This document shows, one piece after another, positions 1-34,684 of a stretch of DNA of 34,684 nt (positions are counted from its first letter, which is position 1; the number at the start of each line of letters is the position of its first letter). Source of the DNA: Eubacteriales bacterium (GTDB taxonomy: Bacteria; Bacillota; Clostridia; Lachnospirales; Lachnospiraceae); assembly GCA_030526265.1 (NCBI GenBank), contig JAUNDE010000019.1:1-34684 (forward strand). Reading direction: 5' to 3'. Below the pieces are notes generated by a model, which was given only the letters and a program-made list of their open reading frames with translations, was not told the DNA's origin and made no database searches. The translations under genes and the position numbers were made by a program.

Positions 1-369
1 ATGATACAGCAAGAAAGTAGACTGAGAGTAGCAGACAATACAGGTGCTAAAGAGTTACTTTGTATCCGTGTGCTTGGTGGTTCAACAAGAAGATATGCAT
101 GTGTTGGTGACATTATCGTTGCTTCCGTTAAAGATGCAACACCAGGCGGCGTTGTTAAAAAAGGTGATGTAGTGAAAGCTGTAGTTGTACGTACTGTAAA
201 AGGTACTCGTCGTAAAGATGGTTCATATATCCGTTTTGACGAAAATGCTGCTGTAATTATAAAAGAAGACAAAAACCCAAGAGGAACCCGTATCTTCGGG
301 CCAGTAGCAAGAGAGCTCCGTGACAAACAGTTTATGAAAATTGTTTCCTTAGCTCCGGAAGTACTTTAA
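1..369 (+). CDS. rplN: 50S ribosomal protein L14
   Basis: L14 is a core large-subunit protein that binds 23S rRNA and forms an intersubunit bridge with 16S rRNA. The 122-residue product has the usual family length and opens with the typical L14 start ([18 protein letters not shown]). The ATG is the first base of the window, so its ribosome binding site and the expected upstream rpsQ lie outside. The ORF is complete, ending in TAA 14 bases before rplX. It is the first gene seen here of the spc operon and is presumably cotranscribed from a promoter further upstream (inference). Confidence 0.97.
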
Positions 370-383
370 GGAGGTGCAATTTA

Positions 384-695
384 ATGTCAACTATGAAAAT
401 CAAAAAAGGCGATCTTGTTAAAGTAATCGCTGGTAAAGATAAAGACAAAGAAGGTAAAGTCATCTCTGTAAACCACAAAGAGGGGACAGTCCTTGTAGAA
501 GGCGTCAATATGCTGACAAAGCACACAAAACCAAGCATGACTAACCAGAACGGTGGAATCATTCACCAGGAAGGTGCGATCGATGTTTCTAACGTAATGT
601 ACGTTCACAACGGAAAAGCTACAAGAGTTGGATTCAAGATGGACGGAGATAAAAAGGTTCGTGTTGCAAAGTCAACAGGCGAAGTAATTGATTAA
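384..695 (+). CDS. rplX: 50S ribosomal protein L24
   Basis: L24 is an early assembly initiator that binds the 5' region of 23S rRNA. The 103-residue product carries an N-terminal KOW motif (about residues 5-35, [20 protein letters not shown]), which is diagnostic together with its place between L14 and L5. An AAGGAGGTG ribosome binding site lies just upstream of the ATG. A second in-frame ATG three codons later is possible, but the first fits the spacing better. Length is normal. Confidence 0.97.
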
Positions 696-718
696 TTTGA
701 GGAAGGAGGTCCAGGGCT

Positions 719-1258
719 TTGAGTAGATTAAAAGAACAGTACCAGAACGAGATCGTTGACGCAATGATCAAAAAGTTCGGTTATAAAAATATTATGGAAG
801 TGCCGAAGCTTGACAAAGTTGTTATCAACATGGGTGTCGGCGAGGCAAAAGATAATGCAAAACTTTTAGATGCAGCAATCGCTGATATGGAAAAGATTAC
901 AGGTCAGAAAGCCGTAGTTTGTAAAGCAAAGAAGTCAGTAGCTAACTTCAAGATCAGAGAAGGTATGGCAATTGGATGTAAAACTACTTTAAGAGGAGAC
1001 AAGATGTACGAGTTCGTTGACCGTCTTGTAAACCTTGCACTCCCTCGTGTACGTGACTTTAGGGGAGTTAATCCAAATGCATTTGACGGAAGAGGTAACT
1101 ATGCTCTTGGTATCAAAGAACAGCTCATCTTCCCGGAGATCGAGTATGATAAGATTGATAAAGTAAGAGGTATGGATATCATCTTCGTTACAACAGCAAA
1201 GACTGATGAAGAGGCTCGTGAACTGCTTAAACTGTTCAACATGCCTTTTACAAAATAA
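719..1258 (+). CDS. rplE: 50S ribosomal protein L5
   Basis: L5 binds 5S rRNA and sits in the central protuberance of the large subunit. The 179-residue protein has the usual length and the L5 signature region ([17 protein letters not shown]). Translation begins at a TTG codon, chosen because a strong GGAAGGAGGT site lies at 701-710 and the reading frame gives the conserved start [14 protein letters not shown] rare start codon in a highly expressed operon may tune its yield (inference). The next gene follows after 11 bases. Confidence 0.96.
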
Positions 1259-1269
1259 GGAGGTAAATT

Positions 1270-1455
1270 ATGGCTAAGACAGCAATGAAAATCAAACAGC
1301 AGCGTAAACAGAAATTCTCTACAAGAGAATACAGCCGTTGCAGAATTTGTGGTCGTCCACACGCATATTTGAGAAAATATGGAATCTGCCGTGTTTGCTT
1401 CCGTGAACTGGCATACAAAGGACAGATCCCAGGCGTTAAGAAGGCTAGTTGGTAA
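1270..1455 (+). CDS. rpsZ: 30S ribosomal protein S14, zinc-ribbon (type Z)
   Basis: S14 helps assemble the 30S head. This is the short 61-residue zinc-binding form: cysteines at 24, 27, 40 and 43 form a CxxC...CxxC zinc ribbon. Firmicutes usually keep this form in the spc operon, and some also have a longer zinc-free S14 elsewhere for zinc starvation. An AAGGAGG site ends just before the ATG. It sits between rplE and rpsH as expected. Confidence 0.97.
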
Positions 1456-1469
1456 GGAGGAAAACAATC

Positions 1470-1871
1470 ATGACTATGAGTGATCCAATCGCAGATATGC
1501 TTACAAGAATTCGTAATGCAAATACTGCTAAACATGATACAGTAGATATTCCTGCATCAAAGATGAAAATCGCTATTGCAAACATTCTTCTTGATGAAGG
1601 TTATATCGCAAAATATGACATCGTAGAAGACGGAACTTTCAAAACAATCCGCGTAACTCTTAAATACGGTGCAGACAAAAATGAAAAAGTTATTTCTGGT
1701 ATCAAGAGAATTTCTAAACCTGGTTTGCGTATCTACGCCAGCTGCGAAGATCTTCCAAAAGTACTTGGCGGACTTGGAACAGCTATCATCTCAACAAACC
1801 ACGGTGTGGTAACAGATAAAGAAGCAAGAAAACTTGGTGTAGGTGGAGAAGTTCTCGCTTATATCTGGTAG
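1470..1871 (+). CDS. rpsH: 30S ribosomal protein S8
   Basis: S8 binds the central domain of 16S rRNA and is needed early in 30S assembly; in E. coli it also represses the spc operon by binding its mRNA near rplE. The product is 133 residues starting [18 protein letters not shown]. The start at 1470 is preferred over an upstream ATG at 1449 because AAGGAGG at 1454-1460 serves it and the upstream one lies inside rpsZ. The C-terminal signature ([20 protein letters not shown]) is intact. An unusually long structured spacer follows before rplF. Confidence 0.96.
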
Positions 1872-2145
1872 CCCGAAAGCAAATTGATGAGTTCAAGCGG
1901 TTTTCGCGCAGAACGAATTTAGTGCGAGGGCGTTCTTTGAGCTTAGCGAGGTGTTTTCGAGCTTAGCGAAAAGAACTTCATTATTAAGTTGAAACACCAT
2001 CGTCACTAGGCTCGTGGGAGACCTCGCCAAGTGTCGAGGTGTACATTCACACTAAACTCGAGAATACCTCGTTAAGTGTGAATTGTAACTGAAAACAGAG
2101 GAGCTTCGGGCTTCTCCGAGAATTTAAGTTAAGGAGGAATAGGCT
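1872..2145 (+). other. 274-bp structured spacer interrupting rpsH-rplF
   Basis: No coding capacity is visible here, although rpsH and rplF are normally nearly adjacent. The stretch is rich in complementary arms: ACCTCG/CGAGGT around 2030-2045; TTCACACT/AGTGTGAA enclosing a CTCGAG-containing loop around 2046-2085; GTGTTTTC near 1951 facing GAAACAC near 1990; AACTT/AAGTT around 1975; and a GGAG...CTCC hairpin near 2100-2120. Two near-identical GAGCTTAGCGA units lie 20 bases apart at about 1940-1970. It could be a regulatory or processing element of the spc mRNA, or an inserted intergenic repeat. A normal AAGGAGG site for rplF closes it. Confidence 0.6.
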
Positions 2146-2688
2146 ATGTCACGTATCGGTAGACTGCCAATCGCAATTCCGGCGGGTGTAACTGTTGAAA
2201 TTGCAGAAAATAATGTAGTGACTGTAAAAGGTCCAAAAGGAACTCTTACAAAAGAACTTCCAGTAGAGATGGAAATCAAACAGGAAGATGGACAGGTCGT
2301 TGTAACAAGACCAAACGATTTGAAGAGAATGAAATCTCTTCACGGTCTTACTAGAACACTTATCAACAACATGGTTGTTGGTGTTACAGATGGATACAAG
2401 AAGACTCTTGAAGTAAATGGTGTTGGTTATAGAGCAGCAAAGGCGGGTAACAAATTAACACTGAGCCTTGGATATTCTCATCCGGTTGAGATGATCGATC
2501 CAGAGGGAGTTGAAACTGTTCTTGAAGGACAGAACAAGATCATTGTTCAGGGTATTGATAAAGAAAAAGTTGGCCAGTACGCAGCTGAGATCAGAGACAA
2601 GAGAAGACCAGAACCATACAAAGGTAAAGGTATTAAGTATTCTGATGAAGTTATCAGACGTAAAGTTGGTAAGACAGGTAAAAAATAA
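2146..2688 (+). CDS. rplF: 50S ribosomal protein L6
   Basis: L6 lies at the base of the L7/L12 stalk near the factor-binding site. The 180-residue product has normal length, the N-terminal [15 protein letters not shown] block and the C-terminal signature ending in [16 protein letters not shown]. An AAGGAGGAAT site precedes the ATG. It restarts the spc operon after the 274-bp spacer and is followed after 19 bases by rplR. Confidence 0.97.
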
Positions 2689-2707
2689 TTAAGGAGGGTG
2701 AATAAAA

Positions 2708-3076
2708 ATGGTTAGCAAGAAATCAAGAAGTGAAATTCGTGTTAAAAAACACATGAAATTACGTAACCGTTTTAGCGGTACAGCTGAATGCCCACGTTTG
2801 GCAGTATTCAGAAGTAACAACCATATGTATGCGCAGATCATTGACGATACAGTTGGAAACACCCTGGTAGCTGCTTCTACTCTTGAAAAAGAAGTGAAAG
2901 CAAACCTTGAGAAAACCAACAACGTTGATGCAGCAGCATATTTGGGAAAAGTAATCGCTGAGAGAGCATTAGAAAAAGGTATTAAAGATGTAGTCTTTGA
3001 TAGAGGCGGCTTTATATATCACGGAAAAGTTCAGGCATTAGCAGACGCAGCTAGAGAAGCTGGTTTGAATTTCTAG
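2708..3076 (+). CDS. rplR: 50S ribosomal protein L18
   Basis: L18 binds 5S rRNA together with L5 and L25-type proteins in the central protuberance. The product is 122 residues with the basic N-terminus and the conserved core ([18 protein letters not shown]) of the family, and ends in AAREAGLNF. An AAGGAGGGTG site lies 8-10 bases before the ATG. It sits between rplF and rpsE, in canonical order. Confidence 0.97.
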
Positions 3077-3090
3077 AAGGAGGAGCACAC

Positions 3091-3600
3091 ATGAAACAAG
3101 AACGTATTGATGCTAGTTCATTAGAATTAACAGAAAAAGTAGTATCAATTAAGCGTGTTACCAAAGTTGTTAAGGGTGGTCGTAATATGAGATTCACAGC
3201 TTTAGTAGTTGTAGGCGATGGTAACGGCCATGTTGGTGCAGGTTTAGGAAAAGCAGCAGAAATTCCAGAGGCAATCCGCAAAGGAAAAGAAGACGCTACA
3301 AAGAGTCTTATCACTGTTGCATTAGATGAAAATGAAAGTATTACTCATGATTTGATCGGTAAATTCGGAAGCGCTTCAGTATTACTGAAGAAGGCACCTG
3401 AAGGTACTGGAGTTATCGCCGGCGGTCCGGCGCGTGCCGTAATCGAGATGGCAGGTATTAAAAATATCCGTACAAAATCTCTCGGATCAAACAATAAGCA
3501 GAACGTAGTTCTTGCTACAATTGAAGGTCTTAAAGGAATCAAAACTCCAGAAGAAGTGGCTAAGCTTCGTGGAAAATCCATCGAAGAAATCTTAGGCTAA
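3091..3600 (+). CDS. rpsE: 30S ribosomal protein S5
   Basis: S5 shapes the mRNA entry channel and contributes to decoding accuracy. The 169-residue protein has an N-terminal double-stranded-RNA-like S5 domain (about residues 12-75, with [20 protein letters not shown]) and the C-terminal domain with the [17 protein letters not shown] block. Spectinomycin-resistance changes in this family fall in the N-terminal loop, which looks ordinary here. A strong AGAAGGAGGA site precedes the ATG. Confidence 0.97.
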
Positions 3601-3620
3601 TTAAGAGGAGGTAGATCGAG

Positions 3621-3800
3621 ATGGCAAATTTGAAAATCACATTAGTAAAATCTACAATTGGTGCAGTACCAAAACACAAAAGAACTGTAGAAGCACTTGG
3701 TCTTAAGAAAGTAAACAAAACAGTTGAACTTCCTGACAACGCTGCTACAAGAGGAATGATCAAACAGGTACAGCACCTGGTAAAGGTTGAAGAGGCTTAA
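3621..3800 (+). CDS. rpmD: 50S ribosomal protein L30
   Basis: L30 is a small large-subunit protein. The reading frame encodes 59 residues beginning MANLKITLVKSTIGAVPKHK and ending VKVEEA; this matches the bacterial L30 length and its ferredoxin-like fold with the KITLVKS strand. GAGGAGGT at 3606-3613 serves the ATG. Position between rpsE and rplO is canonical. Confidence 0.96.
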   Translation: MANLKITLVKSTIGAVPKHKRTVEALGLKKVNKTVELPDNAATRGMIKQVQHLVKVEEA

Positions 3801-3828
3801 TTTATAATTCTAGTAAGGAGGTGTCATG

Positions 3829-4269
3829 ATGGACTTATCTAATTTAAGACCTGCTGACGGAGCACATGCAAGCAACAACTTCAGAAGAGGACGTGGACAT
3901 GGTTCTGGAAATGGTAAAACAGCTGGTAAGGGACACAAAGGTCAGAAAGCACGTTCAGGCGGCACAAGACCAGGTTTCGAAGGTGGCCAGATGCCATTAT
4001 ATAGAAGAATTCCTAAGAGAGGATTCAACAACAGAAATACTAAGGAAATCGTTGGTATCAATGTTAGTGCTCTCGAAGTATTCGAAAATGATGCAGTTGT
4101 TTCAGTAGAAACATTGATCGAAGCAGGAATCGTTAAAAACCCTAGAGATGGCGTTAAGATTCTTGGAAATGGTGAATTAACAAAGAAATTAACTGTACAG
4201 GCAAACGCATTCAGCGCTGGTGCAGTTGCAAAAATTGAGGCTGTTGGTGGAAAAGCAGAGGTGATCTAA
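3829..4269 (+). CDS. rplO: 50S ribosomal protein L15
   Basis: L15 is a late-assembly protein of the large subunit. The 146-residue product starts [14 protein letters not shown] and has the Gly/Lys-rich N-terminal extension ([20 protein letters not shown]) typical of L15. Two tandem ATG codons occur at 3826 and 3829; the second is preferred because AAGGAGGT at 3815-3822 is only 3 bases from the first but 6 from the second. The stop TAA overlaps the secY start by one base (TAATG), implying translational coupling. Confidence 0.95.
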
Positions 4270-5585
4270 TGTTTCAGACTTTTCGAAAGGCATTTCAAAT
4301 TGCTGACATTCGAAAGAAGATCGTGTATACATTTCTGATGCTGATAGTAATCAGACTTGGTTCACAGTTGCCAACACCAGGAGTAAATCCGACATACATC
4401 AAAGAGTTTTTTGAACAAAATGCTGGTGGAGCGTTTAACTTCTTTAACGCTTTCACCGGTGGTTCATTCGAGAAAATGTCTGTATTTGCACTTAGTATTA
4501 CACCATACATTACTTCATCGATCATTATGCAGCTTATGACAATCGCAATTCCGAAGTTAGAAGAGATGCATAAGGACGGAGAAGATGGGCGTAAGAAAAT
4601 TGCGGCGATTACAAGATATTTGACAATCGGCCTTGCCCTTCTCGAATCTACTGCAATGGCAGTTGGTTTCGGACGCCAGGGACTTCTCGTTAAGTATAAT
4701 TTTGTAAACGCAGCAATCGTAGTGCTTACACTTACTGCCGGTTCGGCGTTCTTGATGTGGATCGGTGAACGTATCACTGAAAATGGAGTTGGAAATGGTA
4801 TTTCAATCGTGTTGTTGATCAATATCATTTCACGTATCCCAAGTGATATGAATTCATTGTTTCAGCAGTTTGTATCTGGAAAGACAATCGCCAAAGGAGG
4901 ACTTGCAGCAATCATTATTATTGCGATCATTTTGGTTGTTACAGTATTTGTAATCATCCTCCAGGGCGGTGAGAGAAGAATTCCGGTTCAATATTCACAG
5001 AAAATGCAGGGTAGAAGAATGTACGGCGGACAGTCAACGAACATTCCGCTGAAAGTCAACACTGCAGGTGTTATCCCGATTATCTTTGCATCATCACTGA
5101 TGCAGTTCCCGATCGTGATTGCTCAGTTCCTTGGAAAGGGAAATGGAACTGGAATCGGAAGTGAGATTCTTCGTGGAATGAATCAGGGTAACTGGTGCAA
5201 TCCACAGAATATTAAATATTCATGGGGATTGCTTGTATACATTGTACTCACAATTTTCTTCGCTTATTTCTATACATCTATCACATTTAATCCGATGGAG
5301 ATTGCAAATAATATGAAGAAGAGTGGCGGATTTATTCCGGGTATTCGCCCGGGACGTCCGACAGTTGATTATTTGAATAAAATATTGAACTACGTAATCT
5401 TTATTGGTGCATGTGGTTTGGTTATTGTTCAGATCGTGCCAATCGTATTTAATGGATGGCTTGGAGCAAACGTATCATTTGGTGGAACATCGCTTATCAT
5501 CATTGCGAGTGTAGTACTCGAAACACTTAAGCAGATTGAATCACAAATGTTAGTTCGCAATTATAAAGGTTTTTTAAATAAGTAG
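4269..5585 (+). CDS. secY: Sec translocon channel subunit SecY
   Basis: SecY is the channel of the SecYEG translocon, moving unfolded proteins across or into the cytoplasmic membrane with SecA or ribosomes. The 438-residue product has about ten hydrophobic segments and family signatures: the plug-region start (RLGSQLPTPGVNP), the TM2 block with ITPYITSSIIMQL, and the cytosolic-loop region around residues 235-260 (GGERRIPVQYSQKMQGRR). Length is normal. It begins inside the rplO stop codon and is followed by a stem-loop. Confidence 0.97.
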   Translation: MFQTFRKAFQIADIRKKIVYTFLMLIVIRLGSQLPTPGVNPTYIKEFFEQNAGGAFNFFNAFTGGSFEKMSVFALSITPYITSSIIMQLMTIAIPKLEEMHKDGEDGRKKIAAITRYLTIGLALLESTAMAVGFGRQGLLVKYNFVNAAIVVLTLTAGSAFLMWIGERITENGVGNGISIVLLINIISRIPSDMNSLFQQFVSGKTIAKGGLAAIIIIAIILVVTVFVIILQGGERRIPVQYSQKMQGRRMYGGQSTNIPLKVNTAGVIPIIFASSLMQFPIVIAQFLGKGNGTGIGSEILRGMNQGNWCNPQNIKYSWGLLVYIVLTIFFAYFYTSITFNPMEIANNMKKSGGFIPGIRPGRPTVDYLNKILNYVIFIGACGLVIVQIVPIVFNGWLGANVSFGGTSLIIIASVVLETLKQIESQMLVRNYKGFLNK

Positions 5586-5617
5586 GCAGAATGGACACGA
5601 CAAGTGTTCATTTTGCC
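5585..5617 (+). other. Stem-loop at secY 3' end
   Basis: A 14-bp inverted repeat (GGCAGAATGGACAC / GTGTTCATTTTGCC, two G-U wobbles, 5-base loop GACAA) begins in the secY stop codon. No uninterrupted T-run follows directly, so it looks like an mRNA-stabilising or weak attenuating hairpin between secY and adk rather than a standard terminator (inference). Confidence 0.5.
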
Positions 5618-5703
5618 ATATCAAAAAGATATTTTTGACCATGTAAATTTTTTGACCTGCGGATCTGTTCGCGGGTTAAAATGCTATAATGGAGGATGCG
5701 GTT

Positions 5704-6348
5704 ATGAAGATCATTATGTTAGGTGCCCCTGGCGCCGGAAAAGGAACTCAGGCAAAAAAAATTGCAGCAAAATATGAAATCCCTCATATTTCTACAGGCG
5801 ATATTTTCCGTGCAAATATTAAAAACGGAACAGAGCTTGGTAAAAAAGCCAAGACATACATGGATCAGGGACTGCTTGTCCCGGACGAGCTTGTGGTTGA
5901 TCTTGTTGTGGATCGTCTGAACCAGGATGACTGCAAAAAAGGATTTGTACTGGATGGTTTCCCGAGAACAATTCCTCAGGCAGAAGCTCTTACAGAGGCG
6001 CTTCAGAGCCTTGGACAATCAATGGATTTTGCAATCGATGTTAATGTTCCGGATCAGAACATTATTAACAGAATGTCAGGAAGAAGAGCGTGTGTCGGAT
6101 GCGGAGCTACATATCATATCGTATATGCGCCGACAAAGACAGAAGGAATCTGTGATCACTGTGGAGGAGAATTGATCCTTCGCGATGATGATAAGCCTGA
6201 AACGGTAGAGAATCGTCTCAAAGTTTATCATGAGCAGACACAGCCGCTGATTGATTATTATACAAAAGCAGGCATTCTCCATACAGTTGATGGTACTGTT
6301 GATATTGAAGATGTATTTAAGGCAGTTACTGATATTTTAGGAGCATAA
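5704..6348 (+). CDS. adk: Adenylate kinase
   Basis: Adenylate kinase interconverts ATP + AMP and 2 ADP, setting the cytoplasmic adenylate balance. The 214-residue protein has the P-loop [10 protein letters not shown] (7-16), AMP-binding residues around DGFPRT (84-89), and a lid domain with Cys130, Cys133, Cys150 and Cys153, the zinc-binding form common in Gram-positives. The start at 5704 is preferred over 5689 because GGAGG at 5691-5695 serves it and [10 protein letters not shown] is the family N-terminus. Its place after secY is typical of Firmicutes spc operons. Confidence 0.97.
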
Positions 6349-6351
6349 ATC

Positions 6352-7110
6352 ATGCCGATTACAATTAAGTCAAAAAGAGAAATTGAATTGATGACAGAGG
6401 CCGGAAGAATTCTGGCAAATGTTCACTCAGAACTCGGAAAAGCATTGAAACCGGGGATGAGTACATTGGATATTGACCGTTTGGGAGAAGAACTGATCCG
6501 GAGTTATGGTTGTATTCCTTCTTTCCTTAATTACAATGGTTATCCGGCGTCTATCTGCGTGTCAGTAAATGAGGAAGTTGTTCACGGAATTCCACGTGCT
6601 GACAGAATCATCAAAGAAGGCGACATTGTAAGTCTCGATGCAGGAGTGATCTATAAGGGATACCAATCTGATGCAGCAAGAACACATGCGATCGGAGAAA
6701 TCAGCAAAGAGGCTAAGGAACTGATCAGAGTAACAAGAGAAAGCTTTTTTGAAGGAATAAAATATGCAAAAGCAGGCAATCATTTATTTGATATTTCAAA
6801 GGCGATCGGAAATTATGCCGAGTCAAGAGGATACGGTGTGGTAAGAGACCTTTGTGGCCATGGAATCGGAATGAATCTGCATGAATCCCCAGAAATTCCG
6901 AACTATGAACAGGGCAGGAAAGGTGTCATGTTAAAGGAAGGAATGACACTTGCCATTGAACCTATGATCAATATAGGAACATGGGAAGTAGAGTGGATGG
7001 ACGATGAATGGACGGTGAAGTCCAAAGACCGTTCGTTATCTGCTCATTACGAAAATACAGTCCTGATCACAGATGGAGATCCAAAGATTCTGAGCATGAT
7101 TGGAGAATAG
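6352..7110 (+). CDS. map: Methionine aminopeptidase, type I
   Basis: Removes the initiator methionine from nascent proteins when residue 2 is small. The 252-residue product has the dinuclear-metal ligands of the type I family: Asp96, Asp107, His170, Glu203 and Glu234, plus the substrate-contact His78 (VVHGIP). There is no N-terminal zinc-finger extension. It starts 3 bases after the adk stop, so the two are probably translationally linked. The 3' end is followed by a small KOW protein gene, the normal Clostridia order. Confidence 0.96.
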   Translation: MPITIKSKREIELMTEAGRILANVHSELGKALKPGMSTLDIDRLGEELIRSYGCIPSFLNYNGYPASICVSVNEEVVHGIPRADRIIKEGDIVSLDAGVIYKGYQSDAARTHAIGEISKEAKELIRVTRESFFEGIKYAKAGNHLFDISKAIGNYAESRGYGVVRDLCGHGIGMNLHESPEIPNYEQGRKGVMLKEGMTLAIEPMINIGTWEVEWMDDEWTVKSKDRSLSAHYENTVLITDGDPKILSMIGE

Positions 7111-7142
7111 AAAGAATCCAGATAGAAAACAGAGGATGTTTC

Positions 7143-7397
7143 ATGAGACAGGAATGCAAGGTCGGAATGCTGGTAAGATCACTTGCCGGACATGACAAAA
7201 CAAATATCTATGTAATAATGAAAGCAGACGATGCATATGTTTATTTGGCAGATGGGAAAATCAGGAAAATGAACCGTCTGAAAAAAAAGAAAAGAAAGCA
7301 CATTGAAATTTTGGATAAAATGTGTGATGTGACAGAATTAATGAATGATACACAGATCAGAAAGATAATCAAAGAGTTAAAAAAGGAAGAAGTATAG
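7143..7397 (+). CDS. KOW-domain RNA-binding protein, small
   Basis: An 84-residue basic protein (MRQECKVGMLVRSLAGHDKTN...) with a KOW-like N-terminal half (G-x-LVRSLAGHD...YVIMKADD) and a lysine-rich middle (RLKKKKRKH). Proteins of this kind are found between map and infA in many Firmicutes and are annotated as KOW-domain RNA-binding proteins; no precise role is established to my knowledge, but a ribosome-associated one is plausible (inference). The start at 7143 is chosen because a longer in-frame extension back to 7008 runs inside map. A ribosome binding site is weak (AGAGGATG). Confidence 0.8.
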   Translation: MRQECKVGMLVRSLAGHDKTNIYVIMKADDAYVYLADGKIRKMNRLKKKKRKHIEILDKMCDVTELMNDTQIRKIIKELKKEEV

Positions 7398-7409
7398 GAG
7401 GATATATAT

Positions 7410-7628
7410 ATGTCAAAAGCTGACGTTATCGAAATTGAGGGTACAGTAGTTGAGAAGCTTCCAAATGCAATGTTTCAGGTAGAACTTGAGAATGGTCATC
7501 AGGTACTTGCGCATATCAGTGGTAAGTTGAGAATGAACTTCATCAAGATTCTGCCGGGAGATAAAGTCACATTAGAGTTATCTCCATACGATCTGTCAAA
7601 AGGAAGAATCATCTGGAGAGACAAATAG
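7410..7628 (+). CDS. infA: Translation initiation factor IF-1
   Basis: IF-1 blocks the A site during initiation and assists IF-2 and IF-3. The 72-residue OB-fold protein ([20 protein letters not shown]... GRIIWRDK) has the exact usual length and ending. AGGAGG lies 9 bases before the ATG. It is the last gene before a clear terminator, so the spc transcript likely ends here. Confidence 0.97.
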
Positions 7629-7644
7629 TATTTAAATGAAAAAC

Positions 7645-7700
7645 AGTTCCTTTACTTGGATATCCGCTAAATAGGGTAACGAAAGTGAAGGAACTTTTTT
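7645..7700 (+). terminator. Rho-independent terminator after infA
   Basis: A 13-bp stem (AGTTCCTTTACTT at 7645-7657 with AAGTGAAGGAACT at 7683-7695, one G-U wobble) with a 25-base loop is followed by six T. It separates infA from rpmJ, genes normally cotranscribed. Confidence 0.8.
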
Positions 7701-7758
7701 ATGGGTGAACACAAGATAGAAAAGACGAAAAAAGTTGATTTTTCGGAGAATTCAGGGG

Positions 7759-7787
7759 TTGACTTATGAATTTTCGAATGATACAAT
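7759..7787 (+). promoter_or_regulatory. Sigma-A-type promoter for rpmJ and the alpha operon
   Basis: TTGACT at 7759-7764 and TACAAT at 7782-7787 are separated by exactly 17 bases, a near-consensus housekeeping promoter. Predicted transcription start is near 7794, about 100 bases before rpmJ. No T-run terminator is seen between here and the end of rplQ, so one transcript may cover rpmJ through rplQ (inference). Confidence 0.75.
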
Positions 7788-7896
7788 ATATGAGCATGTT
7801 TCTGAGGGTGTAATATGCACAAAAATAGAGTTGCAAATAAAAAAGAACCATGCAGAGTAAATTATAGGCATAGCAATGGATGAAAGGAGGATCCCC

Positions 7897-8010
7897 GTGA
7901 AGGTTAGATCATCAGTAAAACCAATTTGCGAAAAGTGCAAAGTAATCAAAAGAAAAGGAAGCATTCGCATCATCTGCGAGAACCCAAAGCATAAACAGCG
8001 TCAGGGATAG
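7897..8010 (+). CDS. rpmJ: 50S ribosomal protein L36, zinc form
   Basis: L36 is a 37-residue large-subunit protein ([20 protein letters not shown]...). The zinc-binding set Cys11, Cys14, Cys27 and His32 is intact, so this is the zinc-dependent (C+) form. Translation starts at GTG, supported by AAAGGAGGA at 7884-7892. The gene is separated from infA by a terminator and promoter, and from rpsM by a long structured leader, whereas these three genes are tightly packed in most Firmicutes. Confidence 0.96.
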
Positions 8011-8130
8011 GCATTGAACACTTAATGAAAGCGAGCGTAAGCGAAGCTTGAATTTAGTGAGAAAGCCGTTCGGAGAAACTTAGTAAACACGAGTCGAAGA
8101 CGAAGTGTGAGGTTAGTGAACCGAATAATA
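8011..8130 (+). repeat. Degenerate TTAGTGA-type intergenic repeats
   Basis: Directly after rpmJ is a non-coding run with recurring TTAGTGA-like cores (8054, 8080, 8113) and a GCGAGCGTAAGCGAAGC block. The last unit can form a GGTTAGTGAACC hairpin (8111-8122). The same kind of core (TTAGTGCGAG, TTAGCGAGG, TTAGCGAAA) occurs in the rpsH-rplF spacer at 1919-1970. I read them as members of one degenerate intergenic repeat family. Confidence 0.4.
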
Positions 8131-8173
8131 TTAAAACCTTTGATAATGTATATGTATTTTAATTTGGCGGCTG

Positions 8174-8379
8174 ATAGCATACGAAACATTCGTGGCTATT
8201 TCAAATATACAAGGCGCACCTGTAGCCGGTGAAACCTGTATATTGCTTCTAATGCCGGCCCGTCATTACCGATTATCGGTGGCCGGAAAGGGCGTGATAC
8301 CGAACACGCCTGGGAATTGGATTCTCAGTTCCCCTATTAAAGACGATGTACTTTAAGAATGAGATATGGATATATCTCA
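8174..8379 (+). ncRNA. Candidate structured mRNA leader upstream of rpsM
   Basis: About 200 bases fold as consecutive clean stems: ATAGC/GCTAT enclosing ACGA/TCGT (8174-8199); AATATACA/TGTATATT plus GG/CC enclosing CACC/GGTG (8204-8244); CCGGCC/GGCCGG enclosing ACCG/CGGT (8255-8286); GGCGTG/CACGCC (8291-8310); GGGAA/TTCCC (8312-8333); TTAAAG/CTTTAA (8338-8356); and a perfect TGAGATAT/ATATCTCA stem with loop GGAT (8360-8379), 44 bases before the rpsM ATG. No ORF of note lies inside. By position it could be the site through which S4 controls the alpha operon, as in E. coli; this is inference and I do not recognise the fold as a known family. Confidence 0.6.
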
Positions 8380-8422
8380 GCAAACAATGAAACAAATTTT
8401 GAGAAAAATGGAGGAAATTCAC

Positions 8423-8791
8423 ATGGCTCGTATAGCAGGTGTAGACTTACCAAGAGACAAACGTGTCGAAATCGGATTGACTTATATCTACGGAATCGGT
8501 AGAACAAGCGCAACACGTATTTTGACAGAGGCAGGAGTAAATCCTGATATTCGTTGTAGAGATCTTACAGACGAAGATGTTAAGAAAATCAGTGCAGTAA
8601 TCGACGAAAGTCAGATGGTAGAAGGTGATCTTCGCAGAGAGATCGCTCTTAACATCAAGAGATTACAGGAGATTGGATGCTACAGAGGTATCCGTCATAG
8701 AAAAGGACTTCCGGTTCGTGGTCAGAAGACTAAGACAAACGCAAGAACCCGTAAAGGTCCTAAGAGAACAGTAGCTAATAAGAAGAAATAA
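8423..8791 (+). CDS. rpsM: 30S ribosomal protein S13
   Basis: S13 is in the 30S head, contacts P-site tRNA and bridges to the 50S subunit. The 122-residue product starts [20 protein letters not shown] and ends in the basic [16 protein letters not shown] tail. The start at 8423 is preferred over an in-frame ATG at 8366, because GGAGG at 8410-8414 has ideal spacing and the upstream region is the structured leader. First gene of the alpha operon proper. Confidence 0.97.
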
Positions 8792-8819
8792 TTCAGGGAA
8801 AGTGTAGGTTAGTTTTATT

Positions 8820-9215
8820 ATGGCAAAGAAAGTTACAAAGAAAGTGACAAAAAGACGTGTCAAGAAAAACGTTGAACACGGACAGGCACATATCCAGGCA
8901 TCATTCAATAACACAATCGTTACATTGACAGATGCACAGGGTAACGCTCTTTCATGGGCAAGTGCAGGTGGTCTTGGATTCAAAGGTTCAAGAAAATCTA
9001 CTCCTTATGCAGCACAGATGGCAGCTGAGACTGCAGCAAAAGCAGCATTGATTCATGGTTTGAAAACAGTAGATGTTATGGTAAAGGGACCTGGTTCAGG
9101 AAGAGAAGCAGCAATTCGTGCATTACAGGCATGCGGAATCGATGTTACAAGCATCAGAGACGTGACAGCAGTTCCACACAACGGATGCCGTCCGCCAAAA
9201 CGCAGAAGAGTCTAA
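8820..9215 (+). CDS. rpsK: 30S ribosomal protein S11
   Basis: S11 forms the platform of the small subunit near the E site. The 131-residue protein has the core [19 protein letters not shown] and ends with the canonical [12 protein letters not shown]. The ribosome binding site is weak for this operon (only TAGG about 10 bases before ATG), so translation may depend on coupling to rpsM, 28 bases upstream (inference). Confidence 0.97.
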
Positions 9216-9251
9216 TTACCATATATATTGAAATAGGAGGAAATAAAGAAC

Positions 9252-9845
9252 ATGGCAGTAAATAGAGTTCCGGTTCTTAAAAGATGTCGTTCCCTTGGTA
9301 TGGATCCAATCTATTTAGGAATTGATAAAAAGTCTAACAGACAGTTAAAAAGAGCTAATAGAAAAATGAGCGAGTATGGTCTTCAGTTACGTGAAAAACA
9401 GAAAGCAAAATTCATTTACGGCGTATTAGAAAAACCTTTCAGAAACTATTTTGAAAAAGCTCAGCGCATGAGCGGTATGACTGGTACAAACCTTATGGTA
9501 TTGCTCGAGAGCAGATTGGACAACGTAGTTTTCCGTATGGGTCTTGCAAGAACTCGTCGCGAGGCCAGACAGATCGTTGACCACAAACATGTGCTGGTTA
9601 ACGGAAAACAGGTTAACATTCCATCATACCTTGTAAAAGCTGGTGATGTTATCGAGATCAAAGAGAAATGCAAAGGTTCTCAGAGATACAAAGACATCCT
9701 TGCTGTAACAGCAGGACGTTTGGTACCGGCTTGGATCGAAGCAGATCAGGAGAATTTGAAAGCAACTGTAAAAGAGCTTCCAACTCGTGATGAAATCGAT
9801 GTTCCAGTTGATGAGATGTTGATCGTCGAGTTGTATTCTAAATAA
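9252..9845 (+). CDS. rpsD: 30S ribosomal protein S4
   Basis: S4 nucleates 16S rRNA 5'-domain assembly and in E. coli represses the alpha operon. The 197-residue product has an N-terminal domain (to about residue 85) and an S4 RNA-binding domain (about residues 85-150, [17 protein letters not shown]). It has too few N-terminal cysteines for the zinc form. Unlike B. subtilis, where rpsD is a separate locus with its own leader, rpsD is here in the alpha operon, so feedback control would be expected at the operon leader. TAGGAGGAAAT precedes the ATG. Confidence 0.97.
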
Positions 9846-9884
9846 TAAAATTTAGAGATTCACCCCATAAGGAGGGATTGTATA

Positions 9885-10844
9885 GTGTTTGATTTTAATA
9901 AACCAAATATCGAGATAACCGAGATTTCAGAAGATAAGAGATATGGCAGATTTGTTGTTGAACCTTTGGAAAGAGGCTACGGAACAACTCTTGGAAACTC
10001 TCTTAGAAGAATCATGCTTTCTTCACTTCCGGGTGCTGCTATCAGCCAGATCAAGATCGATGGAGTATTGCATGAGTTCAGTTCTATCCCAGGCGTGAAA
10101 GAAGATGTGACAGAGATTGTTATGAATTTGAAATCATTGGCAATCAAGAATACATCTGAAACAGACGAACCAAAGACAGCTTATATTGAGTTTGAGGGTG
10201 AGGGAGTAGTAACAGGCGCTGATATCCAGGTAGACTCTGATATTGAGATTATGAATCCCGAAACTGTGATTGCAACATTAAATGGTGGTGCTGACAGCAA
10301 ATTGTACATGGAACTTACCATTACAAAGGGAAGAGGATACGTAAGTGCAGATAAGAACAAAGACGAAGACCTGCCGATCGCAGTGATTCCGATTGATTCT
10401 ATCTACACTCCGGTAGAACGTGTGAATCTCACAGTAGAGAATACACGTGTTGGCCAGATTACAGACTTCGATAAACTTACATTAGATGTATGGACAAATG
10501 GAACTCTTGTTCCGGATGAGGCTGTTAGTTTGGCAGCAAAAGTGCTTAGTGAACATCTTAAGCTCTTTGTTGATCTCTCTGAAGTTGCTCAGGCGGCAGA
10601 AGTTATGATCGAAAAAGAAGATGATGAGAAAGAAAAAGTACTTGAAATGAGTATTGATGAACTTGAACTTTCTGTTCGTTCATTCAACTGCCTGAAGAGA
10701 GCAGGCATTAATACAGTAGAAGAGTTGACAAACAGAACTCCGGAAGACATGATGAAGGTTCGTAACCTTGGTCGCAAGTCTCTTGAAGAAGTTCTTGCAA
10801 AACTCAAAGAGCTCGGACTTGAACTTAGTCAGGGCGAGGAATAA
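9885..10844 (+). CDS. rpoA: RNA polymerase alpha subunit
   Basis: Alpha dimerises to start RNA polymerase assembly and its C-terminal domain contacts upstream promoter DNA and activators. The 319-residue protein has the N-terminal dimerisation domain (about 1-230, with [19 protein letters not shown]), an acidic linker (about 238-255) and the alpha-CTD (about 255-315, [18 protein letters not shown]). Translation begins at GTG, served by AAGGAGGG. Normal length; between rpsD and rplQ as usual. Confidence 0.97.
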
Positions 10845-10938
10845 AAGTCACCAGTAAGCCCAAAGAGCATGGCGGCGGCATTTGGCTAGTAAGCCCGATG
10901 AATGCATAACCAAGTGTTAAATAATGGAGGAAAAAGAA

Positions 10939-11475
10939 ATGGCAAAGTATAGAAAGCTTGGCAGAACATCAAGCCAGAGAAAAGCATTAATCAGAAACCA
11001 GGTAACAGCGCTCCTTAACAACGGAAAGATCGTTACTACAGAAGCGAAAGCAAAAGAGATCCGCAAAGTTGCTGAAGGTCTTATCGCTTTGGCTGTAAAG
11101 GAAAAAGACAACTACGAAGAAGTTACTGTAAAAGCTAAAGTTGCCCGCAAGGACAAAGATGGCAAGAGAGTAAAAGAAGTAGTAGACGGTAAGAAAGTTA
11201 CTGTATACGATGAAGTTGAAAAGACAATCAAAAAAGATATGCCTTCAAGACTTCACGCAAGAAGAGAAATGCTGAAAGTTCTTTATCCGGTGAAAGAAGT
11301 TCCAACAACTGCAGCTGGAAGAAAGAAAAATACAAAAGAAGTTGATCTTGTTGCTAAATTGTTTGACGAGATCGCTCCAAAGTATGCTAACCGTAACGGT
11401 GGTTACACAAGAATCGTTAAAATCGGTCTTCGTAAAGGTGATGCAGCTATGGAAGTTCTTCTTGAGCTTGTATAA
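10939..11475 (+). CDS. rplQ: 50S ribosomal protein L17 with internal insertion
   Basis: L17 lies at the peptide exit side of the large subunit. The product is 178 residues, against about 120 in Bacillus. Both ends match L17 ([33 protein letters not shown]), and an insertion of about 45 highly charged residues (roughly 54-100, [15 protein letters not shown] onward) precedes the RLHARRE motif, with a shorter one after it. Start 10939 is chosen over 10924 because GGAGG at 10926-10930 serves it. The preceding 94-bp gap holds a 9-bp direct repeat (AGTAAGCCC at 10853 and 10888). Confidence 0.95.
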
Positions 11476-11501
11476 TCTGTTCGAGAGCAGGAAGTTATTA
11501 C

Positions 11502-11532
11502 AGAGCACTCTGAGTAATCAGGGTGCTCTTTT
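11502..11532 (+). terminator. Rho-independent terminator of alpha operon
   Basis: AGAGCACTCT (11502-11511) pairs with AGGGTGCTCT (11520-11529), one wobble and 8-base loop, followed by a short T-run. It ends the rpmJ-rplQ transcript. Confidence 0.8.
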
Positions 11533-11690
11533 AAAATTAAAATAAGCAATAAGCAGGATAAGACATATTCGACAAAACTGTCGACTTTCCATCGCTTCAC
11601 TTCGGTTTTATTACATCCGTATATCGTCGCGATAAAGGCGTTTGCACTTTATACGGCTGCCATATAGATTTACATAAAATTCGAATAAAA
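11533..11690 (+). other. Gene-free stretch before hydrogenase promoter
   Basis: No ORF or RNA gene is evident between the rplQ terminator and the hydrogenase promoter. One imperfect inverted repeat stands out (CCGTATA at 11617-11623 with TATACGG at 11650-11656), of unknown role. Confidence 0.4.
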
Positions 11691-11726
11691 TTGTCATAAA
11701 ATAGACAGGGTTAATATATTATTAAC
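11691..11726 (+). promoter_or_regulatory. Hydrogenase promoter with overlapping palindrome
   Basis: TTGTCA (11691-11696) and TATATT (11715-11720) are 18 bases apart. The -10 lies inside a perfect 17-bp palindrome GTTAATATATTATTAAC (11710-11726), placed to act as a repressor site. The half-site GTTAA recalls Rex operators, but the spacing between halves differs. A second weaker candidate is GTGACA (11739) with TATTAT (11762), 17 bases apart. The remaining leader to 11844 has small hairpins (TTCGC/GCGAA) and a good ribosome binding site. Confidence 0.5.
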
Positions 11727-11844
11727 AGGTACTTTCGCGTGACAAAGCGAATTTGACGTAGTATTATTATTCTAACGTAATTATTTGTCGTAGTTTTAAA
11801 TGTATGAAATATGCTACGTGATTTCGTTTGAAGGAGGAATTGAT

Positions 11845-13677
11845 ATGAATAGGTTATCTGTAAAATCTACAGACAGAGTAGATTCGACAACAGAAAAGCT
11901 TATGAAAGAGTTTGCCCAAAGAATCGTTGCAAATCCGCCGGGAGTATGTCCGGTAGATATGCAGCTTGCATTCCTGAAGACATGTCACGCACAGACCTGT
12001 GGAAAATGTGTGCCTTGTCGAGTAGGACTTGGCAAACTTGAGGAGCTTTTAGAAAGTGTATTAAATAATACGGCGACAGACAGAACGCTGTATATGATTG
12101 AGAAAACAGCGATCAATATTATGAATTCGGCTGACTGTGCGATCGGATTTGAGTCAGCGAGAATGGTACTTGCCGGATTTGAAGGATTTAAAGAGGATTA
12201 TATTTCGCATGTGCATGAACATCAGTGTACAGGTTCTTTTGAACAGCCAATCCCATGTGTAACACTTTGTCCTGCAAATGTAGATATCCCGGGCTATATT
12301 GCTCTGGCAGGAAGCGGAAGATGTGCGGATGCAGTCCGTCTGATCCGCAAGGACAATCCATTCCCGACAGCGTGTGCATTGATCTGTGAGCATCCGTGTG
12401 AGGAGAGATGCCGTCGTACAATGATCGATGATGCTGTTAATATCCGCGGCATGAAACGTTACGCTGTCGATAAGGCAAGAGCAAGTGAAGTTCCGGTGCC
12501 GGCATGTGCACCTTCGACAGGAAAGAAGGTCGCAGTTGTGGGAGGAGGTCCAAGTGGACTTACAGCTGCGTATTTCCTTCAGCTTATGGGACATCAGGTG
12601 ACGGTTTTTGAACAAAAGAAACAGCTCGGTGGTATGCTTCGTTATGGTATTCCGAATTATCGTTTTCCGAGAGAGAGGCTGCAGGAAGATATCGATGCGA
12701 TTCTTTCGACCGGTATCGAAGTGAAATTGAATGCCGACATCGATACAGAAGCGATTGCTCAGATCAACGAAGATTATGATGCGACATACATAGCGATCGG
12801 AGCACATGCAGATAAGAAGCTCGGACTTGAAGGCGAAGAATGCGAGAATGTGATCTCAGCCGTAGATATGCTTCGTGAGATCGGTGACGGAAATTATCCG
12901 GATTTCACAGGAAAACGCGTACTGGTAGTCGGCGGCGGTAATGTAGCGATGGACTGCGCGAGAACTGCGATCCGTTCAAATGCGAAGACAGTAAGTATCG
13001 TATACCGCAGACGTCAGGAGGATATGACTGCTCTGCCGGCGGAAGTAGAAGGTGCGATCGCGGAAGGAATCGAACTTCTCACATTGAAAGCACCTCTTCG
13101 CGTAGAGGCAGATGCAGAAGGAAAGGTAGCTGCGCTTTGGGTACAGCCACAGATCATTGGTCAGGTAAGAGGCGGAAGGCCATCTCCGAGAAAAGCGGCA
13201 AAAGAAGAAGAAAGACTGGAATGTGATCTGATCCTTGTTGCAATCGGTCAGGATATCGTATCCGCTCCGTTCGAAAAAGCAGGACTTGCAACAAAGAGAG
13301 GAAGAATTGTTGCAGATGCTGCAGGCGCATCAAACCGTGTTGGAATTTATGCGGGTGGTGACTGTGTATCAGGTCCTGCAACAGTGATCAAGGCGATCGC
13401 TGCAGGTAAGGTGGCTGCTGCGAATATTGATCAGTTCCTTGGATTCCATCATCCGATTACAGTGGATGTTAAAATTCCGGAGCCACTTCTCAATGATAAG
13501 AATCCATGTGGACGTGTGAATCTGGAAGAGAAAGAGTCATGGGCTCGTAGAGATAATTTCGAGGGTATCGAATATTGCATGAGTGAGGAAGAAGCAATTC
13601 AGGAATCCGGCAGATGCCTGCGCTGTGATAAATATGGATGTGGAGCATTGAGAGGAGGTCGTCAGTTCGAATGGTAA
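11845..13677 (+). CDS. Fe-S flavoprotein pyridine-nucleotide oxidoreductase, partner of HydA
   Basis: A 610-residue fusion. Residues about 40-115 match the C-terminal Fe-S domain of NuoF/HydB (motif TCGKCVPCRVG) without the preceding FMN/NADH domain. Residues about 135-215 form a cysteine-rich ferredoxin-like domain as in GltD and dihydropyrimidine dehydrogenase (CEHPCEERCRR). Residues about 225-560 are a two-dinucleotide flavoprotein: FAD site VAVVGGGPSGLTAA near 229, NAD(P)H site VLVVGGGNVAMDCA near 360, and a second FAD contact AGDCVSGPATVIKAIAAG. A CxxC-type C-terminus follows. It probably passes electrons between NAD(P)H and the hydrogenase encoded next (7-base gene overlap). Start 11845 is set by AAGGAGG at 11831-11837. 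Often annotated as glutamate-synthase small-subunit-like; glutamate synthesis is unlikely without gltB. Confidence 0.85.
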   Translation: MNRLSVKSTDRVDSTTEKLMKEFAQRIVANPPGVCPVDMQLAFLKTCHAQTCGKCVPCRVGLGKLEELLESVLNNTATDRTLYMIEKTAINIMNSADCAIGFESARMVLAGFEGFKEDYISHVHEHQCTGSFEQPIPCVTLCPANVDIPGYIALAGSGRCADAVRLIRKDNPFPTACALICEHPCEERCRRTMIDDAVNIRGMKRYAVDKARASEVPVPACAPSTGKKVAVVGGGPSGLTAAYFLQLMGHQVTVFEQKKQLGGMLRYGIPNYRFPRERLQEDIDAILSTGIEVKLNADIDTEAIAQINEDYDATYIAIGAHADKKLGLEGEECENVISAVDMLREIGDGNYPDFTGKRVLVVGGGNVAMDCARTAIRSNAKTVSIVYRRRQEDMTALPAEVEGAIAEGIELLTLKAPLRVEADAEGKVAALWVQPQIIGQVRGGRPSPRKAAKEEERLECDLILVAIGQDIVSAPFEKAGLATKRGRIVADAAGASNRVGIYAGGDCVSGPATVIKAIAAGKVAAANIDQFLGFHHPITVDVKIPEPLLNDKNPCGRVNLEEKESWARRDNFEGIEYCMSEEEAIQESGRCLRCDKYGCGALRGGRQFEW

Positions 13678-15407
13678 ACTTAACGATTGATAATAAAAAA
13701 GCATGTGTACCGGAAGGTACAACGATTTTGGAAGCAGCTAAGACTGTAGGAATCAAGATCCCGACACTTTGCTTCCTGAAAGATCTGAATGAAATCGGTG
13801 CGTGCCGTGTATGTTGTGTGGAGCTTAAGGGGAAAGATACGCTCGTTGCATCCTGCAACACGAAGGTCGAAGAGGGCATGGAAGTATACACAAGCAGTGA
13901 AAAGGCACAGTATGCTAGAAGAATGAACCTGCAGTTTATTCTTTCCCAGCATGATTTCCGCTGCGCAGGATGTCAGAGAAACGGAAATTGTTCTCTCCAG
14001 AAAGTCTGTGAGGAAATGAACATCAATGAGGTTCCGTTTGAGCAGAGCTATGATCCGAGCGACTGGGATCTGCGTTTTCCATTGATTCGAAATGCGGGAA
14101 AATGTATCAAATGTATGCGCTGTGTTCAGGTATGTGACAAAGTGCAGAGCCTACGTGTATGGGATATCGTAAATACAGGACAGCGTACAAATGTGGGTGT
14201 CTCAGGAATGAGGAAGATCAATGATGCAAACTGTTCGCTCTGTGGTCAGTGTATTACACATTGCCCGACAGGAGCATTGAGGGAGCGTGACGATGTCCGT
14301 AAGGTTCTGGATGCGATCCATGATCCAAAGAAGATCGTCGTTGTTCAGATCGCACCGGCAGTTCGTGCAGCATGGGGGGATGGGCTTGGACTTCCTCCGG
14401 AGATGGCAACAGAGAAGCGAATGGCAGCCTGTGTTCGAGCACTTGGCGTGGACTATGTATTTGACACGAACTTCAGTGCCGACCTTACGATCATGGAAGA
14501 AGCGAATGAATTCCTGGAAAGATTTACACACAGGGATGAGTATGATTGGCCAATGTACACATCATGCTGTCCTGGATGGGTTCGTTTCCTGAAATCAGAA
14601 TATCCGGAGATGACCGGACAGCTTTCCAGTGCAAAATCTCCACAGCAGATGTTCGGAGCAGTTGCAAAGTCGTACTTTGCGGAGAAAGTACTCGATGTTG
14701 ATCCAAAAGAAATCTATTGCGTATCGATCATGCCATGTACAGCGAAGAAAGCGGAGTGTGATATTCCGAATATCAATGATTCAGAAGCGGATAAAGACGT
14801 TGATGTTGTTCTTACAACAAGAGAGTTTGACAGACTTCTCCGTTCTCAGCTTGTGAATCCGTTCATCGTGGAAGAAGAAGAGTTTGATTCACCGCTTGGA
14901 ACCGGAACCGGAGCAGCGGTAATCTTTGGAGCGACCGGAGGAGTTATGGAAGCGGCACTCAGAACAGCATATTTTGCACTCACCGGATCAAATCCGAAGC
15001 CGGATCTTTTCAAGATGGTACGTGGACTTGAGGGAATTAAAGAAGCATCGCTTGAGATCGCAGGAATTCCGCTGAAGGTTGCGGTGTCCAGTGGACTTGG
15101 AAATACAAGAAAGCTGATCGAGAGAATAAAAAAAGGCGAAGCTGAATATGATTTCGTAGAAGTGATGGCATGTCCGGGCGGATGCTCAGGCGGCGGTGGT
15201 CAGCCAATCAGCGATGGAGAAGAACTTGCCGGTGAAAGAGGCGAGAAACTCTACGTTCTCGATAAGAAGAATCCGCTGAGATTTTCTCATGAAAATCCAT
15301 CGATTGTGGCATTATATGACGAATATCTGGAGAAGCCACTGTCTCATCGTGCACATGAATTACTGCACACAGATCATTTTGGATGGTATATGCCGTCAGG
15401 AAAATAA
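13671..15407 (+). CDS. hydA: [FeFe] hydrogenase, group A
   Basis: Catalyses reversible 2H+ + 2e- = H2, here probably disposing of fermentative reductant in the cytoplasm. The 578-residue protein has, in order: plant-type [2Fe-2S] domain with Cys34, Cys45, Cys48, Cys62; the His/Cys [4Fe-4S] motif HDFRCAGCQRNGNC; two [4Fe-4S] ferredoxin motifs (CIKCMRCVQVC, CSLCGQCITHC); and the H-cluster domain with TSCCPGW (Cys299/300), MPCTAKKAE (Cys356) and MACPGGCSGGGGQP (Cys501, Cys505). All H-cluster ligands are present. It overlaps the upstream oxidoreductase by 7 bases, so both are coupled; this pairing resembles the glutamate-synthase-linked group A2 class. The HydEFG maturases needed for its cofactor are not in this window. 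Confidence 0.96.
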   Translation: MVNLTIDNKKACVPEGTTILEAAKTVGIKIPTLCFLKDLNEIGACRVCCVELKGKDTLVASCNTKVEEGMEVYTSSEKAQYARRMNLQFILSQHDFRCAGCQRNGNCSLQKVCEEMNINEVPFEQSYDPSDWDLRFPLIRNAGKCIKCMRCVQVCDKVQSLRVWDIVNTGQRTNVGVSGMRKINDANCSLCGQCITHCPTGALRERDDVRKVLDAIHDPKKIVVVQIAPAVRAAWGDGLGLPPEMATEKRMAACVRALGVDYVFDTNFSADLTIMEEANEFLERFTHRDEYDWPMYTSCCPGWVRFLKSEYPEMTGQLSSAKSPQQMFGAVAKSYFAEKVLDVDPKEIYCVSIMPCTAKKAECDIPNINDSEADKDVDVVLTTREFDRLLRSQLVNPFIVEEEEFDSPLGTGTGAAVIFGATGGVMEAALRTAYFALTGSNPKPDLFKMVRGLEGIKEASLEIAGIPLKVAVSSGLGNTRKLIERIKKGEAEYDFVEVMACPGGCSGGGGQPISDGEELAGERGEKLYVLDKKNPLRFSHENPSIVALYDEYLEKPLSHRAHELLHTDHFGWYMPSGK

Positions 15408-15420
15408 TCAGATATTCTAA

Positions 15421-15486
15421 TTTCAGAGGGGGTTTCAAACTTCCCTCTGAAATAAGCAAAAGGAGATCGAAATGATCTCCTTTTTT
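15421..15486 (+). terminator. Double hairpin terminator between hydA and the minus-strand gene
   Basis: First hairpin TTTCAGAGGG/CCCTCTGAAA (15421-15452); second AAAAGGAGATC/GATCTCCTTTT (15458-15484) with loop GAAAT and T-run on +, and a matching A/T run for the - strand. The second probably serves both converging transcripts. Confidence 0.8.
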
Positions 15487-15489
15487 GAA

Positions 15490-16524
15490 TTAATCTGCTA
15501 AATATACTTCTGTGTAGTATGTTCCGGCAGCAAGTGCTCCGCCGTGCGAGCCGACAAAAATATCAATTTTTTTCCCTTTGATCGCGCCACCAGTGTCCTC
15601 AGCAACATAAACCTGGCCGTTGATGATCACGCGAGTGCCAAGTGGAATGACACCTGGATCTACAGCAATTGTTCTTCCCGGTGTTGGTATTGTTCCGGAA
15701 GAAGTTGTTCCGCCACTCCAGCTTCCGCAACATGCATAACATGGGCAGTAGTGTGTGATCCTGAATGAACCAAGGCTCTTCTTACCTTCCGGTGATGCCG
15801 GGGTGTGCTCCTCCGGGGGAACAGGACGGGTTGGCTGCTGCGAAGTGCTGCCGGAGCTCTGCTGTTGCTGTTGCTGCTGTGCAAGTGCCTGCTGGGTTGC
15901 CAGAGCTTCTGCCTGCTTTGCTCGTTCTAACTGTGCCTGGTAATCAGCTAATTGAGAGGATGTAGAGGAAATCAAAGACTCTACCTGAGTTCTTTTTGCC
16001 CTTAATTCCTCTTGTTTTCCAACAAGCTCCTGATGTTGTTTTTCCAGCTGTTCATTTTCTTCACAGATCTCATTCTGAGTCTTAAGAAGTTCATCTAACA
16101 TGCTGCGATCATATTCACTTACGTTTTTAACAAAATCTGTTTTGTTCAGGAAATCTGACATGCTTTTGGATGAACAGATCAACTCGATAAATGAAGTGTC
16201 CCCCGCTTCATACATGTATTTGATACGAAGCTTCATGTCTTCATACTGTTGTTCGCCTTTTGCCTGGGCTTCATCTAAACGAGCCTGAGTTTCTTCCATT
16301 TTTGAGGCTAATTCTTCTGATTCAGAAGAAAGGGTATCCATTTCATTTAAAAGAGAAGCAAGCTCGCCGTTAAGACTGCTTAATTCATTATTGAGACTGG
16401 ATGTCTTCTGTTCTAATTCTGAGGAGGAAGGCTGCGCATAAACAAATGTACTCACACATCCGATGGCTGCTACAGACAATGCGGTGATTCCTGCAAGAAC
16501 CAAACGTTTTGTTTTCATACCCAT
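15490..16524 (-). CDS. Secreted coiled-coil protein with C-terminal 3D domain
   Basis: 344 residues. A signal peptide (about 1-30, MKTKRLVLAGITALSVAAIG...VYA) is followed by a long coiled coil (about 34-205) like that of CwlO/PcsB-type cell-wall proteins, a Gln-rich and Pro/Ser-rich linker (about 205-245, seven Gln in a row), and a 3D domain (about 250-344) with its three conserved aspartates (AVDPGVIPLG, EDTGG, KIDIFVG). 3D domains form a double-psi barrel seen in lytic transglycosylase-like proteins such as MltA and YuiC, so a peptidoglycan-cleaving role at the cell surface is likely (inference). A cysteine cluster (YCPCYACCG) opens the domain. Faces hydA tail to tail; own promoter at 16653-16625. 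Confidence 0.85.
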   Translation of the reverse strand: MGMKTKRLVLAGITALSVAAIGCVSTFVYAQPSSSELEQKTSSLNNELSSLNGELASLLNEMDTLSSESEELASKMEETQARLDEAQAKGEQQYEDMKLRIKYMYEAGDTSFIELICSSKSMSDFLNKTDFVKNVSEYDRSMLDELLKTQNEICEENEQLEKQHQELVGKQEELRAKRTQVESLISSTSSQLADYQAQLERAKQAEALATQQALAQQQQQQQSSGSTSQQPTRPVPPEEHTPASPEGKKSLGSFRITHYCPCYACCGSWSGGTTSSGTIPTPGRTIAVDPGVIPLGTRVIINGQVYVAEDTGGAIKGKKIDIFVGSHGGALAAGTYYTEVYLAD

Positions 16525-16624
16525 ATATTATACTTGTCCTTTCTTTGCTTGTTCTTTCAAACATATCATTGAAATCGAAAATAATGAATTGCTTGAAAAA
16601 ATGTAATATTCAATCAGTTTCAAT

Positions 16625-16653
16625 ATTATACAACAAATTGCTTTATTAAGCAA
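16625..16653 (-). promoter_or_regulatory. Minus-strand promoter for the 3D-domain gene
   Basis: On the minus strand TTGCTT (16653-16648) and TATAAT (16630-16625) are 17 bases apart. The -35 is one arm of a palindrome TTGCTTTATTAAGCAA (16638-16653) shared with a possible promoter on the other strand. Confidence 0.6.
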
Positions 16654-16669
16654 ACTTTGCTATTATAAT
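16638..16669 (+). promoter_or_regulatory. Possible divergent promoter for 16713 gene
   Basis: TATAAT at 16664-16669 is a consensus -10, but the nearest -35 (TTGCTT, 16638-16643) is 20 bases away, so strength is doubtful or an activator is needed. Predicted start near 16676 leaves a short leader to 16713. Confidence 0.35.
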
Positions 16670-16712
16670 ATAAGAAAAAATTTAGAAATAGATGAGGTTA
16701 AGAGAGAAAATC

Positions 16713-17303
16713 ATGAGAAAATATGAAGAAGAACATTATTTGTTTGAAAATATAAAGGAGAATATTTATCCATGGATCATTAAATCAATGTCCTTACCAC
16801 AGACTTTGAATGGAAAGAAATTTTCGGAAAAGGATACACCGATCATCTCATTTGTCGGAGATCTCTCGATTGTATTTGTAATAAAAAGAGGCGAGGAAAC
16901 ATATGAAGTGGTAAAAGACAATATGCTTGCGCCGGATACAGATATCAGTGAGTTGTATCAGATTGCATGTCAGAACCTTGTCCGTGATGTGGAGTTTGTG
17001 ATCAGCAATACGATGTATGGAGCATTTGGAATATTGGCAGATGGATTCCATGAGACAAGTGCGCTTTGCTTTAAGCATATCTGGAATGTATGTGTGGATA
17101 AACTGAAGGATGATCTTCTGATCATGGTGCCTGCAAGAGATACACTTGTTTTTGCAGCAGCTTCTAACGATAAAGTTGTACAGCAGATGAAAGCTTATGC
17201 GCAGCAGGCTTACGAAAGAAATACCGATAAGATCAGCCTGGAGACATTCGTATTTACAAAAGAAGAGAGGGAATTGTTGGCTTATGAAAAGACACAGCAT
17301 TAA
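16713..17303 (+). CDS. Conserved protein of unknown function, DUF1444/YtpQ-like
   Basis: A 196-residue soluble protein with no signal peptide or membrane segment. The central region (FVGDLSIVFVIKRGEETYEV ... ISELYQIACQNLVRDVEF) recalls the DUF1444 family, but I recognise this only weakly and no function is known to me. Start 16713 is favoured over 16692 because a purine-rich AAGAGAG precedes it and 16692 has no ribosome binding site. Its last 20 bases overlap the next gene, so it is probably cotranscribed with the HAD phosphatase and uppP. Confidence 0.6.
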   Translation: MRKYEEEHYLFENIKENIYPWIIKSMSLPQTLNGKKFSEKDTPIISFVGDLSIVFVIKRGEETYEVVKDNMLAPDTDISELYQIACQNLVRDVEFVISNTMYGAFGILADGFHETSALCFKHIWNVCVDKLKDDLLIMVPARDTLVFAAASNDKVVQQMKAYAQQAYERNTDKISLETFVFTKEERELLAYEKTQH

Positions 17304-18126
17304 AATGATAGGATTGGATCTTGACGGGACATTATTGAACAGTGAAAAACGTATTTCAGAATATACAAGATCTGTCCTTAATCATGCGATCGAGAAAGGG
17401 GTTATTGTATTGCCGTCGACCGGCCGACCGGTCACCGGTCTTCCGAAGGAAATCATTGATTTCCCGGGAATCCGTTATGCGGTCACCTCCAATGGTGCGA
17501 GAGTCGTAGATCTGAAGGAGAATGGAAAGAGTGTATATGAGTGCGGCGTGCCTGTGGAAAAGGTGAAGGGAGTCATGAAGATCCTCAGCAAGTATGACAC
17601 GATGAGAGAAGTCTATTACAAGGGACATGGATATGCCGCCGGTGAGAAGATCGACGAGGTTGAACGTTATATGTCAAATCCTGTTATGAAGGAGTATATT
17701 TTAGCGACAAGGATCCGGGTGGATGATCTTGATGCTTATGTTGAAGAACATATGGAGTCCGTTGATAAAGTGCATATTCTCTTTGCGGATCCTGAAAAGG
17801 AGAAAATGAAGGCAGCCAGAGAAATCGAGGAAATGTATCCGGAACTGAATGTTACAAGTGCACTTGATAATAATCTTGAGATCAATGAGGCAGGTGCGAA
17901 CAAAGGACTTGCGTTGATCGAACTTGGAAGGCTTCTTGGGATTGAGCGGGAAGAAATTATGGCCTGTGGAGATGGGCTGAATGACCGGGCAATGATAGAA
18001 GAAGTAGGATTTGGTGTTGCAATGGAGAATGCAATGGAAGAAGTAAAAAAAGTCGCAGATTATATTACAGTATCCAACGATGAAGACGGCGTTGCAAAAG
18101 CAATCGAAAAATTTGTGCTGGATTAA
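17284..18126 (+). CDS. Cof-type HAD-superfamily phosphatase
   Basis: A 280-residue hydrolase of the Cof (HAD-IIB) subfamily, which dephosphorylates sugar phosphates, nucleotides or flavin-type substrates. Motif I DLDGT has the nucleophile and acid at Asp12 and Asp14; motif II is PSTGR (about residue 46); motif IV is GDGLND (about residue 228) followed by a typical AMENA block. The large cap lies between motifs II and III. Its substrate cannot be read from sequence. It overlaps the preceding gene by 20 bases; a start at 17305 is also possible. uppP follows after 18 bases. Confidence 0.88.
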   Translation: MKRHSIKMIGLDLDGTLLNSEKRISEYTRSVLNHAIEKGVIVLPSTGRPVTGLPKEIIDFPGIRYAVTSNGARVVDLKENGKSVYECGVPVEKVKGVMKILSKYDTMREVYYKGHGYAAGEKIDEVERYMSNPVMKEYILATRIRVDDLDAYVEEHMESVDKVHILFADPEKEKMKAAREIEEMYPELNVTSALDNNLEINEAGANKGLALIELGRLLGIEREEIMACGDGLNDRAMIEEVGFGVAMENAMEEVKKVADYITVSNDEDGVAKAIEKFVLD

Positions 18127-18144
18127 AGCGGGAAGGAGCGTGCT

Positions 18145-18972
18145 ATGTTAGATATTTTGAAAGTCATTATTCTTGGAATCGTGGAAGGTATTACGGAATG
18201 GCTTCCGGTGAGCAGTACCGGACATCTGATACTGATGGGAAGTCTGCTGCAGCCCGGGCTCAGCGATGCCTTTATGGAAATGTTCAATGTTGTGATACAG
18301 CTTGGTGCGATTATGGCAGTTGTCGTGCTGTATTTTGACAAGCTTTATCCATTTTCGAAAAAGAAATCGAAGAAACAGAAAATGCTTACATGGCAGATGT
18401 GGATCAAAGTTGCGATCGCATCTGTTCCGGCAGCAGTCATCGGTCTGATCTTTAATGATTATCTGGATGCTATATTTTACCGTCCGCTTCCGGTAGCGAT
18501 CATGCTGATCGTATATGGTGTTCTGTTTATAATCATAGAAGAAAAAAATAAAAAAACAGAGCCTAAGGTAACGAAGATCTCACAGCTGACATTGAAAATG
18601 CTCATTTGGATCGGTGTTTTCCAGATGCTTGCATTGATTCCGGGAACCTCACGTTCTGGAGCTACGATCGTCGGTGCGCTGATGATCGGTGTCTCAAGAG
18701 AATGTGCGGCTGAGTTTACATTCTTCCTTGCGATCCCGGTTATGTTCGGAGCAAGTTTTCTGAAACTTCTCAAATTTGGAATGGCATTTACATTTTCCGA
18801 ATTTGGCTTTCTGATGCTCGGATGTATCATATCGTTTGGCGTATCGGTTCTTGCGATCAAATTCCTGATGGGATATATCAAGAAACACGATTTTAAAGTA
18901 TTTGGATATTATCGAATCGCATTAGGTGCCCTGATCATCATTGTGTCAATTGCCAGGATGATCTTAGGGTAA
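18145..18972 (+). CDS. uppP: Undecaprenyl-diphosphatase UppP/BacA
   Basis: Removes a phosphate from undecaprenyl diphosphate to regenerate the lipid carrier for peptidoglycan and wall polymers, giving some bacitracin resistance. The 275-residue membrane protein has about eight hydrophobic segments and both catalytic blocks: GIVEGITEWLPVSSTGH (about 11-27) and PGTSRSGATIVG (about 168-179). Length is normal. GGGAAGGAG precedes the ATG. Last gene of the 16713 unit, followed by a terminator. Confidence 0.96.
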   Translation: MLDILKVIILGIVEGITEWLPVSSTGHLILMGSLLQPGLSDAFMEMFNVVIQLGAIMAVVVLYFDKLYPFSKKKSKKQKMLTWQMWIKVAIASVPAAVIGLIFNDYLDAIFYRPLPVAIMLIVYGVLFIIIEEKNKKTEPKVTKISQLTLKMLIWIGVFQMLALIPGTSRSGATIVGALMIGVSRECAAEFTFFLAIPVMFGASFLKLLKFGMAFTFSEFGFLMLGCIISFGVSVLAIKFLMGYIKKHDFKVFGYYRIALGALIIIVSIARMILG

Positions 18973-19006
18973 TTATATAATTCATGAATTAGAGTTCATA
19001 AAAAAG

Positions 19007-19052
19007 AGGCATTTTCGTGTGAAATCCATCGATTTTGTATAAAAATGCCTTT
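19007..19052 (+). terminator. Probable terminator after uppP
   Basis: AGGCATTTT (19007-19015) pairs with AAAATGCCT (19042-19050) across a 26-base loop, with only a short T-run. Moderate quality. Confidence 0.5.
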
Positions 19053-19072
19053 AAAAATGTATAAAAATACAG

Positions 19073-19100
19073 TTGCAATTTGGCCAAAAAGTGCTAAAAT
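19073..19100 (+). promoter_or_regulatory. Promoter for the amino-acid ABC transporter
   Basis: TTGCAA (19073-19078) and TAAAAT (19095-19100), 16 bases apart, with an extended -10 (TGC before TAAAAT). Placed about 75 bases before the permease gene. Confidence 0.6.
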
Positions 19101-19174
19101 ATAACGCATAGCGAAAAAAATGAAAAATAATTTCTGCATAATCATGTGATTGTGATGAGAGAGGCGGTTATTGT

Positions 19175-19864
19175 ATGAACAGTTGGACAGTGGAAATGGC
19201 AGATACATTTACACGGTGTTTCATCAGAGATGATAGATATAAACTTTTGATCAGCGGTATCGGTGTGACGATCAAGGTGTCACTTGTAGCTGTTATTTTA
19301 GGTATTATGATCGGTTTCCTGATCGCGCTCTGTAATCTTTCAAAGAATAAATTTCTCAGGGCGATCGGTAAGATTTATACCGATGTGATCCGTGGAACTC
19401 CGTCGGTTACCCAGCTGATGATCATTTACTTTGTAATCTTTGCAACGATCGATATCGATAAATGGATCATTGCAGCAATCGCGTTTGGTATCAATTCGGG
19501 TGCATATGTTTCGGAGATCATCCGGGCGGGTATCCTTTCAATCGACAAGGGACAGACAGAAGCCGGCAGATCACTTGGACTCAATGCTTACCAGACGATG
19601 TCAAAGATTGTGATCCCACAGGCATTGAAAAATATTTTCCCGGCGCTCTGCAATGAATTTATTGTTCTTATCAAGGAAACGGCGATCGTTGGTTACGTTG
19701 GTCTGATGGATATTCAGAAAGCCGGAGACTTTATCAAGAGTGCTACCTATGAAGCGTTTATGCCACTGATCGGTACAGCAATCATATATTATGTTCTGAT
19801 CAAAGTTCTTACACTTGTCCTTGGTGTGTTTGAGAACAGACTGAGAAAATCAGACATAAGATAG
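19175..19864 (+). CDS. Polar amino-acid ABC transporter permease
   Basis: A 229-residue HisM/GlnP-type membrane subunit. It has about five hydrophobic segments and the cytoplasmic EAA loop for ATPase contact (about 130-150, [20 protein letters not shown]). The [15 protein letters not shown] block is typical of the family. Glutamine, cystine or basic amino acids are possible substrates; sequence alone does not decide. It is followed after 13 bases by the ATPase gene. A downstream ATG at 19199 is an alternative start, but the first follows a GAGAGGCGG site. Confidence 0.9.
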
Positions 19865-19877
19865 GGGGTGCCGAAAG

Positions 19878-20600
19878 ATGATAAAAGTAAAAAACTTACA
19901 TAAAACATTTGATCAGTTAGAAGTGCTGAAAGGGATTGATGAGCACATCAGACCGGGAGAAGTCGTTGTGGTCATCGGACCGTCCGGTTCCGGAAAAAGT
20001 ACATTCCTTCGCTGTCTTAACCAGCTTGAGGTGTCTACAGAAGGTGAGATCTATGTAGACGATGAACTGATCACAGATCCGAAGTGTGATGTGAATAAGG
20101 TACGTCAGAAGATGGGAATGGTATTTCAGCAGTTCAATCTGTTCCCGCATCTTACGATTCTTGAGAATATTACACTGGCACCTGTACTTCTGAAGAAGAT
20201 GACGAAGGAGCAGGCGAAAGACCGGGCCATGGAACTTCTGAGAAGAGTTGGAATGGAAGAGAAGGCAGATGCTTACCCGGTTCAGCTGTCCGGTGGACAG
20301 AAGCAGAGAGTTGCGATCGCAAGAGCGCTTGCAATGAATCCGGAGATCATGCTTTTCGATGAGCCGACATCGGCGCTTGATCCGGAGATGGTTGGAGAAG
20401 TACTTGATGTTATGAAAGACCTTGCAAAATCGGGAATGACGATGGTGATCGTCACACATGAGATGGGATTTGCGAGAGAAGTTGCCTCAAGGGTGATCTT
20501 CATGGATCAGGGAATCATCATGGAGTGCGGAACGCCGGAAGAGGTATTTACAAATCCGAAAAACGAGAGAACGAAGCTGTTCTTAAGCAAAGTATTATAA
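19878..20600 (+). CDS. Polar amino-acid ABC transporter ATP-binding protein
   Basis: A 240-residue GlnQ/ArtP-like ATPase. Visible motifs: Walker [10 protein letters not shown] (about 34-42), Q-loop [11 protein letters not shown], signature [15 protein letters not shown] (about 136-150), Walker [15 protein letters not shown] and switch His in VTHEMGFA. These define the amino-acid-uptake subfamily. It powers the adjacent permease. Two small hairpins lie between it and the binding-protein gene. Confidence 0.94.
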
Positions 20601-20636
20601 TGGTATTCTGCAAACATTGTTTGCAAGATATAAAGG

Positions 20637-20684
20637 TGCCAGACCAGAACGCTGGCAAGTGCGAAAACACAGGTAAAGACCTGT
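20637..20684 (+). other. Tandem stem-loops between ATPase and binding-protein genes
   Basis: TGCCAG/CTGGCA and then ACAGGT/ACCTGT with tetraloop AAAG (20669-20684). No T-run follows, so they may stabilise or process the mRNA to allow higher binding-protein levels, a common arrangement in such operons (inference). Confidence 0.4.
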
Positions 20685-20710
20685 AATGGATGAAAAAAGG
20701 AGAAAGAATT

Positions 20711-21502
20711 ATGAAAAAGATGACAAAAATCATTTCACTTCTTCTTGCAGCTGCAATGATGGCAGCAATGCTTGTTGCATGCGGAAGCAAAGAGAGTGAA
20801 GAGACAACAGAAGAAACAACATAGAGCGCAGATGCAATCAAGTTTGGTACAAATGCTGAATTTCCACCATTCGAGTTCGTTGCACAGGAAGGTGTGATCG
20901 GAGAGTTCGATGGTATCGACATGGCAATCGCAAAGCAGATCGCTGAAGAGAACGGAATGACAGCTGAGATCGAGAACATGGAGTTCGACTCACTGATCGT
21001 TGCACTTCAGAATGGACAGATCGATGCAGTTATCGCAGGTATGACAGTGACAGAAGAAAGAGCAGAGGCCGTTGATTTCTCTACACCATACTACACAGCA
21101 ACACAGGTTATGATCGTAAAAGAAGGTTCTGATATCACAAAGGCAGCCGACATGGAAGGCAAAGAGATCCGTGTGATCCAGGGATACACAGGAGAGACTT
21201 GCGTAAGCGAGATGGGATATGAGTACGAGGCATTCAAAAAAGGTACAGAAGCAGTTATGGAGCTTGTAAACGACAAGTGTGACGTCGTAGTAATCGACTC
21301 TGCAACAGCTCAAAAGTATGTAGCTGACAATGAAGGCCTTGTGATCGTAGAAGATCCGGAAGCATTCGCATCTGAAGAGTATGCAATCGCAGTTCAGAAA
21401 GGCAACACAGAGCTTCTTGACAAGATCAATGCAGCAATCGAGAAAATGTTAGAAGACGGAACAGTTTCAGAGCTTGCAGCAAAATATACAGACGCTGAAT
21501 AA
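20711..21502 (+). pseudogene. Amino-acid-binding lipoprotein gene split by in-frame TAG
   Basis: The frame opens with a lipoprotein signal (MKKMTKIISLLLAAAM... lipobox LVAC, Cys24) served by AAAGGAG. After an acidic linker (SKESEETTEETT), codon 38 at 20822-20824 is TAG. The same frame then continues without interruption to 21502 with a complete SBP_bac_3 domain (IKFGTNAEFPPFEF ... FDGIDMAIAKQIAEENG ... TVTEERAEAVDFSTPYY). Read through, it would be 263 residues, normal for the family. As written, only a 37-residue exported peptide is made, and any restart (GTG 20894 or ATG 20912) lacks the signal and the first strand. One base change or sequencing error explains it. The frame is otherwise undecayed, so the lesion is recent or artefactual. 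Confidence 0.85.
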
Positions 21503-21534
21503 TCACGTTTCGAACATATAATGAGTGAATGGAA

Positions 21535-21568
21535 ATCCCGCGCGCCGGTCTGGTGTGCGGGATCTTTT
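21535..21568 (+). terminator. Terminator of ABC transporter operon
   Basis: ATCCCGCGCGCC (21535-21546) pairs with GGTGTGCGGGAT (21552-21563) with two wobbles, loop GGTCT, then CTTTTGTT. Confidence 0.85.
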
Positions 21569-21586
21569 GTTGCAAAAATTAACGCT

Positions 21587-21614
21587 TTGCATTCGGGATG
21601 ATTCACTGTATAAT
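21587..21614 (+). promoter_or_regulatory. mutY promoter
   Basis: TTGCAT (21587-21592) and TATAAT (21609-21614), 16 bases apart. The predicted start near 21621 lies downstream of the ATG at 21598, which excludes that long version of MutY. Confidence 0.6.
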
Positions 21615-21666
21615 CATAGAAAATAACATCATCAATGAAAAAACAATTACGTCAGGGAAATATAAT

Positions 21667-22728
21667 ATGCAGGAAACAGGTAACAGATTACAGCAATTGC
21701 CGGAACCACTTGTGGAGTGGTACCGGAAGAACAGGAGAGAACTTCCGTGGAGAGAAAGCCCGGATGCATACAGAGTGTGGGTGTCAGAGATCATGCTGCA
21801 GCAGACAAGGGTGGAGGCAGTGAAGCCATATTATGCGAGATTTCTGAAAGAACTTCCGACGGTCAGGGATCTGGCAGAGGCGGACGAAGAAAAGCTTTTG
21901 AAATTATGGGAAGGGCTTGGTTACTACAATCGTGTCCGAAATATGCAGAAAGCCGCGAATCAGATCATGATCGATTATCACGGAGTGTTTCCGTGTGAGT
22001 ATGAAGAGATCAGAAAATTGAAAGGGATCGGAAATTATACGGCGGGAGCGATCAGCTCTTTTGCGTTTGGGATAGCAAAACCCGCGGTGGACGGAAATGT
22101 TCTGCGCGTGATCTCAAGGATCCGGGGAAGCTATGAAGACATTATGAAACAGAGTGTCAGAAAAAAGATAGAAGAACAGATTGAAGAGGTGATTCCGGAA
22201 GATGCAGCGAGTGACTTTAATCAGGGACTGATCGAGCTCGGCGCGATCGTCTGCGTCCCGAACGGAGAGCCAAAGTGCGTGGAATGTCCGGTGAAACATC
22301 TCTGCGCGGCATATGAAAAGGGGATTCAGGCGGAGCTCCCGGTAAAGAAAAAGCCAAATGCCAGAAGGATCGAGCACCGGACAGTGCTTGTATTTCGGGA
22401 TGACGGTGCGACTGCGATCCGCAAAAGACCGGCGAAAGGACTGCTCGCCAGAATGTACGAGCTTCCAAATGTCGAAGGAACACTTAACGCAGATGAAGTG
22501 ATCGCATACAGCAAGGAGATCGGACTGACACCGATCCGCGTGAAACCACTCGGGGAGGCAAAACATATCTTCAGTCATGTCGAGTGGCATATGACCGGGT
22601 ATTTTGTTCAGGTCGATGAGCTCGAGCGGTCATGTAAGCCAAAAATGATTTTTGCAAGACCGGATGAAATAAAAAAACGCTACCCGATACCGGCAGCGTT
22701 TGAAAAATATATTGGTTATGCGATGTGA
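21667..22728 (+). CDS. mutY: Adenine DNA glycosylase MutY
   Basis: Removes adenine mispaired with 8-oxoguanine, limiting oxidative G-to-T mutation. The 353-residue protein has the catalytic Glu41 (VSEIMLQQT), helix-hairpin-helix LKGIGNYTAGAI (118-129) with catalytic Asp142 (VDGNVLR), a [4Fe-4S] site at Cys196, Cys204, Cys207 and Cys213, and a C-terminal NUDIX-like 8-oxoG recognition domain (about 225-350). The first cysteine spacing is seven residues. Start 21667 is chosen because the predicted promoter lies at 21587-21614 and AGGGA precedes it. It meets the next gene tail to tail with no gap. Confidence 0.95.
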   Translation: MQETGNRLQQLPEPLVEWYRKNRRELPWRESPDAYRVWVSEIMLQQTRVEAVKPYYARFLKELPTVRDLAEADEEKLLKLWEGLGYYNRVRNMQKAANQIMIDYHGVFPCEYEEIRKLKGIGNYTAGAISSFAFGIAKPAVDGNVLRVISRIRGSYEDIMKQSVRKKIEEQIEEVIPEDAASDFNQGLIELGAIVCVPNGEPKCVECPVKHLCAAYEKGIQAELPVKKKPNARRIEHRTVLVFRDDGATAIRKRPAKGLLARMYELPNVEGTLNADEVIAYSKEIGLTPIRVKPLGEAKHIFSHVEWHMTGYFVQVDELERSCKPKMIFARPDEIKKRYPIPAAFEKYIGYAM

Positions 22729-23652
22729 TCAGTATGTGATCAGTTTTACTGTTTCGTGTTCGAGCGATGCGGTCATTGTATCTGAATACGGAACAGGTTC
22801 GCCGTCTGTGTGGAGCGGAAGTGCCTGATCGCTGCGGAGAGCGAATTGGTCGCATGAAAAGGTATGGACTCCTTTGAATATCGTGTGCCATCCTTTGAAC
22901 GCAGTTGGCAAAAGGAAGAGCACCTTGAGCTTTGGGAGACCGGCGATGATGGTGAGGTTCAGTTTTCCGTCACACGGATCTGCATCCGGGCAGAATTTGA
23001 AACCTCCGCCTTCGTACGGATGGTTCATGGCAGCGACAAAATAAGTCTTTTCGTAGGAGACTTCTTCTTTTCCATCGATAGAGACATGAACAGTACATGG
23101 TTTTAGAGCAAGGAGCTGCGTGAGAGCGATCCCGACATATGTAAGGCGGCCGAGGTGAAGGCGGTTTAATGCAATCTTGATCAGGGATGTTACAGACTGA
23201 TGGCAGACTGCCGCATCAAAGCCTGCGCCTGCACTTACTGCAAAGCGTTTTGACTTTTCGCCTTTGTGATAAGTGATGCATCCAATATTAATGGATGTTG
23301 TCTTTTGGGAATACAGGATATTCTGCAGTGTCTCTGAAGGTGTTGACCTGAATCCGAAGAATCTTGCAAAATCATTGCTGGAGCCGATCGGGATATAGCC
23401 CAGTGTAACTTTGGAAAGATCTGTGATGCCGTTTATGACTTCATCGACTGTTCCGTCGCCGCCGAGCATGATGATCGTATGTTCCATGCCATCAGAAGTG
23501 AGATCTCGTACTATCTGGGTAGCGTGTCTCTGGTATTTTGTAAAATGAACATCGTAGGAAACTTCTCTTTCTTTTAATATCTGTTCTAATTCTTTCCATA
23601 CTTTTGCGCCAAGTCCTGATCTGGCGTTTGGATTTGTAATAAACGTATACAT
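22729..23652 (-). CDS. Diacylglycerol kinase-family lipid kinase
   Basis: A 307-residue DAGK-catalytic (YegS/DgkB/BmrU) protein that phosphorylates diacylglycerol or a related lipid. The N-terminal TNPNARSG and nucleotide motif GGDGT (64-68) followed by EVINGI are clear, as are IPIGSSNDFAR and the C-terminal DGEPV block. In Gram-positives DgkB recycles diacylglycerol left by lipoteichoic-acid synthesis; that role here is inference. A GAGGAC site precedes the ATG. The stop codon abuts the mutY stop. Confidence 0.88.
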   Translation of the reverse strand: MYTFITNPNARSGLGAKVWKELEQILKEREVSYDVHFTKYQRHATQIVRDLTSDGMEHTIIMLGGDGTVDEVINGITDLSKVTLGYIPIGSSNDFARFFGFRSTPSETLQNILYSQKTTSINIGCITYHKGEKSKRFAVSAGAGFDAAVCHQSVTSLIKIALNRLHLGRLTYVGIALTQLLALKPCTVHVSIDGKEEVSYEKTYFVAAMNHPYEGGGFKFCPDADPCDGKLNLTIIAGLPKLKVLFLLPTAFKGWHTIFKGVHTFSCDQFALRSDQALPLHTDGEPVPYSDTMTASLEHETVKLITY

Positions 23653-23692
23653 ATGTCTTGTCCTCAGTTAATCGTGTTGATAAGATACTTTG

Positions 23693-23721
23693 ATTATACT
23701 TTTTTTTGGAATCCTTTACAA
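23693..23721 (-). promoter_or_regulatory. Promoter of lipid kinase gene
   Basis: Minus-strand TTGTAA (23721-23716) and TATAAT (23698-23693), 17 bases apart; about 40 bases before the start codon. Confidence 0.65.
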
Positions 23722-23750
23722 TATGCGGATATGATTTACAGACTTCATTA

Positions 23751-23779
23751 TTGACAGAAAATCTCAGATGTTGTATAGT
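23751..23779 (+). promoter_or_regulatory. purF promoter
   Basis: TTGACA (23751-23756) and TATAGT (23774-23779), 17 bases apart, near consensus. Predicted start 23785-23787, only about 8 bases before a terminator hairpin. Confidence 0.75.
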
Positions 23780-23792
23780 ACGTCGTGTAGAC

Positions 23793-23832
23793 AAGGACGT
23801 CTTTGGGTAAGACCCAATGACGTCCTTTTTTT
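23793..23832 (+). terminator. Terminator/attenuator in purF leader
   Basis: AAGGACGTC (23793-23801) pairs with GACGTCCTT (23819-23827); inside it TTGGGT pairs with ACCCAA around loop AAG; seven T follow (23826-23832). It lies between promoter and gene with no + strand gene upstream, so it should attenuate purF or end a roughly 45-nt RNA. Confidence 0.75.
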
Positions 23833-23878
23833 GTTGCCATGCATCCGGAGGAAGCTGCCAGTGGCAGGTTCTGTAGGT
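23827..23878 (+). repeat. 52-bp post-terminator repeat, copy 1 (purF leader)
   Basis: Identical over 52 bases to 31997-32048. It begins in the terminator T-run, contains a GAAGCTGCC/GGCAGGTTC hairpin, and its GTTGCCAT (23833-23840) can pair with ATGGCGAC (23880-23887) just beyond the repeat. Confidence 0.85.
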
Positions 23879-23950
23879 TATGGCGACGAGACAAGTGACA
23901 TCGTGCCTGAATGAACAGGAATTTCTTTCATAGTGATGAGGAGGAAAAGT

Positions 23951-25366
23951 ATGGATTTACATGAAGAATGTGGTGTGTTTGGCGCATTTTCGACAGAAGA
24001 AGTGGATCTTGCATCGATGGCGTATTATGGATTATATGCGCTTCAGCATCGAGGGCAGGAAAGCTGTGGGATCGTAGTGAATGAGAAAGGTATTTTTCAT
24101 TCACACAAAGATATCGGTCTTGTCAGTGAAGTATTTTCAAAAGAAAATCTGAGACGGTTTCCAAAAGGAAATATCGTGGTTGGACATGTGCGATACGGTA
24201 CGACCGGAGCCAATACAAGAAGCAACTGTCAGCCGATCGAGGTGAATCACCAGAAAGGGAAACTTGCGCTTGCCCATAACGGGAATTTGAGCAATGCATT
24301 GGAACTTCGGGATGAACTGGAACTTTCCGGAGCAATTTTCCAGTCCACAAGTGATACCGAGACGATTGCGTATATCATCACAAGAGAGCGAATCCGTTCT
24401 TCGAGCATTGAGGAAGCTGTGAGCAGAGCAATGTACCGGCTGGAGGGAGCCTATTCTCTTGTAATGATGTCTCCGCAGAAGCTGATCGCGGTTCGTGATC
24501 CGAGGGGATTCAGACCACTTTGTTATGGACAGATGGCAGATGGAACCTATGTTGTTGCTTCGGAAAGCTGTGCACTGCAGGCGGTGGGAGCTGAATTTGT
24601 AAGAGACATTCAGCCTGGTGAGATCGTTATCTTCTCTATGAATGGCGTGCGCTCTATCACGGAACACTGCAATCTGGAAAAGAAAACAACATGTATTTTT
24701 GAGTATATTTATTTCGCAAGACCGGATTCTGTCATAGACGGTAAATGCGTGCATTCCTCAAGGTATAAAGTGGGCCAGATACTGGCAGAACGATTCCCGG
24801 TCGATGCGGATGTCGTGATCGGAGTCCCGGACAGCGGACTGGACGCGGCTCTTGGATATGCAGACCGCTCAGGGATACGATATGAAATAGGACTGATCAA
24901 AAACAAATATATCGGAAGAACGTTTATCTCGCCGGGGCAGGATACGAGATTTAATCAGGTGAAGATCAAGCTGAGTCCGATAAAGAGTGTGCTGGAAGGG
25001 AAAAGAGTTGTTCTGATCGACGATTCCATCGTTCGTGGTACTACGAGCAGGAGGCTTGTGAAGCTTCTGAGAGAAGCAGGGGCAAAAGAAATACATATGA
25101 GAATATCGGCACCGCCGTTTTTGCATCCTTGCTACTATGGAACGGATATTGATTCAGAAGAAAATCTGATCGCACACAATCACAGTATTGAAGAGATCAA
25201 AGAGATCATCGGGGTGGATTCGCTTGGCTATCTTCCGATGGGAGAACTTCCGCAGCTCGTTGACAGTGACGAGATCTGCACGGCATGCTTCAGCGGTGAT
25301 TATCCGACGAAGGTTCCGACAGATCTCAGAAAAAACCGTTTTGAAGGGAAAATAAAAATCGAATAA
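23951..25366 (+). CDS. purF: Amidophosphoribosyltransferase
   Basis: Catalyses the first committed step of purine synthesis: PRPP + glutamine to 5-phosphoribosylamine. The 471-residue protein has a short propeptide (MDLHEE) before the nucleophile Cys7 (ECGVFGAF), a class II glutaminase domain (to about 235, with YGTTGANTRSNCQP) and a PRPP-binding domain (about 255-440, VVLIDDSIVRGTTSRRLV). C-terminal cysteines (near ICTACFSGDYP) fit the Fe-S form found in Bacillus. Start 23951 is set by GAGGAGGA just upstream. It stands apart from other pur genes. No purine riboswitch is seen; a terminator and the 52-bp repeat occupy its leader. Confidence 0.95.
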   Translation: MDLHEECGVFGAFSTEEVDLASMAYYGLYALQHRGQESCGIVVNEKGIFHSHKDIGLVSEVFSKENLRRFPKGNIVVGHVRYGTTGANTRSNCQPIEVNHQKGKLALAHNGNLSNALELRDELELSGAIFQSTSDTETIAYIITRERIRSSSIEEAVSRAMYRLEGAYSLVMMSPQKLIAVRDPRGFRPLCYGQMADGTYVVASESCALQAVGAEFVRDIQPGEIVIFSMNGVRSITEHCNLEKKTTCIFEYIYFARPDSVIDGKCVHSSRYKVGQILAERFPVDADVVIGVPDSGLDAALGYADRSGIRYEIGLIKNKYIGRTFISPGQDTRFNQVKIKLSPIKSVLEGKRVVLIDDSIVRGTTSRRLVKLLREAGAKEIHMRISAPPFLHPCYYGTDIDSEENLIAHNHSIEEIKEIIGVDSLGYLPMGELPQLVDSDEICTACFSGDYPTKVPTDLRKNRFEGKIKIE

Positions 25367-25377
25367 TGATTGGGAGG

Positions 25378-25403
25378 GGCTGCGGCAATTGCTGCAGCCT
25401 TTT
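25378..25403 (+). terminator. Terminator after purF
   Basis: GGCTGCGGC (25378-25386) pairs with GCTGCAGCC (25391-25399) around AATT, one G-U pair, followed by TTTT. Confidence 0.8.
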
Positions 25404-25507
25404 CGGTCATCAGCTGCTTTTCTTGATTTTTAAATGACTGCATGATACACTTGATTCAGACGAAACGGTCAGGGGAAATGACCGATGATAAAAGAGAGGT
25501 ATTTGAT

Positions 25508-26026
25508 ATGGAAAACCCAATTGTTACAATTGAGATGGAAAATGGAGATATTATGAAAGCGGAACTGTATCCGGACGTGGCACCGAATACAGTCAATAAC
25601 TTTATTTCACTGGTGAAAAAAGGATACTATGACGGACTGATCTTTCATCGCGTAATCCGCGGATTCATGATCCAGGGCGGATGTCCGAACGGAACAGGAA
25701 TGGGAGGCCCGGGCTATCAGATCAAAGGCGAGTTCGCACAGAATGGATTTGCAAATGATATTCGCCATACACCGGGTGTTCTTTCTATGGCACGTGCCAT
25801 GCATCCGGACTCAGCAGGATCACAGTTCTTCATCATGCATGAGACATCACCGCATCTCGACGGTGCGTATGCCGCATTCGGAAAGATCGTCGAAGGAATG
25901 GACGTTGTGAATAAGATCGCTGAGACAAGAACAGGCTGGCAGGACAGACCGGTCAGCGAGCAGAAGATGAAAAGAGTGACGGTTGACACAAAGGGTGTTG
26001 ATTATCCGGAACCTGAGAAGGCTTAA
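25508..26026 (+). CDS. Cyclophilin-type peptidyl-prolyl cis-trans isomerase
   Basis: Speeds cis-trans isomerisation of X-Pro bonds during protein folding. The 172-residue product is almost wholly the cyclophilin domain, with active-site blocks FHRVIRGFMIQGG (Arg, Phe, Gln) and SAGSQFFIM, and GAYAAFGKIVEGMDVV near the end. No signal peptide, so cytosolic. Start 25508 (MENPIVTIEMENG) is preferred over 25442 because AGAGAGG at 25493-25499 serves it and the upstream extension is unlike the family. It lies 27 bases before ecfA1 and may be cotranscribed with the ECF genes. Confidence 0.93.
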   Translation: MENPIVTIEMENGDIMKAELYPDVAPNTVNNFISLVKKGYYDGLIFHRVIRGFMIQGGCPNGTGMGGPGYQIKGEFAQNGFANDIRHTPGVLSMARAMHPDSAGSQFFIMHETSPHLDGAYAAFGKIVEGMDVVNKIAETRTGWQDRPVSEQKMKRVTVDTKGVDYPEPEKA

Positions 26027-26053
26027 GTGTAAGAGAAGGAGGCTGAAACTGTT

Positions 26054-26908
26054 ATGGGTAAAATGGTTCAGACCGATGACTTGATTTTTGAATATGCAAA
26101 ATGTGACGAAGAAGGGAATGTGACCGGTTCTTATCGCGCGATCGACAAAGTAAACCTTGATATTGAGCAGGGTCAGTTTATTGCGATCCTGGGGCATAAC
26201 GGCTCCGGAAAATCGACGCTTGCGAAGCATATGAATGCGATCCTGCTTCCGACAGGGGGCACGATGTGGGTCGGAGGGCGTGACACGAAAGATCCGAATG
26301 AGTTATGGAATGTCCGTCAGTCGGCAGGTATGGTATTTCAGAATCCCGATAACCAGATCATTGGAACTGTTGTGGAAGAGGATGTCGGATTTGGACTGGA
26401 GAATCTTGGTGTTCCTACAGCCGATATCTGGAAACGTGTGGAAGAGAGCCTCAAAGCGGTTGGGATGATCGAATACAGACATCATTCACCAAATAAATTA
26501 TCGGGCGGTCAGAAACAGCGTGTTGCGATCGCCGGAGTGATTGCGATGAGACCGAAGTGCATCGTCCTTGATGAACCAACGGCTATGCTGGATCCGAATG
26601 GACGGAAGGAAGTCCTCCGTACCGTACAGGAACTTCGGAAACAGGAGAATATCACAGTGATCCTGATTACGCATTACATGGAAGAAGTCATTGATGCAGA
26701 TAAAGTATTTGTTATGGATCATGGCCATGTGGTCATGGAAGGAACACCAAAGGAAGTCTTTTCCCAGGTCGATACGCTGAAAAGTTATCGGCTGGACGTT
26801 CCGCAGGTGACAATACTTGCAGATGAACTAAGAAAACGCGGACTGGATATCCCAGCCGGTATTTTGAGGAAAGAGGAACTGGTGAAAGCAATATGTCAAT
26901 TAAAATAG
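26054..26908 (+). CDS. ecfA1: ECF transporter ATPase A1
   Basis: One of two ATPases of the energy-coupling factor core that drives uptake of vitamins or metals through exchangeable S components. 284 residues with Walker [10 protein letters not shown] (47-55), Q-loop [10 protein letters not shown], signature [13 protein letters not shown], Walker [12 protein letters not shown] and switch His (ITHYMEE). The Q-loop FQNPDNQ and the paired arrangement mark EcfA rather than other ABC ATPases. The 3' end overlaps ecfA2 by 16 bases. Confidence 0.95.
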
Positions 26909-27774
26909 AGCATTTAAATTATGTATACAGCCAGGGCACAGCCTATGAGAAACAGGCGCTGAAAGATATCTGCCTTGAGATCCCGCATGGTGAGTTCGTT
27001 GGCATTATCGGACACACCGGCTCGGGAAAGTCAACGCTGATCCAGCACCTGAACGGTCTGATCAGGGCCACGAGTGGTGCGCTGTATTATAATGGTGAGA
27101 ATATTTATGAAGAAAACTATAATTTAAGGGCGCTGAGAAGTCAGGTCGGACTTGTGTTCCAGTATCCGGAACATCAGCTTTTTGAGATCGATGTTCTTAC
27201 GGATGTCTGTTTCGGACCAAAAAATCAGGGGCTTCCAAAGGAAGAGTGTGAGAAGAGAGCGCTGGAAGCACTGAAACTGGTAGGTCTGAAAGAGAAGTAT
27301 TACAAGTCCTCTCCGTTTGAACTTTCAGGAGGTCAGAAACGAAGAGTTGCGATCGCAGGTGTGCTTGCAATGAGACCGAAGGTACTTGTCCTGGATGAGC
27401 CTACGGCAGGACTTGACCCGAAAGGCCGGGATGATATCCTCGATCAGATCGCATATCTTCACAGAGAAAGTGATCTGACGGTTGTGCTTGTATCGCACAG
27501 CATGGAAGACATCGCGAAGTATGCAGATCGCCTGATCGTTATGAATCACGGAGAAGTGCAGTACAATGACAGTCCGAAGAATGTATTCGCCCACTACCGT
27601 GAGCTTGAGAAAATGGGACTTGCCGCGCCACAGGTGACATACATTATGCATGAGCTGAAAGAAAAGGGGCTTTCTGTTGATGCGGATGCTACAACGGTGA
27701 AAGAGGCGGCAGACAGCATCATGAACGCTCTTGCGGGAGCTTCTTCTGCAAAAGGAGGTGCCGGAAATGATTAG
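26893..27774 (+). CDS. ecfA2: ECF transporter ATPase A2
   Basis: Second ATPase of the ECF core, forming a heterodimer with EcfA1. 293 residues: Walker [11 protein letters not shown]-loop [10 protein letters not shown], signature [13 protein letters not shown], Walker [13 protein letters not shown], switch His (VSHSMED). The C-terminal ~35 residues are Ala/Gly-rich and less conserved. The reading frame starts inside ecfA1 and its stop overlaps ecfT by 8 bases, giving a tightly coupled trio. Confidence 0.95.
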
Positions 27775-28591
27775 GGATATCACGATTGGACAGTATTATC
27801 CGGCAAAAAGTGTGCTCCACAGACTTGATCCGAGAGTGAAACTGGTTGCGACCGTATTGTATCTGATTTCGCTGTTTCTGTTTAAGAATATTTCAGGATA
27901 CATCGTGGTGACGATTTTTCTTGTTACGGTCATCCGGTTATCAAAAGTACCATTTAAGTATATTATGCGCGGTATGAAGCCGATCCTCATGATTTTGATG
28001 ATCACGCTTTTGTTTAACTTGTTCCTCACAAGAGACGGAGATATTATTTTCCGGATCTGGAAGCTCAGCATTACAGAAGGCGGATTGAGAAATGCCGTCT
28101 TTATGGCGATGCGCCTGCTCTATCTTATCGCGGGCTCCTCGCTGATGACATTTACAACAACACCAAATGAACTTACGGATGGAATCGAGAGCCTTTTGAA
28201 GCCTCTTAATAAGGTTCATGTACCGGTTCATGAGATCGCGATGATGATGTCAATTGCGCTGAGATTTATTCCGATCCTTCTTGAGGAGACGGATAAGATC
28301 ATGAAGGCGCAGATCGCAAGGGGAGCTGACCTTGAGAGTGGAAATATGCTCGAGAAAGCAAAAGCTATGGTTCCGATCCTTGTGCCTCTTTTTGTGTCGG
28401 CGTTCCGCCGTGCAAATGATCTCGCAATGGCGATGGAGGCGAGATGCTACCGGGGAGGCGAAGGCAGGACGAAGATGAATCCGCTGAAATATCACAGCAG
28501 AGATTACGCGGCGTATTTGTTTATGATCGCCTATATCATTGTGGTTGTCTGCGTGGGCAGATTTGTTCCGATTCATATCTGGGTATTCTGA
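27767..28591 (+). CDS. ecfT: ECF transporter transmembrane coupling protein T
   Basis: EcfT links the ATPase pair to substrate-binding S components in the membrane. 274 residues with about five hydrophobic segments and the two Ala-Arg-type coupling motifs (AQIARGAD and AMEARCYRG) of the cytoplasmic helices. Start 27767 ([15 protein letters not shown]) is set by AAAGGAGG at 27751-27758. No S component is adjacent, so this is the group II, shared ECF module serving S proteins encoded elsewhere. Confidence 0.95.
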   Translation: MIRDITIGQYYPAKSVLHRLDPRVKLVATVLYLISLFLFKNISGYIVVTIFLVTVIRLSKVPFKYIMRGMKPILMILMITLLFNLFLTRDGDIIFRIWKLSITEGGLRNAVFMAMRLLYLIAGSSLMTFTTTPNELTDGIESLLKPLNKVHVPVHEIAMMMSIALRFIPILLEETDKIMKAQIARGADLESGNMLEKAKAMVPILVPLFVSAFRRANDLAMAMEARCYRGGEGRTKMNPLKYHSRDYAAYLFMIAYIIVVVCVGRFVPIHIWVF

Positions 28592-28652
28592 TGAAAATGA
28601 GGCTGTTTGGAATTATTTGCCGTTTGAAACAATAGAAAAATAGTAATATGAT

Positions 28653-28686
28653 ATCGAGTAGGAAAGCGATTTCCTGCTCGATTCGT
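28653..28686 (+). terminator. Probable terminator after ecfT
   Basis: ATCGAGTAGGAAA (28653-28665) pairs with TTTCCTGCTCGAT (28670-28682), loop GCGA, but the T-run is poor (TCGTTTATC). The rest of the 28592-28808 gap is AT-rich with no convincing promoter. Confidence 0.55.
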
Positions 28687-28814
28687 TTATCATTATGCAT
28701 GTTGTCCGAGAAATCTATTTGCAAATTGTGAAATATATACAGCAAAGTGTGAAAACATATAAAAATTATTGTAATTATTACCAATCTTTGACATAATAGA
28801 TAGGAGGGATGGTT

Positions 28815-29564
28815 ATGAGACGAATTAAATTGACTGTGGCGTATGATGGAACGGAATACTGTGGATGGCAGATTCAGCCAAATGGTATAACCATAGAAGA
28901 AATACTGAACCGTGAGATCAGCAGTCTTACAGGAGAAGAAATTCGTGTTATAGGTGCCAGCCGAACAGATTCTGGCGTTCATGCATTGGGAAATGTAGCT
29001 GTTTTTGATACGGAATGTTCAATTCCGCCAGAGAGAATAGCATATGCATTGAACCGCAGGATGCCGGATGATATCGTGATCATGAAGTCTGAAGAGGTGT
29101 CGCATGACTGGCATCCGAGATATCAGGATGTGATCACAAAAACATACGAATATCATATATACAATGCTGATGTTCCAAATCCAATGAAAAGAAGAACAAC
29201 AGCATTTGTTTCATTTCCGCTGGATATTGAAAAAATGCGAGAGGGCGCGGCGTATGTAGTCGGGGAACATGATTTTGCAAGTTTTTGCAATGTCAGGACC
29301 AATACAAATGATACGGTCAGAACTGTTTACGAGATCACAGTCGAAAAGAGAGAGGATGAGATTGTGATTCGAATCAAAGGCAATGGATTCCTGTACAACA
29401 TGGTAAGGATCATTGCCGGAGTGTTGATACGTGTTGGACGGGGATTTTACGAGCCGGAAAAAGTCCGGGATATTCTGGAGGAAAAGAAAAGAACAGAAGC
29501 CGGCGTGACAGCGCCGCCGCAGGGACTTGTCCTTATAGGAATAGACTATAATAAGGAAAATTAA
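28815..29564 (+). CDS. truA: tRNA pseudouridine(38-40) synthase
   Basis: Isomerises uridines 38-40 in the anticodon arm of many tRNAs. 249 residues with the N-terminal VAYDGTEYCGWQ block and the catalytic aspartate motif SRTDSGVHA (about residues 53-61); the second RNA-binding half ends with GFLYNMVRIIAGVLIRVG. Start 28815 is preferred over 28809 since AGGAGGG at 28802-28808 abuts the first ATG. truA after ecfT is the common Firmicutes order. Confidence 0.95.
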   Translation: MRRIKLTVAYDGTEYCGWQIQPNGITIEEILNREISSLTGEEIRVIGASRTDSGVHALGNVAVFDTECSIPPERIAYALNRRMPDDIVIMKSEEVSHDWHPRYQDVITKTYEYHIYNADVPNPMKRRTTAFVSFPLDIEKMREGAAYVVGEHDFASFCNVRTNTNDTVRTVYEITVEKREDEIVIRIKGNGFLYNMVRIIAGVLIRVGRGFYEPEKVRDILEEKKRTEAGVTAPPQGLVLIGIDYNKEN

Positions 29565-29595
29565 CGAATTTCTGTAAGCAGGAGCTGTTTTTTGG

Positions 29596-29624
29596 TTGAC
29601 AGTGGAAAATGTAAATGATATTCT
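29596..29624 (+). promoter_or_regulatory. hppA promoter
   Basis: TTGACA (29596-29601) and TATTCT (29619-29624), 17 bases apart. Predicted start near 29631, just before a palindrome. Confidence 0.75.
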
Positions 29625-29634
29625 AAAAACAAAA

Positions 29635-29652
29635 GATTTGCAAATGCAAATC
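29635..29652 (+). promoter_or_regulatory. Palindrome at the hppA transcription start
   Basis: GATTTGCA-AA-TGCAAATC is a perfect 8-bp inverted repeat immediately downstream of the hppA promoter. A second, looser arm pair AAGTTT/AAACTT follows (about 29653-29672). Operator or 5' stabilising hairpin. Confidence 0.5.
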
Positions 29653-29697
29653 AAGTTTACAGATGCAAACTTATGTGTATGAACAGGAGGAAAAACA

Positions 29698-31680
29698 ATG
29701 GAAATGTTACTTAAGTTGGTTCCGGTATTCGGTGTTGTTGCACTGCTTTTTGCAGCTTATCTTGCATCAAAGGTTAACAGGCAGAGTGCAGGATCGGACA
29801 GAATGAAGGAAATCGCAGGATCTATCAGTGACGGAGCGAAGGCATTCCTTACAGCTGAGTACAAGATTTTGATCGTATTTGTACTGGTACTCTTTGTGCT
29901 GATCGGATTTGGAATCGGAAACTGGATCACAGCGATCTGTTTTGTTGTTGGAGCTGCTTTCTCAACACTTGCAGGCTATTTCGGAATGACGGTTGCAACA
30001 AGAGCAAATGTCAGAACAGCCAATGCGGCAAAAGAAGGCGGAATGAACAAGGCTCTTTCGATCGCGTTCTCAGGCGGTGCTGTTATGGGTATGTGCGTTG
30101 CCGGTCTTGGAGTACTTGGTGTAGGTGGTATCTACGTACTTACAGGAAATGCAGATATCTTGTTTGGATTCAGTCTTGGTGCTTCATCCATCGCGTTGTT
30201 TGCACGTGTAGGTGGCGGTATCTATACAAAAGCAGCAGACGTTGGTGCTGACCTTGTTGGTAAAGTTGAAGCAGGTATTCCGGAAGATGATCCGCGTAAC
30301 CCGGCTGTTATCGCAGATAATGTAGGTGATAACGTAGGTGACGTTGCCGGAATGGGAGCTGACCTTTTCGAATCATATGTCGGAGCTGTTATTTCAGCAT
30401 TGACACTTGGTCTTGTATATTTCCAGGCAGAAGGTGCGATCTACCCACTTGCAATCGCAGGTCTTGGACTTATCGCATCGATCCTTGGAACATTTTTCGT
30501 ACGTGGTGATGAAAATTCAAACCCGCACAAAGCATTGAAGACAGGTACATATGCAGCAAGTGTGATCGTTCTGATTATCGCATTTGTTCTCAGCAAAATG
30601 TGCTTTGGTAACTTTAACGCAGCGATCGCAATCGTATCCGGACTGATCGTTGGACTTCTGATCGGTATCATCACAGAGGTCTACACATCCGGTGATTATA
30701 AATCAGTAAAAGAAATCGCAGATCAGTCTGAGACCGGTTCTGCAACAACGATCATCAGCGGTATCGCGGTAGGTATGAAATCTACAGCAATCCCGATCAT
30801 CCTGATCTGTGTTGGTATCTTTGCAGCATATCAGGTATGTGGTCTTTACGGTATCGCGCTTTCTGCAGTAGGTATGCTTTCAACAACAGCGATCACAGTT
30901 GCAGTTGATGCTTATGGTCCAATCGCAGATAACGCAGGTGGTATCGCAGAGATGTCAGGGCTTGACAAGAGCGTTCGTAATATTACAGATAAACTTGATG
31001 CAGTAGGTAATACGACAGCAGCTATGGGTAAAGGTTTTGCTATCGGTTCTGCAGCTCTTACAGCACTTTCACTTTTTGTGACATATGCAGAAGCAGTGAA
31101 GCTCGATACGATCGATATTCTTGATCATCGCGTAATCATTGGTCTGTTCATTGGTGGTATGCTTCCATTCCTGTTCTCAGCTATGACAATGTCATCCGTT
31201 TCAAGAGCAGCGAACCAGATGATCGCAGAAGTAAGAAGACAGTTCCGTACAATTCCTGGAATTATGGAAGGAACCGGAAAACCGGATTACAAATCATGTG
31301 TAGCAATCTCAACAACAGCAGCGCTTAAGGAAATGCTTGTACCAGGTGTTATGGCAGTAGCGGTTCCGCTGATCGTAGGTGTTCTTCTTGGACCTGCAGC
31401 ACTTGGCGGACTTCTTGCGGGAGCACTCGTAACAGGTGTTATGATGGCAATCTTCATGTCAAATGCGGGTGGCGCATGGGACAATGCTAAGAAATATATC
31501 GAAGATGGAAATCACGGCGGAAAAGGAAGCGATGCTCATAAAGCAGCAGTCGTTGGTGATACAGTAGGTGACCCGTTCAAGGATACATCAGGTCCATCCA
31601 TCAACATCCTTATTAAGTTGATGACAATCGTTTCACTTGTTTTTGCACCATTATTCCTTTCTATCGGCGGATTACTGTAA
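29698..31680 (+). CDS. hppA: Membrane-bound ion-pumping pyrophosphatase
   Basis: Hydrolyses pyrophosphate and couples this to pumping H+ and/or Na+ across the membrane, saving energy in anaerobes. The 660-residue protein has about 15-16 hydrophobic segments and the pyrophosphate-binding signatures [18 protein letters not shown] and [19 protein letters not shown], and a late [14 protein letters not shown] block. The motif GNTTAA (437-442) has Ala where K+-independent enzymes have Lys, so it belongs to the K+-dependent class. Whether it pumps Na+ or H+ is not decided here. AGGAGG precedes the ATG. It has its own promoter. Confidence 0.95.
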
Positions 31681-31690
31681 TCGTTGGTGC

Positions 31691-31719
31691 TTGACAAAGC
31701 CTCTGTAATCAGTTAGACT
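31691..31719 (+). promoter_or_regulatory. tyrS leader promoter
   Basis: TTGACA (31691-31696) and TAGACT (31714-31719), 17 bases apart, just after hppA. Predicted start near 31726. Confidence 0.65.
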
Positions 31720-31725
31720 TTTTCT

Positions 31726-32002
31726 GTAAACAGGATAAAGGCTTTGAAAAGAACAAGTAGAGATGATCACACCCTTACAGAAAGCAGCCGGAAGATGAGA
31801 GGCGCAAGAAAGAGATGATCTTGAATACATCTTGGAGCCTCACACCGAAAGACAGAAGTAGGCTGTGACGTAGGAGCGCACGTTACGCGTATCGAGTGTA
31901 ACAGATGCACTCAGTGAGACCAGAGGTGTGAGCTTTTGGTGAAGTAAGGTGGTAACACGGATATTAACCCGTCCTTATCGAATGATAAGGGCGGGATTTT
32001 TT
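31726..32002 (+). promoter_or_regulatory. Tyrosine T-box riboswitch with terminator
   Basis: A leader that senses uncharged tRNA-Tyr. The conserved T-box AAGGTGGTAACACGG is at 31946-31960. The antiterminator forms AAGG/CCTT and ACGG/CCGT around the 7-base bulge TGGTAAC, and competes with the terminator CCCGTCCTTATC (31968-31979) / GATAAGGGCGGG (31984-31995), followed by six T. A candidate Tyr specifier UAC lies at 31826-31828 within GAATACATC. Low charging of tRNA-Tyr should favour read-through into tyrS. Confidence 0.93.
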
Positions 32003-32048
32003 GTTGCCATGCATCCGGAGGAAGCTGCCAGTGGCAGGTTCTGTAGGT
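31997..32048 (+). repeat. 52-bp post-terminator repeat, copy 2 (tyrS leader)
   Basis: Identical to 23827-23878, again starting in the T-run of a terminator. TTGCCAT (32004-32010) can pair with ATGGCAA (32095-32101), enclosing an extra 13-bp hairpin TACTCGAGCAGGA/TCCTGCTCGAGTA with loop ATCA (about 32064-32094). Confidence 0.85.
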
Positions 32049-32129
32049 GTGTATAAAGTATACTACTCGAGCAGGAATCATCCTGCTCGAGTATATGGCA
32101 AATAATTTTACATGGAAAAGGAGAATATT

Positions 32130-33350
32130 ATGGGAATTTATGAAGAACTTCAGGCACGTGGCCTGATCGCACAGGTAACAGATGAGGAGAGAATCAGAGA
32201 CCTTGTAAATAATGGAAAGGCAGTTTTTTATATTGGTTTTGACCCTACGGCAGACAGCCTGCATGTAGGACATTTTATGGCACTCTGCCTGATGAAGAGA
32301 CTTCAGGAAGCAGGGAATAAACCGATCGCCCTCATCGGAGGCGGAACAGCGATGATCGGAGACCCGTCAGGAAGAACAGACATGCGTCAGATGATGACAA
32401 AAGAGACGATCGATCATAACGTAGAATGCTTCAAGAAACAGATGAGCCGCTTCATCGATTTTTCAGATGGAAAAGCCCTTCTTGTAAATAACGCAGACTG
32501 GCTGCTCGATCTGAATTACGTCGATGTTCTCCGTGAAGTAGGATCGTGCTTCTCTGTCAATAACATGCTTCGTGCAGAATGCTACAAACAGAGAATGGAA
32601 AAAGGACTTTCCTTCCTTGAGTTCAACTACATGATCATGCAGAGCTACGACTTCTATGCATTGTACAAAAAATACGGATGTAATATGCAGTTCGGCGGAA
32701 ATGATCAGTGGAGCAACATGCTTGGCGGTACAGAGCTGATTCGCCGCAAACTTGGTGAGGATGCAGGTGCAATGACGATCACACTCCTTCTTAACTCAGA
32801 AGGAAAGAAGATGGGTAAAACTCAGAGTGGTGCAGTATGGCTTGATCCGGAGAAGACCTCTCCGTTTGATTTCTACCAGTACTGGAGAAATGTTGCAGAT
32901 GCAGATGTACTGAAATGTATCCGTATGCTTACGTTCCTTCCGCTTGAGGAAATTAACAAGATGGATACATGGGAAGGTGCACAGCTCAATACAGCAAAAG
33001 AAATCCTTGCATACGAACTTACAAAACTCGTGCATGGAGAAGAAGAGGCGGAGAAAGCAAAAGAATCTGCAAAAGCACTGTTCAGCCAGGGAGCGGCAGC
33101 AGATATGCCTGCAGTAGAAGTGACGGAAGAAGATTTCAGAGACGGTAAGATCGATATCCTTGCCCTTCTTGTAAAAGCAGGACTGACACAGTCCAGAGCA
33201 GAGGCACGCAGAAATGTACAGCAGGGCGGCGTTTCTGTAGACGGAGAAGTTGTTAAAGATCCGTTTACATCCTATGTGGCAGAAGACCTTCACGGTGAAG
33301 GCATCGTGCTCAGAAGAGGAAAGAAAAAATACTGCAGGATCGTGATGTAA
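32130..33350 (+). CDS. tyrS: Tyrosyl-tRNA synthetase
   Basis: Attaches tyrosine to tRNA-Tyr. 406 residues: class I catalytic domain with the HIGH-type motif HVGH (45-48) and KMSKS-type KMGKT (about 227-231), and a C-terminal S4-like RNA-binding domain (about 340-400, LVKAGLTQSRAEARRNVQQG). Start 32130 is preferred over 32112 because AAAAGGAG lies between the two ATG codons. Expression is set by the upstream T-box. Confidence 0.96.
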   Translation: MGIYEELQARGLIAQVTDEERIRDLVNNGKAVFYIGFDPTADSLHVGHFMALCLMKRLQEAGNKPIALIGGGTAMIGDPSGRTDMRQMMTKETIDHNVECFKKQMSRFIDFSDGKALLVNNADWLLDLNYVDVLREVGSCFSVNNMLRAECYKQRMEKGLSFLEFNYMIMQSYDFYALYKKYGCNMQFGGNDQWSNMLGGTELIRRKLGEDAGAMTITLLLNSEGKKMGKTQSGAVWLDPEKTSPFDFYQYWRNVADADVLKCIRMLTFLPLEEINKMDTWEGAQLNTAKEILAYELTKLVHGEEEAEKAKESAKALFSQGAAADMPAVEVTEEDFRDGKIDILALLVKAGLTQSRAEARRNVQQGGVSVDGEVVKDPFTSYVAEDLHGEGIVLRRGKKKYCRIVM

Positions 33351-33437
33351 TACGGAAATAGCATGAAAATTGTGAAAAAAAAGTAAAAAGCAGCATGAAA
33401 ATGTTGCGGAATACAGCGAAAAACCCGCAAAAATATG

Positions 33438-33466
33438 TTGACAATGACAATCGCATATAATATACT
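33438..33466 (+). promoter_or_regulatory. rplM-rpsI promoter
   Basis: TTGACA (33438-33443) and TATACT (33461-33466), 17 bases apart: near-consensus sigma-A promoter. Predicted start near 33473 gives a leader of about 137 bases. Confidence 0.8.
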
Positions 33467-33472
33467 ATAGCA

Positions 33473-33609
33473 GTATGACAATAGAAGAAACAGAAGGCTT
33501 CATTAGCCCCGAAGCATCTGGTTTCATATAATTTTGAATGATTGGATATACGGACAGTATCTGATGATTCACAGGTAATTGTAATGATTCAAATAGGAGG
33601 ACAAAACCA
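33473..33609 (+). promoter_or_regulatory. rplM mRNA leader, possible autoregulatory element
   Basis: The leader holds one clear hairpin: CAGA/TCTG and GCTTC/GAAGC (33491-33520), plus two ATGATTCA repeats near the ribosome binding site. Firmicutes often have an L13-binding leader before rplM; by position this could be one, but I cannot confirm the family consensus by eye. Confidence 0.4.
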
Positions 33610-34038
33610 ATGAAAACTTATATGGCGAATCCAGATAAGATTGAAAGAAAATGGTATGTAATTGATGCTGCTGGATGTACATTAGGACGTTTATCTTCAG
33701 AAGTAGCTAAGATTTTAAGAGGAAAAAATAAACCAGAATTCACACCACACATTGACACAGGTGATTATGTTGTAGTTGTGAATGCATCTAAGATTAAAGT
33801 AACTGGTAAGAAAATGAACCAGAAAGTATATTACAATCACTCAGACTATGTTGGAGGAATGAAAGAGACAACATTGGCAGAGATGATGGATAAGAAACCT
33901 GAAAGAGTAATTGAGCTCGCAGTTAAGGGAATGCTTCCAAAGGGACCTCTCGGAAGAGCTATGATCAAAAAGCTTCATGTATATGCTGGACCAGAGCATG
34001 AGCAGCAGGCTCAGAAGCCAGAGACACTTACAGTTTAA
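33610..34038 (+). CDS. rplM: 50S ribosomal protein L13
   Basis: L13 is an early assembly protein of the large subunit. 142 residues beginning [20 protein letters not shown] and containing the family block [21 protein letters not shown] near the end (in residues about 112-132). AGGAGG precedes the ATG. Cotranscribed with rpsI, its near-universal partner, 28 bases downstream. Confidence 0.97.
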
Positions 34039-34066
34039 TTAGAAAGGTCGAAAGGAGGATTTTAAA

Positions 34067-34459
34067 ATGGCTACAGCTAAATTCTACGGAACAGGAAGAA
34101 GAAAAAAATCAATCGCAAGAGTATACTTGGTACCTGGAACAGGTAACATCACAATAAATAAAAGAGATATCGATGAGTATCTTGGACTTGAGACACTCAA
34201 AGTTATCGTTCGTCAGCCACTCGTGTTGACAGAGACAGAAGGAAAATTCGACGTAATCGTTAACGTGAAGGGTGGCGGTTATACAGGACAGGCTGGTGCT
34301 ATCCGTCATGGTATCGCAAGAGCACTTTGCGAGGCAGATGCTGATTACAGACCAGCACTTAAGAAAGCCGGATTCCTTACACGTGATCCACGTATGAAAG
34401 AGCGTAAGAAGTACGGTCTCAAAGCAGCTCGTAGAGCACCACAGTTCTCCAAGAGATAA
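34067..34459 (+). CDS. rpsI: 30S ribosomal protein S9
   Basis: S9 is in the 30S head; its C-terminal tail reaches the P site and contacts tRNA. 130 residues with [14 protein letters not shown] at the start, the [19 protein letters not shown] core and the invariant QFSKR ending. AAAGGAGGA precedes the ATG. Followed by a strong terminator. Confidence 0.97.
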
Positions 34460-34489
34460 TCATTTGTGGAACGATTACAAAAGATATTC

Positions 34490-34521
34490 ATCCCGGAAAC
34501 TTCGGTTTCCGGGATTTCTTT
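34490..34521 (+). terminator. Terminator of rplM-rpsI
   Basis: ATCCCGGAAAC pairs with GTTTCCGGGAT around a TTCG tetraloop (34490-34515), followed by TTCTTT. Confidence 0.92.
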
Positions 34522-34603
34522 ATATCTGGTCAGATCATTGACTGCAATCTCAAAAAATCTTAAACAAGTCACCCAAGTCATTGTTATTCGTAAGATAATT
34601 AAC

Positions 34604-34650
34604 TTGACAGAACAATGAATCTAAATTAGAATGTATCTGTATCAGATACA
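34604..34650 (+). promoter_or_regulatory. Promoter and operator-like palindrome for a downstream gene
   Basis: TTGACA (34604-34609) and TAGAAT (34627-34632), 17 bases apart, followed at once by the palindrome TGTATCTG-TAT-CAGATACA (34632-34650) covering the predicted start. The controlled gene lies beyond the window; the layout suggests a repressor-controlled promoter. Confidence 0.65.
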
Positions 34651-34684
34651 AATACATTAAAGCGTCTTATGTGAATATTGAGAG

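Follow-up and report, generated by a model that had tools for sequence, protein, structure and literature searches.

A 44-bp repeat of Lachnospiraceae, in its best register TTGCC...GTAGG, was found twice in the window (the whole 34,684-nt stretch analysed) and in many further genomes. It is best explained as a non-autonomous, selfish mobile element that is addressed to DNA hairpins, a reading to which we assign a probability of roughly 75%. This reading is drawn from exact empty sites, copies within genes, one-sided placement behind strong hairpins and a covarying fold of the repeat itself.

Two copies of the repeat in the window

The preliminary description had reported a 52-bp identity between the leaders of purF and tyrS, each time following a terminator. 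The identity was exact (23827-23878 and 31997-32048), the sequences diverged on either side, and its first 6 bases were T-run. By folding, a strong hairpin and T-run preceded each of the two copies, as had been claimed.

In the purF leader, copy A (a 46-mer at 23833..23878, plus strand; 75.3 bits with model R1) follows a plus-strand hairpin at 23793..23827 (-23.1 kcal/mol, z -6.6), whose T-run continues to 23832. A promoter/terminator scan missed this hairpin, which folding found. Copy B (32003..32048, plus strand; also 75.3 bits) follows the plus-strand terminator hairpin of a T-box (31968..31995, -21.1 kcal/mol, z -6.6; T-run 31997-32002). The T-box leader itself (31735..31979, plus strand; Rfam RF00230, 109 bits) lies 5′ of both the insertion and tyrS. 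In the best register, the inserted 44-bp unit is 23834-23877 in copy A, with the target G and T as flanks, and 32004-32047 in copy B, both on the plus strand; this register is uncertain by 1-2 bp. In 100 shuffles of the window, nothing matched the 44-bp core with up to 3 mismatches. Directly 3′ of copy A lies part of a second repeat, p2 (23877..23924, plus strand), recognised by its counterparts in the same genome, of which those at C44, C17 and C103 match at 83-85% and the one at C68 matches over a longer stretch.

Distribution of the repeat

The preliminary description had proposed searching this genome and related Lachnospiraceae. The source genome held 9 near-identical copies (up to 3 mismatches) on 8 contigs, behind unrelated genes that included two tRNA genes. 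A model search detected the repeat in 40 of 397 Lachnospiraceae genomes, the carriers being scattered gut bacteria; the other 357 gave no match under the strict filters of that search, in which 15 candidates were scored per genome so that copy numbers are floors. Named records also contained copies, Blautia sp. Marseille-P3087 and Sporofaciens musculi among them. These records, together with the 9 copies on 8 contigs, exclude a local duplication or assembly artefact, which would have undone the earlier reading.

There was no exact match in viral contigs with the two patterns tried, and none in plasmids. Among phages, two unannotated faecal scaffolds gave matches, and no relatives of their flanks were found for an empty-site comparison. 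Over copies A and B, Rfam gave no match at the gathering score; with E up to 10, copy A gave low-scoring matches only, and with E up to 1 nothing was found over the repeat in 16 loci. No description of the 44-bp repeat was found in the literature, going mainly by titles and the openings of abstracts.

For the counts below, 168 model hits were reduced by seven (six low-score hits on the opposite strand and one weak hit in L087), and the remaining 161 represented 154 copies, counted as distinct by their sequence together with their near flanks. Tandem second units missed by the model (L087, L111, L024) were not counted, L113, L114 and L116 were taken as one, and copies that share one genome or one larger repeat are not independent. 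One tandem array had a period of 44.

Empty sites and insertions in genes

The preliminary description had suggested either a small mobile repeat or a functional RNA module. The first suggestion is supported by the many copies, an exact empty site, copies in genes and in another repeat, and the placement behind hairpins. At one locus a copy splits a DUF5348 gene, the two halves of which match positions 1-31 and 32-68 of the PF17295 profile; a related locus is exactly 44 bp shorter and has an open DUF5348 frame (comparison of L089 with L122). Where an empty site was available, the unit alone accounted for its difference from the filled site, and the target was neither duplicated nor shortened. 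A larger repeat likewise occurs both with and without the 44-bp unit, and in-frame copies were seen in ORFs of the MGMT, macro-domain, RF-1-domain and Orn/Lys/Arg-decarboxylase types.

The second suggestion holds that the repeat acts in the RNA made on terminator read-through, where it would serve RNA stability or processing, anti-termination or the translational control of the gene that follows. A covarying structure with strand bias and the presence of copies in the leaders of purF and tyrS would fit such a role. However, none of nine tyrS relatives in the genus carries the repeat (seven of the nine show a T-box terminator there), and the neighbours are unrelated genes, including the two tRNA genes. 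The module is unsupported because of this absence and these neighbours. Copies within coding genes elsewhere, and the lack of a match in 357 of the 397 genomes under strict filters, also speak against it, and we regard a functional module as very unlikely.

Preference for hairpins followed by G and T

Most copies lie just downstream of a strong hairpin. By folding, a hairpin of -12 kcal/mol or lower ended 2-14 nt upstream of 111 of 153 copies, compared with 14 of 152 on the other side, 18 of 151 at 65-130 nt downstream and 41 of 300 at random positions. The contrast was smaller at -8 kcal/mol (129/153 against 38/152 on the other side, 58/151 downstream and 94/300 at random). A hairpin-plus-T detector, which overlooks hairpins with large loops and reports no foot nearer than 4 nt (the folding test corrects for both), scored 76 of 153 upstream against 7 of 152 and 60 of 2980 in controls. 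At -8 kcal/mol, the hairpin foot was 2-8 nt from the copy in 116 of 129 cases by folding; this distance depends on how the foot is defined, and feet come closer in the folding test, since the T-run is there paired with A's that lie upstream.

Hairpin placement is a strong preference, not a rule. No upstream hairpin of -12 kcal/mol was found for 42 of the 153 copies, and those of the in-gene copies L131 and L206 were weak (-4.0 and -4.5). Some hairpins without a T-run also precede copies, for example inside a larger repeat. Selection against harmful insertions could partly explain the placement at terminators, but the one-sidedness (111/153 against 14/152) argues against its being the whole explanation.

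The bases flanking the unit were G and T in 106 of 154 copies, while GT makes up 4.7% of dinucleotides in the same loci. In alignment A2 (100 loci giving 102 rows, 100 of them distinct, fitted to the model), position 1 was G in 79 of 102 rows and position 2 was T in 93 of 102. The idea of a repeat that targets terminator T-runs was right as to insertion behind terminators, but the insertion point, rather than being in the T-run, is a few nucleotides 3′ of the hairpin foot, mostly at G|T (106/154).

Covarying fold of the repeat

The sense strand was shown to carry a conserved, covarying two-hairpin structure. In copy A, the 5′ mini-hairpin (23835..23843, plus strand) pairs positions 3-5 with 9-11 of the 46-mer; across 100 distinct copies 95.6% of cells were paired, and all three pairs had changed on both sides. 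The main folded domain (23845..23877, plus strand) consists, in this order, of 13-14/44-45, a 3x3 internal loop, 18-21/37-40, a 1x1 mismatch, 23-27/31-35 and a triloop. Changes on both sides were seen in 12 of 14 pairs (sense strand, alignment A2), with 94.3% of cells paired; double-change cells numbered 72, where slid controls gave 5-37. Pair 13-45, for instance, occurs as C-G, T-A, A-T and G-C. G-U cells outnumbered A-C cells (120 against 43), a bias that points to the sense strand. Copy A alone folds no better than its own shuffles (z -0.97), so the support for the structure is covariation, not energy. The internal hairpin noted earlier is real, but its extent had been understated, as pairs 13-14/44-45 and the small 5′ hairpin are also present. 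GTAG stands at positions 41-44, on the 3′ side of the main hairpin, and reads CTAC on the opposite strand.

Candidate mechanisms and movers

Under the selfish-element reading, a trans-acting recombinase or transposase would recognise a folded single strand in both element and target and would join the two at G|T. Among hairpins of this kind, intrinsic terminators would be the most frequent, and most copies would therefore land behind terminators, where insertions probably do little harm; the element may then be maintained selfishly, serving no general function in a host gene. Each copy forms a hairpin of its own, ending close to the 3′ junction of that copy, and tandem copies occur. We tentatively suggest a hairpin-addressed recombination system in which the repeat is a DNA "cassette" of 44 nt that folds on itself and contains little besides the hairpin used for its recombination. 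The candidate recombinase would treat a strong hairpin a few nucleotides before G|T as an attachment site, whether that hairpin belongs to a terminator, to a different repeat or to a copy of the element itself. The terminators of a genome might then form a dispersed attachment platform for unrelated small repeats (the 44-mer, p2 and p3).

Integron-like recombination is a possible form of movement that we hold equally tentatively. The 44-mer would be a minimal cassette, nearly all of it folded attachment site, and a tyrosine recombinase would accept terminator hairpins as secondary sites. The topology is consistent with this: it reads hairpin-G|TT...hairpin-G|TT, runs in one direction, forms tandems in some places and involves no target duplication. 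In the part of PMC8876359 drawn on here, integron recombination occurs between bases 1 and 2 of GTTRRRY, a core that the repeat consensus GTTGCCA does not fit. Folded single-strand site, G|TT junction, single orientation and tandem units resemble integron cassettes and attC as outlined there (PMC8876359); unlike those cassettes, the repeat lacks the GTTRRRY core, carries no gene within its unit and is dispersed genome-wide.

The genes for Y1 (RAYT/IS200-type) transposases, group II maturases, reverse transcriptases and IS110 transposases do not track the carriers tested. An unlikely possibility is that the repeat is REP-like or derived from IS200/IS605 and is moved by a transposase of the Y1 (HUH) type acting on single-stranded DNA, with the stretch 5′ of the hairpin as guide for the 3′ junction. 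The single main hairpin and the pairing beside the 3′ junction (13-14 with 44-45, covarying, though only 2 bp) would suit such an enzyme, and this pairing resembles the guide and cleavage-site logic outlined in PMC6006769. However, Y1_Tnp (PF01797) was found in 27 of 40 carriers against 12 of 18 genomes without a match; the 13 carriers without it include G000, G008 and G379, and there is no enrichment over non-carriers. For this test, the carriers excluded the positives G098, G232 and G375 and included the added G001, G004 and G008, and the 18 comparison genomes had no match in a pattern search with up to 3 mismatches. Within the genus, it was found in 0 of 4 carriers and 6 of 7 non-carriers, and the GTAG tag is 3′, not 5′, of the hairpin foot.

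Among other candidate movers, the IS110/IS1111 DEDD transposase was rejected: within the genus its cut-off was exceeded in two carriers, G000 and G004, and in non-carriers G005, G006, G007, G009 and G010, but not in carriers G001 and G008. Forty-four nucleotides are too short for the domains of a group II ribozyme. Group IIC introns share the target class behind terminators, as sketched in PMC8919778, but it is highly improbable that the repeat is their relic or satellite and moves by means of their reverse transcriptase, with no Rfam group II match among 16 loci, GIIM (PF08388) in 5 of 16 carriers against 9 of 17 non-carriers, and, in the genus only, no RVT_1 in carriers G000, G001 and G008 and four matches in carrier G004.

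Comparison with known repeats

As far as the sections of PMC3049150 used here describe them, the BOX, RUP and SPRITE repeats of Streptococcus pneumoniae, called parasitic elements there, are likewise short, structured, interspersed, many-copy, clustered and nested. They differ in their host; BOX is modular, where the 44-bp repeat is one unit, and BOX and RUP have terminal inverted repeats, unlike the 44-bp repeat (PMC3049150). Its bias towards the 3′ side of hairpins, and not the other, also sets the 44-bp repeat apart. Unlike MITEs as defined in that source (PMC3049150), it showed no target-site duplication where tested (the 44-bp difference).

REP/RAYT systems, in the excerpts of PMC3733652 and PMC6006769 considered, share a short hairpin (20-65 nt) with a tag and a mostly extragenic location, often 3′ of genes, with some intragenic copies. 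In the 44-bp repeat, by contrast, the tag is on the opposite side of the hairpin (the REP criterion is an unpaired GTAG/CGTC 5′ to the foot), the orientation is that of the upstream hairpin rather than that of opposed pairs, and Y1 genes do not track its carriers. Group IIC introns, going by the relevant part of PMC8919778, also insert just 3′ of intrinsic terminators, as do most but not all copies here; the 44-nt unit differs in its size, in having no ribozyme match and in the absence of a reverse transcriptase from G000, G001 and G008.

In Rickettsia palindromic elements, a palindromic repeat is tolerated within protein-coding genes, where the 44-bp repeat is also found. Those elements carry a CGTC tag, according to the section of PMC3733652 that mentions them; the 44-bp repeat lacks it and lies mostly behind terminators.

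Short repeats of this kind are commonly classed as generic MITEs or REPs. The 44-bp repeat offers a testable target rule (a hairpin, a few nucleotides, then G|T) and comes with an exact empty site, a covariation model and an assigned strand. Several of its carriers, however, lack the enzymes that are known to target hairpins or terminators. If its mover were identified, it could prove to be a new recombinase that reads structure and inserts short cargo behind terminators, leaving genes intact.

The repeat in the window and its distribution

Direct comparison of the two leaders confirmed that 23827-23878 (purF) and 31997-32048 (tyrS) are identical, as the preliminary description had reported, and that their opening six bases are a T-run; shuffled sequence gave zero matches to the repeat. 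The translated frames agree with the gene names purF and tyrS given there. The model represents the repeat as a 46-mer (GTTGCCATGCATCCGGAGGAAGCTGCCAGTGGCAGGTTCTGTAGGT); the inserted part is 44 bp. Copy A (23833-23878) is flanked by a strong hairpin at 23793-23827 and by purF, and copy B (32003-32048) by a T-box terminator at 31968-31995 and by tyrS. The very short purF leader (23751-23827) has a promoter-like site, TTGACA-17-TATAGT, followed within about 15 nt by a terminator-like hairpin, and gave no Rfam family at gathering score. Elsewhere, at 8286-8341, an S4-Clostridia ribosomal protein leader exceeds that score.

The preliminary description had proposed a search for further copies in this genome and its relatives, a covariance model and a tabulation of flanks. 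The genome of the window (G000; 2.23 Mb, 107 contigs) has 9 copies on 8 contigs at ≤3 mismatches; a reversed control sequence has none. Since five of the nine are identical over 46 bp, activity of the repeat in G000 looks recent. When flanks were read, a T-run lay within two bases of the start in seven of the nine; two copies (L006 and L007) have a spacer. Occupied sites include two tRNA genes and a T-box. A longer query added diverged and tandem copies on contigs C107, C24, C27 and C31.

We built a covariance model on 19 variants; at E 0.001 it detected the repeat in 40 of 397 sampled Lachnospiraceae genomes (37 of 334 genera). Sampling across the whole class gave 3 matching genomes out of 391, all Lachnospiraceae, one being G000 and one (G232) having a partial match. 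Four of 11 genomes in the genus of G000 are carriers (G000, G001, G004 and G008). A pattern scan of a genome collection returned 29 stretches, titled Lachnospiraceae, Roseburia, Blautia, Sporofaciens, Clostridium or plain 'bacterium'. Two unannotated faecal phage scaffolds also have copies (MT835525.1:2356-2401 and MT835487.1:38383-38426), the latter directly behind a terminator-like hairpin. At three loci from three genera (L113, L114 and L116) the repeat has the same flanks over the displayed 80 nt upstream and 100 nt downstream and, therefore, probably rides there on a larger mobile element.

Folded structure

The stems covary. In an alignment of 102 copies (100 distinct rows), fitted to the model and hence biased towards structure, 94.3% of 1371 cells were standard pairs and 12 of 14 pairs had changed on both sides, with 72 double-change cells versus 5 to 37 in slid controls. 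None of 500 shuffles reached any of five structure measures. An earlier, sequence-based alignment of the 19 variants was 99.6% paired, with 4 double-change pairs versus 0-1. Positions 13/45 (C-G 72, T-G 8, C-A 7, T-A 5, A-T 3, G-C 3, others 4) were Watson-Crick in 81 of 100 distinct rows (shuffled mean 65.9; 0 of 20000 as high). Copy A alone had an unremarkable folding energy (z -0.97). G-U cells exceeded A-C cells (120 versus 43; 75 versus 42 with the most wobble-prone pair left out), which indicates that the folding strand is the one continuing the upstream transcript. This bias cannot separate folded RNA from folded single-stranded DNA.

Evidence for mobility

In Sporofaciens musculi (locus L089), a DUF5348 gene is interrupted by the repeat, and its halves match positions 1-31 and 32-68 of the PF17295 profile. 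The matching locus L122 in genome G296, with flanks 91.5% and 86.6% identical, is exactly 44 bp shorter, and its frame is open. A larger repeat of G004 and G001 comes in two forms, one with the 44-mer and one lacking it at that same position. We located tyrS in nine further members of the genus; judged by eye, none (0/9) had the repeat within the stretch shown, and seven had a T-box terminator there. At tyrS of G008 (contig C100), the adjoining stretch shown was without a T-box terminator, and a T-box-like match lay about 700 nt further upstream.

The repeat also lies in frame within an MGMT gene, as a tandem array of three, and within ORFs of macro-domain, RF-1-domain and Orn/Lys/Arg-decarboxylase type, with unit lengths of 45, 45, 45 and 48 nt, respectively; lengths divisible by three are found in 28 of 154 copies overall, and the open-frame search itself favours them. 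Just before the MGMT array, a small hairpin and CTTTT were seen directly within the coding sequence at L111.

The exact empty site, the copies in genes and in the larger repeat, and the unoccupied tyrS relatives support the small mobile repeat that the preliminary description had offered as one of two readings; the other, a functional RNA module, is unlikely.

At locus L239 (G296, contig C33), the left flank resembles the one beside a first 44-mer copy and is joined to a right flank resembling the one beside a second copy, found some 570 bp off in L089. Judging by these flanks, it looks like a deletion through recombination between two 44-mer copies.

Target site

A hairpin of -12 kcal/mol or better ended 2-14 nt before the 46-mer in 111 of the 153 copies with enough upstream sequence, versus 14 of 152 on the mirrored other side, 18 of 151 at 65-130 nt downstream and 41 of 300 random positions. 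At -8 kcal/mol, the corresponding counts were 129/153, 38/152, 58/151 and 94/300. The 24 copies without such an upstream hairpin include in-gene copies and none of the nine in G000. A hairpin-plus-T detector was positive at 76 of 153 copies, versus 7 of 152 on the other side and 60 of 2980 random positions. Hairpin feet lay 4-7 nt before position 1 in 65 of these 76 and, by folding, 2-8 nt before the 46-mer in 116 of 129; T frequency was 59-80% at positions -3 to -6. The unit is flanked by G and T (positions 1 and 46) in 106 of 154 copies, GT being 4.7% of dinucleotides in the same loci.

Register and possible joining mechanism

In the best register, the inserted unit is positions 2-45, and positions 1 and 46 would come from the target. 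It fits L089/L122 and L048, where position 1 is A and some empty relatives have AT, not GT, and it keeps the covarying position 45 within the element. Under it, the unit closes on its 3′ side with a hairpin, five nt and G|T. This close resemblance to the targets would account for the tandem arrays; their periods are 44 in L087 and 45-46 in L111 (MGMT). A folded single strand would be joined conservatively by a trans-acting enzyme. In PMC8876359, the integron recombination point is placed between bases 1 and 2 of GTTRRRY. The 44-mer does not match this core, so integrons offer a likeness, not membership.

Among candidate enzymes, Y1_Tnp occurred in 27 of 40 carriers versus 12 of 18 genomes in which the repeat had no match and, in the genus of G000, in 0 of 4 carriers versus 6 of 7 non-carriers; the carriers are partly drafts (68-100% complete), so a gene missing from any single one is weak evidence. 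For GIIM, the counts were 5 of 16 carriers versus 9 of 17 non-carriers. RVT_1 was found in G004 and not in G000, G001 or G008; IS110 was above cut-off in G000 and G004 and not in G001 or G008.

Neighbouring repeats

The larger repeat (L041-L063, in G004 and G001) has a conserved core, GGGCAACACTCCGGTGAACTAACTGCTAAC...AAGTCT..GTAAGCAGTGGATTTCAC, within long complementary arms whose sequence varies between copies. It hosts the 44-mer at differing points and looks like a separate structured repeat; scans of four of its loci against Rfam gave no match. By eye, L115, L117, L172 and L175-L177 (G136 and G427) look like its relatives. A second repeat (GTTATGGCGACGAGGCAAG...) lies directly behind terminators or the 44-mer (window 23877-23924, L009, L021-L023, L231); the version at L021 has a folding energy of -51.4 kcal/mol (z -7.4). 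A third, small and palindromic (GTATCATAGGAAAG...CTTTCCTATGATAT; z -5.3), lies directly behind the 44-mer at L071 and L084 (Roseburia MAG).

We conclude that the 44-mer constitutes a new short mobile repeat family. Its general kind is already known; its structural target preference is unusual and testable.
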